Source of the DNA: Meghimatium bilineatum
Lineage: Eukaryota; Mollusca; Gastropoda; Stylommatophora; Philomycidae
Length of the DNA: 64,000 bases
Assembly: GCA_034231615.1 (NCBI GenBank)
Contig: CM067319.1
Span: 2,872,501 to 2,936,500 of the forward strand
Reading direction: 5' to 3'
The notes beneath the pieces were generated by a model. That model did not search any database. It saw only the letters and a list, made by a program, of their open reading frames with translations, and was not told the origin of the DNA. How positions within the stretch are numbered: position 1 is the stretch's first letter; the number at the start of each line of letters is the position of its first letter. Made by a program: the position numbers and the translations under genes. Of this stretch, positions 1-64,000 are shown one piece after another.

Positions 1-1754
1 AGCAGGCTGAGAACAGACCTAGCCAAGAACATCACAACAAATATCAGCAAACAAAGGCTAAATTTCAAAGAGCCAAGTTACAAGCCAGACGGAGTAGCTG
101 GAAAGAAAAAACAGAGTCGCTGAACCTAGAAAGAGATACTAGGAAATTATGGAAACTTGTAAAACAACTAAATGATGAAGGTACAGGGAGAAATACCAGG
201 ATCACACTTTATAAAGATAGAAACATTTTAACATGTAAACATGCAGCTGATTACTTTGCAGATTCCTTTGCAGAAGACAATAACATCAAAGTCAGCCCAG
301 ACAAACAACAGGAGGTTCGAGAGAACCAGCAAAACATTGGACAAGGCGAACCTATACCTGAAGTCATGGAGGCACCAATCACAATGAGAGAACTGGAGCA
401 TGCAATATCCAAATTGAAAATGAAAAAGTCCCCTGGTGCTGATGGAGTGTCCAATGAAATGATTAGAAACCTGGGAATTGCAGCAAGAGCAAAGCTACTG
501 CAGACCTTTAACACAAGCTGGTCTACGGGTAATGTACTACAGGCGTGGAGATAAGCAATAATGATACCACTCCTCAAATCAGGAAAAGATGGCAACACAG
601 TCTCCAACTACAGGCCTATCAGCCTCACAAGCTGTCTATGCAAAACAATGGAACGCATTATCAATCTTAGGATGCAGTGGTACCTTGAAAGTGAAAACCT
701 TCTGGTATCACAGCAAGCAGGTTTCAGACAGTGCTACTCTACTGAAGATCATGCAACCTACCTCTCCCAAGAGATTGAGGATGCCTTCCAAGAAAAGAAA
801 CTGGTACTAGCAGCATGGATAGACCTCAGAAAAGCATTTGATAAGGTCTGGAAAGAAGGGCTCCTAAAGAAATTGCGAAATTGCAGGGTTAGCTCAAGAA
901 TGTACAAATGGGTAAAAACATACCTGCATAATAGAAGAGCCAGGGTACAATTAGATGGTCGCAAGAGCAAGAAAGTTCTACTGCGTCATGGAGTCCCCCA
1001 GGGAGGAGTCCTGTCGCCCACACTTTTCTTGGTTTACATCAATGACCTAGTTGCTGAACTACCACACGGGATCAAAGTGGCAATGTATGCTGACGACCTG
1101 GCGATCTGGTGCACAGAAGAACATGCAACAGTGGCCACTAAACAAATACAAAGAGCTATCGATTCCCTAACCTTATGGGCTAATAGATGGTGCGTCAGCA
1201 TTAACACAGATAAGTGCAGCACTACACTTTTTACCCTCTCACCAAAACAAAAAGCCGGTCATATCAAAATAGATGGAGAGCTCTTGAAAGAAGACAAACA
1301 ACCCACATACCTCGGAGTTACTTTTGATGATAAACTGACATGGAAGCAGCACATAAACAAAGCAACAACAAAAGCCAGGAGGAAGTTAGCTATCCTGAGA
1401 AAACTAAGTGGAACCACATGGGGAGCTAGTGGGAATATACTCAGTAAAGTTTACCAGCAAGGCATAAGACCACACCTGGAATATGGTTCAGCAGCATGGT
1501 GTCCTGCATCAAACACCACATTGCAAGATCTAGATAAAGTGCAAAACCAGGCACTTAGAATAATGTTGGGAGCAATGAAATCAACACCCATAGCAGAGAT
1601 GCAGAAAATGGGAAGAATGCAAACACTTGGCGAACGCAGAGACACAAAAGTACTAATTCAGGATGAAAAGTTTCAATGTATGCCAAGTCATCCAATGAAG
1701 GAAAGATTCCAAAATCTAGCAATGGGACGATTGAAAAGAAGAAGCCACAAGTAG
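1..1754 (+). pseudogene. LINE ORF2 reverse transcriptase, RNase-H-bearing I/jockey-like group, one internal stop
   Basis: One reading frame is open from base 3 to the TAG at 1752-1754 except for a TAA at 552-554, so this is a nearly intact coding region with a single nonsense codon. The 5' part (apurinic endonuclease) lies outside the window. Visible reverse transcriptase motifs are KSPGADGVSNEM (about 430), NYRPISLTS (about 605), AWIDLRKAFDKVW (about 815), HGVPQGGVLSPTLF (about 990), the catalytic YADD (about 1086) and YLGVTFDDKLTWKQHI in the thumb. The frame ends in GRLKRRSHK, where the related copy near 61.2 kb continues towards RNase H. This copy therefore lacks RNase H and runs straight into a hairpin. 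The clade name is recognition, not a phylogeny. Confidence 0.85.
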
Positions 1755-1817
1755 AAATGAATGCGTATCCGAGTGAAATATGGTAGTTAGATATTTCACT
1801 CGGATACGCATTCATTT
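1755..1817. repeat. Perfect 27-bp stem, 9-nt loop hairpin at the LINE 3' end
   Basis: Bases 1755-1781 are exactly the reverse complement of 1791-1817, with a 9-base loop at 1782-1790. The arm begins AAATGAATGCGTATCC and starts on the base after the LINE stop codon. A TTA-type microsatellite follows directly. It may be a 3' recognition structure of the LINE, or a small foldback or MITE-like insertion. Confidence 0.95.
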
Positions 1818-1850
1818 TATTATTATTATTATCACCTTCTATTATTATCA
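1813..1850. repeat. Short TTA/ATT microsatellite tail
   Basis: Repeated ATT units follow the hairpin, interrupted by CACCTTCT. It is consistent with the simple-sequence tail of a non-LTR insertion. Confidence 0.7.
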
Positions 1851-1936
1851 AAATTGTTGACCTGTTTTCTTTTAATAATATTGTTGGTCATTGTTCCTCT
1901 TGGTTATTATTAGTTTATTTGATGGTTATATTTCCA

Positions 1937-2106
1937 TTGTTGTACTTCTTCAACGTTCATTCTCAAACCCCAGTTACATCTCTCTCCTTGTACCAGGATA
2001 ATGTTGCTACTAGATTTCAAGCAGGATGTAGTATAGGAAATAGAAATGCGTTGTGTCACAGTTTTACTTGTGTAAATGGTCATACACATCTGTCTTCGGT
2101 GGTATA
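1937..2106 (-). mobile_element. SINE-like dispersed repeat (family with GAATGAACG tail), copy 1
   Basis: The reverse strand carries ACTACATCCTGCT, then AAATCTAGTAG, and ends in GTTTGAGAATGAACGTTGAAG. The same order of blocks is found at 2685-2846 and 36423-36576 on the + strand and, more diverged, at 4728-4866 (-) and 23772-23898 (+). The boundaries are approximate. Confidence 0.7.
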
Positions 2107-2123
2107 TTTCCATTAGACAAAAA

Positions 2124-2270
2124 CGTCATGCTGAAGTCGGATGTATTGCGCCGAAAGATACGGAAACTGCAGCTAAGCTATAAACCACGACAGAACGCAT
2201 GTTATTTTCCTGACTATATTTTGCTAATCTGCAGAAGTTTGAGAACGAACGCAGAAGAAGAACAGCAAGA
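2124..2270 (+). mobile_element. SINE-like dispersed repeat, shorter subfamily copy
   Basis: Contains TAAGCTATAAACCACGACA, then TTTGCTAATCTGCAGAAG and the tail TTTGAGAACGAACGCAGAAG. The same blocks occur at 7325-7465 (-), 8113-8255 (+), 9478-9605 (+) and 60790-60895 (-). It appears to be a second subfamily sharing the 3' tail of the longer family. Confidence 0.65.
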
Positions 2271-2539
2271 ACAAATACGTATCCAGTCGTTTGATGTTGT
2301 AAAGTCAAATGTAGCTCTTATCGTGAGAAACGGTCCTTTCAACCTGTTGGCGTTAGTTCAAGTTGGTTATATTGGAACTTTTAGCCATCACAAAATAATG
2401 GAGCTTGCTACTCTAGGAATATTAAATTTTGTACCTCTTCCGGTCAATCTACAGTACACATGACCATGTGATGCGTCTATAATTCTTACTGTTTTTTTTC
2501 TGTTGTATGTTTAAATTGTGTTTAAATTTATGTCCTGAT

Positions 2540-2642
2540 AAGGCCTTTTGGTCGAACCGTCGATTTGTGTGTGTTATTGTGTGTCTTGAGTGATTAGAAA
2601 AACTTCATTACCTTTTCCTACATTTACCTGTTGGATTTCAGT
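2540..2642 (+). repeat. Dispersed repeat with GTCGA..CGTCGATTTGTGTG signature
   Basis: GGTCGAACCGTCGATTTGTG is followed by a TTATTGTG block and an AACTTCATTACC block. It recurs at 19775-19850 and 23280-23345, and reversed at 32785-32850 next to the GIY-YIG fragment. The last position suggests a Penelope-like 3' region, but that is inference. Confidence 0.55.
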
Positions 2643-2684
2643 TTTGAACAGTAAGTACATATTATAAATATATGTAACGCTTCA

Positions 2685-2846
2685 CCACCGAAAACACCTG
2701 TGTCGGGACATTGGCGCAAATACAACTACAGCATAACACATTTTCATTCTCTGGACTACATCCTGCTGGATATCTAGTAGAACTATTGCCCTGCTACAAG
2801 AGAGAACCAGCGGGAGTTTGAGAATGAACGATAACGAAGAAGAAGT
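2685..2846 (+). mobile_element. SINE-like dispersed repeat, copy 2
   Basis: The blocks GGACATTGGCGCAAATA, CTGGACTACATCCTGCTGG, ATCTAGTAG and GAGAGAACCAGCGGGAG are followed by TTTGAGAATGAACGATAACG and a GAAGAAGAAG tail. It is the best-preserved copy with its GAA-type tail. Confidence 0.75.
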
Positions 2847-3837
2847 AAGACTTAATTATAGTCAAGTTATTATGATTATTTTTACAGAGCTGACATAGCT
2901 GATTCGATCATCAAGAAATTGTTATCAGGATTCACTATTCTAGAACTGTCGAACATACACAGATCAGAGACATCGGATCTTGCAAGAGGAGACAGATTTC
3001 AGGCAAAAGCTATTAGTATTACATGGGACAGTAACACTGATCTTGAGAAGACATTGGACTTCGCCACGACGACATGCCCGCCCAACAATATAACATGACC
3101 GCAGATGATGAACGCAGAAGATGATTCGAGAAAGGTGGAAGCTGTCTCAGCATCGGAGTACTTGTCAGTGGAGTACGGTGTCAATAGTCATCATGCGGTT
3201 TCTGTCCAATACCGGCGGGGCATCTGATCACTCTAAGGGTGAACCATCAGCGATATAATATGCCGTCGATGAATGGAGATTAAAGAGACCTAAGTTTGCT
3301 TAATTTGTTTCATGCTAGTTCTTGTAATTCTGTTTCATTTGTAGTATTGAAACGGCCTGTATATCTAAGATTGTTTATCTATTTCTCCATTTGTAACTGC
3401 CATTTCTTGATTTGTGTGATGAGATTGTCAAGACTGCTCATTCATTGTTGACAGGTTGATAAAAGTTTGATTTAACAGATGGGGGCGGAGACTATTAATA
3501 AATGATCGTTTGATGACTCATTCCCAGTTAACAGCGGAATTGAGTTTCGTGAAATGCTCCAATAACAGTTTTGGTAGACTAAACGTAGCTCCGCCTACAG
3601 CGCGGGGTGATAGGTCGCTGAAGGTAAACGAGATGTTCGTTACAAACGTGTTGTTTTCGTTACGTGTCGGTATTCACTTGTTAACCTTCTCAAAGAGCGC
3701 CCCTACACTTCTTTTTTTGTTTGTACGCGGATATCTGGTATTTCCGCATCATTATTGCTGTTTTTCTAGTTCAGACATTTCGTTGTAACCGCTCTTCGTG
3801 TGATTTAATTCATTTTTGTTACTGTTTGGATGTATCC
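2847..3837. other. Upstream region of Brachyury, no recognised element
   Basis: About 1 kb between the SINE copy and the Brachyury ATG. No ORF, tRNA-like or repeat block was recognised. It must hold the 5' UTR and promoter unless there is an upstream non-coding exon. No TATA or initiator could be supported. Confidence 0.5.
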
Positions 3838-4112
3838 ATGTTAGATTCTACGCCTAAACGTGAATATCCACATTTTAGTAAGGACATTGCGGATACAAGA
3901 GCTACGATAGAAGCTCTTTCCTCAATGGATATCAACCGTGTATTAATCAACACAGCGGACACGGATTTACATGCGGGCGATAGCAAGAACAAATATAATA
4001 CAAACGATGACAACAATCCGGAGAGAAACTTGAGTGTTGCTCTAGAAGATCGTGAATTGTGGGGAAAGTTTAAGGAATTCACAAACGAGATGATTGTTAC
4101 TAAAAATGGAAG
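3838..4112 (+). CDS. bra: Brachyury exon 1 (N-terminus and start of T-box)
   Basis: Encodes residues 1-91 plus two bases of codon 92. The ATG at 3838 is the only ATG in the open frame before the T-box; the frame stays open upstream to about 3721 without another ATG. Residues 1-66 are a poorly conserved acidic and polar N-terminal tail with an Asn/Asp-rich stretch near 51-61, typical of the variable Brachyury N-terminus. From residue 67 the T-box begins: VALEDRELWGKFKEFTNEM then IVTKNG, the family's opening motif. The donor after 4112 is AG|GTATGT, phase 2, just after the conserved NGR. The transcription start and 5' UTR are not defined; no convincing TATA box was seen in the 200 bases upstream. 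Confidence 0.93.
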
Positions 4113-4727
4113 GTATGTACATGTAAAAATAAAATCAGATGTTAGACCGTCTCCACACCGATAGGTGAAATGTATACATATTGAAGATGTGACTGTGCCG
4201 TTTCTTTATTTGTCTTCTTGCCAGTTCATGTTTGATAAGTAGGATCAGGTTTAGAGAATGGAATGCACAGCATCGTTGTTAACAGCTTGTCTGCGATATC
4301 AGTGCGTTTTGACACAACACGTCAATATTCTGCGTGGTTTTTTCTTTAGTATCATATAGTTTTAGTATACTTTCAACTTCGAACACAACTAATTGCCGAC
4401 TGCTTTGTTGTAATCTCTTATACAGGATAAAAAGGTAAACAGAGTTGTGAACCAGCGTCATACCACATGAGTTTCCATAAATCCTCTCAACTACCTAGTA
4501 AGTGGTTGTCAAAATATGACCTCACTAGCATGACTTACCGCACTTTCTCAGTAACTATGGCGCCATTCCGTGACCTCCCGAGAGCATGAGCTACTGTACC
4601 TCACTTCGTTGTCGCTATGGCAACTACGGAAGTAATTTCGATTTCAAATTGTGAAATACGAGTAAACCCAGGTCTGCTTGTCGTCGGGAGAGTGACCACT
4701 GCATTATCGCGACACGCTATTATTCTA
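4113..4727. other. Intron 1 start, nothing recognised
   Basis: Begins with the donor GTATGT. No coding, RNA or repeat feature could be supported here. Confidence 0.5.
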
Positions 4728-4866
4728 TTCTTCTTCTTTAGCGTTAGAACTCCCGTTGTTTCTCTCTAGTAGCCATTCTCTCAATGACCCTGCTAGATTT
4801 ACAGCAGCATGTAGTCGAGGAAATGGAAATGTGTACCAGTGCCCCGACTCATCCGTCTTTGGTGAT
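4728..4866 (-). mobile_element. SINE-like dispersed repeat, diverged copy
   Basis: Reading the reverse strand gives blocks related to those at 2685-2846 (CTACATGCTGCTG, AAATCTAGCAGG and a terminal GAAGAAG). It is more diverged than the other copies. Confidence 0.55.
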
Positions 4867-5945
4867 GTTATTCTATTCAGAATCAGCTATGTATGCGGGC
4901 TATGATTTTACCAGCTCTAGTTTCTAATCCTGATATCATATATCGGTCACTAACCCTACAGTCAGTGAGCCACTCAGCATCATCATCCCACCTAGTACTT
5001 TTTCAGCAATATATTAACACACATCCAGTCCATTATTGATCATGTATAGAACGGTTTGCTTCAGGTCATCTTGGGTTCCACGATACTACACAACAAATGA
5101 TGATGTGTCTATGCTAGTACACAACTAATGCGATCAATTAACAAACATCCGGTCTCATATTGGTCATGCATTGAACAGTTTGTTTTAACGTTCACAAGAG
5201 TATGTCGCCAGTGTGTTGAAGCGACCGAAAGAGGAGCAAACAATAACAACACTGTTTACTTTCCATGCATGTCATCAAAAACGACTAAGGAAGTTTGTGG
5301 GGTGGAGTTGGCTGTCCAACCTCATATAGGGTAAAAATAACAGATGCCGTTCTGTGTTCAAAGAACACATTGTTGTGTACCAAGAGTTGCCCCTCTGGTA
5401 GACGAGTTTGGTTGTGATGACAAGTGTAACATCTTTGTTTATGGATGTAAACAGCAGTAATCCCTAATTAACGTCATAGCAGCGAAGCTGACGTGCATCA
5501 GTTAATGGTGCGATTAACAAGTATGTAGAGTTTTCAATGGGGATTGGAGAGGAGATGGGCGTCGCCAATTTTACCTTACATGCATGGAAATACGATAAAA
5601 AGGATCGTCAACAGATTTGTCGAATCAAATCACGATAAAGCTGTGCGCACATAATGTGTATAGAAACATGGAATGTTCGCTTCGTCTAGATATTTTAACA
5701 CTTATCCTTACCGTTGAGGATAAAAACGTCTGGAGATCTCTGTGTGTTGGCGAATCCAATGTAGTGCCCCTACGGCTTTGGCGAATTGTGGATTTATGTT
5801 TAGATGAATTGTCTGCACATGATTACCTTTGATCCCTTTGCCTCTTCTAGCCCCAACTGTAAACTGTAAGATCGTTTCTGACGGAAAATCATGTCGGCAT
5901 ACATGTCCAAGAAATGCAAGGTTTTGTCGATTTACAGTTGAAAAT
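4867..5945. other. Intron 1 spacer with dispersed-repeat fragment
   Basis: The only recognisable piece is 5205-5340, which shares the blocks AACACTGTTTACTTTCCATG and GTGGAGTTGGCTGTCC with related stretches at 7440-7515, 8030-8100, 24560-24640, 32840-33000, 39030-39160 and 58285-58350. This is a widespread low-copy repeat of unknown class. The rest shows nothing. Confidence 0.5.
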
Positions 5946-6255
5946 AATGATTCTTGTCTTGTCTACTACGAGATTGTCTACTTTATTTCTTACGTACACA
6001 TTCGGCTTATGTTCTCTATATTGATGATTCTTGTCTTGTCTACTACGAGATTGTCTACTTTATTTCTTACGTACACATTCGGCTTATGTTCTCTATATTG
6101 ATGATTCTTGTCTTGTCTACTACGAGATTGTCTACTTTATTTCTTACGTACACATTCGGCTTATGTTCTCTATATTGATGATTCTTGTCTTGTCTACTAC
6201 GAGATTGTCTACTTTATTTCTTACGTACACATTCGGCTTATGTTCTCTATATTGA
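5946..6255. repeat. 77-bp tandem repeat, 4 copies
   Basis: Four near-identical 77-bp units, each starting GATTCTTGTCTTGTCTACTA and ending in CTCTATATTGAT. The last unit ends at 6255. Because 77 is not a multiple of 3, overlapping open frames arise in several phases; they are not genes. Confidence 0.97.
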
Positions 6256-6293
6256 ATGCATAAAATTCGCATATAACAACTTCTAAGGTCTAC

Positions 6294-6705
6294 ATCGGTC
6301 TTTCCATGTCTGCGGTTAGTATCTGTCTTTCCATGTCTGCGGTTAGTATCTGTCTTTCCATGTCTGCGGTTAGTATCTGTCTTTCCATGTCTGCGGTTAG
6401 TATCTGTCTTTCCATGTCTGCGGTTAGTATCTGTCTTTCCATGTCTGCGGTTAGTATCTGTCTTTCCATGTCTGCGGTTAGTATCTGTCTTTCCATGTCT
6501 GCGGTTAGTATCTGTCTTTCCATGTCTGCGGTTAGTATCTATCTCTCCTTGTCTGCGGTAAGTGTCCAGCTCTCCATGTCTGCAGTGAGTGTCCAGCTCT
6601 CCATGTCTGCGGTTAGTGTCTAGCTCTCTTTGTCTGCGGCAAGTGTCCAGCTCTCCATGTATGCAGTGAGTGTCCAGCTCTCCATGTCTGGGGTGAATGT
6701 CCATT
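6294..6705. repeat. 27-bp minisatellite, about 15 copies
   Basis: The unit TCTTTCCATGTCTGCGGTTA plus GTATCTG is repeated about nine times almost perfectly, then degenerates to 6705. The 27-bp period keeps frames open on both strands; the resulting ORFs are artefacts. Confidence 0.97.
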
Positions 6706-6779
6706 ACGTCCTATTCAGGACGTAACCATCAACCCAGCATTTTTTGGCTGTAGTGATTTTCTAGGCAATATAAACACGT

Positions 6780-6912
6780 GCAATAGTTTGCCATGGCTTT
6801 TTGAACGGTCCGGATGTTCAAATGCCTGTGACGGGGATCGAACTCGGTACCTTGGCCGTCATAGAGGAGCTCTGTACCACTTCGCCACAGAACCGGACGC
6901 TGAACGTCACCC
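6780..6912 (-). mobile_element. tRNA-headed SINE
   Basis: On the reverse strand an A-box-like TGGCGAAGTGG is followed about 35 nt later by a B-box-like GAGTTCGATCCCC, the spacing of a tRNA-derived pol III promoter. The body then reads GTCACAGGCATTTGAACATC. A related copy lies at 20505-20640. Confidence 0.72.
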
Positions 6913-6989
6913 CCAAACCACTGATGTTGTTCCTCCATACGTACCATATTACTGTCTTTATGCATTACTCAAGAAATAATATTGGCGCT

Positions 6990-7150
6990 GATAATGATTC
7001 TGATGATAAAGATGATGATAAAATAATAAATTTAGATGTGAGCAGGCAACTCTTGGCACATGCTGATTATGAAATAATAAATTTAGCTGTGAGCAGGTAG
7101 CTCTTGATACATGATGATGATGAAATAATCAAATTAGCTGTGAGAAGGTA
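6990..7150. repeat. Imperfect tandem duplication
   Basis: Three related units of about 60 bp, each containing GAAATAATAAATTTAGCTGT or a variant followed by GAGCAGGTAGCTCTTG. Confidence 0.75.
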
Positions 7151-7324
7151 GCTCTTGACAGCCCATAGTCTTTCTGACAAAAATACAGAGATACATCCCA
7201 ATGGGCCAGGAGCACAGCACACACCTCTGGAAGTCTATGTAACACAGAAGCACATCACACGCCCCTGGACAGACTATGTAACACTTTGGAATTCTTATCA
7301 GTACTGGCTCTCTGGAACAATTCC

Positions 7325-7515
7325 TTTTTCTGTGTTCGTTCTCAAACTCCTGCAGATTAGCAGAATGTAGTCCAGAGACGAAATGCGTTGTGCTAGAGTT
7401 TACAGCTTGCTGCAATATATGAGCATTTATTAAGCCTGATACGTCCGACTTCAGAATGGCTTCTTGTTCACTTTGACACTATATGTGATGGGACAACCAA
7501 CTTCACCCCATAATA
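7325..7515 (-). mobile_element. SINE-like short-subfamily copy with flanking dispersed repeat
   Basis: The reverse strand contains the TTAGCAGAA..CTGCAGGAGTTTGAG blocks of the short subfamily (7325-7465). It is joined to the TCCGACTTCAGAATGG and CAACCAACTTCACCCC blocks of the dispersed repeat also seen at 32830-32920. Confidence 0.6.
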
Positions 7516-8112
7516 TCCGTAGTCGCCTCAACAATAAATTGTAACCGAATGTCTAGAAACAAACCACCCCTCTCAGCGCTCTTTTTTAATTCTCACACTA
7601 CAATCTATTTATAGAATATGACACAATGTATAGAAATAAAAAATAAAAACTAGCTAACAGAAACCAGAAGTTTGAAGAGAGAGCAGACTTGAACATTTTC
7701 AAATATTTTGTTATGTTCTACAGTAAACATCGATTTGAGTTACTGGCAGTGGTAAACAAACAGAGCAACAGGTTCATAAACAAACACATCTCCACACAGT
7801 GTACTCGGACTCGGCACGTAAAAAGCATTTCATTAGAAAAACAACATGCGGAAACGATCAGAACTTTCAATAATATAATAAATGGAGAAAATATGGTTGC
7901 CAGATAATACAAACTGTTTATGACCAAATGTTAGATAAAAAAAAGCTAAAATATTTTTTTTTTAAATAGCGAAACTTCTAAATTGTGTAATACAAACTAC
8001 TGATCGCAAAATAAAACAGCGACACTAATGACTGCCATGCAACCAGTTGTAAGAGTCGACTAAGGAGGTTTAGGGGGCGAGGTTGGTTAAGAAGATCAAT
8101 GTTACACAGAAA
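7516..8112. other. Intron 1 spacer, nothing convincing
   Basis: AT-rich DNA with short open frames only. 8030-8100 is a small copy of the dispersed repeat described at 4867-5945. Confidence 0.45.
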
Positions 8113-8255
8113 TTATGCTGAAGAATGAATGTGAGGTAGAGAGGCGCAGATGTGTCAGGTAAGCTGTAAACTTGGACACAATTAGGTCGGATCTCCGGAT
8201 TACATCTTGCTAATATGTATGAATCTAAGAAAGAGCGATGGAAGAAGAAGAGGAA
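8113..8255 (+). mobile_element. SINE-like short-subfamily copy, diverged
   Basis: GTAAGCTGTAAAC, a GGATTACATCTTGCTAAT block and a GAAGAAGAAGAGG tail align with the short subfamily at 9478-9605. Confidence 0.5.
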
Positions 8256-8489
8256 GTTTTCTTCCTGTTTATAATTGTATCTATGGCGTCCGCGTATTTA
8301 CAGGGATTTGAAATGGGAGCAAATAATAGTTTTGATAGGATGACGTGGTGGCTGGATTACCAGAGCTGCACCTTCACTATAATTTGTTGATTTAAAGCTC
8401 TAATATAACTAAATTGGACTAGTTCACGGTTGAAATAAGCGTACGTCATCTTAAGATGTACTTTTGACTAAACTGGAAAAAAAAATATC

Positions 8490-9283
8490 TATGACTTGTC
8501 ATATAAGACTACTCTAAACTATGACTTGTCATTTAAGGCTACTCTAAACTATGACTTGTCATTTAAGGCTACTCTAAGCTATGACTTGTCATTTAAAGAT
8601 ACTCTAAACTATGACTTGTCATATAAGGCTACTCTAAACTATGACTTGTCATATAAGGCTACTCTAAACTATGACTTGTCATTTAAGGCTACTCTAAACT
8701 ATGACTTGTCATTTAAAGATACTCTAAGCTATGACTTGTCATTTAAAGATACTCTAAACTATGACTTGTTATTTAAGGCTACTCTAAACTATGACTTGTC
8801 ATATAAGGCTACTCTAAGCTATGACTTGTCATTTAAGGTTACTCAAAGTTATGACTTATCATATAAGGCTACTCTAAGCTATGACTTGTCATATAAAGAT
8901 ACTCTAAGCTATGACTTGTCATTTAAAGATACTCTAAACTATGACTTGTCATTTAAGGCTACTCTAAACTATGACTTGTCATATAAGGCTACTCTAAACT
9001 ATGACTTGTCATATAAGGCTACTCTAAACTATGATTTGTCATATAAGGCTACTCTAAACTATGACTTGTCATTTAAGGCTACTCTAAACTATGACTTGTC
9101 ATTTAAGGCTACTATAAGCTATGACTTGTCATTTAAGGTTACACAAAGTTATGACTTATCATATAAGGCTACTCTAAGCTATGACTTGTCATTTAAAGAT
9201 ACTCTAAGCTATGACTTGTCATTTAAAGATAATCTAAACTATGACTTGTCATTTAAGGCTACTCTAAACTATGACTTGTCATA
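8490..9283. repeat. 30-bp minisatellite, about 26 copies with a 300-bp higher-order pattern
   Basis: The unit TATGACTTGTCATTTAAGGC plus TACTCTAAAC is repeated head to tail. Variant pairs such as GGTTACTCAAAGTTATG (8837) and GGTTACACAAAGTTATG (9137) are 300 bp apart, indicating a ten-unit higher-order repeat. The 294-aa open frame across it (10-residue repeat) is judged a by-product. Confidence 0.97.
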
Positions 9284-9385
9284 CATCGTCATTAAGTTCC
9301 GCCCCCGCAACGAAGGTTGGCTGCAACAGACCTCCAACATCCAATGTCTATTGTCTTGGTGGTACACTCTGCTAGACTGATTGTC
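9284..9385 (-). repeat. Dispersed LINE 3'-type repeat fragment
   Basis: CGCAACGAAGGTTGGCTGCA with a GTGGTACACTCTGCT block matches 15250-15345 and, in opposite orientation, 17100-17180. Confidence 0.6.
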
Positions 9386-9477
9386 ATACAATGCTACTGT
9401 AAAGTATCTGCATCAGACTACTAAACATTTTAAGGAAGGCATTGACTGTCGTATATTATATTCCAAAGTGACTAAAA

Positions 9478-9605
9478 AAGCTGTACTGAAGTCGGTTGTG
9501 TCAGACCACATTAGCAAATATTGCATCTAAGCTGTAAACCACGACACAACGAATTTCATTCTCTGCACTACATCTTTAGAATTAGCAGAAGTTTGTGAAC
9601 ATATA
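9478..9605 (+). mobile_element. SINE-like short-subfamily copy
   Basis: The blocks TAAGCTGTAAACCACGACAC, TCTCTGCACTACATC and ATTAGCAGAAGTTTGTGAAC match the short subfamily. Confidence 0.65.
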
Positions 9606-10260
9606 CAGAAAGACTGACGATACATCTATGAGATTAAGTCGCAGGTGTGTTGTGTTATATTGTTGTGTTCTGTTATATTGTTGTGTTTTGACAGCAGTGA
9701 CTAGAGAAACATTATTTGCTGGTGTGATTAGATGTTTCGTTTCATATTTTCAGATTTTTGTGTGTAGAAATCTAGAAATTAGAAATCTGAAATGTAGAAA
9801 TCTACACACAAAAATATATGACTAAAAAGACGACAAAGACAAAAGCGTAGTACTACTGAAATTCCAGAGTAATGAACACTCAATGCAGACATAGAAAGAA
9901 GGATTCAGGTTTTTTAATACACACACTTTTGAATAGACGTTTGTTAAGAATTAGCTATATACAACACAAGACAAATATATTCGACTGGCAGCAAGTAAAC
10001 TTGCAGGTTATCAACAACCATTTTTGACAGTGGTGAAACGGTGTATTAGATATGTAATGAGACACGACACACTTTCTAAAATTATTTTTACAAATAACAG
10101 TCGAGGGTGGAAGACGAAGAGGAGGACCAAAGAAAACACTGGGTTGATAGCATCAAGGAATGTTCTAGGCATGATTTTTCTACATTCCTTAGACTGACTG
10201 AGAGGAATTTGTGTGCTAATGTCTCCAGTGTAGCACCACTTAGACCCTAACGAATTACGG
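9606..10260. other. Intron 1 spacer, nothing recognised
   Basis: Contains a small inverted pair near 9755-9815 (AGATTTTTGTGTGTAGAAAT and its near complement) but no gene or known repeat. Confidence 0.45.

Positions 10261-10307
<47 letters not shown>
10261..10307. repeat. ATT microsatellite
   Basis: About 15 uninterrupted ATT triplets. Confidence 0.97.
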
Positions 10308-10308
<1 letters not shown>

Positions 10309-10776
10309 CAATACGGCAACATCAGAAATGACCAATATGACAACCATTGTGATACAATAGGCCGTGCGAGGTTTCCAGAATCGTTTGATGTTCCAAATAT
10401 GTTGAATTCATGTTTTTATTCAAAATATTCCAAGGCTATCGTATTACTTATGTGTTCATCGCAAGGTTAGGCTGTTCTATCACTCATGTGCATTTGGTTT
10501 TTGTGAGCACCAGTGGTGGACTGTTCCTAAAATAAGTTGCCATGATCAAAGTTAGCAAAATGTAATGAATGTTTTAATCATGTTGTCTGTTTTAAAGAAA
10601 GTGAAAACAAGTACAAGCTGTCAAATCTGTTTTCAAAAGCCGTTATTCTTATCTATAGTCATTTCTACGTGTGCCGTTAACTGTTGTAGTGAGGGGGTGA
10701 GAGTGGGGTGAGGGGTTGGAATGGTAAATTTGTGGCCATTTTTGGGGGTTCGTAATAGCCCGTCTCTATACAGTTT
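10308..10776. other. Intron 1 spacer, nothing recognised
   Basis: No coding or repeat feature could be supported. Confidence 0.4.
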
Positions 10777-10866
10777 CTTTGATTGTCTCTACCCATCTAG
10801 TTCTTGGTCTTCCACGTGTCTTTGATTGTCTCTACCCGTCTAGTTCTTGGTCTTCCACGTGTCTTT
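10777..10866 (-). repeat. 43-bp tandem unit derived from a LINE C-terminus, 2 copies
   Basis: Two copies of a unit holding ATTGTCTCTACCCATCTAG and TTCTTGGTCTTCCACGTGTC. Read in reverse it is GACACGTGGAAGACC...TAGAGACAAT, which matches the LINE C-terminal stretch at 60130-60170 and 17700-17735. A three-copy array of the same unit lies at 12227-12356. Confidence 0.85.
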
Positions 10867-11959
10867 GTGTGAACGTAAGAGACCGTCCTAGTTACGTCAC
10901 CAGTTGTGATAGGGTAACACGTTGTATGTCACCAGTTATGAACGTTTAAAAGGTTTGTCATCACCTGTTATGAAGGGGTGAAAGGTTGCTTGTCACCAGT
11001 TATGACAGTGTAGAAGGTTGTGAAGTTATATCTGTTGTGACTCTCTCACATATATCCACGTGATAACATAAGTATGAAACAAGGCTGTTGTAATAGTAAT
11101 AAACAATGTGACGCTTGTGAATGATACCAATCTTGTAAATGATACCGTAACGCCGTGTAACAATTCACACCATATTTAATCATAAAATATTGCAGCCGCT
11201 CAATTTCTCAAACAATATTGCATCAATAATTAGAAACTCCAGACAGATGAGAAATGCTAGAAGTCCAATGCCTGTGCCATAGCCACATGCATTGATATCA
11301 TTGTTCATGATGCACTTATGATCATGCCATGACTGATGAGATGCAATCAAACACATCAATTGCAAAAATCAAACTAAGTAATCGTAGGATGACCTGTGGT
11401 TTCTTCACATAACGAAGAGGATCAAATGGTGACGTGCGGTATTCTCACATAACGAAGAGGATCAAAGGGTGACCCAGCTGTGCCATTCTCATCGTGCGTC
11501 AATATAACGGCCTTTCTTGTTTCTCGGCTGCCATCTTGCTCTCCTTTCTTGCCGTCCCCTTCTGACGTCCTTTCTGACGTCATCTTTTTCTGCGCACCAT
11601 ATCTATCTCCTCACAAACTCTCTATGCCTTTCTAAAAACAGAACCAAGTACCAGGACACTCTGGTACACTGTAACTCCAGCTTTTACATATATCTCGAAC
11701 TTTCTTACACAATTTATTCAAAGTCCAGAAAGGTACAACATCAACTTATAACATGACTTTCATAAATTTCATATCCAATATTCGGACATCAATTCAGTGT
11801 CCAGACTCTCAAGTCTGAAAACTATTCTCTTAACCGAACCATTTTGGTCCGAAAACTAACTTCCCTGAAAACGTCCGTCCAGGTCGACTTCCAAACTCCA
11901 ACTCCCCAACTAACTCAAAAACTAAACTAAAAACTGATTCCCACTCTCTCCTCTTTCAA
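10867..11959. other. Intron 1 spacer with small duplications
   Basis: 10900-11030 holds four loose repeats of a TCACCAGTTATGA phrase. 11400-11470 holds two copies of CACATAACGAAGAGGATCAA. No gene was recognised. Confidence 0.5.
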
Positions 11960-12205
11960 CCAATCTGTGCGTTCATTCAACATAACAGTCACACTATCCA
12001 TCTCGATACGTACTTAAAAGTGTCTGAATCTAATCCGGCGATCTCTACTGTCTTTTGTATTTTACTGGTCAGCCTTCGGACCGCGGGGTACAATTAAACA
12101 TTTCGTTCGGCTGAAGTTCAGGATTCATATCAAATAATGACTCTCTGTTACTGATACCATCTGCATTTCATGTGGTAGCTATCGAGGGTTCTAAAACTAG
12201 TTGGG
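11960..12205 (-). repeat. Dispersed repeat shared with 24655-24935
   Basis: The reverse complement matches 24655-24935 block for block: GATACCATCTGCATTTCA, TTTCGTTCGGCTGA, GGTACAAT, CGGCGATCTCTACTGTCTT and TCATTCAACATAACAGTCAC. The class is unknown. Confidence 0.8.
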
Positions 12206-12226
12206 CCCGTGGTATACGCCCACATT

Positions 12227-12356
12227 TGATTGTCTCTAGCCATCTAGTTCTTGGTCTTCCACGTGTCTTCGATTGTCTCTACCCATCTAGTTCTTGGTCT
12301 TCCACGTGTCTTCGATTGTCTCTACCCATCTAGTTCTTGGTCTTCCACGTGTCTTG
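12227..12356 (-). repeat. 43-bp LINE-derived tandem unit, 3 copies
   Basis: Three copies of the unit seen at 10777-10866, again spanning the reversed LINE C-terminal motif. Confidence 0.9.
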
Positions 12357-12449
12357 TAACCCGATTATCGGCTGTTGTATGCAAGAAAGGCTGATTGCGT
12401 TGGCTCCATTATCATGAAGTGGCCAAATCACCCGCTTTGATGTCTCTCG

Positions 12450-13069
12450 ATGTGGTATTGCCTTGACATGGTCTTTATTTCTTTCCTAAACGAGCTTCTC
12501 ACAGAGAGTCTGTGCGGTTTTCGTGCAGGTCGTGGTACAGTTGATATGATATTCTCTGCACGACAAATTCAGGAAAAGTCACAAGAGCAACATAGTGAAC
12601 TCTTAGCAACATTTGTGGACTTAACTAAAGCATTCGATACCGTTAACAGAGAAGGACTGTGGAGGGTGCTTACAAAATTCAGGTGCCGCCCAAAACATGT
12701 CACTGTGATGCGACAATTTCATGACGGTATGATGGCTAGTGTTATCTGCGACGGAGGAGTATCTCTTGCGTTTCCTGTCACAAATGATGTACAGCAGGGA
12801 TGTGTGCTGGCCCCTACTCTGTTTAACTTATTATTTCCAGCCATGCTAACGGATACATACCGAAGTGATAAAACAGCTGGTATAATGATCAATTAGAGAA
12901 CAGATGGTGGTCTTTTCAATTTACGTCGTCTAAAAGCAAAAATGAAAAGTAATTCTGACAATATTAGGGAATTACTTTATGCGGAATCTGTCGTAAACAT
13001 GCAAAGCACTATAGACCGTTTCTCACAGGCCTGCAACAACTTTGATATCACTATTAACACACACACACT

Positions 13070-13121
<52 letters not shown>

Positions 13122-13860
13122 CACACACACAAGGCGTTCATCAATCAACATCAAATAGCCAACATACTGCTACTTCCATCATCGTCAATCAGGAAAAACT
13201 GCAGGTAGTCGACAATTTTACTTACCTTGGAAGCACTCTCTCTCTCGGGATGTCGACATCGATGTGGAAATTAACAATAGACTGGCAAAAGCTAGTGCTG
13301 TATTTTGTATGTTACGCAACAATGTATGGAACAGAAGAGGTATAAGAACAACCATCAAACTTCAAGTATATCATGCATCTGTTATACCAACCCTATTATA
13401 CGATTGTGAAACGTGGACAGTGTATGCTAGACATGCAAAAATACTAAATCATTTCTATCTTACCTGCCTACGTAAATTACTAAACATCCATTGGTGGGAC
13501 AAAGTACCAGACTACAAGGTCTTGGAAAAAGCAACCCCATTAAGCATCTACACATTACTTATGAAGGCGCAAGCACGCTGGGCAGGTCATCTTGTGAGTA
13601 TGGAGGACACGCATCTGAATATATTATGGAGAACTCAAGGTAGGTTTCGAAAAATTGGTGGACAGAAAAAGCGCTTCAAAGACACGCTCAAGTCATCACT
13701 GAAACATTTTAAAATGGATAGGATCTTGGGAGAGCCTCGCTCAGGTTAGAACAGCACGGCGTTACGGTCTCAGAACTGGAGCACTAGCAGCGGAAGAGAC
13801 CAGGCAAGATACTGCAAGACAGAAGCGGGCACGTAGAAATGAAAAAAAAACAACACATTT
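12450..13860 (+). pseudogene. LINE reverse transcriptase remnant with dead catalytic site and a microsatellite inside
   Basis: Three consecutive open pieces (12450-12896, 12942-13208, 13264-13749) read as one reverse transcriptase: ESLCGFRAGRGTVDM, ATFVDLTKAFDTVNREGLW, TNDVQQGCVLAPTLFNLLF, then RTDGGLFNLRRLKAK. Later comes the C-terminal part with VWNRRGI, LLYDCETWTVY, CLRKLLNIHWWDKVPD and GGQKKRFKDTLKSSLK. The expected FADD-type catalytic box reads YAESV, so both aspartates are lost. Stops and a frameshift separate the pieces, and an ACGC/ACAC microsatellite (13059-13131) interrupts the domain. This type of element is abundant in fish and invertebrates (RTE-like by recognition). It is an old, non-functional copy; the endonuclease part is absent. 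Confidence 0.85.
13059..13131. repeat. ACGC/CA microsatellite inside LINE remnant
   Basis: Runs of ACGC flanked by ACAC units, sitting in the reverse transcriptase frame. Confidence 0.95.
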
Positions 13861-14034
13861 AAGCGTAGACACATTCTACAGTTGTCAATTTTGTAGAACT
13901 TTTTGTGCTCGTATTGGACTTGTTAGTCATTTACGCACTAGTATCATTATTATTTTTTATTGCTTATTGTTATTATTATTATGGTTGAGTTTTTGGTCAT
14001 CGTCATTGTGACGGACGAACAACATTTCTTTCCT

Positions 14035-14236
14035 GCAGTTTTCTGTATGGTTGAATGATTTTAAGAATCGAATTCAGATGCAGTTTTCTGTATGGTTGCA
14101 TGATTTTAAGAATCGAATTCAGATGCAGTTTTCTGTATGCTTGAATGATTGTAAGAATCGAATTCAGATGCAGTTTTCTGTATGGTTGAATGATTTTAAG
14201 AATCGAATTCAGATGCAGTTTTCTGTATGGTTGGAT
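14035..14236. repeat. 45-bp tandem repeat, 4.5 copies
   Basis: The unit starts GCAGTTTTCTGTATGGTTGA and contains TTTTAAGAATCGAATTCAGA. Open frames on both strands here are repeat by-products. Confidence 0.96.
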
Positions 14237-14619
14237 AATTCCGTAGAAGAATTTAGAACAGAAACAGACATTTGGTATTCTTATACACTTGGATAGCAGC
14301 CTCTCCCCTCCCATCAATCCGACCATCAAAATAATAAATCACAAGAGAGCTGCAGACTATCTAAACATACTTAAATTCTGAAGAAATTCTCAGGAGAACC
14401 TGAATCTTATGCGCCCACGCCTGTACGTTACCAAATGTATCAGCCCACGTCTTTATGATGCGAAATGTACCCACCCACAGAATAAACCGATTATTTTTTA
14501 TCTACTGTCATGTGATATATTCTGTCCAGAACATGGTCTTCCTTATGAATTTACTGAACACTCCGCGATTATTGGCGAGTTAACCTGTCGCAGCTAGAGA
14601 CATGTTTATACAATCTGAT

Positions 14620-14945
14620 ATATCACTGCACCATCGTCGTCTTGGGCACTCTCTTCTCATGTTGCCGTTAACTCAGCCTTCAGCTATTAATCTTTCCAAG
14701 CTGTTATGTCTCTTTATATGACCAAAAGAAACACAGCTTTCTCTTGTTAAGATGTTGTTAAGGTGCCAGCCATCTTCGACGTTTATTGATCTTAATACTT
14801 CTTGATTTATCATTTTTAGCTGTCCATGGTATACGTCAAATTCTTCTTTAGCATCTCATTTCGAAAGCAGCGATTCTCTTTGCTATTGTTTTATTTAATG
14901 TCCATTTCTCGCAACCATACATACACATATGCTGTATACACTGGA
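14620..14945 (-). pseudogene. LINE reverse transcriptase C-terminal remnant
   Basis: The reverse-strand translation gives MYGCEKWTLNKTIAKRIAAF followed by EMRC, RIPWTAKND and FFWSYKE-type blocks, which match the YGCETWTL...FEMRCYRR...RIPW C-terminal region common in LINE ORF2. It holds several stops and frameshifts. Confidence 0.65.
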
Positions 14946-15077
14946 AATGCGCATGTTTTGATCATAAATTTAGTAAGTCTTTGTAATGATTATTATTTCC
15001 ATCTAAACACATATTAGGCCAATCCTACAAATAAAAATATATGTGATGTAATTTTTAAATGAAATGTTTCATTTCAG

Positions 15078-15173
15078 AAGAATGTTTCCAGTTTTTAGAG
15101 CTTCTGTCACCGGCCTTGACCCAAATGCCATGTATACATTGTTATTGGATTTTATTCAAGTCGATTCTCACAG
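15078..15173 (+). CDS. bra: Brachyury exon 2 (T-box)
   Basis: A 96-nt exon between a TTTCATTTCAG acceptor and a CAG|GTGAGT donor, phase 2 at both ends. It completes Arg92 and encodes residues 93-123: [19 protein letters not shown] and then [11 protein letters not shown]. The RRMFP and GLDPNAMY strings are signature T-box residues that contribute to the core beta-barrel. It was too short to be found by ORF length; it was recognised from the motif and from phase agreement with exon 1. The VFRASVTG stretch departs from the more common VLKVNVSG-type sequence, so the protein is mildly diverged. Confidence 0.95.
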
Positions 15174-15232
15174 GTGAGTCGGCATTATTTCAAATAAAAT
15201 CCCCTGGTGGCAAGTGTTTGTAAGCTGTTGTT

Positions 15233-15421
15233 TTATTCTATATCCTCATAATCAAGTGCCGTCTCTGCAACGAAGGTTGGCTGCAACAGATCTCCAGTAT
15301 CCCCTGTCTCGTGTTTTGGTGGTGCACTCTGCTTGACTGTAACCTGTCCATCGTGTGATGTTATTCTCTCTCTTGTATCTCTGTCTACCTCTTGCTCACC
15401 TCCCCTCGACTTTACCCTCAA
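15233..15421 (-). repeat. Dispersed repeat (LINE 3'-type fragment)
   Basis: Shares CAACGAAGGTTGGCTGCAAC with 9310-9335 and, reversed, with 17135-17160. It adjoins the next LINE remnant and may be its 3' region. Confidence 0.55.
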
Positions 15422-15454
15422 GTAAGATCTTCAATAAGGTGTTATGTCTTCTAA

Positions 15455-16150
15455 TATGTCCAAAATATTTTATTTGCTTGATAACAATTTCCTGTATAAC
15501 TCTTCATATTAAGTTTTGTTAGAAACTCTTAGATTGTCTCTTTCCATGATTTTCTCTCTATTCTTCTATATATCCACATCTCAATGTCTTCAATTGTATC
15601 TTCTAATTGTTTCTTTAGTGTCCATGCTTCTGAGCCATATATTAATATAGAATAGATGTAGCATTTTATTATTCTCATTTTTAACTTGTTTGTAATTTGT
15701 TTAGATATTAATAATTTCCTCATGTCACTGAAGGTACTTTTTGCCATTCCTATTCTCCTTTTAACTTGTTTCACATCTGCCATCATTTGTGACTATGTGT
15801 CCAAGATATTGATACTGTTTTACTTGTTGTAGTTTCTCTCCCTGTATGTTTATGTTTAGATTTTGTTAATCTGTGACTTTGCCAATTATCTTGTTTAAAA
15901 AAAAATGTATATCCAGTCAATATCCTTTACTTGATTTATTGACTTGATCTATTAGTCTTTGTAGTTCATGTTCATTTTCTGCTAAAAAGCACAGTGTCGT
16001 CTGCATATCTCAGGTTGTTTATTAATTTCCCACTGATCTTGAGTCGTGATGTTTCTTCTTTATTTTTAAAGGTATTCTCTGTGTAGATAGTAAATAAACG
16101 TGGTGATGAAATATATCCTTGTATTTGATACCTTGTTCTATATTAGGGTA
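15455..16150 (-). pseudogene. LINE reverse transcriptase remnant
   Basis: Reverse-strand reading gives QGYISSPRLFTIYTENTF, then INNLRYADDTVLF with an intact catalytic YADD, then (15529-15786) VKRRIGMAKSTF, IIKCYIYSILIYGSEAWTL and DIEMWIYRRI. Stops and frameshifts separate these blocks. Motif order is that of LINE ORF2 palm and thumb. Only the C-terminal half is present. Confidence 0.8.
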
Positions 16151-16374
16151 TTCCAATTATTTGACCTCCGATGAAGAATACATTTTCTGACGTCATCTAG
16201 CGCTGTATAAGCACAAATGTGTTGGTTGAGATGAGTGCACAGCCGGCACCCTGTAGTGTGTTGTGATTTTTATTTTGTTCAGGTGATTGTTAAGCTGTAC
16301 ATATTCGGAAGATGGTACTTTAGTCTTCCTTCACTGAAGGTTGATGTCTTTGGGATTTTAACTAATCATATATT

Positions 16375-16965
16375 TAGGTTTTGGCAGAGCGTAAGCAGGG
16401 GCTGCAGAGACTGATAGATCGTGTAGATGGGTGGACAACTGGACTGGATATAGACATCCAAGGAACGGACATAATGATGGTCGCAGAAGAACAACTGGAC
16501 GCAGTGATGAATGGAGAGAAGCTGTGGCAAGAAGAGCATTACCAGAGTATCGGACACATGGTCACAGGTGATGGTGGATGTGATGGTGGAGGTTGGAGGC
16601 AGAATTGGAGGGTGCTACGAGTGCTTTCGGTAGCACGATGAGAGTCTTGACATCTAGGCCAGTAAAATGCTACATCTGTTCCGTGTTGGAGTTTGAATCG
16701 GAGTCATGGATGTTGAGCAAATGGCTAGAGGACAAAGTTGATACCTGTGGAATGTGGGTGTATAATACAGTTGGGAGAGCTTTGCGAAGGGGGAGGAGTG
16801 CAGGAAGAGATGTTCTGACAAGGTTTCGTGTGAGAAGGGGGAGGAGTACAGGAAGAGATGTTCTGACAAGGTTTCGTGTGAGAAGGGGGAGGAGTACAGG
16901 AAGAGATGTTCTGACAAGGTTTCGTGTGAGAAGGGAACTTTTGAAAGAAAATGGAGATAAATGAA
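16375..16965 (+). pseudogene. LINE reverse transcriptase C-terminal remnant
   Basis: Two overlapping frames (16381-16641 and 16593-16964) carry LQRLIDRVDGW, YQSIGHMVTGDGGCD, then VKCYICSVLEFESESWML, DKVDTCGMWVYNTVGRA. This is the same domain order as the reverse-strand copy at 15455-16150, with a frameshift near 16600. A 48-bp tandem expansion (16786-16936) has grown inside the coding sequence after the last block. Confidence 0.75.
16786..16936. repeat. 48-bp tandem repeat, 3 copies
   Basis: The unit contains GGAAGAGATGTTCTGACAAG and GTTTCGTGTGAGAAGGGGGA. It expands the LINE remnant. Confidence 0.95.
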
Positions 16966-17094
16966 ACTGACTATTTTTGATATATTAGGGAACATGGCAC
17001 CTTGATGAATGCTTCACTTGAGGTTAGGGGAGAGGCAGGCGGGCGGGAGATATGCGGAGATGCAACTTTGGGAGAGACATAACTAGTTGGACCA

Positions 17095-17185
17095 GCCATA
17101 GTCTATCATTATGTACCACCAGGGCTAGAGATATTGGAGGTTTGTTGCAGCCAATCCTCGGTGCGGAGACGGCACTTAATGATGG
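17095..17185 (+). repeat. Dispersed LINE 3'-type repeat fragment
   Basis: Reverse-complement match to 9284-9385 and 15250-15345 (GTTTGTTGCAGCCAATCCT). Confidence 0.55.
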
Positions 17186-17189
17186 TATA

Positions 17190-17835
17190 TTTGTTAATGA
17201 GACAGCATAATTCCAGGTCAGTTAAATGTATCTGTTAATGGGACAAGACTAAAGCAGGTGTCATAGTTTAAATATTTAGGAAACGTCTTTACAGAGGATG
17301 GCAAACTCGATAGAAAGATTCAAACAAAATATCAGACAGCCAATGTTGTGACTTACCAACTATCACCAATACTCAAACACCCATCAATCTGCATGGTTAC
17401 ACAACGACAATTGCTAACAGCATTTTTATACGAACTCTGTGTTACCAGTGTCAAACGTGATCTTTGACAAAGACACTGGCGAAAAAGATCACAGTTTGTC
17501 AAATGAGATGTTTGAGGAAAGTTATTAACATAACTAGAAGAGATGGACAAGGAAACGAAGATACCAAGAAAGAAAAAAAGACCATCTCAAGTCAAGACTA
17601 CGCCGAGAGACAGCAATCCTGGTTATTTGGCCACTTCATGAAAATGAAACCATCGCAACCATCCCTTGTTAACACACCAGTAGAAGATAACGCTGCAAGG
17701 CACGCGGGAGACCAAGTACTAGATTGGTAGAGACATTCAATGAGACCTTAAAGATACGGCTGACCATGGCCAATTGTGACAGAAATAATACAAGACAGAA
17801 AATGTCACTCCGACGACGTTAAATGGCACATGTGG
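17190..17835 (+). pseudogene. LINE C-terminal remnant
   Basis: Fragmented coding matter with ATTTGGCCACTTCATGAAAA, then AAGGCACGCGGGAGACCAAG. This corresponds to the thumb and tail of the same LINE group, which recurs at 59570-60235 (GCTTGGCCACATCATGAGAA then GGCACTAGGAAGACCAAGA). Frames are broken throughout. Confidence 0.6.
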
Positions 17836-17977
17836 AAATAACAATAGAAACATAGATGTGTATATTTCTCTCCTAGTATTTATCATTGCCCATCTGTTCT
17901 GCAAGTTTCTTTGTTCACTGATTTCAATTCGACTTTAGCTGTGTGAATGGTCATTTGTGTATGGCTGTTCTTGTCTC

Positions 17978-17996
17978 GTCCCCCCCCCCCCCCCGT
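17978..17996. repeat. Poly-C tract
   Basis: About 16 consecutive C residues. Confidence 0.9.
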
Positions 17997-18052
17997 TTTA
18001 TGCTATTCTGTCTTTTTTCTCATTACTGAAATGAGAAAATTGATGAATGCCT

Positions 18053-18308
18053 TTTGTGTGTGTGTATGTGTGTGTCTGTGTGTGTGTCTGTGTGTGTGTG
18101 TGTGTGTGTGGGTGTGTGTGTGTCTGTGTGTGTGTGTCCGTCTGTGTGTGTGTGTCTGTGTGTGTGTGTGTGTGGGTGTGTGTGGGTGTGTGTGTGTGGG
18201 TGTGTGTGTGTCTGTGTGTGTGTATGTGTGTGTGGGTGTGTGTGTGGGTGTGTGTGTGTGGGTGTGTGTGTGGGTGTGTGGGTGTGTGTGGGTGTGTGTG
18301 TGTGTGTT
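18053..18308. repeat. TG-rich microsatellite
   Basis: (TG)n with interspersed TCTG and GGTG units over 256 bp. Long open frames on both strands arise from lack of stops. Confidence 0.98.
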
Positions 18309-18668
18309 AATAGTGTGATCAAAGTGTGACTGAATGACAAGGAATCCACTGCATAACAGTATTGATATGTGATGTGAACAGCTGGTTAGCATGAGTGAAA
18401 TATATGAATCATGCTGACAATGTCCATCACGGATAACTATTCGATTTCTGATAACTTGTCATTAGTGATTGGGAAATGTTGCTTTAAAAATCGAGTAATT
18501 CATAGACCCTGACTAGTTCCACATGTTGAATAATCTCCTCTTGTGGAATGTTAGAGAAGGCACAAAAACAGCTTGTACAAACTGGGAAAACCTCAGATCT
18601 TTACAATCTGCTCGGAATGGCCGAATTAGGATGTGAAGCATTTTAATGATTTTGTTGCCCCTCACACA
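18309..18668. other. Intron 2 spacer, nothing recognised
   Basis: No gene or known repeat could be supported. Confidence 0.4.
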
Positions 18669-18896
18669 TACACTGTCTCTTCACACTGTCTCTTCACACT
18701 GTCTCTTCACACTGTCTCTTCACACTGTCTCTTCACACTGTCTCTTCACACTGTCTCTTCACACTGTCTCTTCACACTGTCTCTTCACACTGTCTCTTCA
18801 CACTGTCTCTTCACACTGTCTCTTCACACTGTCTCTTCACACTGTCTCTTCACACTGTCTCTTCACACTGTCTCTTCACACTGTCTCTTCACACTG
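18669..18896. repeat. 13-bp minisatellite, about 17 copies
   Basis: The unit ACTGTCTCTTCAC is repeated almost perfectly. Frames are open in all three + phases; not genes. Confidence 0.98.
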
Positions 18897-19294
18897 GCTT
18901 CAATTTTTAAGACAATAACCATTTTATCAACATCACTGTTTATTAAGCTTTCAACTGAATTTTATCTTGTCATTATTTTATTAATAACAAATGGTTTTGT
19001 TTCAGAATATGTAAACATAAAATTGTATTTGTTGGGATCACTCACATTTGCTGTAGTTTCACTTCGTCGTTGGTGCCCTAGGCAACTGCTATTTATGCTT
19101 ATTGCTTAAGATTTATATAGATCTTACTACCATCTGTAGTACATATTCAAACCGACATTTGTGGTTGTTGGTATCGGACATATTCAAACCTATATTTGTG
19201 GTTGAGTTTTCCTTAGATGTGGCTTGTTAAAAATTGAAGTAAAACTCTTTTGCTATGATATTTTTTGTTGAAATAAATCTGGTCATTTTTAAAG
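18897..19294. other. Intron 2 end, small direct repeat
   Basis: Two copies of ACATATTCAAACC followed by ATTTGTGGTTG near 19140-19205. It ends in the exon 3 acceptor; otherwise nothing was recognised. Confidence 0.45.
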
Positions 19295-19463
19295 GTGGAA
19301 GTACGTAAATGGTGAGTGGGTTCCTGGTGGTAAAGCAGAGCCTACTGTCCCAAGCTGTGTGTACATTCATCCAGACAGTCCCAATTTCGGTGCACATTGG
19401 ATGAAAGAACCAGTTAACTTTGGGAAGGTTAAACTGACTAATAAACTGAACAGTGGTGGACAG
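19295..19463 (+). CDS. bra: Brachyury exon 3 (T-box)
   Basis: A 169-nt exon. The acceptor is TTTTTAAAG|G and the donor CAG|GTAAGT; it enters in phase 2 and leaves in phase 0. It completes Arg124 and encodes residues 125-180, including [30 protein letters not shown] and [13 protein letters not shown]. These are the most conserved Brachyury/T-box segments, and [12 protein letters not shown] is close to invariant. The boundaries fall after the conserved SHR and GGQ positions. Nothing in the exon suggests pseudogenisation. Confidence 0.96.
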
Positions 19464-19729
19464 GTAAGTCAGTGTATTGTGTTCGAACTATCTATTAATT
19501 TGTATTAACGTACTACAATTTTTGTGGTTCTGTGGGTAATGCACTACTGTTTAGTCGACTGGTCCAGGTTCAATTGTCACATTACACGGGAAATATTACT
19601 AGATAATTAATGATTCCTAGCCGACTCCTAGGTCGATCTAGGAAGGAGAAATTGGTGACAGATCTGGGAAACTATTGGCGACAGGCGTGCTGTTGACCAC
19701 ATCATCTTTAGATGTTCTGTTGGTTGACG

Positions 19730-19850
19730 ATAAATAGTGTCTAACGCCTTTAACGTTGGGACCACGTTAAAATCTTTTCGTCGAAACGTCGATTTGTGTG
19801 TTATTATGTATGTTTCCAGTTATTAACAAAACTCCATTACCATGTTTCAA
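19730..19850 (+). repeat. Dispersed repeat with GTCGAAACGTCGATTTGTGTG signature
   Basis: Same blocks as 2540-2642 and 23280-23345. Confidence 0.6.
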
Positions 19851-20504
19851 ATTTCGCATTCTTTGCCTTTTTCAGTGTTTCCTTTTCATGAAAGAAAATT
19901 GTAAACTTTGATGTAGATAATGTGCTCATTGTGAACGGATGTCGACACGCCAGTTAGTCTGAAGTTTAAAAAATGTGGAAGTTTCGTTACAGCCAAACGT
20001 ACGGTTGTGGTGACGGGAGTAGATGCCATCTGATGTCTAGACAAAATATAAACTATCGAAAAATCTATTTCAGCCAATACAAGGACGTGGGGGAGAGAAA
20101 TAAAAACAGATAATCGAATATGATCCCAATCATGCTCGGATCTTTCTGTTTTTATATAGAAAATACAGCGACTAGGGTGGGCTCATTATAAAAGTCCACT
20201 TCGGATCGAGTATCACTGGTCTGCGATACGATCTGCGACCGAAGTTTGCGATTTGTCCATATACTCTGATGGCAAAGACGTGCGATGGACCGGTGACTGA
20301 CTTGGCACTATAGAATGTAAGATTGGCTGTCCTCAATGTGGGCCATGTGGCACCCAGGGGTCAGAAGACGATTTCCATAGGGAAAAGGGAACCGAAAGAA
20401 AACTAGCAATTGGGTGGCCACACACCAGTCTATGGTGGGGTGGGGAGGGGTGGGGTAGGACCGTTGGAGCAGTGACAAACGAAGGTGATTTATGAAAAAT
20501 ATTT
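19851..20504. other. Intron 3 spacer, nothing recognised
   Basis: No gene or familiar repeat was seen. Confidence 0.4.
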
Positions 20505-20640
20505 AATGAGGCTGTCTGGTTGTGTATCAGCGAGGTACAGTGTGCGTCAGTGACCGCCAAGGTACTGGGTTCAAATCCCGCCGCGGGAACTTGTACATCT
20601 AAGCCGTTGGAAAGCATTGGCAGACTACTGAACGTATTTA
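20505..20640 (+). mobile_element. tRNA-headed SINE
   Basis: An A-box-like TGTATCAGCGAGG and a B-box-like GGGTTCAAATCCC about 40 nt apart, followed by a GGAACTTGTACATCTAAGCC body. GACCGCCAAGGTACTGGGTT matches the reversed copy at 6780-6912. Confidence 0.75.
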
Positions 20641-20760
20641 TATTGCATAGAATCAATACAGCCAAAAAATGATGGGTTGATGGCAGCATTCTGAATATTA
20701 TGTTGATGGCAACATCATGAATGTTATGTTGATGGCGACATCCTGAATCTGACATGTCAA
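20640..20760. repeat. Degenerate tandem of about 35 bp
   Basis: Three loose copies of a TATGTTGATGGCAACATC phrase. Confidence 0.7.
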
Positions 20761-20997
20761 TTATTCAAATATGGCACCCCAAGCCATTTATTCTGGTCTG
20801 CCAGGCTGATCTAAAAGTCCTATAGAGCACAGAAAAAGCTACTTGGAGATTTAAAGTAGTAATAATTAAGCTTTTTAGATCTATAACACAGGAAGAGGAT
20901 CAATCTAGACCACCGACCACTTGACGAGATTGCAAAACTCGCTGCACTTTGCGAGTGAGCCATTTTTTTGCAAGCACAATTAATGTCTTCTTTTGTG

Positions 20998-22946
20998 CAA
21001 GTATGTGTGTACGTATGTATGCAAGTATGTGTGTACGTATGTGTGTACGTATGTGTGTACGTATGTATGCAAGTATGTGTGTACGTATGTGTGCAAGTAT
21101 GTGTGTACGCATGTATGCAAGTATGTGTGTACGTATGTGTGTACGTATGTATGCAAGTATGTGTGTACGTATGTATGCAAGTATGTGTGTACGTATGTGT
21201 GTACGTATGTGTGTACGTATGTGTGTACGTATGTGTGTACGTATGTATGCAAGTATGTGTGTACACATGTATGCAAGTATGTGTGTACGTATGTGTGTAC
21301 GTATGTATGCAAGTATGTGTGTACGTATGTATGCAAGTATGTGTGTACGTATGTGTGTACGTATGTATGCAAGTATGTGTGTACGTATGTATGCAAGTAT
21401 GTGTGTACGTATCTGTGTACGTATGTGTGTACGTAAGTGTGCTAGTATGTGTGTACGTATGTGCGCAAGTATGTGTGTACATATGTGTGCAAGTATGTGT
21501 GTACATATGCGTGCAAGTATGTGTGCAAGTATGTGTGTACGTATGTGTGCAAGTATGTGTGTACGTATGTGTGCTAGTATGTGTGTACGTATGTGTGCAA
21601 GTATGTGTGTACGTATGTGTGCAAGTATGTGTGTACGTATGTGTGCAAGTATGTGTGTACGTATGTGTGCAAATTTGTGTGTACGTATGTGTGCAAGTAT
21701 GTGTGCAAGTATGTGTGTACGTATGTGTACAAGTATGTATGCAAGTATGTGTGTACGTATGTGTGCAAGTATGTGTGTACGCATGTATGCAAGTATGTGT
21801 GTACGTATGTGTGTACGTATGTATGCAAGTATGTGTGTATATATGTGTGTACGTATGTGTGTACGTATGTATGCAAGTATGTGTGTACGCATGTATGCAA
21901 GTATGTGTGTACGTATGTGTGTACGTATGTATGCAAGTATGTGTGTACGTATGTATGCAAGTATGTGTGCAAGTATGTGTGCAAGTATGTGTGTACGTAT
22001 GTGTGTACGTATGTGTGTACGTATGTATGCAAGTATGTGTGTACGTATGTATGCAAGTATGTGTGTACGTATGTGTGTACGTATGTATGCAAGTATGTGT
22101 GTACGTATGTGTGTACGTATGTATGCAGGTATGTATGCAAGTATGTGTGTACGTATGTATGCAAGTATGTGTGTACGTATGTATGCAAGTATGTGTGTAC
22201 GTATGTATGCAAGTATATGTGTACGTATCTGTGTACGTATGTGTGCTAGTATGTGTGTACGTATGTGTGCAAGTATGTGTGTACATATGTGTGCAAGTAT
22301 GTGTATACGTATGTGTGCAAGTATGTGTGTACATATGTGTGCAAGTATGTGTGTACATATGTGTGCAAGTATGTGTGTACATATGTGTGCAAGTATGTGT
22401 GCAAGTATGTGTGTACGTATGTGTGCTAGTATGTGTGTACGTATGTGTGCAAGTATGTGTGTACGTATGTGTGCAAGTATGTGTGTACGTATGTGTGCAA
22501 GTATGTGTGTACGTATGTGTGCAAATTTGTGTGTACGTATGTGTGCAAGTATGTGTGCAAGTATGTGTGTACGTATGTGTGCAAGTATGTGTGTACATAT
22601 GTGTGCTAGTATGTGTGGACGTATGTGTGCAAGTATGTGTGTACGTATGTGTGCAAGTATGTGTGTACGTATGTATGCAAGTATGTGTGTACATATGTAT
22701 GCAAGTATGTGTGTACATATGTATGCAAGTATGTGTGTACATATGTGTGCTAGTATGTGTGGACGTATGTGTGCAAGTATGTGCGTACGTATGTGTGCAA
22801 GTATGTGCGTACATATGTGTGCTAGTATGTGTGTACGTATGTGTGCAAGTATGTGTGTACGTATGTATGCAAGTATGTGTGTACGTATGTGTGCAAGTAT
22901 GTGTGTACGTATGTATGCAAGTATATGTGTTGGTATGTGTACGTGC
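20998..22946. repeat. 2-kb GTAY-type minisatellite with long-period structure
   Basis: A continuous array of 4-, 12- and 24-bp units built from GTATGTGTGTAC and GTATGTATGCAA. A rare variant, GCAAATTTGTGTGTACG, occurs at about 21669 and 22522, and a CTGTGTACGTATG variant at about 21413 and 22229. This points to segmental duplications of about 0.8 kb within the array. The array is free of stops in most frames, producing meaningless open frames up to 746 codons. Confidence 0.98.
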
Positions 22947-23123
22947 GTATTTTTGTGCGTATGTCTTTCAAAATGTGTAGAAGTGGGGAGTAAGTGATCA
23001 CAGCAAGATGATGACAAGTCTTTCGGTAAGTCGAATATCACGGTAAACGGGTAGTTCATGAACATTATTACAGCGACATACGCCTGGTTAACGTTGGATG
23101 GTGTTTCTGACGTAATAGTTGAC

Positions 23124-23140
23124 CACCCCCCCCCCCCCAC
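23124..23140. repeat. Poly-C tract
   Basis: Homopolymer run bordering A-rich DNA. Confidence 0.85.
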
Positions 23141-23771
23141 AAAAAATTAAAAATAAACCACAAGTAAGAACGGCACTATTTACATTCACATAAATATTCT
23201 ATATTTAGCTCTGCCTAGTGAAGGTCAATAGTGTATTTCTTACGTTTTTTTAATTGTGAATGTAGTCTTTATAAAAGAATTGGTCGAAACGTCGATTTCT
23301 GTATGTTATTATGATTGTTGCCAGTCATAAGGTTATGGTAACCCCCCTTTTCTATTATTAAAGACCTGGGTCCAGTGTCCTCAATGCCCTCGGGTACTGA
23401 ACCCTTATTCTTCTACGATCCTGATTCCAGTGTTGGAAATCTCAACAATAGAATTTGACTAGGGTTGGTTCGAGCTCTTAAATCTAGATGTCGTTGACTG
23501 GGAATCAAGGAAATTTCGTGACAATTTGAGATTCTGTACACGTTTCTCTGCCGAATGGGATGATTTGGCTTCACGCATTTTTCTTGTTCTAAGCTAAGTT
23601 CTTCCGGAAGATAACAGGAAGCTTGTTCTCGAACATGAACATCGCTCTTTTTATAGTTTTCGTATTCGGTTTTCTCGAATATACTTGCACATGACGCAGA
23701 CCACCAGCGATGTGCTGCCTTCATTTAACCCTCAATGATTTGCCTTACCGCAATACAGACTTGATGACTAA
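23141..23771. other. Intron 3 spacer with one dispersed-repeat piece
   Basis: 23280-23345 carries the GGTCGAAACGTCGATTT signature seen at 2540 and 19780. Nothing else was recognised. Confidence 0.5.
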
Positions 23772-23898
23772 TCGGAAATAAAATGGCGAAACAATGCATT
23801 TCTGTTCTCTGGACTTCATTCCACTGGAAATCTAGCAGGATCATTGTCTGCTACAAGAGAAATCCAGCGGAAGTTTGAGAAAGAACACCGAAGAGGGT
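23772..23898 (+). mobile_element. SINE-like dispersed repeat copy
   Basis: The blocks TCTCTGGACTTCATTCCACT, GGAAATCTAGCAGGATCATT and CCAGCGGAAGTTTGAGAAAG align with 2740-2830. The tail lacks GAATGAACG, so it is diverged. Confidence 0.65.
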
Positions 23899-24177
23899 GA
23901 ATAAGAGAAATAACAACTGTCTTATACTGTTCTGTGACAGTATTTTGGCTGTGTTGACCTTGGAGGTACTATTCAGAGATATTATTTAAAGGGCTTAAAA
24001 ACGTAGAGGATGGATTTAATTGTACTCAGGTTACCCCACACGTACTCCGTCCCTCCCAACAAAGTAGCACGCCGTTTGAAGAAAGTACTACTCATACACT
24101 CATAGAAAATACACCGTAGCATCATGTGATAGTCTACAGGGAACTCCTAACAAAAATTAACAATATAAACAAAACGA

Positions 24178-24240
24178 CATGAGCCCGATTCGAACCCGTG
24201 ATCTCTTGAACATAATGCGAACGGCTTAACAACTGTGGAA
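24178..24240 (-). mobile_element. tRNA-like SINE head
   Basis: The reverse strand has a B-box-like GGGTTCGAATCGGGCTC and, 5' of it, TGTTAAGCCGTTCGCATT, in tRNA-like order. A true tRNA gene is unlikely: no closed acceptor stem was seen. Confidence 0.6.
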
Positions 24241-24474
24241 AGGAAACTCCCAAACAGATATTGTTTGCCTTGTACAATCAATTTCTACTCCTTGTCTGTC
24301 GGCACTGCTGGAGGCGATCTCCATAAGACGCTGGCCTGTTGTTTCTCACGAGCTTTCAAATAACATATCAGAAGGTCGTCTAACATTAAAGTAAACAAAG
24401 AGGAATTAACATGAGGATGAGCGAATGCCATTTTTTATGTAGACCCCCCCCCCAATTAAATGAAGTATATACAG

Positions 24475-24645
24475 CCCTGTGAGGGCGCTAACATCTCACA
24501 GTACTACGCCATTAAAAAACGCTATAGATCTGTTGTTTACCTAATACAGTCCTGTACAGCTCTCGTGTTGCCGGGGTCCGAGAGGGAAGCAAAGAATAGC
24601 AATACTGTTTACCTTCTATTCATGTCGTAATGTGGCCATTAGAAC
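24475..24645 (+). repeat. Dispersed repeats (two fragments)
   Basis: 24478-24535 (GCTAACATCTCACAGTACTA, CGCTATAGATCTG) matches the 3' part of 61030-61195. 24555-24640 (GGGTCCGAGAGGGAAGCAAA) matches the family listed at 4867-5945. Confidence 0.55.
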
Positions 24646-24654
24646 CATCGCTAG

Positions 24655-24935
24655 CCACCACCTGAAATGCAGATGGTATCAGTTAACAGAGATTCATTAT
24701 TTGATATGAATCCTGAACATCAGCCGAACGAAATGTTTAATGGCAACGTGAAATACAAAAGGGCGGACACGCACAAATTGTACCCCGCGGTCACCGAAGG
24801 CTGATCAGTAAAATACACAAGACAGTAGAGATCGCCGGATTAGATTCAGAAACTTTTAAGTTCGTATCGAGATGGATAGTGTGACTGTTATGTTGAATGA
24901 AAGATGGATAGTGTGACTGTTATGTTGAATGAAAG
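24655..24935 (+). repeat. Dispersed repeat shared with 11960-12205
   Basis: Reverse-complement match described at 11960-12205. Its 3' end has expanded locally into the 32-bp array. Confidence 0.8.
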
Positions 24936-25032
24936 ATGGATATTGTGACTGTTATGTTGAATGAAAGATGGATAGTGTGACCGTTATGTTGAATGAAAGA
25001 TGGATATTGTGACTGTTATGTTGAATGAAAGG
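24871..25032. repeat. 32-bp tandem repeat, 5 copies
   Basis: The unit GATGGATAGTGTGACTGTTA plus TGTTGAATGAAA starts at 24871, 24903, 24935, 24967 and 24999. Confidence 0.96.
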
Positions 25033-25098
25033 GGGAGATGAGAGAGAGTGAGAATCAGTTTTTAGTATTCTCTCCGAGAATAGTGGCATTTTCATAAA

Positions 25099-26038
25099 TG
25101 TGACAGACAGTCACCTGTGTCGGAAATCCCCCCCCCCCCTCTTGAGTCCTACCGTAACAAGAGACCAGAGGTCTCATATATTCCTTTGAGGAATGGAAAA
25201 GTGGTCCGGCAAACATTAAGACTACTGAGAAAGCGGACCGTAGCAATTAACGGGAATTGCTACCAGATCACTGTATCTCGATCGGCCGATGAGAAATGTT
25301 AATGGCCCAGGTAATTACAAGGGGCCAAACTACGCAGAGAAATCCCGGACGAGATCTTTGAAGTCTTGGAGTCTTTGAAGTAGGGATCGGCATGGACCAG
25401 TGATTGTGAGAAAATGAGTTTTAGAGTCGGGGGAAGTGAGATCGGTTGGGCGGGCAGTTAGTTTTTGGACAGTTAGCTTTGGATTCGAGAGAGCAAGGAG
25501 GTCTGCTCGAAAACTGGGGGTCCAGAGTGGACCAGTGGTGCTATAGGTTAGAATCCAAACATATTGGACACAGGTCCTTCTGCACCGAAGCGCTGAGTAT
25601 ATGCTTTGTGTGCATTTTTCATATAAGAATATTGGATAGTTCCTTCTGCACCGAAGCGCTGAGTATATGCTTTGTGTGCATTTTTCATATAAGAATATTG
25701 GATAGTTCCTTCTGCACCGAAGCGCTGAGTATAAGCTTTGTGTGCATTTTTCATATAAGAATATTGGATAGTTCATACTGCATGGAAACGTTGAGTTTAT
25801 GCCTTACGTATCTTTTATATTGGATAAGTCCAATTGTATAAAATAAAGTTACCACATATGGAAACCAAGTCAAGATATTGTTTCATTATATGATATCACT
25901 AAAGTATAAGAGAGCTAAGGAAGAGAGTGATAAGTGATGTACTTCGTAACGTGCCAGGCTACACTCAGTAATATATGTATTACCAATTATCAATCTATGT
26001 GGCAGATTATACTAACTGACGCACCTATTACTGTTACA
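25099..26038 (+). repeat. 5' LTR of the Gypsy element
   Basis: 940 bp. It starts TGTGACAGACAGTCACC and ends CTGTTACA. It contains three 66-bp units (about 25571-25770) with CTTCTGCACCGAAGCGCTGA. AATAAAG at about 25840 could be a polyadenylation signal. Preceded by TAAA. Confidence 0.92.
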
Positions 26039-26706
26039 CTGTTGCAAGTGACCAAGGATCACGGAGTTCGACAATTCACAACGCGGATTACTGGCCATAA
26101 TACGATCGACGGATAATACAGGATTTTCAGAATATTCGAAGTTGTGTATTAAGTTTTAGAGCATTGTGTTAGTATTATTGAAAAAATTCGAAGGACAAGA
26201 AGAGCCACACGAGTGAGTAGGATTACCTTTGACATTTTAAAACACAATAAATTGTGTATTAAGTTTTAGAACATTGTGTTAGTATTATTAAAAATTCGAA
26301 AGACAAGAAGATTCACACGAGTGAGTAGGATTACTTGGATATTATTGCCCTACATAAAACATTGTGTTGCGAAATAATTAAGACGGAACAATGTATGATG
26401 AAAATTGTGAAGAACTGTGTGACGAGCAATAGTTATTCCGTACAAGATATGTGACGTATGTGACCACATGAACAATTGCGTTTTAAGTTAAAATATCAAC
26501 ATTTATGTATTTTTTGTTTCTCCTCTCGTTCTTCTTATAATTGTGTTTAAGACATACGTGTATCTGCCGCAGAATCAAGTACGTTATTTAGAATAGTAAC
26601 CGACTCCATGTTTATAGTCAGTTAAATACACACATGCGTTCACATGCTTGATAGAGATTGTATTCAGCATAGGAACCTGATAAAATAATATAAATAATTG
26701 TTTAAA
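26039..26706 (+). other. Gypsy 5' untranslated leader
   Basis: Sequence between the LTR and the Gag ATG. It holds a duplicated block of about 110 bp (around 26143-26225 and 26255-26335) containing GTGTATTAAGTTTTAGA and CACACGAGTGAGTAGGATTA. No PBS was recognised. Confidence 0.6.
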
Positions 26707-27575
26707 ATGGAACAAAAGGCCTTAGTCCCAGTAGCCGACAAGGAAGAAGTAGAGAAGTCGGAGATGCGCGACTTAATACAAGCCTTAAGATGGCAAGGCT
26801 CGGCTACCGCGATTCCGCCGTTCTCTGGGAACGAAGCGCACTTCAAGAGTTGGATAGCAGAGATAGAAAAGTGCGCGTTGTTGACAGGAGCCAGCGACTA
26901 CAGCATGAAGTTATTAGCTCTGCAAGCTAGCAACGGCCTAGTAGCGGAGACGATTAGGCTCAGGGTAGAGAAAATACCCGCAGAATCCTGGAAGGACTTC
27001 CAGGCGGGATTAGAACGGAGATATGGTGGATTCTCTGGATCCGCGCATGCGCTGGTAATGCTAACAAAGGTTAGACAAAACGTGGCCGAAACAGTGGAAG
27101 CTTTCGGAGACAGACTGTTACGTCTAGCAGAAGAAGCGTTTCCCCAGGAAATGGAGGAAAGAGGGGTAGGCAGGATACTCCTGCACAACTTTGTAGAAGG
27201 TTGCTCCCAGGAGTGATTAAACGTCACCTCATTGAAACTGATCCCAAAACGCTAGATGATGCTCTCCATTTAGCACAGACTAAAGAGCGCACAATTAAGT
27301 GGATCGAATTCAGGTTGGGCACGGAGCCCCAAGAAAGAGAATGCAGGCAAGATAGGAACCAAGACCCCCCAGCTGAAGCCGATAGAGGTAGAGATGAGGA
27401 CCACCGTGGCCGGATACGAGAACACAGAACCGAGAGGTTAAATGAAACAGAGTTCAGAGGAAGTGGCAGGACCCAGGAGCGTAGACAATACGCTCAGCTA
27501 GAAACAAGACGTCATGAGGAGACAAGACACCCAACGGCCTGGACGTCGGGAAACGGACGTACCGCTCGGAGATAG
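26707..27575 (+). pseudogene. gag: Gypsy Gag, frameshifted
   Basis: The ATG at 26707 opens a capsid-like protein with IPPFSGNEAHFKSWIAEIEK (about residue 38), then SWKDFQAGLERRYGG and VAETVEAFGDRLLRLAEEAF, the layout of retrotransposon capsid domains (PF03732-like by recognition). The frame closes at 27216, but the expected continuation (LLPGVIKRHLIETDP, then ALHLAQTKERT) is found one frame over from 27201 to 27575. A one-base lesion near 27200 therefore breaks Gag. The tail is very rich in Arg, Glu and Asp and has no CCHC zinc knuckle. Its TAG at 27573 is 8 nt before the next ATG in another frame, so Pol may be reached by frameshifting or re-initiation. Confidence 0.8.
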
Positions 27576-27583
27576 GGACTTAC

Positions 27584-30500
27584 ATGAGCGGATCCCAAGC
27601 CAAGGTCCCCTTAAATAGAGACAGAGCAGTTGGAAGGATAGGAGTAGTAGTGAGGAACGAGCGGAAAAGACATATTGGGAGCGCACTAGACACGCTCTTT
27701 GTAGCCAGTCGCAGGCGCATAGATAGAGCATCAACGAAGAAAAGAGTGGTACCCATGTTGGCACCAGGAGCGTACAACGGGGGGAGATTGTTTATTGACA
27801 AAATAAACAGCAAAGTGCGAGATTTTGAAATAGCCAAATACTTCCGCTGGTTCGGAGAAATTAAAGAGGTGTGTCTACCTGTAAATAAAGAAGGCAAGCG
27901 TCGTCCGTTCGCCTTTGTCGAGTTTAACAACTCGAAGGACAGAGAAAAATGTCTCCAGTGGGCGGACCACATAAGACGAACCAAAGGTGTGTCTATCACC
28001 ACAGCCCGACCAGGAAACAAGGACAGTACCAACCGGAAGTCGGTGAACAAGGATGACAACAGTGCCACCATCCACGTTGCGAATAGACGGCGGAACGAGG
28101 TGACAGTTGCAGAAAATGTAGACCCCTGTCTATGTCCGGTTACCCTAAGTGGTGTCCCGATCAAAGCATTAGTCGACACAGGAGCCGACGTTAGCTTGAT
28201 GAGCCCAGACTTGTATCTGAAGATCAGCCACAAGGCAAGGTTCAAGGAAGAGAAAGCCTCTTTAGAGTCAGTGACAGGAGAATCTCTCGAGGTTTGGGGG
28301 ACGGCCCGGACCGAAATTCAGATAGGAAAATCGCATTTTCAACACGACTTTCGGGTAGCAAAGACGGCTCACCAGGGCCTGATACTCGGTAGAGACTTCC
28401 TTCTCCGGGAGAAAACCAGCGTGATCTATGATTCGCCGAGGCTAGAGATAAGAGGAGAGAGCGTATTCCTGGAAGATGAGTGCGCCAGTAGCGCTGTAGC
28501 AAAATTGGACGAGGATTGGATCTTAAAACCTAACTCGGTGAACCTAGTTATAGCCACAATGGAGGCCAGCCTTCATCACGCGCCAGGTGCTGTGATGCGG
28601 ACCACCGACGTTGCGGGGTTCGACATCGATAATGAACCGGGCCTGGAGCTTATAGAAGGGATCAGTCGTCTGGACGAGCAGCGCAGGCTACCCGTAATGG
28701 TGATGAACTGCACGGGGAAAACGATAAAATTCCGGAAGGGAGACAAGCTAGGGCTTGCGACCCCTGCAGACAAAGAAGAAGGTGGGACCGTCAAGGGGAT
28801 TCCGAGTATCACTAGGAAACCCATTCTAGCCGAGCTTAGCCAGGGTACACGTAAAAACCGTGAAGAACCTCAACGCACTAGGGACGTTAAAGAACGACTG
28901 GAAACACTGTTAGAACAGCTTGAGGTGGACCCGGAACACAAGGAAGTGGTGGAGAGAGTTGTAAAACAACATCATGACGTGTTCGCCCTGAGCGATTTGG
29001 AGTTAGGCCAAACGTCCACAATAAAAATGGACATCGACACAGGAGAGCACCCCCCAATAGCAAAACGACCCTACCGGACCCCGTTACCGAGTCGGGAGAT
29101 AGTGGAGAAGGCCATAGAGGACATGCTAGCGGCCGGGATCATTGAAATGTCGAGATCAGAGTGGGCCACGCCCATTTTGATCGTGGGTAAACGGGATGGA
29201 ACGCACCGTTTCTGCTGCGATTTCCGGGCATTAAATAAGATCACTAGAAACGTGTCCTACCCTATTCCCTGCATAGACGATATCCTCGGAGTGTTGAGCG
29301 GTTAACGTTACTTCACAAAGTTAGATGCCCGCTCCGGTTTTTGGTGCATCCCAATGTCAGAGGATGCCAAAAACAAAAGTACCTTCTGCTCGCATGTAGG
29401 CACGTTCTCGTGGAACCGCATGCCATTTGGTTTAAAGAACGCGCCAGCCTACTTCATGAGCCTCATGGACGAAGTTTTAGCCGGGATGCAGAAGTTCGCA
29501 CTGGCGTACATGGATGACATCCTAATACATACGGCCGGAGGAATAGAGGAACACGTCGCACACATCGGAAAAGTGTTTGATAGGCTACGGCAACACTCCG
29601 TCAAGCTAAAATTGTCTAAATGCGAATTTATGAAACCGGAAACAAAATATCTAGGTTTTGTCGTCAGCCAGGACGGGATAAAGCCGGACGAAGAGAAGAT
29701 TGCGTCCATTCGAAATCTGGCCGCACCCACCACAGTGAGGGGAGTGAGGGGTTTTATCGGAATGTGCAGCTATTACAGAAGGTTCATTCCAAATTTCTCC
29801 CACATTTCCGAACCTCTTATTTCAATGACAAAAAAGTTCGCACGGTTTAAATGGACCGACGAGTATCAGCGGGCCTTTGACTTCATCAAGGACAGCCTCA
29901 CCACCGTCCCTGTCTTCGCGCACCCAGATGTAGGGCGAGAGTTCATACTTTACACAGACGCATCCGACCATGCAATAGGAGCATGTCTAGTGCAGCCCAC
30001 GACTGATAACGAGGAGGGAACGCTGCCAGGAGCAAAATATGAGAAGCCTATATACTTCTTATCTCACAAATTGAGCAAATCTCAGAAGAATTGGTCGACT
30101 GTGGAAAAGGAGGCGTACGCCATATACTTTGCGGTCCAAAAGTTACATTTCTCGTACCTGCATGACGCAAAGTTCACGATACGTACAGACCACCAGCCAT
30201 TGAAGTCGATGTTGGATGCTCCTATGGACAACAAGAAGATACAGGCATGGGCCTTAAACACACAAGGGTACGATGCTAGAATCGAATACATACCAGGGGC
30301 TGAGAATACATGCGCAGATCTGCTGTCACGGATCCCTCACGAGGATCGGGCAGATGAGAACCACAACGACGATGTGGAACCAGATATAGATGACAGAAAC
30401 TGGCGGGTAAACGCCTTGGGAACCCGTATTGTACGAACACCCGAACGCAGACAGCGACCTGCGGAAGTAATAACGGCGACACTTCAGTCACAGTTGAGAA

Positions 30501-30631
30501 CCCTAAACGAGGAATCGGCAGACTTGCGGAAAGAATTGCATGATGTACGTAGTCAACTACAGACTACCAGACGCGAGAGTGAAGTACTCGCCCGAGCCCT
30601 GTTAGAGTACGGAGACAGATCTCCGAACTAA
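27584..30631 (+). pseudogene. pol: Gypsy Pol polyprotein: RRM-like, protease, RT, RNase H; one nonsense codon
   Basis: The same frame runs from the ATG at 27584 to 30631 with a single TAA at 29303-29305. Residues about 67-143 (27782-28012) look like an RNA recognition motif: RNP2-like RLFIDKI and RNP1-like KRRPFAFVEF. Residues 197-202 are the protease VDTGAD active site, with LILGRDFL downstream. RT begins near HPPIAKRPYR (29050) with WATPILIVGKRDG, CDFRALNKIT and, after the stop, MPFGLKNAPAYF and the catalytic YMDD (about 29507). RNase H follows (ILYTDASDHAIGACL, SVEKEAYAI-type block, TDHQPL). It then ends in a heptad-rich coiled coil (30480-30600) instead of integrase. A zinc HHCC and DDE core are absent. 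Confidence 0.85.
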
Positions 30632-31635
30632 CCGGAAAGATGGCGAAAGTTTTTTTGTAGGTAGTTTGTATATGAAGTCCCAGTACAAGCAGATGCTGCG
30701 AAATTATGTGTAGGGAAAATAGAAAACGCTAGAGTGGACGCTTTAGCGCTAGCACGGAGGGTTCTAGCGAGAAACAACAGTGCCTACTGATTGCATTATC
30801 GTTCTTACAAATAGTGCCTACTTAACGTATCATTGTTCTTGCAAATAGTGCCTACCTATTAGATTAGTGTTCCTGCTGATAGTCACCATGATATATATTG
30901 TTCTTTTGGTTGGTGTCGTATACTATCGTCATGAAAATTTGTTTTTTTTGTCCCTTCTCTTTTCTTGCATATAATTGGTTTTATGTAGTTAAGATTGAAT
31001 AAGATTTTTTTTCTTTGTTTAAAAATGTTGGTCGATGATTGATGTGTAGGGTGGACCATGATTGATATGAATGAAGTCACCTGTATAAGATAATTTTTCT
31101 TTGTTTACAAATGTTGGTCCATGATTGATGTGTAGGGTAGACCAAGAATGGATATGAAGGAAGTCACCTTCTCTACCGTAAAATGAGGAGGAGACGGAAG
31201 CACAGGAGAAGGAAGATTTTACCAGATTAAAATCTTGAAGTGGGAAATGGAGGGGACGGACCCAAGTGTGATCAAAGGAAAGTCCCAGGATATAACCAGA
31301 AGTGATCAAGGGAATTGTCCGGATATGACCACACCAGGTCCAAACAATCACAGTTGAAATTGTCAACCACTGTCCCGAAAAGTTAGGGGTTGAGAGGCAT
31401 GGGTACATGGAATCAGTTGTGGTAACCTTGAGTTACCAATGACATGTTGTCGTTAAAATATTTTGAACATTGATTTACAGGTTAGATAGAATGAATAATA
31501 TAACTATAAACTTGTATGAGTGTGTATGAAGCAGACAAGATAAGATGTATAAAATGACGAAATATTTGTATGAATGGCGTGAGTAAGTAAGCAAAGAAAA
31601 TACTACGTATATTTCTGTCATAAGGAGGGGAAGAG
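30632..31635 (+). other. Gypsy 3' untranslated region with polypurine tract
   Basis: No integrase or envelope coding could be found in any frame. It contains a duplicated block of about 86 bp (31010-31170; GATTGATGTGTAGGGT in both copies). AGGAGGGGAAGAG at 31623-31635 is the likely polypurine tract, abutting the 3' LTR. Confidence 0.75.
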
Positions 31636-32629
31636 TGTGAAGACAGTCACCTGTGTCGGAAATCCCCCCCCCCCTCTCTTGAGTCCTACCGTAACTAGAG
31701 ACCAGAGGTCTCATATATTCCTTTGAGGAATGGAAAAGTGGTCCGGCAAACATTAAGACTACTGAGAAAGCGGACCGTAGCAATTAACGGGAATTGCTAC
31801 CAGATCACTGTATCTCGATCGGCCGATGAGAAATGTTAATGGCCCAGGTAATTACAAGGGGCCAAACTACGCAGAGAAATCCCGGACGAGATCTTTGAAG
31901 TCTTGGAGTCTTTGAAGTAGGGATCGGCATGGACCAGTGATTGTGAGAAAATGAGTTTTAGAGTCGGGGGAAGTGAGATCAGTTGGGCGGGCAGTTAGTT
32001 TTTGGACAGTTAGCTTTGGATTCGAGAGAGCAAGGAGGTCTGCTCGAAAACTGGGGGTCCAGAGTGGACCAGTTAGAATCCAAACATATTGGACACATGT
32101 CCTTCTGCACCGAAGCGCTGAGTATATGCTTTGTGTGCATTTTTCATATAAGAATATTGGATAGTTCCTTCTGCACCGAAGCGCTGAGTATAAGCTTTGT
32201 GTGCATTTTTCATATAAGAATATTGGATAGTTCCTTCTGCACCGAAGCGCTGAGTATATGCTTTGTGTGCATTTTTCATATAAGAATATTGGATAGTTCC
32301 TTCTGCACCGAAGCGCTGAGTATAAGCTTTGTGTGCATTTTTCATATAAGAATATTGGATAGTTCATACTGCATGGAAACGTTGAGTTTATGCCTTACGT
32401 ATCTTTTATATTGGATAAGTCCAATTGTATAAAATAAAGTTACCACATATGGAAACCAAGTCAAGATATTGTTTCATTATATGATATCACTGAAGTATAA
32501 GAGAGCTAAGGAAGAGAGTGATAAGTGATGTACTTCGTAACGTGCCAGGCTACACTCAGTAATATATGTATTACCAATTATCAATCTATATGGCAGATTA
32601 TACTAACTGACGCACCTATCACTGTTACA
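31636..32629 (+). repeat. 3' LTR of the Gypsy element
   Basis: 994 bp, starting TGTGAAGACAGTCACC and ending CTGTTACA. It has four 66-bp units (about 32100-32365) against three in the 5' LTR and lacks 12 bp near 32073, which accounts for the 54-bp length difference. Followed by TAAA. Confidence 0.92.
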
Positions 32630-32784
32630 TAAAAAGGTCATCAAATTTTCCTTTAAATAGAGAAATATACGCAATACTGACGTTGTTTTTCCTGTAATAT
32701 TTTAGTTGAATCACAATTCCCCCATTAACGGATACTTGTCTACGGCCCTGGTAATTTCTAGCAATGTGTGGTAAAGTTTTGTCA

Positions 32785-33000
32785 CTCACTGGAACAGCAA
32801 TCACATACAAATCGACGTTTCAACCACACAGGCACATCCGACTTCAGAATGGCTTTGGGTCACTGACCCTATATGGGATTCGACAGCCAACTCCATACCA
32901 TAACCTCTTTAGTCGCCTCTTACGACATGCATGGAAGGTAAACAGTGTTGCTATTCTATGCTCCTCTTTCGGGTCCCGGAACACACGGGCGAATCAATGA
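32785..33000 (-). repeat. Dispersed repeat cluster downstream of the Penelope-like fragment
   Basis: Contains reversed ACGTCGATTTGTATGTGATT, then TCCGACTTCAGAATGGCTTT, then CTTTCGGGTCCCGGAACACA. These blocks recur separately at 2550, 7450, 19785, 23290, 24570 and 58290. Confidence 0.55.
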
Positions 33001-33059
33001 CTAAAGTAATAATACAACTCGATACAGCGTGTCGAAAATACGGGAGTAGAGGGTATAAA

Positions 33060-33345
33060 GAAAAGGTGGGTAACTCAAACAAAACGGTGATTAATGTTCA
33101 TTGCGTGTGGTTGCAAGACTCCCATATGACAAATGAGACGATATTCCAAGGACTGACGTTGCTGGTCACCGGTATAACAACGTAACAAACCGGTTAGAGA
33201 GACATCAGAGCTACCATGATGTGACGGGCTGTTAAAATGATTAGCCACTGGGGAGTCACGATGATTCGTGATATCTCTCAAATGTTCGGCGAATCTATCA
33301 GCTAAACGTCTACCAGTCTCACCAATATACTTTATAAAATGAAGT
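33060..33345 (-). pseudogene. GIY-YIG endonuclease fragment, Penelope-like element
   Basis: The reverse strand reads KYIGETGRRLADRFAEHLRD, then VANHFNSPSHHG, then LEYRLICHMGVLQPHAMNIN. This is the YIG half of a GIY-YIG nuclease (the catalytic Arg of the TGRRL/RF stretch is present) followed by the family's typical ending. Penelope-like retroelements carry this domain C-terminal to RT. The RT part and the GIY half are not found upstream, so it is a truncated copy. Confidence 0.72.
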
Positions 33346-34560
33346 GTTTATGTGCATGAATGTTCATATTTATGTATACATATATATATGTATATTTATG
33401 TGAGCGCTTTTTTATGTTAATGCACGTATCTCCATTCTGTGTCAATGTGTATACCTATTCTGGTGTGAGCCCTTTCCTGTGTGTGGATACATTTACATGC
33501 CTGTGCATTTTGTGTGGGTATCCTTCACACATCTGTGCCTATCTTGTTATGTGTTTATTTCTTGACTCTTGCTGTGTGTTTACATTTCTATGTATGTTTA
33601 GGTTTGGTTTTATATATATGTTTATGTCTATATTTGGTTTCACATTCATTCCATGCGTTTTCAAATGTTGATTCTTCTTCTATCCTTCCTTCCCCAAACC
33701 CACTCACCCCACCACCACACAACCTCATCATTACTCATCTATCATTGTCATATGCCATTCTTGTTGGCGTAGGTGACCATGGTTCTCTGTTCACAGTATT
33801 GTTATCAGGATCGTTGTTTCCAAGCCTTGCTAGGTTGTCACATGAATATTTTCTCACGTCCCCATCTGTCTCTGTTCCCTTCAGTCGAGCCTGTTGTGAC
33901 TATGTTCTTAAAACCTGCCTGTCTGATAGAGTGACAAAAGGGGTATTTTTCTTATCTTTTTCTTTTATTATTCTTGCACTCATCTATAGTGTCTCAAATT
34001 TCCCACTTTCGGTTTCTTTATAATGAATGCACGCATTTTCATTTTTACTAGATGCGTTGCCATCCCTGCGCTATTATGGAGACGGGGCTTGATGAAATAT
34101 AGACATCTATTTTGTTTTTTTATTTTGTCGTTATCTGTTGTTTGTCTCTTGAAAAAGGTTCAATTTGAGCCGATACGTGGAGAATTGTCCTGTTTAGTTT
34201 TATTGTATGTTTTTTTTACATATATTTTTATTAATAGGCTAGGTAAGTGTTTTAGTAACCTGTTTACCTCATTTTGCGTTACTATGTGTTCATTAGGTTA
34301 CTGCGGCACCATCCACTTTGTCGGACACCCTCTGACCATTTGGTTATTTATGTTCCCGTTGTGTTGCCTACAGAAACGGCGTGAAGTTGGTGGAGAAATC
34401 TTCAACATATTCCCCTGTCAAATCGAGCATGAAGTTGGAGATATAGGGAGTTACAATAGTACTTAATTGGTTGATAATTGATACATGAACACACTCGGTA
34501 ATATTCATAAACTCTCATAGCATGCTGCGCAAGATAGAAAAGTTCATGCTGAGAAAAGAA
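33346..34560. other. Intron 3 spacer with accidental open frames
   Basis: T-rich sequence with open frames at 33481-34023 and 34023-34466 that encode hydrophobic, unstructured-looking peptides with no recognised motif. No repeats were identified apart from ATAT runs near 33380. Confidence 0.45.
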
Positions 34561-34574
34561 TGTTGGGACTTATT

Positions 34575-34960
34575 GAACAACTCAGTTGTTCACAGCATTA
34601 CATGGATATACTGCCCTAGTCAGGCTGGGTCAGAGGAAACGAGAGAGCCGACTTATTGGCAGACAATGCAGCGATAGACGGCACATTGCCGAGAAGAGAT
34701 AAATCAGACTTAATGAAAGCAGTAATAAATTCATTTCAAGATGAAGATTATGTCAATGAGGCTGGGAAGGTACAGAGAATGTCAGACATGGGTGTATCTA
34801 GAGGTGATGGATGGAAAAGTAAATTTTTTGGAAGGCCCCTAAGATCACACAATCAACACCTCACCGAGACTCTACATACACTGAGATGGCTGCCTGAACG
34901 AAGAGCTGGGCACTTATGGGAAAGCCCCACGTGTCGTGAAGCCAGTTTCTAACCAAGAAT
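34575..34960 (+). pseudogene. LINE RNase H C-terminal fragment
   Basis: The frame around 34575-34952 reads HSITWIYCPSQAGSEETRER and ADLLADNAAIDGTLP, matching the RNase H ending normally written as W(V/M)(P/C)SHAG..GNE(R/K)ADxLA. The His of the motif is replaced by Gln, and the N-terminal catalytic part is missing. The tail (LHTLRWLPERRAGHLWESPT) resembles the C-terminus of such elements. Confidence 0.65.
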
Positions 34961-34969
34961 GAAGAAGAA

Positions 34970-35236
34970 TCAAGAACCTGATACTTTCTTGTTTGTACTG
35001 ATTTCTCTGACCTGATCCTTTCTTGCCTGGAATAACCTTGTTGATTTAATCCATTCTTGTTTGGACTGATCTGGTTGACTTGATCCGTTTTTGTCTGCAG
35101 TGACCTTGTTTGCTATGATCCTTTCTTGTTTAGTCTGACCTGGCTGACCTGATCTTGTTTTGATATGACTGACCTGGTTGACTTGACCTGATTCATTCTG
35201 GTTTGAACTGACCTGGTTGACCTGATGATCTCATAT
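34970..35236. repeat. Degenerate tandem repeat before exon 4
   Basis: About seven loose copies of a 35-40-bp phrase built on CTGACCTGATCCTTTCTTG and GGTTGACTTGATC, ending 10 bp before the exon 4 acceptor. Confidence 0.75.
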
Positions 35237-35245
35237 CGTCCCCAG

Positions 35246-35386
35246 ATCATGCTCAACTCTCTACACAAATATGAACCACGTCTTCACGTCATCAAGGTCA
35301 ACTCACGGACACAAAAGAGAACGATTCTCACGTTCAGTTTCGAAGAAACGGAATTTATTGCAGTAACAGCCTACCAGAATGAAGAG
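35246..35386 (+). CDS. bra: Brachyury exon 4 (T-box)
   Basis: A 141-nt exon in phase 0 at both ends, after a TCGTCCCCAG acceptor and before GAG|GTGAGT. It encodes residues 181-227, starting [18 protein letters not shown] and ending [22 protein letters not shown] and [11 protein letters not shown] are hallmark T-box segments that include DNA-contacting and dimer-interface residues. The middle loop ([17 protein letters not shown]) is more diverged than in well-known orthologues, which is normal for this loop between strands. A degenerate tandem repeat lies immediately upstream of the acceptor. Confidence 0.95.
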
Positions 35387-35397
35387 GTGAGTGTTGT

Positions 35398-35548
35398 TGT
35401 TTGCTAGTATGTTTGTATGTGTGTTGTTTGTATGTTTGTATGTGTGTATGTTTGTATGTGTGTTTGTTTGTATGTGTGTTTGTTTGTATGTGTGTTTGTT
35501 TGTATGTTTGTATGTGTGTTTGTTTGTATGTGAGTTTGTTTGTTTGAA
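35398..35548. repeat. GTTT/GTAT microsatellite
   Basis: Alternating GTTTGTTTGTATGTGT units starting 12 bp after the exon 4 donor. Confidence 0.95.
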
Positions 35549-35589
35549 ATTCGTGGATTATGAACAATAAATTGGGTCACCTCTACTGT

Positions 35590-35835
35590 CTGAGGATATC
35601 ATGTATATATGTTATGTGCCCTACACAGAACGTTGTCCTCACTGCCACTCTGTAAGCCTCACAGTACTGTGTGAGCTGCCCAGCTTTTTTCAGTGTCATA
35701 TTCAATCGGTCTTCAATATCATGTGTCCATCGTCGTCTTGGTCTTCCTCTTGTTCTCTTCCTGGAACGTTTCCCTCCATGATTAATTTTTTGAATCCATC
35801 TTGTCTCTGATGAATTCGGATTCGAAACACAACCC
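35590..35835 (-). pseudogene. LINE C-terminal fragment
   Basis: The reverse strand gives TRWIQKINHGGKRSRKRTRG and RPRRRWTHDIEDRL, the basic GRPRxRWxDDI tail common to LINE ORF2. It is followed by VAVRTTF. Confidence 0.65.
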
Positions 35836-36093
35836 CAACCAACACATACCCCAGGACTACACAACCCATTTGGTGCAGAGATGGTGGCTCTGGTCACATG
35901 ATAAAGATTTTAGGTAATAGCTATGAGGTAGTTGTTCTAATCTGGAGAAAAAAGTGGACTTTGTCCTGTCGACACATTTGATGATCTAAAATGACTGCCC
36001 TGTCGACTGTGTGGAATATCGATCGCAGAATAATAATAATATATAGTACATGTTTTGTGCAATGTGGAATGTTTCTCTAAAGTTATATTATAA

Positions 36094-36262
36094 GAAAATA
36101 TCCAGGTACACAGCTTGCCAAGAGTACCAAATATCCAGGTACACAGCTTGCCAAGAGTACCAAATATCCAGGTACACAGCGTGCTAAGAGTACCATATAT
36201 CCAGGTACACAGCTTGCCGAGAGTACCAAATATCCAGGTACACAGCTTGCCGAGAGTATCAC
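36094..36262. repeat. 33-bp tandem repeat, 5 copies
   Basis: Unit AATATCCAGGTACACAGCTT followed by GCCAAGAGTACC; units 2-5 vary slightly. Confidence 0.96.
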
Positions 36263-36339
36263 TTACAGTACTTAACTCCATAGCTTCAAGCTATAATTCA
36301 CAACTACATACAAAAACAAAATGGACTTTAGAAACGCCT

Positions 36340-36422
36340 AGACATCGCAAGTGGGATTCGAACACGTGACAGCTTGCGAACAAAGCTAGCAACCCAACCA
36401 CTACGCCGGGAATATCCCACGA
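36340..36422 (-). mobile_element. tRNA-headed SINE
   Basis: The reverse strand shows an A-box-like CGGCGTAGTGGTTGGG, about 30 nt to a B-box GTGTTCGAATCCCAC, then a short body. Spacing and order are tRNA-like; no intact cloverleaf was established. Confidence 0.72.
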
Positions 36423-36576
36423 TTTGTGAATCCGCTGAAGACGGATGTTGTCAGGCCATTGGCGCAAATAAAACGGCGACATAACGCCTTTCCATCCTCT
36501 AGACTACATTTTACTGGAAATCTAGTTACAAAAGAGAACTAGCGGGAGTTTGAGAATGAACGATGAAGAAGAAGAA
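36423..36576 (+). mobile_element. SINE-like dispersed repeat copy with GAA tail
   Basis: The blocks GGCCATTGGCGCAAATAAAA, CTAGACTACATTTTACTGGA and AGAGAACTAGCGGGAG are followed by TTTGAGAATGAACGATGAAG and a GAA tail. It starts where the reversed tRNA-headed SINE begins. Confidence 0.75.
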
Positions 36577-36639
36577 AGAAGGATATGTAAACTACTTTGG
36601 CTCTAAATTTGCATATACTGAATCATCAGTTTATTCCCC

Positions 36640-36726
36640 CCCCCCCTTTTTTTGCTTCAATAAGTACGTATTATCGATAATCAGCGTATCCCTTTTACTG
36701 CAGTAAGTACGTATTATCGATAACAC
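36640..36726 (+). repeat. Left flank repeats of the 37-kb transposon-like ORF (2 copies)
   Basis: Two units of TAAGTACGTATTATCGATAA with a T/C-rich spacer. The same unit recurs about nine times at 38060-38480, in the same orientation. Confidence 0.85.
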
Positions 36727-37161
36727 AAGGCAACACACAAAAATCATCACAGATAATTTTATATGGGTTTTGTAGTATTTGGTTAGCTGATTTCAAATCT
36801 GTCTTTAGTTTTTTTCTACCACGTAACATTTTTTTGTAATAGCTAATTATAATATCTTTCAACAGTGGTTATGACCACAAATCGAGTACACTGTTTTATT
36901 TAGATTGGTATCGATACTTTATTACTGGCTGTTACAATTTTGTTCAGTTTCGGGTCACGTGATTTAGTATCGATGCTACCATTTTTGTGTATTCGATAGG
37001 ATAGTAAATCCATTTATACACGTGTGGTGTTTGCTTAAAGTAATTACGACAAGTATATTATGAGATTTCGTTGTTTTGTACTTTCTTTTATTTTAAAGGT
37101 TGCAAAAACCTTGCATTTGTGTACTTGATAACTTATTTTGTGTACTTATTAACTTATTATC

Positions 37162-37809
37162 ATGCCTAGAAGATGCACCAATCATCCAAACTGTTTCTGT
37201 TTTGTGTGTGGTTCATTTGTGACGAAATCACAGCGGCGCACAATTTCAGATGATCTAAAGAAGATATACATATTGTATTTTGGCTGTCCACTGGGTGATC
37301 AGGATAAATCTTGGGCTCCACATATCATATGTACCAGTTGTTCAAGCGGACTACGTGACTGGCTAAATGGCCGCAAGGCAGCTATGCCATTTGCAATTCC
37401 AATGTTATGGAGGGAACCGCGAGACCATGTCAATGATTGCTACTTTTGTCTGGTGAACACAAATGGATTCTCTGCTAAAAATAAACAGAACATTGTATAT
37501 CCTAGCTTAGATTCTGCCATCAGGCCTGTTCCACATGACGATTCATTGCCTATTCCTTTACCTCCTTCTGGTGGACTTGTATCTATGCAAGATGGGGAGG
37601 AATGCAGTGAAAACACAGATTTCTTCCCAGAAAATCTTGGTATGGTGAGTGAAGAGCAAGGAGAACGTTTTCACCAGGACATTCAGTTAATGGAGCGCCG
37701 TTATCAAGGTTTGTGGAATGAGAGTATGATGGCCGACTTCTGCTGGATGCTATTCCGTGATAATCCAGGCGAAGAATATAACAGAAAATCAAATTCCAAG
37801 CATTTTTGA
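37162..37809 (+). CDS. Cys-rich transposon-type protein, apparently internally deleted
   Basis: 215 codons from ATG to TGA. Residues 1-100 have a Cys/His-rich N-terminus (CTNHPNCFCFVCGSF, HIICTSCSSGLRDWL, then PFAIPMLWREPRDHVNDCYF with C) followed by YPSLDSAIRPVPHDDSLPIP. The end reads DFFPENLGMVSEEQGERFHQ then DIQLMERRYQGLW. I recognise both ends from a widespread, repeat-associated, uncharacterised animal protein family that is normally several hundred residues longer. The central region seems to have been removed in frame around residues 150-153. It sits in Brachyury intron 4, flanked by arrays of one 43-bp repeat, and is probably a non-autonomous or decayed mobile element rather than a host gene. 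No introns are seen; function unknown. Confidence 0.7.
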   Translation: MPRRCTNHPNCFCFVCGSFVTKSQRRTISDDLKKIYILYFGCPLGDQDKSWAPHIICTSCSSGLRDWLNGRKAAMPFAIPMLWREPRDHVNDCYFCLVNTNGFSAKNKQNIVYPSLDSAIRPVPHDDSLPIPLPPSGGLVSMQDGEECSENTDFFPENLGMVSEEQGERFHQDIQLMERRYQGLWNESMMADFCWMLFRDNPGEEYNRKSNSKHF

Positions 37810-38059
37810 AGAAACATTCTACATATCTATGCTGTGATGTGAGTATATTTGATTTAGTCTAGAAGATGTGAATCATTTGCTTAATTGATGTTTGCGATTC
37901 TCGAAAAAATACAGCCAAGTTCAGTGAAAACTAACATCACTCATAACTTTAAAACTTGACGTGATAGAAAAAAACTGATACCAGATCTGAAATCAGCGCC
38001 AAAAAATCCTTTAGAAAAGTGTATTTTGGTTTCAGATGATTAAAAAAAGTTTTATTTTG

Positions 38060-38482
38060 TTGCCTTGTGAATTAGCTTATCCCTCCTTGCTGCAGTAAGT
38101 ACGTATTATCGATAAGTAGCATATCCCCCCTGCCGCAGTAAGTACGTATTATCGATAAGTAGTATATCCCCCCTGCCGCAGTAAGTATATATTATCGATA
38201 AGTAGCATATCCCCCCTGCTGCAGTAAGTACGTATTATCGATAAGTAGAATATTCCCCCCCTTGCTGCAGTAAGTATATATTATCGATAAGTAGCATATC
38301 CCCCCTGCTGCAGTAAGTACGTATTATCGATAAGTAGAATATTCCCCCCCTTGCTGCAGTAAGTACGTATTATCGATAATTAGCTTATCCCCCACCCCTG
38401 CTGCAGTAAGTACGTATTATCGATAATTAGCTTATCCCCTCCCCTGCTGCAGTAAGTACTTATTATCAATAATTAGCTTATT
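38060..38482 (+). repeat. 43-44-bp tandem repeat, about 9 copies
   Basis: Each unit holds GCAGTAAGTACGTATTATCG, ATAAGTAGCATATCC and a C-rich run. It ends about 50 bp before exon 5. Each unit contains TTATCGATAA, a 10-bp palindrome. Confidence 0.96.
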
Positions 38483-38532
38483 GGTTAAATATCCATAGTT
38501 CATCTGATGACATGTTTGTCTCTCTCTTGCAG

Positions 38533-38594
38533 ATTACGTCATTGAAGATCAAACACAATCCGTTCGCGAAAGCCTTCCTAGACGCCAAAGAGAG
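38533..38594 (+). CDS. bra: Brachyury exon 5 (T-box)
   Basis: A 62-nt exon after TCTCTCTTGCAG and before GAG|GTAAAC. It encodes residues 228-247 (ITSLKIKHNPFAKAFLDAKE) plus two bases of Arg248. The LKI and NPFAKAF core is the T-box C-terminal 3-10 helix region that enters the DNA minor groove. It enters in phase 0 and leaves in phase 2, agreeing with exons 4 and 6. It is too short for ORF detection and was recognised by its motif. Confidence 0.95.
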
Positions 38595-39290
38595 GTAAAC
38601 TTAGCACATGTACTCGCACCTGTACTCGCATGTTAGTTATGTGTCCGTATTGAAGATCTCCCCCCCCCCCTTGAATGCAGAGCCGTAAAAGCATCTTCAA
38701 TTAGGGTCAGGGTTTATCTATTAGAAAAATATCATACGCTCTTTGTCCTGTGTCATTCCTTGTCTTCGTTTTCGTAAAATTTGTGGTGACCTCATCTTTC
38801 CTTTTTTGAAAAAATTGTTAAGGAAAGTGGAAAATGAAAAGGGAGTAGGGGTTGCCTGTCTTTTGACTTCCTAGTACTAAAATTAGCATCAATCTGATTT
38901 TGTAAAGCGGAAGGGGGGGGGGGATTGGTCCCTTATCTATGAGCTTGAGGTATTATATATGGGTTGTATGGTCATAAGTGGTCATCATTACTACCAGAAA
39001 ATTGTTGTAGGCGTTGATGTGAGTGAGTGTCTGCCCTCCGGTGTGTTGCCGTGATCAGAAAGGGGAGTAAAGAATAGCGACAATGTTACCTGACATGTGT
39101 GTGGTAGGAGGCAACTAAGTAGGCGTTGGAGGTGAAGTTGGCTGCCCCATCCCATGCGTTCAAGGTGACCTAGAAGCTATGCTAGAATCATATAAGTTAG
39201 CTCTAAAGGCGAAGATATCGCAGCTAATTAAACCAGGAAACATCGCAACTCTTTGAAATGAGGGAAATGCTTATTAAGGAAATCTATTGA
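38595..39290. other. Intron 5, mostly unrecognised
   Basis: Contains a C tract near 38661 and a G tract near 38915. 39030-39160 is a copy of the dispersed repeat listed at 4867-5945 (AGTAAAGAATAGCGACAATG, GTGAAGTTGGCTGCCC). Confidence 0.5.
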
Positions 39291-39294
39291 CTTT

Positions 39295-39435
39295 TGTTTG
39301 AGGGAATCGTATTGAAAATGAGGGAATCGTATTGAAAATGAGGGAATTGTATTGACAATGAGGGAATCGTATTGAAAATGATATAATTGCATATGAAGAA
39401 ATTGTATTGACAATGAGGGAATTGTATTGGAAATG
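39295..39435. repeat. 20-bp tandem repeat, about 6 copies
   Basis: Unit GAGGGAATCGTATTGAAAAT with variants. Confidence 0.95.
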
Positions 39436-39703
39436 GTCGAATTAGCATTTTATTGTACATCCCCCTCCCAACGTAACGGAGGTGTATCAGCCGCCCAAAT
39501 AATATGAAAAAATATGTTGCATATTAAATGATTATATAGTGTTGGTGTTACATTCTATAAAGCGTGTGAGATGAAGGGAAATGAATTTTATTTGATCACA
39601 AGAGGTAACGAGTGGGTTACCCGCATTCTGTCTATATTTAATGTGGTGTATAATTTTCTCAACCAACGTGTTGTCATCTCTTTCTCTCTCTCTATCTCTA
39701 CAG

Positions 39704-39765
39704 ACCTGATCACACGGAGTATATTGATGACGCCACGTTGGAGAATGAGAGATCGATTGCACATT
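39704..39765 (+). CDS. bra: Brachyury exon 6 (post T-box linker)
   Basis: A 62-nt exon after a long pyrimidine tract and CTACAG, before ATT|GTAAGT. It completes Arg248 and encodes residues 249-268 (PDHTEYIDDATLENERSIAH), leaving one base in phase 1. The KERPDH junction matches the end of the T-box, where Brachyury proteins typically read KER(S/P)D. The rest is an acidic, variable linker. The excellent acceptor and the matched phase are the main support, since the linker itself is not conserved. Confidence 0.9.
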
Positions 39766-40735
39766 GTAAGTCCACTTCTATTATGATTGTAATATTACAT
39801 TCAGCGTTACCACCGCTTGGCTTGTTTCCCAAGTTCTTGGCTTTTTCGATAACACCTTGGGTTATATTCTTTTAAACTTGTTTTTTTTGGTCCATTTCTT
39901 AAAGAGAAATCTTTATTAAATTATCTATAAGAATTCCGCAATAAGTCCAGCTGATTGCTTGTGTATGCTGTGTTGTAGTTTTGAGGTAATTTCCCTCGTT
40001 TATTTTTAATTTACTTGGTTCAAGTATTTCGACACCATCATCATCATCATTGAGTCGAAGACGAAGAGCTAAAGGAGAGGGTACAATCTGATCCTTTCAA
40101 ACTTTATGTGTTGGTTAATGGCACTTCCACATTCACCAGCATGAATAAAATAAAAAAAATATTTTCACAAGTAAATATGGTGAAAATAACACGAATTCTT
40201 CTTCTTCTTGTGTTCACTTGTGAAACATGTATATATCTGCAATTCTGTCTCCTGAATAAAACTCATTGTATTTTGTAGTTAATACACTGCCCTATAGAGC
40301 TTTCATACTAATTTTACTAATAGATTGCATGCTGCTACTGTAACAAACCGGTCATTGGCTAAGCAAACCATTGCAAGAAATAATTATGAGTGTCACTCGT
40401 GAACACCACCAAAAACTCTAGTTGCTGATGTTAAGAAGGCTGTTCTCAGATTACCAACAGACAGCATGCCACAGATGGTCACGAGTCACGACACATAGAC
40501 ATAACAGCTATAAAGCCAGAGTCAGACCATGTAAAAGAAGGATCACAGAAATCAAAGAAGCCACAGGAACAAGCTTACAAACAGCACAAAGGAAGGCCAT
40601 CTCCAAAGAACTCTTCTACCCCTGACGCTGCAAAGCAAACAAGGGATATAGCCTGTGATAGATAGATAGAAAGACTGACAGACAAACAGACAGACAGAAG
40701 GCCGTTGTTATCAACGTTATGTAGAAAGAGTATGG
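39766..40735. other. Intron 6 start, nothing firm
   Basis: 40330-40620 looks like decayed coding matter (a GTCACTCGTGAACACCACC block and an A-rich codon-like stretch), but no domain was recognised. A GATAGATAGA/CAGACAGACAG microsatellite is at 40657-40700. Confidence 0.4.
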
Positions 40736-41575
40736 GAATTTAACCAGGTCTGTTCTAGCAGCACCGAATCGCTTTGCAACACAAGTAAACAGGTTTTCCG
40801 TACTTGACAAACCACATCCCCAAAAAAAGATGTGGCGCGGTCAAGACTTTCAGCCTGTGTACTCAAGACACTGAGAACAGACCAATCGAAACAAGGACTA
40901 TTACAGCATTAACGAACATCCCGTACAAGTATTAAAGTATCCTCAGGAACACAAACACAGAACATGCATATGCGTACACAAGGACCTAAAGGCCTTCTCG
41001 TAAACATAAATAACATAGAGACAGAACAATGTTGCTTCAAATAATATCTTATACAAGTAAATTCAAGTAGGAAGCATGAGGATAAATGAAAATAATTCTT
41101 ACAGCTGACGGGAATTGAACCAGGTCTGTTCTAGCAGCACCGAATCGCTTTGCAACACAAGTAAACAGGTTTTCCGTACTTGACAAACCACATCCCCAAA
41201 AAAAGATGTGGCGCGGTCAAGACTTTCAGCCTGTGTACTCAAGACACTGAGAACAGACCAATAGAAACAAGGACTATTACAGCATTAACGAACATCCCGT
41301 ACAAGTATTAAAGTATCCTCAGGAACACAAACACAGAACATGCATATGCGTACACAAGGACCTAAAGGCCTTCTCGTAAACATAAATAACATAGAGACAG
41401 AACAATGTTGCTTCAAATAATATCTTATACAAGTAAATTCAAGTAGGAAGCATGAGGATAAATGAAAATAATTCTTACAGCTGACGGGAATTGAACCAGG
41501 TCTGTTCTAGCAGCACCGAATCGCTTTGCAACACAAGTAAACAGGTTTTCCGTACTTGACCAACCATATATATAT
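40736..41575 (-). repeat. 376-bp tandem duplication (2.2 copies) carrying a tRNA-like SINE head
   Basis: ACCAGGTCTGTTCTAGCAGC starts at 40743, 41119 and 41495, so the period is 376 bp. The copies are almost identical. On the reverse strand each unit has TTGCAAAGCG and GGTTCAATTCCC boxes in tRNA-like order, suggesting a pol III SINE head. The third unit is cut off at about 41565 by TA repeats. Confidence 0.92.
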
Positions 41576-41579
41576 ATAT

Positions 41580-41626
41580 ATACAAGAAAATATGATATAT
41601 ATATATATATATCATATTTTCTTGGC
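41580..41626. repeat. AT-rich perfect palindrome
   Basis: CAAGAAAATATGATATATAT is mirrored by its reverse complement around a TA core; the third 376-bp unit ends just before it. Confidence 0.9.
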
Positions 41627-42772
41627 TTTAATTTGTCCTCTGACACTTGGGATTTTCTAAATTTTAGTTGGTAACGCTGATTACATTACGAAGAACTTAA
41701 CAAGCTGTAGGCTGGATATGTGAGGATACATGAGAAAATATCCAGAACATGGAACATACATGTAGCATGTAACAATCGCATATCTACTGCATGTCCCAGC
41801 AGGGCCGCTGCTACGTTTTCAGCAAGGATAGAGTTTTACCAGGGACGTAAATACCTTCTCCTCACGGGCGGGGGTTTACCTAAAACTGGTTATTCGTGCG
41901 TTTTTGCGTGTAAGATCTTGTTTTCGATGAAAATCAGATAAAAATTTTGTGAGAAATCGATAGCGGGTTTTATTTGACCACGCCCATAATACTAAATGTC
42001 ATGTGCTGATTTGCCGAGGGAAGGGAAGGGTTTGTGCACCAGTGTGGTGACACACTGCCCCCTGTAAACCAGCCATTATACAGAAAGCGGAGAGATCTTA
42101 CTAATTGATGCTAGAAACTAAACCCGCACAGGTTTCGTGACATCGGTCTTGCTGAAATTGCCAGATGAATAGAAAATTGGTGGCAACTAATGTAATACTG
42201 TCTTGCCGACGTAATAAGACATTTATTAAGCAAATAGGTGTCAAGAGAACCGGCGTCCTAGGGAAATGGTAGAGCAACTGTGTAATCCGTGTCTGTGAAA
42301 TCTCGAGATGAGACAGATAACCAGATCTGTCTGTTGAAATGGGCAGCAGAGAATTTTGATTCGGCTCCAGTAGAAGGCAGATGTCCGATTGATAACCTTT
42401 TGAAAGGGAAATTGGCAAGTTGAAAATTGGGATTTGCGTGGGACTGAGTGCAACCTTCTGGTTGGACTAAGGGACCAGAGAGGGGCCGTCCCAGAATCTA
42501 TTGACAGGAGAGTATAATTTTATCCGTGCCGTGAGCAGGGATGCTAGAGCTTGACGAATGGGCTGTTTTGACTCAAAAGAGGGTGGGGTCTATCTTTCAA
42601 CATTAAATAGGATGTTTCAGACTTCACTTGAGTAGTCAGCGGGTCGGCAGGTCAGTAGAGACTTAGTCGAGAGTCAGTTAGTCAGGCCCGTAGTGTAGAC
42701 CAGTTATAGGGACTTAGATTCCGGAGTTGGGTTTTGAGATCCTGTGCTCTACCATAGAGCCGAACAAACTCA
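41627..42772. other. Intron 6 spacer left of the palindromic element
   Basis: No ORF with a recognised domain. AGTCAGTTAGTCAGG-type phrases near 42640-42690 are low-complexity. This is the left flank of the insertion. Confidence 0.45.
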
Positions 42773-42778
42773 CTCGTC
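42773..42778. repeat. Target-site duplication, left (CTCGTC)
   Basis: CTCGTC immediately before AGTAGTATAATAGG. The identical hexamer follows the right end at 56474-56479. Confidence 0.88.
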
Positions 42779-43176
42779 AGTAGTATAATAGGTTAATTTG
42801 GATATATTTTTTCCTGCCGCAAAGAATATATAAGGATTAATTTGGCGCAAACGGCAAAGAAGGATTAATTCCAAGGGACACAGGGGTTGGCTGAGTTTTT
42901 CTGGGGTTTTCTTGAGGTATTTTAAAAAAATATTTTGAAATTGTTCAAAATTTTGATTTTAATTTTATGGCAATTTTTTTCCTGGAATTTTTGTGTTTTG
43001 TTTCGTTTGTTATTTTCTAATGTTTAGGGCCTAGTGTTTAATGTAGTACCGTCCGATATCTCCGGCCTTTACTTGTTGATATTGTTGTGATGTCATGTCA
43101 GAGTAAATTGTCATAATGCGTGACGGTCTCTACATACAAGAATTATTCTCAAAAACCCTTTATCTCTTCTGTTTTG

Positions 43177-43464
43177 ATGTTACATATATCTTTAACTGAT
43201 TCTACGGGTGAGTTGGACCAAGATATGCGGGCGGTTTTAGCTCGTGGTGATTTAACCAATCATGAAAAATCTACACTATACCAAAAAACATTACAACAGT
43301 ATCTGAATCGGCTCAGTCAATACAAAAACATACCTATGAAGCTATTAGAGAACACGCAGTATTCGGTACCAAGTGCCTCAATACAGAAAGATGAAGAACC
43401 CACTGAAAAAATTCCAGAGAAAGTCGAAGTGATGCCCGCCTATGTTGAAGCCGTGGCGTCTTAG
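43177..43464 (+). CDS. Small conserved ORF of the palindromic element, copy 1
   Basis: 95 codons from the first in-frame ATG (43177) to TAG at 43462. The core is GELDQDMRAVLARGDLTNHE then KSTLYQKTLQQYLNRLSQYK. The phrase LD.(D/E)M..(I/V)L....L...EK..LY...LQ.YL resembles a small protein often found in Polinton/Maverick-like animal repeats; this is recollection, not a search. The last ten residues come from the loop. Function unknown. No promoter or splice site is defined. Confidence 0.5.
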   Translation: MLHISLTDSTGELDQDMRAVLARGDLTNHEKSTLYQKTLQQYLNRLSQYKNIPMKLLENTQYSVPSASIQKDEEPTEKIPEKVEVMPAYVEAVAS

Positions 43465-43723
43465 GCATCACTTCGACTTTCTCTGGAATTTTTTCAGTGG
43501 GTTCTTCATCTTTCTGTATTGAGGCACTTGGTACCGAACACTGCGTGTTCTCTAATAGCTTCATAGGTATGTTTTTGTATTGACTGAGCCGATTCAAATA
43601 CTGTTGTAATGTTTTTTGGTATAGTGTAGATTTTTCATGATTGGTTAAATCACCACGAGCTAAAACCGCCCGCATATCTTGGTCCAACTCACCCGTAGAA
43701 TCAGTTAAAGATATATGTAACAT
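43334..43723 (-). CDS. Small conserved ORF of the palindromic element, copy 2
   Basis: Mirror copy in the second arm of the left inner palindrome. It has the same core (LYQKTLQQYLNRL), but the frame runs through the loop and into the complement of copy 1, giving a different, longer C-terminus. The start is placed at the ATG corresponding to copy 1. Confidence 0.45.
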   Translation of the reverse strand: MLHISLTDSTGELDQDMRAVLARGDLTNHEKSTLYQKTLQQYLNRLSQYKNIPMKLLENTQCSVPSASIQKDEEPTEKIPEKVEVMPKTPRLQHRRASLRLSLEFFQWVLHLSVLRHLVPNTACSLIAS

Positions 43724-44113
43724 CAAAACAGAAGAGATAAAGGGTTTTTGAGAATAATTCTTGTATGTAGAGACCGTCACGCATTATGACAATTTACTCT
43801 GACATGACATCACAACAATATCAACAAGTAAAGGCCGGAGATATCGGACGGTACTACATTAAACACTAGGTCCTAAACATTAGAAAATAACAAACTAAAC
43901 AAAACACAAAAATTCCAGGAAAAAAATTGCCATAAAATTAAAATCAAAATTTTGAAAAATTTCAAAATATTTTTTTAAAATACCTCAAGAAAACCCCAGA
44001 AAAACTCAGCCAACCCCTGTGTCCCTTGAAATTAATCCTTCTTTGCCGTTTGCGCCAAATTAATCCTTATTTATTCTTTGCGGCAGGAAAAAATATATCC
44101 AAATTAACCTATT

Positions 44114-44626
44114 TCCTGCTGCAAAGAATATATAAGGATTAATCTGGCGCAAAGACATATAATAAATATTACTTCTAGGAAAAGGACCACTTGACTGATC
44201 TTTTCTGTGGTTTTCTTGAGGTATTTAAAAAAAAACTCGAGTTTTTTTATTTTAATTCTGTGATTTCTGGTTAAAATTGTTTATTTTCAATTTTACTTAT
44301 TATTTATTTGTTGGATTTTTCTTGTTGTTTGTTATGTCTTGTTTATATTTTGGAGTTGTTGCTACATGCCTAAGTTTAACAGAATTACCACCCCTCGGGT
44401 TGTCTCGAGTTATCTACCTCTATGGAGTTAGAACGCGTCTAAACTTAGTTCGCGACCAGGCTGACCTTACTGGTGTTATGACACATTCCTGAACCGGTTC
44501 AGAGTTTGAGCACTAGGTAAACCTTCCGCGAACAAATACCATTTTTATCGACGGACGTTTTTTCCGGCTGTATCACTACGCCAGCTAGAACTAGGGCGGC
44601 CAGATGCGCACCAGTTACTCTACAAA
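44114..44626 (+). repeat. Unique block of the left arm
   Basis: Begins with a diverged third copy of the end block start (CTGCTGCAAAGAATATATAA, GGATTAATCTGGCGCAAA), then a TTCTTGAGGTATTT phrase and a 71-codon open frame (44277-44492) without recognised motif. It is mirrored at about 54620-55130. Confidence 0.8.
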
Positions 44627-47600
44627 TTTTCCTATTTTTATGTAGCAACAGCGTTCATATTACATATTTGCATATGACAAACTGTATATTTTTCACGGTT
44701 TAAAACTAAGCAAGCCGATTTTAAAACGGTTGACAATGATAAACTTCATATTTAGCTCTTTTGAGAAATTGGTAAACTGCCTTTAACACATTTTATTATG
44801 GTTACAGACATTGGATGGTGGTTTTCTAGACTTATAAGCCAAATCTTCCTATTTTTATGTAGAAACAGGGTTCATATTACATAGTTGCATATGTCACACT
44901 GTATATTTTTCACTTATAAAACGAAGCACGCCGCTATTAAAACGATTCCGTATGATAAACTTCATATTTATCTCTTTTCGCAACTAGGCAAAGGCCTTTA
45001 AAAACATTTGTTATGGTCACAGATATGGATTCGTTGTTTTCTAGGCCTACAAGACAAAACTTCCTATTTTTATGTAACAACAGGGTTCATATTACATAGT
45101 TGCATATGACAAATTGTATATTTTTCACGTTTTAAAAACTAAGCACGCCGCTTTCAAAACTGTTCCATGTGATAAACTTCATAATTAGCACAATTCACAA
45201 CTAGGTAACCCAACTTTAACACATTTTGTTATGGTCACAGATATTGGGTGGTGGTTTTCTAAACACACAAGACAAATGTTCCTTGTTTTATGTAATAAAA
45301 GTGTTCATATTATATAGTTGCATATGAGAAACTGTATATTTTTCACGTTTAAAACTAAGCAAGTCGATTTTAAAACGGTTGAAAATGATAAACTTCATAT
45401 TTAGCTCTTTTGAGAAATTGGTAAACTGCCTTTAACACATTTTGTTATGGTTACAGACATTGGATGGTGGTTTTCTAGACTTATAAGCCAAATCTTCTTA
45501 TTTTTATGTAACAACGGGGTTCATATTACACATTTGCATATGACACACTGTATATTTTTCACGTTTTAAAACGAAGCAGGCCGCTTTTAAAACGGTTCCA
45601 TGTGACACACTTCATATTTAGCTCTATTCACAACTAGGCAACACGCCATTCAAACATTTTGTTATAGTCACAGACATTGTATGGTGGTTTTCTAGACTTA
45701 CAAGACAAATGTTCCTATTTGTATGTTAACAACAGTATTCAAATTACATATTTGCATATGACAAACTGTATATTTTTCACTTTTTAAAACGACGCACGCC
45801 GCTATTAAAACGATTCCATATGATAAACTTCATATTTATCTTTTTCGCACCTAGGCAACCCGCCATTAAAAATATCTGTTATGGTCACAGATACTGAGTC
45901 GTAGTTTTCTAGACTTACAAGACAAAATTTCCTATTTTTATGTAGAAACAGGATTCATATTACATAGTTGCATATGTCAAACTGTATATTTTTCACTTAT
46001 AAAACGAAGCACGCCGCTATTAAAACGATTCCGTATGATAAACTTCATATTTATCTCTTTTCGCAACTATGCAAAGGCCTTTAAAAACATTTGTTATGGT
46101 CACATATTTGGATTCGTGGTTTTCTAGACTTACAAGACAAAACTTCCTATTTTATGTAACAACAGGGTTCATATTACAAAGTTGCATATGACAAATTGTA
46201 TATTTTTCACATTTTAAAAACTAAGCAAGCCGCTTTCAAAACTGTTCCATGTGATATCCTTCATAATTAGCACAATTCACAACTAGGTAACCCAACTTTA
46301 ACACATTTTGTTATGGTCACAGATATTGGGTGGTGGTTTTCTAAACATACAAGACAAATGTTCCTTGTTTTATGTAATAAAAGTGTTTATACTATATATT
46401 TGCATATGAGAAACTGTATATTTTTCACGTTTTAAAACTAAGCAAGCCGATTTTAAAACGGTTGAAAATGATAAATTTCATATTTAGCTCTTTTGAGAAA
46501 TTGGTAAATGCCTTTAACACATTTTGTTATGGTTACAGACATTGGATGGTGGTTTTCTAGACTTATAAGCAAAATCTTCTTATTTGTATGTAACAACAGG
46601 ATTCATATTACACATTTGCATATGACACACTGTATATTTTTCACGTTTTAAAACGAAGCAGGCCGCTTTTAAAACGGTTCCATGTGACACACTTCTTATT
46701 TAGCTCTATTCACAACTAGGCAACACGCCTTTCAAACATTTTGTTATAGTCACAGACATTGTATGGTGGTTTTCTAGACTTACAAGACAAATGTTCCTAT
46801 TTGTATGTTAACAACAGTATTCAAATTACATATTTGCGTATGACAAACTGTATATTTTTCACTTTTTTAAAACGAAGCACGCCGCTATTAAAACGATTCC
46901 ATATTATAAACTTCATATTTATCTTTTTCGCACCTAGGCAACCCGCCATTAAAAACATTTGTTATGGTCACAGATACTGAGTCGTAGTTTTCTAGACTTA
47001 CAAGACAAAACTTCCTATTTTTATGTAGAAACAGGATTCATATTACATAGTTGCATATATCAAACTGTATATTTTTCACTTATAAAACGAATCACGCCGC
47101 TATTAAAACGATTCCGTATGATAAACTTCATATTTATCTCTTTTCGCAACTAGGCAAAGGCCTTTAAAAACATTTGTTATGGTCACAGATATGGATTCGT
47201 TGTTTTCTAGGCCTACAAGACAAAACTTCCTATTTTATGTAACAACAGGGTTCATATTACAAAGTTGCATATGACAAATTGTATATTTTTCACATTTTAA
47301 AAACTAAGCAAGCCGCTTTCAAAACTGTTCCATGTGATATCCTTCATAATTAGCACAATTCACAACTAGGTAACCCAACTTTAACACATTTTGTTATGGT
47401 CACAGATATTGGGTGGTGGTTTTCTAAACATACAAGACAAATGTTCCTTGTTTTATGTAATAAAAGTGTTTATACTATATATTTGCATATGAGAAACTGT
47501 ATATTTTTCACGTTTTAAAACTAAGCAAGCCGATTTTAAAACGGTTGAAAATGATAAATTTCATATTTAGCTCTTTTGAGAAATTGGTAAATGCCTTTAA

Positions 47601-50600
47601 CACATTTTGTTATGGTTACAGACATTGGATGGTGGTTTTCTAGACTTATAAGCAAAATCTTCTTATTTGTATGTAACAACAGGGTTCATATTACACATTT
47701 GCATATGACACACTGTATATTTTTCACGTTTTAAAACGAAGCAGGCCGCTTTTAAAACGGTTCCATGTGACACACTTCTTATTTAGCTCTATTCACAACT
47801 AGGCAACACGCCTTTCAAACATTTTGTTATAGTCACAGACATTGTATGGTGGTTTTCTAGACTTACAAGACAAATGTTCCTATTTGTATGTTAACAACAG
47901 TATTCAAATTACATATTTGCGTATGACAAACTGTATATTTTTCACTTTTTAAAACGAAGCACGCCGCTATTAAAACGATTCCATATTATAAACTTCATAT
48001 TTATCTTTTTCGCACCTAGGCAACCCGCCATTAAAAACATTTGTTATGGTCACAGATACTGAGTCGTAGTTTTCTAGACTTACAAGACAAAACTTCCTAT
48101 TTTTATGTAGAAACAGGATTCATATTACATAGTTGCATATATCAAACTGTATATTTTTTACTTATAAAACGAATCACGCCGCTATTAAAACGATTCCGTA
48201 TGATAAACTTCATATTTATCTCTTTTCGCAACTAGGCAAAGGCCTTTAAAAACATTTGTTATGGTCACAGATATGGATTCGTTGTTTTCTAGGCCTACAA
48301 GACAAAACTTCCCATTTTTATGTAACAACAGGGTTCATATTACATAGTTGCATATGACAAATTGTATATTTTTCACGTTTAAAAACTAAGCAAGCCGCTT
48401 TCAAAACTGTTCCATGTGATAAACTTCATAATTAGCACAATTCACAACTAGGTAACCCAACTTTAACATATTTTGTTATAGTCACAGATATTGGGTGGTG
48501 GTTTTCTAAACACACAAGACAAATGTTCCTTGTTTATGTAATAAAAGTGTTCATATTATATAGTTGCATATGAGAAACTGTATATTTTTTTCACGTTTGA
48601 AAACTAAACAAGCCGATTTTAAAACGGTTGAAAATGATAAATTTCTTATTTAGCTTTTTTGAGAAATGTGTAAACGGCCTTTAACACATTTTTTATGGTT
48701 ACAGACATTGGATGGTGTTTTTCTAGACTTATAAGCCAAATCTTCTTATTTTTATGTAACAACAGGGTTCATATTACACATTTGCATATGACACACTGTA
48801 TATTTTTCACGTTTTAAAACGAAGCAGGCCGCTTTTAAACGGTTCCATGTGACACACTTCATATTTAGCTCTATTCACAACTAGGCAACACGCCTTTCAA
48901 ACATTTTGTTATAGTCACAGACATTGTATGGTGGTTTTCTAGACTTACAAGACAAATGTTCCTATTTGTATGTTAACAACAGTATTCAAATTACATATTT
49001 GCATATGACAAACTGTATATTTTTCACTTTTTAAAACGAAGCACGCCGCTATTAAAACGAGTCCATATGATAAACTTCATATTTATCTTTTTTCGCACCT
49101 AGGCAACCCGCCTTTAAAAACATTTGTTATGGTCACAGATACTGAGTCGTAGTTTTCTAGACTTACAAGACAAAACTTCCTATTTTTATGTAGAAACAGG
49201 GTTCATATTACATAGTTGCATATGTCAAACTGTATATTTTTCACTTTATAAAACGAAGCACGCCGCTATTAAAACGATTCCGTATGATAAACTTCATATT
49301 TATCTCTTTTCGCAATTAGGCAAAGGCCTTTAAAAACATTTGTTATGGTCACAGATATGGATTCGTGGTTTTCTAGACCTACAAGACAAAACTTCCTATG
49401 TTTATGTAACAACAGGGTTCATATTACATAGTTGCATATGACAAATTGTATATTTTTCACGTTTTAAAAACTAAGCAAGCCGCTTTCAAACTGTTCCATG
49501 TGATAAACTTCATAATTAGCACAATTCACAACTAGGTAACCCAACTTTAACATATTTTGTTATAGTCACAGATATTGGGTGGTGGTTTTCTAAACACACA
49601 AGACAAATGTTCCTTGTTTTATGTAATAAAAGTGTTCATATTATATATTTGCATATGAGAAACTGTATATTTTTTCACGTTTTAAAACTAAGCAAGCCGA
49701 TTTTAAAACGGTTGAAAATTATAAACTTCCTATTTAGCTCTTTTGAGAAATTGGTAAACTGCCTTTAACACATTTGTTATGGTTACAGACATTGGATGGT
49801 GGTTTTCTATACTTATAAGCCAAATCTTCTTATTTTTATGTAACAACAGGGTTCATATTACACATTTGCATGTGACACACTGTATATTTTTCACGTTTTA
49901 AAACGAAGCAGGCCGCTTTTAAAACGGTTCCATGTGACACACTTCATATTTATCTTTTTCGCACCTAGGCAACACGCCTTTCACACATTTTGTTATAGTC
50001 ACAGACATTGTATGGTGGTTTTCTATACTTACAAGACCCATGTTCCTATTTGTATGTTAACAACAGTATTCAAATTACATATTTGCATATGACAAACTGT
50101 ATATTTTTCACTTTTTATAGCGAAACACGCCGCTATTAAAACGATTCCGTATGATAAACTTCATATTTATCTTTTTTCGCACCTAGGCAACCCGCCTTTA
50201 AAAACATTTGTTATGGTCACAGATATGGATTCGTGGTTTTCTAGGCCTACAAGACAAAACTTCCTATTTTTATGTAACAACAGGGTTCATATTACATAGT
50301 TGCATATGACAAATTGTATATTTTTTCACGTTTTAAAAACTAAGCAAGCCGCTTTCAAAACTGTTCCATGTGATAAACTTCATAATTAGCACAATTCACA
50401 ACTAGGTAACCCAACTTTAACACATTTTGTTATGGTCACAGATATTGGGTGGTGGTTTTCTAAACATACAAGACAAATGTTCCTTGTTTTATGTAATAAA
50501 AGTGTTTATACTATATATTTGCATATGAGAAACTGTATATTTTTCACGTTTTAAAACTAAGCAAGCCGATTTTAAAACGGTTGAAAATGATAAATTTCAT

Positions 50601-50760
50601 ATTTAGCTCTTTTGAGAAATTGGTAAATGCCTTTAACACATTTTGTTATGGTTACAGACATTGGATGGTGGTTTTCTAGACTTATAAGCAAAATCTTCTT
50701 ATTTTTATGTAACAACAGGGTTCATATTACACATTTGCATATGACACACTGTATATTATT
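44627..50760 (+). repeat. Satellite array, about 217-bp monomers, five-monomer higher-order repeat (left arm)
   Basis: About 28 monomers. Each has TTATGGTCACAGA (or variant), a TTTTCTAGACTTACAAGACA block, TATTTTTATGTAACAACAG, TTGCATATGAC and GTATATTTTTCAC. Five monomer types repeat in the order b-c-a-d-e with a period of about 1,083 bp (for example the GATACTGAGTCG type at 45879, 46962, 48043 and 49126). One e monomer is missing near 50180. Confidence 0.95.
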
Positions 50761-50769
50761 CACGTTTTA

Positions 50770-50870
50770 AAACGAAGCCGGCCGCTTTTAAAAGCGCTTT
50801 CTCTCTCAATATATAAGAGAGAGAGAGAGAGGGAGAGAGCGCTTTAAAAAGCGGCCGGCTTCGTTTTAAA
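50770..50870. repeat. Centre of the giant palindrome
   Basis: AAAAGCGCTTTCTCTCTC faces GAGAGAGCGCTTT across AATATATAAG and a GA run (50808-50832). GCCGGCCGC is present in both arms; these core-proximal bases differ from the ordinary monomer. Confidence 0.92.
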
Positions 50871-53800
50871 ACGTGAAAAATATACAGTGTGTCATATGCA
50901 AATGTGTAATATGAACCCTGTTGTTACATAAAAATAAGAAGATTTTGCTTATAAGTCTAGAAAACCACCATCCAATGTCTGTAACCATAACAAAATGTGT
51001 TAAAGGCATTTACCAATTTCTCAAAAGAGCTAAATATGAAATTTATCATTTTCAACCGTTTTAAAATCGGCTTGCTTAGTTTTAAAACGTGAAAAATATA
51101 CAGTTTCTCATATGCAAATATATAGTATAAACACTTTTATTACATAAAACAAGGAACATTTGTCTTGTATTAAACATACACCCAATATCTGTGACCATAA
51201 CAAAATGTGTTAAAGTTGGGTTACCTAGTTGTGAATTGTGCTAATTATGAAGTTTATCACATGGAACAGTTTTGAAAGCGGCTTGCTTAGTTTTTAAAAC
51301 GTGAAAAAATATACAATTTGTCATATGCAACTATGTAATATGAACCCTGTTGTTACATAAAAATAGGAAGTTTTGTCTTGTAGGCCTAGAAAACCACGAA
51401 TCCATATCTGTGACCATAACAAATGTTTTTAAAGGCGGGTTGCCTAGGTGCGAAAAAAGATAAATATGAAGTTTATCATACGGAATCGTTTTAATAGCGG
51501 CGTGTTTCGTTATAAAAAGTGAAAAATATACAGTTTGTCATATGCAAATATGTAATTTGAATACTGTTGTTAACATACAAATAGGAACATGGGTCTTGTA
51601 AGTATAGAAAACCACCATACAATGTCTGTGACTATAACAAAATGTGTGAAAGGCGTTTTGCCTAGGTGCGAAAAAGATAAATATGAAGTGTGTCACATGG
51701 AACCGTTTTAAAAGCGGCCTGCTTCGTTTTAAAACGTGAAAAATATACAGTGTGTCACATGCAAATGTGTAATATGAACCCTGTTGTTACATAAAAATAA
51801 GAAGATTTGGCTTATAAGTATAGAAAACCACCATCCAATGTCTGTAACCATAACAAATGTGTTAAAGGCAGTTTACCAATTTCTCAAAAGAGCTAAATAG
51901 GAAGTTTATCATTTTCAACCGTTTTAAAATCGGCTTGCTTAGTTTTAAAACGTGAAAAAATATACAGTTTCTCATATGCAAATATATAATATGAACACTT
52001 TTATTACATAAAACAAGGAACATTTGTCTTGTGTGTTTAGAAAACCACCACCCAATATCTGTGACTATAACAAAATATGTTAAAGTTGGGTTACCTAGTT
52101 GTGAATTGTGCTAATTATGAAGTTTATCACATGGAACAGTTTGAAAGCGGCTTGCTTAGTTTTTAAAACGTGAAAAATATACAATTTGTCATATGCAACT
52201 ATGTAATATGAACCCTGTTGTTACATAAAAATAGGAAGTTTTGTCTTGTAGGTCTAGAAAACCACGAATCCATATCTGTGACCATAACAAATGTTTTTAA
52301 AGGCCTTTGCCTAATTGCGAAAAGAGATAAATATGAAGTTTATCATACGGAATCGTTTTAATAGCGGCGTGCTTCATTTTATAAAGTGAAAAATATACAG
52401 TTTGACATATGCAACTATGTAATATGAACCCTGTTTCTACATAAAAATAGGAAGTTTTGTCTTGTAAGTCTAGAAAACTACGACTCAGTATCTGTGACCA
52501 TAACAAATGTTTTTAAAGGCGGGTTGCCTAGGTGCGAAAAAAGATAAATATGAAGTTTATCATATGGACTCGTTTTAATAGCGGCGTGCTTCGTTTTAAA
52601 AAGTGAAAAATATACAGTTTGTCATATGCAAATATGTAATTTGAATACTGTTGTTAACATACAAATAGGAACATTTGTCTTGTAAGTCTAGAAAACCACC
52701 ATACAATGTCTGTGACTATAACAAAATGTTTGAAAGGCGTGTTGCCTAGTTGTGAATAGAGCTAAATATGAAGTGTGTCACATGGAACCGTTTAAAAGCG
52801 GCCTGCTTCGTTTTAAAACGTGAAAAATATACAGTGTGTCATATGCAAATGTGTAATATGAACCCTGTTGTTACATAAAAATAAGAAGATTTGGCTTATA
52901 AGTCTAGAAAACCACCATCCAATGTCTGTAACCATAACAAAATGTGTTAAAGGCATTTACCAATTTCTCAAAAGAGCTAAATATGAAATTTATCATTTTC
53001 AACCGTTTTAAAATCGGCTTGCTTAGTTTTAAAACGTGAAAAATATACAGTTTCTCATATGCAAATATATAGTATAAACACTTTTATTACATAAAACAAG
53101 GAACATTTGTCTTGTATGTTTAGAAAACCACCACCCAATATCTGTGACCATAACAAAATGTGTTAAAGTTGGGTTACCTAGTTGTGAATTGTGCTAATTA
53201 TGAAGGATATCACATGGAACAGTTTTGAAAGCGGCTTGCTTAGTTTTTAAAATGTGAAAAATATACAGTTTGACATATGCAACTATGTAATATGAATCCT
53301 GTTTCTACATAAAAATAGGAAGTTTTGTCTTGTAAGTCTAGAAAACTACGACTCAGTATCTGTGACCATAACAAATATTTTTAATGGCGGGTTGCCTAGG
53401 TGCGAAAAAGATAAATATGAAGTTTATCATATGGAATCGTTTTAATAGCGGCGTGCGTCGTTTTAAAAAGTGAAAAATATACAGTTTGTCATATGCAAAT
53501 ATGTAATTTGAATACTGTTGTTAACATACAAATAGGAACATTTGTCTTGTAAGTCTAGAAAACCACCATACAATGTCTGTGACTATAACAAAATGTTTGA
53601 ATGGCGTGTTGCCTAGTTGTGAATAGAGCTAAATATGAAGTGTGTCACATGGAACCGTTTTAAAAGCGGCCTGCTTCGTTTTAAAACGTGAAAAATATAC
53701 AGTGTGTCATATGCAAATGTGTAATATGAACCCCGTTGTTACATAAAAATAAGAAGATTTGGCTTATAAGTCTAGAAAACCACCATCCAATGTCTGTAAC

Positions 53801-54626
53801 CATAACAAAATGTGTTAAAGGCAGTTTACCAATTTCTCAAAAGAGCTAAATATGAAGTTTATCATTTTCAACCGTTTTAAAATCGACTTGCTTAGTTTTA
53901 AACGTGAAAAATATACAGTTTCTCATATGCAACTATATAATATGAACACTTTTATTACATAAAACAAGGAACATTTGTCTTGTGTGTTTAGAAAACCACC
54001 ACCCAATATCTGTGACCATAACAAAATTTTGTTAAAGTTGGGTTACCTAGTTGTGAATTGTGCTAATTATGAAGTTTATCACATGGAACAGTTTTGAAAG
54101 CGGCGTGCTTAGTTTTTAAAACGTGAAAAATATACAATTTGTCATATGCAACTATGTAATATGAACCCTGTTGTTACATAAAAATAGGAAGTTTTGTCTT
54201 GTAGGCCTAGAAAACAACGAATCCATATCTGTGACCATAACAAATGTTTTTAAAGGCCTTTGCCTAGTTGCGAAAAGAGATAAATATGAAGTTTATCATA
54301 CGGAATCGTTTTAATAGCGGCGTGCTTCGTTTTATAAGTGAAAAATATACAGTGTGACATATGCAACTATGTAATATGAACCCTGTTGTTACATAAAAAT
54401 AGGAAGATTTGGCTTATAAGTCTAGAAAACCACCATCCAATGTCTGTAACCATAATAAAATGTGTTAAAGGCAGTTTACCAATTTCTCAAAAGAGCTAAA
54501 TATGAAGTTTATCATTGTCAACCGTTTTAAAATCGGCTTGCTTAGTTTTAAACCGTGAAAAATATACAGTTTGTCATATGCAAATATGTAATATGAACGC
54601 TGTTGCTACATAAAAATAGGAAAATT
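50871..54626 (-). repeat. Satellite array, right arm (inverted)
   Basis: The same monomers on the opposite strand, about 17 copies. Compared with the left arm, 11 monomers are missing: a switch within type a near 52905 (five monomers) and an e/b hybrid monomer near 53265 (six monomers). Confidence 0.93.
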
Positions 54627-55138
54627 TGTAGAGTAACTGGTGCGCATCTGGCCGCCCTAGTTCTAGCTGGCGTAGTGATACAGCCGGAAAAAACGTCCGT
54701 CGATAAAAATAGTATTTGTTCGCGGAAGGTTTACCTAGTGCTCAAACTCTGAACCGGTTCAGGAATGTGTCATAACACCAGTAAGGTCAGCCTGGTCGCG
54801 AACTAAGTTTAGACGCGTTCTAACTCCATAGAGGTAGATAACTCGAGACAACCCGAGGGGTGGTAATTCTGTTAAACTTAGGCATGTAGCAACAACTCCA
54901 AAATATAAACAAGACATAACAAACAACAAGAAAAATCCAACAAATAAATAATAAGTAAAATTGAAAATAAACAATTTTAACCAGAAATCACAGAATTAAA
55001 ATAAAAAAACTCGAGTTTTTTTTTTAAATACCTCAAGAAAACCACAGAAAAGATCAGTCAAGTGGTCCTTTTCCTAGAAGTAATATTTATTATATGTCTT
55101 TGCGCCAGATTAATCCTTATATATTCTTTGCGGCAGGA
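54627..55138 (-). repeat. Unique block of the right arm
   Basis: Mirror of 44114-44626, including the 71-codon open frame at 54759-54974 on the reverse strand. Confidence 0.85.
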
Positions 55139-55528
55139 AATAGGTTAATTTGGATATATTTTTTCCTACCGCAAAGAATATATAAGGATTAATTTGGCGC
55201 AAACGGCAAAGAAGGATTAATTCCAAGGGACACAGGGGTTGGCTGAGTTTTTCTGGGGTTTTCTTGAGGTATTTTAAAAAAATATTTTGAAATTTTTCAA
55301 AATTTTGATTTTAATTTTATGGCAATTTTTTTCCTGGAATTTTTGTGTTTTGTTTCGTTTGTTATTTTCTAATGTTTAGGGCCTAGTGTTTAATGTAGTA
55401 CCGTCCGATATCTCCGGCCTTTACTTGTTGATATTGTTGTGATGTCATGTCAGAGTAAATTGTCATAATGCGTGACGGTCTCTACATACAAGAATTATTC
55501 TCAAAAACCCTTTATCTCTTCTGTTTTG

Positions 55529-55816
55529 ATGTTACATATATCTTTAACTGATTCTACGGGTGAGTTGGACCAAGATATGCGGGCGGTTTTAGCTCGTGGT
55601 GATTTAACCAATCATGAAAAATCTACACTATACCAAAATACATTACAACAGTATTTGAATCGGCTCAGTCAATACAAAAACATACCTATGAAGCTATTAG
55701 AGAACACGCAGTGTTCGGTACCAAGTGCCTCAATACAGAAAGATGAAGAACCCACTGAAAAAATTCCAGAGAAAGTCGAAGTGATGCCCGCCTATGTTGA
55801 AGCCGTGGCGTCTTAG
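55529..55816 (+). CDS. Small conserved ORF of the palindromic element, copy 3
   Basis: Same 95-codon protein as at 43177, with Asn for Lys in LYQNTLQQYL and Cys for Tyr in the TQCSVPS stretch. The ending again comes from the loop. Confidence 0.5.
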   Translation: MLHISLTDSTGELDQDMRAVLARGDLTNHEKSTLYQNTLQQYLNRLSQYKNIPMKLLENTQCSVPSASIQKDEEPTEKIPEKVEVMPAYVEAVAS

Positions 55817-56075
55817 GCATCACTTCGACTTTCTCTGGAATTTTTTCAGTGGGTTCTTCATCTTTCTGTATTGAGGCACTTGGTACCGAACACTGCGTGT
55901 TCTCTAATAGCTTCATAGGTATGTTTTTGTATTGACTGAGCCGATTCAAATACTGTTGTAATGTATTTTGGTATAGTGTAGATTTTTCATGATTGGTTAA
56001 ATCACCACGAGCTAAAACCGCCCGCATATCTTGGTCCAACTCACCCGTAGAATCAGTTAAAGATATATGTAACAT
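55686..56075 (-). CDS. Small conserved ORF of the palindromic element, copy 4
   Basis: Reverse-strand partner of copy 3, with the read-through C-terminus like copy 2. It shares the LYQNT variant with copy 3. Confidence 0.45.
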   Translation of the reverse strand: MLHISLTDSTGELDQDMRAVLARGDLTNHEKSTLYQNTLQQYLNRLSQYKNIPMKLLENTQCSVPSASIQKDEEPTEKIPEKVEVMPKTPRLQHRRASLRLSLEFFQWVLHLSVLRHLVPNTACSLIAS

Positions 56076-56473
56076 CAAAACAGAAGAGATAAAGGGTTTT
56101 TGAGAATAATTCTTGTATGTAGAGACCGTCACGCATTATGACAATTTACTCTGACATGACATCACAACAATATCAACAAGTAAAGGCCGGAGATATCGGA
56201 CGGTACTACATTAAACACTAGGCCCTAAACATTAGAAAATAACAAACGAAACAAAACACAAAAATTCCAGGAAAAAAATTGCCATAAAATTAAAATCAAA
56301 ATTTTGAAAAATTTCAAAATATTTTTTTAAAATACCTCAAGAAAACCCCAGAAAAACTCAGCCAACCCCTGTGTCCCTTGGAATTAATCCTTCTTTGCCG
56401 TTTGCGCCAAATTAATCCTTATATATTCTTTGCGGCAGGAAAAAATATATCCAAATTAACCTATTATACTACT

Positions 56474-56479
56474 CTCGTC
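56474..56479. repeat. Target-site duplication, right (CTCGTC)
   Basis: Identical to 42773-42778. Confidence 0.88.
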
Positions 56480-57404
56480 GTTTGAGACTTGGACTTAGTT
56501 GCGTTGGAGACCCGTAGCAAGAGAGACTTGTTATCACCCTCGAAGGTGAACTGAGGCACGTAAGGTTTGGACCTGCCAGAAGTCAAAGTTCAGAGTTAGG
56601 ACATAGAGCAAATAGTCTGTATCCTTAGATAGAGAAGTTGGAAGTGTGATAGCTGCCAGATCTAGATAGAGTCTATAGAATATACAGTAGAATATCCTTA
56701 TATGCAGTCTTCGATATGTGACTTACAATGCACGAGATACCTGGACAGATTATTGTTATTGTCATCGTAATATTGTAACTTGTAAACAAACTATTGTGTT
56801 ATGCTAGAGCAGTCGGAGTTGAACCTTCTATGTTTATCATGTCAAATGAATGTAATACTGTTTGTTGGGGACAAACTGACACAACACAGATGTTAATGAA
56901 CGGCTACAGATAGTGATACCTTCTGATCCCTATACGTAAGTATTAGTTGCTGATACATCACGCGCCAAGAGAGAAGAAAGCTAATGACATAGGATCCTGG
57001 TCATGACACCAGAGAACAGAAACTTATGGTTCTGATGGTTCTGATGTATCTGATGGTTCTAATGAATCTGATTGACTGAAAAATCGATTACTGATACCAT
57101 CTGAACCCCTATCATGTTCCCTTAAATACGTGCCAGGATTGTATCTATAAAAAGGCATGTCGCACGTTGTCGTGTATAATTCTCTTTTGGGTAGTGGTGG
57201 GGAGAATTGTGACTTTTGTTGCTAGAAAACTTTGGAAGAGTGGGGGGGGGGGGATTACTCATACTCGACTACATTTCGAGTACTAAAATCATGATCTGAT
57301 TTGCTGAGCGAAGGGAGGTCTGTGGCCCCTACCCCTACACTTTAACTACGGGCTTGCATCCTAGAATCGCATTGAGAATGAGTATGTAGATAGAAATGAC
57401 GATA
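56480..57404. other. Intron 6 spacer right of the palindromic element
   Basis: No gene recognised. It has a short GATGGTTCTGATG repeat near 57030 and a G tract at 57242-57253. Confidence 0.45.
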
Positions 57405-57405
57405 G

Positions 57406-58078
57406 TATCTCTTGCGTGACTGTCAGCCTGGTTGTCTTGCGTGACTGTCAGCCTGGTTGTCTTGCGTGATTGTCAGCCTGGTTGTCTTGCGTGATTGTCA
57501 GCCTGGTTGTCAGCCTGGTTGTCTTGCGTGATTGTCAGCCTGGTTGTCAGCCTGGTTGTCTTGCGTGATTGTCAGCCTGGTTGTCTTGCGTGACTGTCAG
57601 CCTGGTTGTCTTGCGTGACTGTCAGCCTGGTTGTCTTGCGTGACTGTCAGCCTGGTTGTCTTGCGTGATTGTCAGCCTGGTTGTCTTGCGTGACTGTCAG
57701 CCTGGTTGTCTTGCATGACTGTCAGCCTGGTTGTCTTGCGTGATTGTCAGCCTGGTTGTCTTGCGTGATTGTCAGCCTGGTTGTCAGCCTGGTTGTCTTG
57801 CGTGATTGTAAGCCTGGTTGTCAGCCTGGTTGTCTTGCGTGATTGTCAGCCTGGTTGTCTTGCGTGACTGTCAGCCTGGTTGTCTTGCGTGACTGTCAGC
57901 CTGGTTGTCTTGCGTGACTGTCAGCCTGGTTGTCTTGCGTGATTGTCAGCCTGGTTGTCTTGCGTGACTGTCAGCCTGGTTGTCTTGCGTGACTGTCAGC
58001 CTGGTTGTCTTGCGTGATTGTCAGCCTGGTTGTCTTGCGTGATTGTCAGCCTGGTTGTCTTGCGTGATTGTCAGCCAG
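57406..58078. repeat. 25-bp minisatellite, about 26 copies
   Basis: Unit GTCTTGCGTGACTGTCAGCC plus TGGTT, with C/T variants and shortened GTCAGCCTGGTT units. Confidence 0.98.
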
Positions 58079-58540
58079 CCACCAGTACAAATAGTCACTG
58101 TATCAGATTCTCAGAATATGCTGGACAAGATGGAAATATGCAGATGAGAAACCAACAGGTCATCGATTCGAACAGACCTCAAGCACAAAGTATCACATGG
58201 ATCTATTGAGCATGTCATGTGGGAGGCACAGACAATAGAAGAATTGAGGCGTTATGGAAAACACTTCAGTAAGTGGCAGTTTAGTAACTCCCTTTCGGGC
58301 CCCGGCAACACACCGATGAAGATGGCAATACAGTTTTTCTAATCACTGGTAATAAACACGATAGCACATAAAAATGGACGTAGTGACAAAAATTTCCTTA
58401 TCGAGAACACACGATAACACACGAGTAATTAATGACACTTTAATTTACGTTCACATCCTAATGGATATAGGCAAGAAACACATATCACAGGTATACTGGT
58501 TATATGCGATGTGTTCTCAGTGACGAACTAAACATAAGCA
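58079..58540. other. Intron 6 spacer, dispersed-repeat fragment
   Basis: 58285-58350 (CTTTCGGGCCCCGGCAACAC) belongs to the family listed at 4867-5945. Nothing else. Confidence 0.45.
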
Positions 58541-59214
58541 CCTTGCTGCAAGTTACACCTGTTGCAAGTTTCATATGTTGCAAGTTACACTTGTTGCAAG
58601 TTTCATCTGTTGCATGTTTTACACTGTTGCAAGTTTCAACTGCTGCAAGTTTCATCTGTTGCATGTTTTACACTGTTGCAAGTTTCACTTGTTTTAAGTT
58701 ACACCTGTTACAAGTTTCATCTGATGCATGTTTCACTTTGTTGCCAGTTTCACCTTCTGCAAGTTACACCTGTTGCATTTTTCACCTTTTGCAAGTTTCA
58801 CCTGCTGCAAGTTTCACCTTTTGCAAGTTTCATCTGTTGCAAGTTACACCTGTTGCATGTTTCACCTGTTGCATGTTTCACCTGTTGCAAGTTTCATCTG
58901 TTGCAAGTTACATTTGTTGCAAGTTTCGTCTGTTGCATATTTTACACTGTTGCAAGTTTCACCTGTTGCAAGTTACACCTGTTGCAAGTTTCATCTGTTG
59001 CATGTTTTACACTGTTGCAAGTTACACCTGTTGCATTTTTCACCTTTTGCAAGTTTCACCTGTTGCAAGTTTCACCTGTTGCATGTTTTACACTGTTGCA
59101 AGTTACACCTGTTGCATTTTTCACCTTTTGCAAGTTTCACCTGTTGCAAGTTTCACCTGTTGCAAGTTTCACCTGCTGCAAGTTTCATCTGTTGCAAGTT
59201 TCACCCTTTTGCAT
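58541..59214. repeat. 16-17-bp minisatellite, about 40 copies
   Basis: Units of the type CACCTGTTGCAAGTTT with TCATCTG, TACACTG and CATGTTT variants. All three + frames are open for about 200 codons because the unit lacks stops. Confidence 0.98.
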
Positions 59215-59399
59215 TTCGTTGGCCAGCATTAGCACGGGATACAAAGTGTATATATATAGTGACCAACAACGAAAATCACGGCAAAAACCGACAACATGAC
59301 CCAAAAAGCTTATTTGGATTATTTTGGAAGGTCTTATATTAGCGGTCACGGTTCTGGTAATCTAGTCAAACCGACTGCCGAAGATAAATCATAACTACC

Positions 59400-59512
59400 G
59401 CATCGGCGTCCAGAGCTGTTTATCTGGTTATGGTTACTGGCGTCCGGAGCTGTTTATCTGGTTATGGTTACTGACGTCCGGAGCTGTTTATCTGGTTATG
59501 GTTACTGTTTAG
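59400..59512. repeat. 34-bp tandem repeat, 3 copies
   Basis: Repeats of TCCGGAGCTGTTTATCTGGT followed by TATGGTTACTG. Confidence 0.93.
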
Positions 59513-59569
59513 AACATCGTTTAAAGAGCATGATGGCAGGACAAAAATTCAAGAAACGTTATTCAAGTT

Positions 59570-60240
59570 AAATAAGTTGAAGAAAGTGGCTTGATGAAAG
59601 ATATAAGTGAGATGTTTGAGGAAAACTATGAATGAAATGTTTGAGGAATGCTATAAATGTCACCAGAAGAGACTGACAGAGAAATGAAATATGAAGAAAG
59701 AAAGAAAGATCATCTCAAGTCAAGAGTACATCGAGATTAGCAAACTAGGTGCTTGGCCACATCATGAGAATGGAACCAATGCAACCAGTTTTTCGTTCTT
59801 GCAGACAACAGCAGAAGATTGTGCTACAAGGCACTAGGAAGACAACAGCAGAAGATCGTGCTACAAGACACTAGGAAGACAACAGCAGAAGATCATGCTA
59901 CAAGGCACTAGGAAGACAACAGCAGAAGATTGTGCTACAAGGCACTAGGAAGACAACAGCAGAAGATCGTGCTACAAGGCACTAGGAAGACAACAGCAGA
60001 AGATCGTGCTACAAGGCACTAGGAAGACAACAGCAGAAGATCGTGCTACAAGGCACTAGGAAGACAACAGCAGAAGATCGTGCTACAAGGCACTAGGAAG
60101 ACAACAGCAGAAGATTGTGCTACAAGGCACTAGGAAGACCAAGAATTAGATGAGTGGAGACAATCAAAGAAACCTGAATGATACACGGGCCGACCATTGC
60201 ATATGTGACCCAAATGGCCAAAGATAAACAACTTCAACTG
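59570..60240 (+). pseudogene. LINE C-terminal remnant, expanded by a minisatellite
   Basis: GATGTTTGAGGAAAACTATG, ATCATCTCAAGTCAAGAGTA, CTTGGCCACATCATGAGAAT and GGCACTAGGAAGACCAAGA are in the same order as 17500-17740. Frames are broken. Confidence 0.6.
59804..60137. repeat. 37-bp minisatellite within LINE remnant, 9 copies
   Basis: Unit GACAACAGCAGAAGATCGTG plus CTACAAGGCACTAGGAA, starting at 59804, 59841 and 59878 and onwards. Confidence 0.97.
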
Positions 60241-60454
60241 TCCCCCATAACGCTTAACGACACAAGTAGAAATAGCAATAGATAAATACATATATTAAAA
60301 TAAATAGATAAATAGATATGTAGGTTGGTAGGTAGGTAGATAGATCAAGTTGAAACACTTTTGTGATTTGTTTTAATAATGTTTGATATTATGTAACGGT
60401 TTTGAAACAAAATATTCCGTGTAATTATCGTGTTTTGTGTGTGCTAAATCTCAG

Positions 60455-60622
60455 TTACAACTCCATGGTACCTTCAGTCACCCACACACACCATAATACC
60501 TGCTCCAGCTCACCAGTTTACTCCACACCTGGGACTAGGTAACCTCCACTGTGACAGATTAAACTACAGGAATTCCAGATCAAGCTACCATCCTTACCAG
60601 CGGCGTTCTCCTACACCTCACG
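60455..60622 (+). CDS. bra: Brachyury exon 7 (C-terminal region, partial gene)
   Basis: A 168-nt exon lying 20.7 kb after exon 6. With the acceptor GCTAAATCTCAG|TTACAA it continues exon 6 exactly in phase 1 (Phe269 split) and stays open to the donor CACG|GTGAGT, leaving in phase 1. It encodes residues 270-324, including TTPWYLQSP, which resembles the family's GW(F/L)LPG block, and LHCDRLNYRNSRSSYHPYQ with RRSP, which resembles the CDR..RSHRSSPY region. A competing acceptor at 60477 gives a stop in the required phase. The next exon was not found in 60623-64000. Confidence 0.82.
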
Positions 60623-60664
60623 GTGAGTTTTTTCTTTCCACTTTCCCTCATTTAAACATAATCG

Positions 60665-60801
60665 TATACCTCTTCTCGCATCTCTCTATTATCTCGCATC
60701 TCTCTATTATCTCGCATCTCTCTATTATCTCGCATCTCTCTATTATCTCGCATCTCTCTATTATCTCGCATCTCTCTATTATCTCGCATCTCTCTATTAT
60801 C
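60665..60801. repeat. 19-bp minisatellite, about 7 copies
   Basis: Unit TCTCGCATCTCTCTATTAT. Confidence 0.97.
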
Positions 60802-60895
60802 GTATTCGTCTATTCTCAAACTCCTGCAGATTAGCAGAATGTAGTCCAGAGAATGGAATGGCATGAGCTATGGTTTGTTGTTGTTATGTATAAAT
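60795..60895 (-). mobile_element. SINE-like short-subfamily copy
   Basis: The reverse strand has TCTCTGGACTACATTCTGCT, AATCTGCAGGAGTTTGAGAA and then TAGACGAATACGATAATAG; the last matches where the 19-bp array grows from the tail. Confidence 0.65.
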
Positions 60896-61014
60896 TATGT
60901 CAACAATTTTGACGAGATGGAAAGAAAGGGGTTAGGTCTGTAATTATAAATGTCATGTTCTGAATACTTTAAAAAAAAATATATGAGTGTTCCAGGGTTC
61001 ATTCTCCAGTTGAA

Positions 61015-61205
61015 GCGAAAATGTTTTTCAGATCAGAAAGGCTCCCTGGTCGACCCAGCCTTTAATGGGTACCTGATTAATCCGGGAATTAAAGAATGCG
61101 AGGGAGAGGAGATGGCTATCGCCCTTATTTGCAGAGCCTCTGAAATGTGAGATTGCTAACATCCCACACTCCTACGGCATTAATAAATGCTATGGGTTAC
61201 TTTAC
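61015..61205 (+). repeat. Dispersed repeat, partly shared with 24478-24535
   Basis: GAGGGAGAGGAGATGGCTAT, GCTAACATCCCACACTCCTA and AAATGCTATGGGTTAC recur near 24478 and, in part, near 5545. Confidence 0.55.
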
Positions 61206-61219
61206 TTTACTATCCTGAT

Positions 61220-62250
61220 TGCTAAAAGTGAGCGACTGAAAAGAAGCAGATTTATCCATCAAGCTAAACGACTCCGGAGACAACTTACAGACCTACCTGA
61301 AGTTGACAGCCCCTTAAGGCCTGTACCAGAACAAACCCCAAGAGTGAAAGGCATGGAATGCCAATATACATTCAGACCCATGTGAAAGGAATACTAAGCG
61401 AGGACGAACAGAATAGTGTGCAGCGAAGGACAGTCACCCTCAGTTTCCTGGATGAGGAATATCCACAAGATATATGGGTCAGAGTATACACAGATGGGTC
61501 AGCACAGAATGCCGTGAGGAATGGAGGTGCAGGTGTATATATAGAATATCCCCACAAGCCTAGAGATACAATCAGAACACCGACAGGAAAATTCTGCAAT
61601 AATTATGATGCAGAAATCCAGGCAATTAGTGTGGCAGCTAAAAAACTGCTGAACTCCAACTCTGACCTACAGCCTGTGGTATTCCTGACAGATGCAAGGT
61701 CAGTGCTTCAAGCTCTCCAGTCTGAAAAACTAACAGACTTGAAAACACTACTTAGCGAATTGTCTTACCAGTATAGGGTAACCATGCAGTGGATACCCTC
61801 TCACTGTGGAATACCAGGAAATGAAAAAGCAGACCAACTGGCTAAGGAAGGTGCTGCCGAAGACCAACCAGATATACCAATCACCTGCCATCAGAAAAAA
61901 CAGATGATCAAGTCAATAAGAAAGCCACAAACACCAACACAAGATGACTATCATATTATGAACAGACCAGAACAAGTTATAATTCTACGTCTCAGAACAG
62001 GACACAACCGACTCCGCAGTCACATGTATACAAAGTTCAAGATTGGCAACACAGCCATGTGTACATGTGGACAGGCAGCACAGAGTGCCAAACATATACT
62101 TCAAGAGTGTTCTGAGCATGAAACGCTGAGGCAGACATATAGGCCAGAGGAAACAACACTGGAATCAAAACTCTATGGGACACTGTATGAGCTACAAAAG
62201 ACAGTGAGTTTTATTAAGGAGACAGAATTACAGATATAGACATGTTTCAA
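61220..62250 (+). pseudogene. LINE RNase H domain and 3' end (same group as 1-1754)
   Basis: A frame from about 61226 (ERLKRSRFIHQAKRL) shifts by one base near 61358, after which 61358-62239 is open. RNase H is recognisable: YTDGSAQNAVRNGGAGVYI, YDAEIQAISVAAKKLL, FLTDARSVLQAL and WIPSHCGIPGNEKADQLAKE, holding the D-E-D-D type catalytic residues. A C-terminal cysteine motif follows (MCTCGQAAQSAKHILQECSE). The copy is 5' truncated. Its 3' end (GTTTCAAGTGAACGAAAGAA then GAAGAAG) resembles the tail of the SINE-like families in this window. Confidence 0.85.
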
Positions 62251-62640
62251 GTGAACGAAAGAAGAAGAAGCTAAAATTGAGGAAGACCTTCCAGAATTAA
62301 TTAATGTAGTAGTCTCATAAATTAAAGAGAATGGTATCTTACTAAATATAACGAAAACAGAAGTGATGGTTATTTCAAAGAAACAAAATAACACAGGAGA
62401 TAATTCTGGAGATAGTTGTGGAGAGCCACGATCGCCAACGCCAGCTGTTATGGCACATGATGATGTTGATTATGAGTCTGATAAAACTATTACTTTTTTG
62501 TTCTGTGTCAACAGAATGGTTTTTTATGAAAAGGGGGTGGAGGGGTGGTTCGGGGTTAAATCTTTATAACTTAGTCAACTTACATGCAAAGGGGAGTGGG
62601 TAATTCTGTGATTCTTCACACTTTTTGACAAGTGAAGGAG
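62251..62640. other. Spacer, nothing recognised
   Basis: Short open frames only; a G-rich run follows at 62640-62657. Confidence 0.45.
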
Positions 62641-62732
62641 GAGGGGGGGGGGGGGAGGAAGAAAGGTGTCAAAAATTTGTTGAAATTTTTATGGACATCG
62701 TCTTTACAATGGAGCAGCGAAAAAAAATCGCC

Positions 62733-64000
62733 ACAAGTTAAGATGTGCCGGACACAAGCTAAGATGTACCGGACACAAGCTAAGATGTGTCGGACACGAG
62801 CGCATATGTGCCGGACACGAGCTAAGATGTGTCGGACACGAGCTAAGATGTGTCGGACACGAGCTAAGATGTGCCGGACACGAGCTAAGATGTGCCGGAC
62901 ACGAGCTAAGATGTGCTGGACACGAGCTAAGATGTGCCGGACACGGACACGAGCTAAGATGTGCCGGACACAAGCTAAGATGTGCCGGACACAAGCTAAG
63001 ATGTGCCGGACACGAGCTAAGATGTGTCGGACACGAGCTAAGATGTGCCGGACACGAGCTAAGATGTGCCGGACATAAGCTAACATGTGCCGGATACAAG
63101 CAAAGATGTGCCGGACACAAACTAACATGTGCCGGATATAAGTTCAGATGTGCCACGGGCAGCAAATAAATGATCATCACAAGCTAAGATTTGCCGGACA
63201 CAAGCTAATATGTTCCGAACACAAGCTAACATGTGCCGGATACAAGCAAAGATATGCCGGACACGAGCTAAGATGTGCCGGACACGAGCTAAGATGTGCC
63301 GGATACAAGCAAAGATATGCCGGACACGAGCTAAGATGTGCCGGACACGAGCTAAGATGTGCCGGATACAAGCAAAGATATGCCGGACACGAGCTAAGAT
63401 GTGCCGGACACGAGCTAAGATGTGCCGGACACAAGCTAAGATGTGCCGGACACGAGCTAAGATGTGTCGGACACGAGCTAAGATGTGCCGGACACGAGCT
63501 AAGATGTGCCGGACATAAGCTAACATGTGCCGGATACAAGCAAAGATGTGCCGGACACAAACTAAGATGTGCCGGATATAAGTTCAGATGTGCCACGGGC
63601 AGCAAATAAATGATCATCACAAGCTAAGATTTGCCGGACACAAGCTAATATGTTCCGAACACAAGCTAACATGTGCCGGATACAAGCAAAGATATGCCGG
63701 ACACGAGCTAAGATGTGCCGGACACGAGCTAAGATGTGCCGGATACAAGCAAAGATATGCCGGACACGAGCTAAGATGTGCCGGACACGAGCTAAGATGT
63801 GCCGGATACAAGCAAAGATATGCCGGACACGAGCTAAGATGTGCCGGACACGAGCTAAGATGTGCCGGACACAAGCTAAGATGTGCCGGACACGAGCTAA
63901 GATGTGTCGGACACGAGCTAAGATGTGCCGGACACGAGCTAAGATGTGCCGGACATAAGCTAACATGTGCCGGATACAAGCAAAGATGTGCCGGACACAA
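62733..64000. repeat. 21-bp satellite with a 440-bp higher-order repeat, runs off the window
   Basis: Unit GACACGAGCTAAGATGTGCC plus G. A non-satellite marker (GCAGCAAATAAATGATCATC) occurs at about 63159 and 63599, giving a 440-bp higher-order period; the two 440-bp units are almost identical. Because 21 is a multiple of 3, long frames are open on both strands. Confidence 0.98.

What the first reader, a model, noticed from the sequence alone, without database searches (positions are those of the whole stretch)
42773..56479. A 13.7-kb nested palindrome with a 6-bp target duplication inside Brachyury intron 6
The inverted repeat is not random. Its ends (AGTAGTATAATAGG and the reverse complement) coincide exactly with a flanking CTCGTC duplication, so it moved as a unit. 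Nearly the full length is arm (about 8.0 and 5.6 kb), leaving a 25-nt core. Six-bp duplications and AG...CT ends are known for Polinton/Maverick elements, yet all core genes are absent and a satellite array fills the arms. A satellite-filled foldback derivative of such an element would be unusual.
Basis: partly seen in the sequence, partly recalled or inferred. Interest (0 to 1): 0.88.

Follow-up and report, generated by a model that had tools for sequence, protein, structure and literature searches.

The report
Mobile palindromes from a Polinton-like element
A 13.7-kb mirror-image DNA element in an animal genome is one of a set of mobile mirror-image elements related to virus-like Polinton transposons, which suggests that such elements can spread as mirror-image double units.

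Summary
The palindrome is real: 42779-56473, flanked by CTCGTC. It is one of 12 paired copies of a satellite-filled family (F); 11 of 12 have exact 6-bp duplications, all different.

F belongs to a wider set of palindromes whose ends begin AGTAGTATA. T shares F's 410-bp terminal repeat; its axis lies in a truncated polB. H has a polB frame in each arm: 34 of 38 scored polB matches at 86-100% identity form 17 inverted pairs, against 0 of 31 at 67%, a Polinton-like relative. G has PC4-like, P-loop and zinc-finger frames in each arm; 94 of 111 G-type matches form 47 inverted pairs. F's outer block joins a T-type end to a G gene fragment.

T arms within a copy agree far better than copies do; F is less clear. 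Best explanation: Polinton-derived inverted dimers, made by copying round a hairpin during protein-primed replication, inserted by an integrase supplied in trans. Mechanism is inferred; no integrase was found, since that search did not complete. A divided, multipartite genome remains possible.

The parts
42773..42778 (.). left target-site duplication CTCGTC
   Evidence: 11 of 12 paired F copies have an exact 6-bp duplication
42779..43449 (+). outer block A: T-type terminal repeat (first ~409 bp, AGTAGTATAATAGG...) joined to ~250 bp of a G-family gene
43117..43461 (+). 115-aa stop-to-stop frame; residues 23-108 match the 245-aa Zn-finger-protein frame of G palindromes
43451..44121 (-). A', inverted copy of A (exact arms 42787-43436 and 43464-44113); lacks the outermost ~8 nt of the terminus
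44114..44621 (+). block B: diverged terminal sequence, 72-76% to the inner layer of T
44622..50793 (+). left 217-bp satellite array (1083-bp higher-order period)
50794..50842 (.). axis: CT/GA-rich tip with CAATATATAAG; recognisable at the axis of 11 of 11 F copies read
50843..54629 (-). right, inverted 217-bp satellite array
54630..55138 (-). B', inverted copy of B
   Evidence: inverted pair 44224-45227 / 54024-55027
55127..55801 (+). A' of the right end
55803..56473 (-). A of the right end, ending ...CTACT
56474..56479 (.). right target-site duplication CTCGTC

Best explanation
The element is a non-autonomous member (F) of a set of Polinton-related mobile elements that exist as inverted dimers: two half units head to head. 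Shown: a real palindrome, shared ends, 6-bp target duplications, related palindromes with a polB frame in each arm (H; truncated in T) or with PC4-like, P-loop and Zn-finger frames in each arm (G), and arms of one T copy much more alike than copies are. Inferred: a linear half unit with one protein-primed end and one hairpin end is copied from its end, round the hairpin and back, giving a palindrome whose second arm is a fresh copy of the first; the dimer is then inserted by a Polinton-type integrase supplied in trans. F supplies no protein of its own. It looks like a satellite palindrome (S) whose ends were replaced by a block made of a T-type end plus a piece of a G gene.
For: Exact 6-bp duplications: F 11 of 12 pairs, T 5 of 5, H 5 of 5 tested, S 1 of 1 tested, G 1 of 1 read (the site is a tandem repeat, so weaker). 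T1 halves 99.97% identical over 7001 bp while T1 and T3 differ by about 3.4%. At the centre, T1 and T3 differ at 20 sites with both arms agreeing and at 4 sites arms disagree; T1 and T4: 22 and 1. polB frames in H pairs: 34 of 38 scored rows at 86-100% identity form 17 divergent pairs; in 7 pairs both arms have frames of 1449-1453 aa without a stop in the match; six pairs carry one TGA in both arms. 31 rows at 67% identity: 0 inverted pairs. Outer block of F is a T end plus a G gene piece, so these families recombine. The axis tip is found in 11 of 11 F copies, in either orientation relative to the longer arm, and symmetrical in F7 and doubled in F4.
Against: No integrase has been tied to these ends; the search for it did not complete (tries). 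In F the arm test is mixed: 9 informative sites agree in both arms and 5 do not, and arms of F1, F3 and F12 are closer to another copy than to their partner. T5's ends differ at 7 of 534 sites. Flips of the tip could be imitated by changes in satellite number. F4 shows that mirrored duplication can also happen in the chromosome, flanks included. No extrachromosomal hairpin form is observed. The frame in F has no known function.
Confidence: 0.6

Rival explanations
1. Static foldback transposons: each family was made once by inverted duplication of a Polinton piece and then spread like an ordinary terminal-repeat transposon; arm identity is kept by gene conversion between arms after insertion.
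For: F copies share one axis tip, so one founding event is enough; in F arms disagree at 5 of 14 informative sites; conversion between nearby palindrome arms is well known (recalled).
Against: In T nearly all changes between copies are on both arms, also in copies young enough to keep exact duplications; several unrelated gene sets (H, G, S) are all palindromic, which a single founding accident does not explain.
Confidence: 0.27
2. Another transposon superfamily with 6-bp duplications moves F, and the polB and PC4-like genes are passengers.
For: F encodes no transposase, polymerase or integrase in the frames scanned; other superfamilies with 6-bp duplications exist (recalled).
Against: The same termini and duplication length occur on elements made up largely of polB (H) or of PC4-like, P-loop and Zn-finger frames (G); the G PC4 region is 77% identical in DNA to that of a polB element with an adenovirus-type protease.
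Confidence: 0.07
3. Assembly artefact: mirrored sequence made by faulty reads or joins.
For: F4 has mirrored flanks over at least 8 kb, which an assembly error could also give.
Against: Exact direct 6-bp duplications, all different, flank 11 of 12 F pairs; arms are unequal in length and carry their own differences.
Confidence: 0.02

Closest known systems
Polinton/Maverick elements (polintoviruses)
   Same: 6-bp duplications and AG...CT ends (recalled as Polinton traits); related palindromes carry DNA polymerase B, PC4-like and P-loop frames
   Different: Inverted dimers; polB and PC4-like genes on separate palindromes; F itself codes for no core gene; no integrase tied to the ends. Passages read describe Polintons as 15-20 kb (PMC4028283) or 15-25 kb (PMC6431247) elements with polB and integrase together
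Foldback and Galileo transposons
   Same: Long, internally repetitive inverted arms (Galileo: abstract start seen in a search listing, PMC3573991)
   Different: Galileo is placed in the P-element group (same listing); here duplications are 6 bp and relatives carry polB
Palindromic dimers of protein-primed linear plasmids and defective adenovirus genomes (recalled; no paper found)
   Same: Inverted duplication of one end of a protein-primed replicon
   Different: Those are extrachromosomal; these are inserted in chromosomes as multi-copy families

Membership tests
Polinton/Maverick | 6-bp target-site duplication (recalled) | tested here: met
   F 11 of 12 pairs, T 5 of 5, H 5 of 5, S 1 of 1, G 1 of 1; F5 has none
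Polinton/Maverick | terminal inverted repeats with AG...CT ends (recalled) | tested here: met
   AGTAGTATAATAGG...CTACT at both ends; shared 410-bp repeat
Polinton/Maverick | protein-primed DNA polymerase B in the element itself | tested here: not met
   Not in F1: no polB match in the window by tblastn. Met in the related H (PF03175 E 2e-9)
Polinton/Maverick | RVE integrase | tested here: inconclusive
   None seen in the F, T, H and G stretches read; genome search for it did not complete (last try)
Polinton/Maverick | capsid, protease and packaging ATPase genes | tested here: not met
   None in F1. G has a P-loop frame with weak AAA matches; a protease lies beside a 67% polB, outside these families
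Foldback/Galileo | long internally repeated inverted arms | tested here: met
Foldback/Galileo | P-type transposase and a duplication length other than 6 (recalled) | tested here: not met
   Duplications are 6 bp; no such Pfam match in the frames scanned

The most novel reading that the evidence does not exclude
A Polinton-like lineage whose native form is a set of palindromic genome segments: one inverted dimer carries two full-length polB frames (H), another carries two sets of packaging-side genes (G), each inserted separately with its own 6-bp duplication, and satellite palindromes (S, F) ride along. That would be a multipartite, hairpin-replicating Polinton with F as its satellite element.
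Probability: 0.3. Interest if true: 0.95.

Novelty: new variant of a known kind. Interest (0 to 1): 0.86.

Why it matters
How Polintons replicate and move is inferred largely from their gene content (recalled). Mobile palindromes whose arms appear to be recopied within each copy would be a genomic footprint of hairpin copying by a protein-primed replicon, and palindromic and non-palindromic polB lineages lie side by side in one genome for comparison. They also offer a route by which satellite arrays are carried about a genome, and F4 suggests that such palindromes may set off large inverted duplications of chromosome.

Tried and rejected
Pfam and PHROG scans of the short frame in the outer block gave no convincing family; its protein search gave no relative. 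Pfam missed the broken T polB pieces; a protein search and tblastn found them. A viral-contig search with the polB piece confirmed no relative. A solved-structure search with a polB piece found nothing. The polB neighbourhood at C24:19.41 Mb was read as a possible helper; the 6 kb read show no match to T1's left arm or F1's end. The idea that five single T-type ends mark intact helpers was dropped: all five are T-like, and one of them has a partner 14 kb away. The idea that F is a simple end deletion of one Polinton was dropped when the outer block proved to be a T-type end joined to a G gene piece. Literature: ten searches; no listed title or abstract start describes a palindromic Polinton. 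Only listings were seen except passages of PMC4028283 and passages and one section of PMC6431247. The satellite was not traced genome-wide.

Full report
Observation. The palindrome is at 42779-56473 with CTCGTC on both sides. Its axis divides it into arms of 8039 and 5656 bp. Each arm, from the outside in, has an outer block A, its inverted copy A' (650-bp arms, 27 nt between), a block B of about 500 bp, and an array of a 217-bp satellite with a period of about 1083 bp. The label 'Brachyury' was not confirmed.

Copies. The outer 651 bp gave 88 matches in the 1.61-Gb genome, with 40 of 985 candidates scored. Twelve pairs of inverted ends, 10.8-16.1 kb apart, are F copies: the window (F1), F2-F4 and F6-F13. 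Eleven were read whole, F13 only at its ends. Exact 6-bp duplications, all different, flank 11 of 12. F4 has mirrored flanks instead: 1011 bp at 99.9%, 97.8% near 3 kb, 99.8% near 8 kb, and no such match at 20 kb. F5 is a lone 1.35-kb A-A' palindrome without a 6-bp duplication and with mirrored, more diverged flanks. The arms of F2, F6, F7 and F8 have their nearest arm in another copy at 0-3 changes over 2.6 kb, so the family moved recently.

T palindromes. In one search five pairs share only the 410-bp terminal repeat (98.5% in T1). T1 is a 14.0-kb palindrome; its halves are 99.97% identical over 7001 bp. Its axis lies in a polymerase gene. One frame there matched 510 proteins at E <= 0.001 (120 listed, many with PF03175; named ones include the gastropods Plakobranchus, Elysia and Nucella, but also a lancelet and a bacterial MAG). 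tblastn with such proteins finds polB pieces in T1-T5 (six queries, output cut before the last). T3 and T4 are palindromic at the centre; T2 and T5 look like palindromes that lost part of one arm. All five have exact 6-bp duplications. Five single ends are T-like.

H and S palindromes. The 23-nt end with up to 2 mismatches occurs at 86 sites, 0 for the reversed control. I tested six of the new pairs, all with exact 6-bp duplications. H1 (C4:19309229-19323870) has ends matching over 982 bp at 99.7% and a centre palindromic over 2.5 kb at 99.6%. Four others have, 0.9-1.15 kb from their ends, sequence 98-100% identical to H1 and inverted between ends at 98.4-100%. The sixth, with a variant end, holds the F satellite at 97%: family S. 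With H1's polB piece (640 aa) as query, 69 of 888 candidates were scored. Of 38 rows at 86-100% identity, 34 form 17 divergent pairs and 4 are unpaired. In 7 of 17 pairs both arms have frames of 1449-1453 aa without a stop in the match; six pairs have one TGA in each arm; the others have shorter frames or stops. The 31 rows at 67% identity hold no inverted pair (one same-strand pair). Beside one of these lie an adenovirus-type protease (PF00770) and a PC4-like gene, both above cut-off, so that family looks like an ordinary Polinton; only that one was read. The counts are lower bounds.

G palindromes. The frame in the outer block gave 150 scored rows of 727 candidates. Thirty-nine are F or F5 copies. 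Of the other 111, 94 form 47 converging pairs 739-1209 bp apart and 17 are unpaired; 109 of 111 have no stop in the match. Three loci (L053-L055) lie almost wholly inside palindromes with a 245-aa frame in each arm (zf-C2H2 E 7e-5, below cut-off). One, extended (G1, C1:119156501-119169573), is a 13.07-kb palindrome with arms 99.6% identical, ends beginning AGTAGTATA and GACTGC on both sides; it sits in a tandem repeat containing GACTGC, which weakens that duplication. Its arms have a PC4-like frame (E 2e-4, below cut-off), a P-loop frame with weak AAA matches that runs into a microsatellite, and the 245-aa frame. Calling the P-loop frame a packaging ATPase is recalled, not shown. The 245-aa protein has one relative, 68% identical.

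How F was made. F1's first 409 bp match the T end and the next ~250 bp match the G frame: the outer block joins two families. Block B matches the inner layer of T at 72-76%, and T's inner layer is 96.6% identical to H from 34 nt inside H's end. So T and F look like older palindromes (H, S) that took on a new outer end, by nested insertion or template switching; the data do not decide.

Mechanism. A static palindrome's arms should diverge as fast as its copies do. In T they do not: T1 and T3 differ at 20 central sites where both arms of each agree and arms disagree at 4; T1 and T4 give 22 and 1. In F the result is mixed: 9 informative sites agree in both arms of every copy and 5 do not (F13, F9's left and F11's right arm not included), and arms of F1, F3 and F12 are closer to another copy than to their partner. 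The axis tip is recognisable in 11 of 11 F copies. Written in one orientation, the longer arm is on the left in F1, F6 and F8, on the right in F2, F3, F10, F11 and F12, and the arms are nearly equal in F9; the tip is symmetrical in F7 and doubled in F4. That fits copying round a hairpin, though changes in satellite number could imitate it. The simplest account is a half unit with a protein-primed end and a hairpin end, copied into an inverted dimer and then inserted. Inverted dimers of other protein-primed replicons are recalled; my searches found no paper.

What is missing. No integrase is tied to these ends: the search did not complete (last try). No non-palindromic element with the same ends was seen, but only part of them was read. 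The multipartite reading is therefore offered at 0.3, not as the verdict.

Noticed in passing
F4, C22:83297407-83310069 of the same genome (L013, L014, L047-L052): Mirrored flanks reaching at least 8 kb on each side and a doubled axis tip: a chromosomal inverted duplication centred on an F element, or an assembly error.
   Followed up: partly
F5, C22:83253801-83255143 (L004): A lone 1.35-kb A-A' palindrome with complete ends but no 6-bp duplication, inside mirrored flanks.
   Followed up: partly
T1, L029/L030: Terminal-repeat relics in layers: at the end, near 1.5 kb and near 2.77 kb in each arm.
   Followed up: partly
C24:19411000-19417000 (L046): Beside an open 1350-aa polB frame: frames that look by eye like a protease (no Pfam match) and an integrase broken by a stop (rve_2 E 0.019 only).
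   Followed up: partly
window 26698-30628: Retroelement frames with a weak gag match and an aspartyl-protease match.
   Followed up: no
window 57410-58076, 58547-59205, 59803-60000: Several unrelated tandem arrays (periods 25, 16 and 37) close to the right flank.
   Followed up: no
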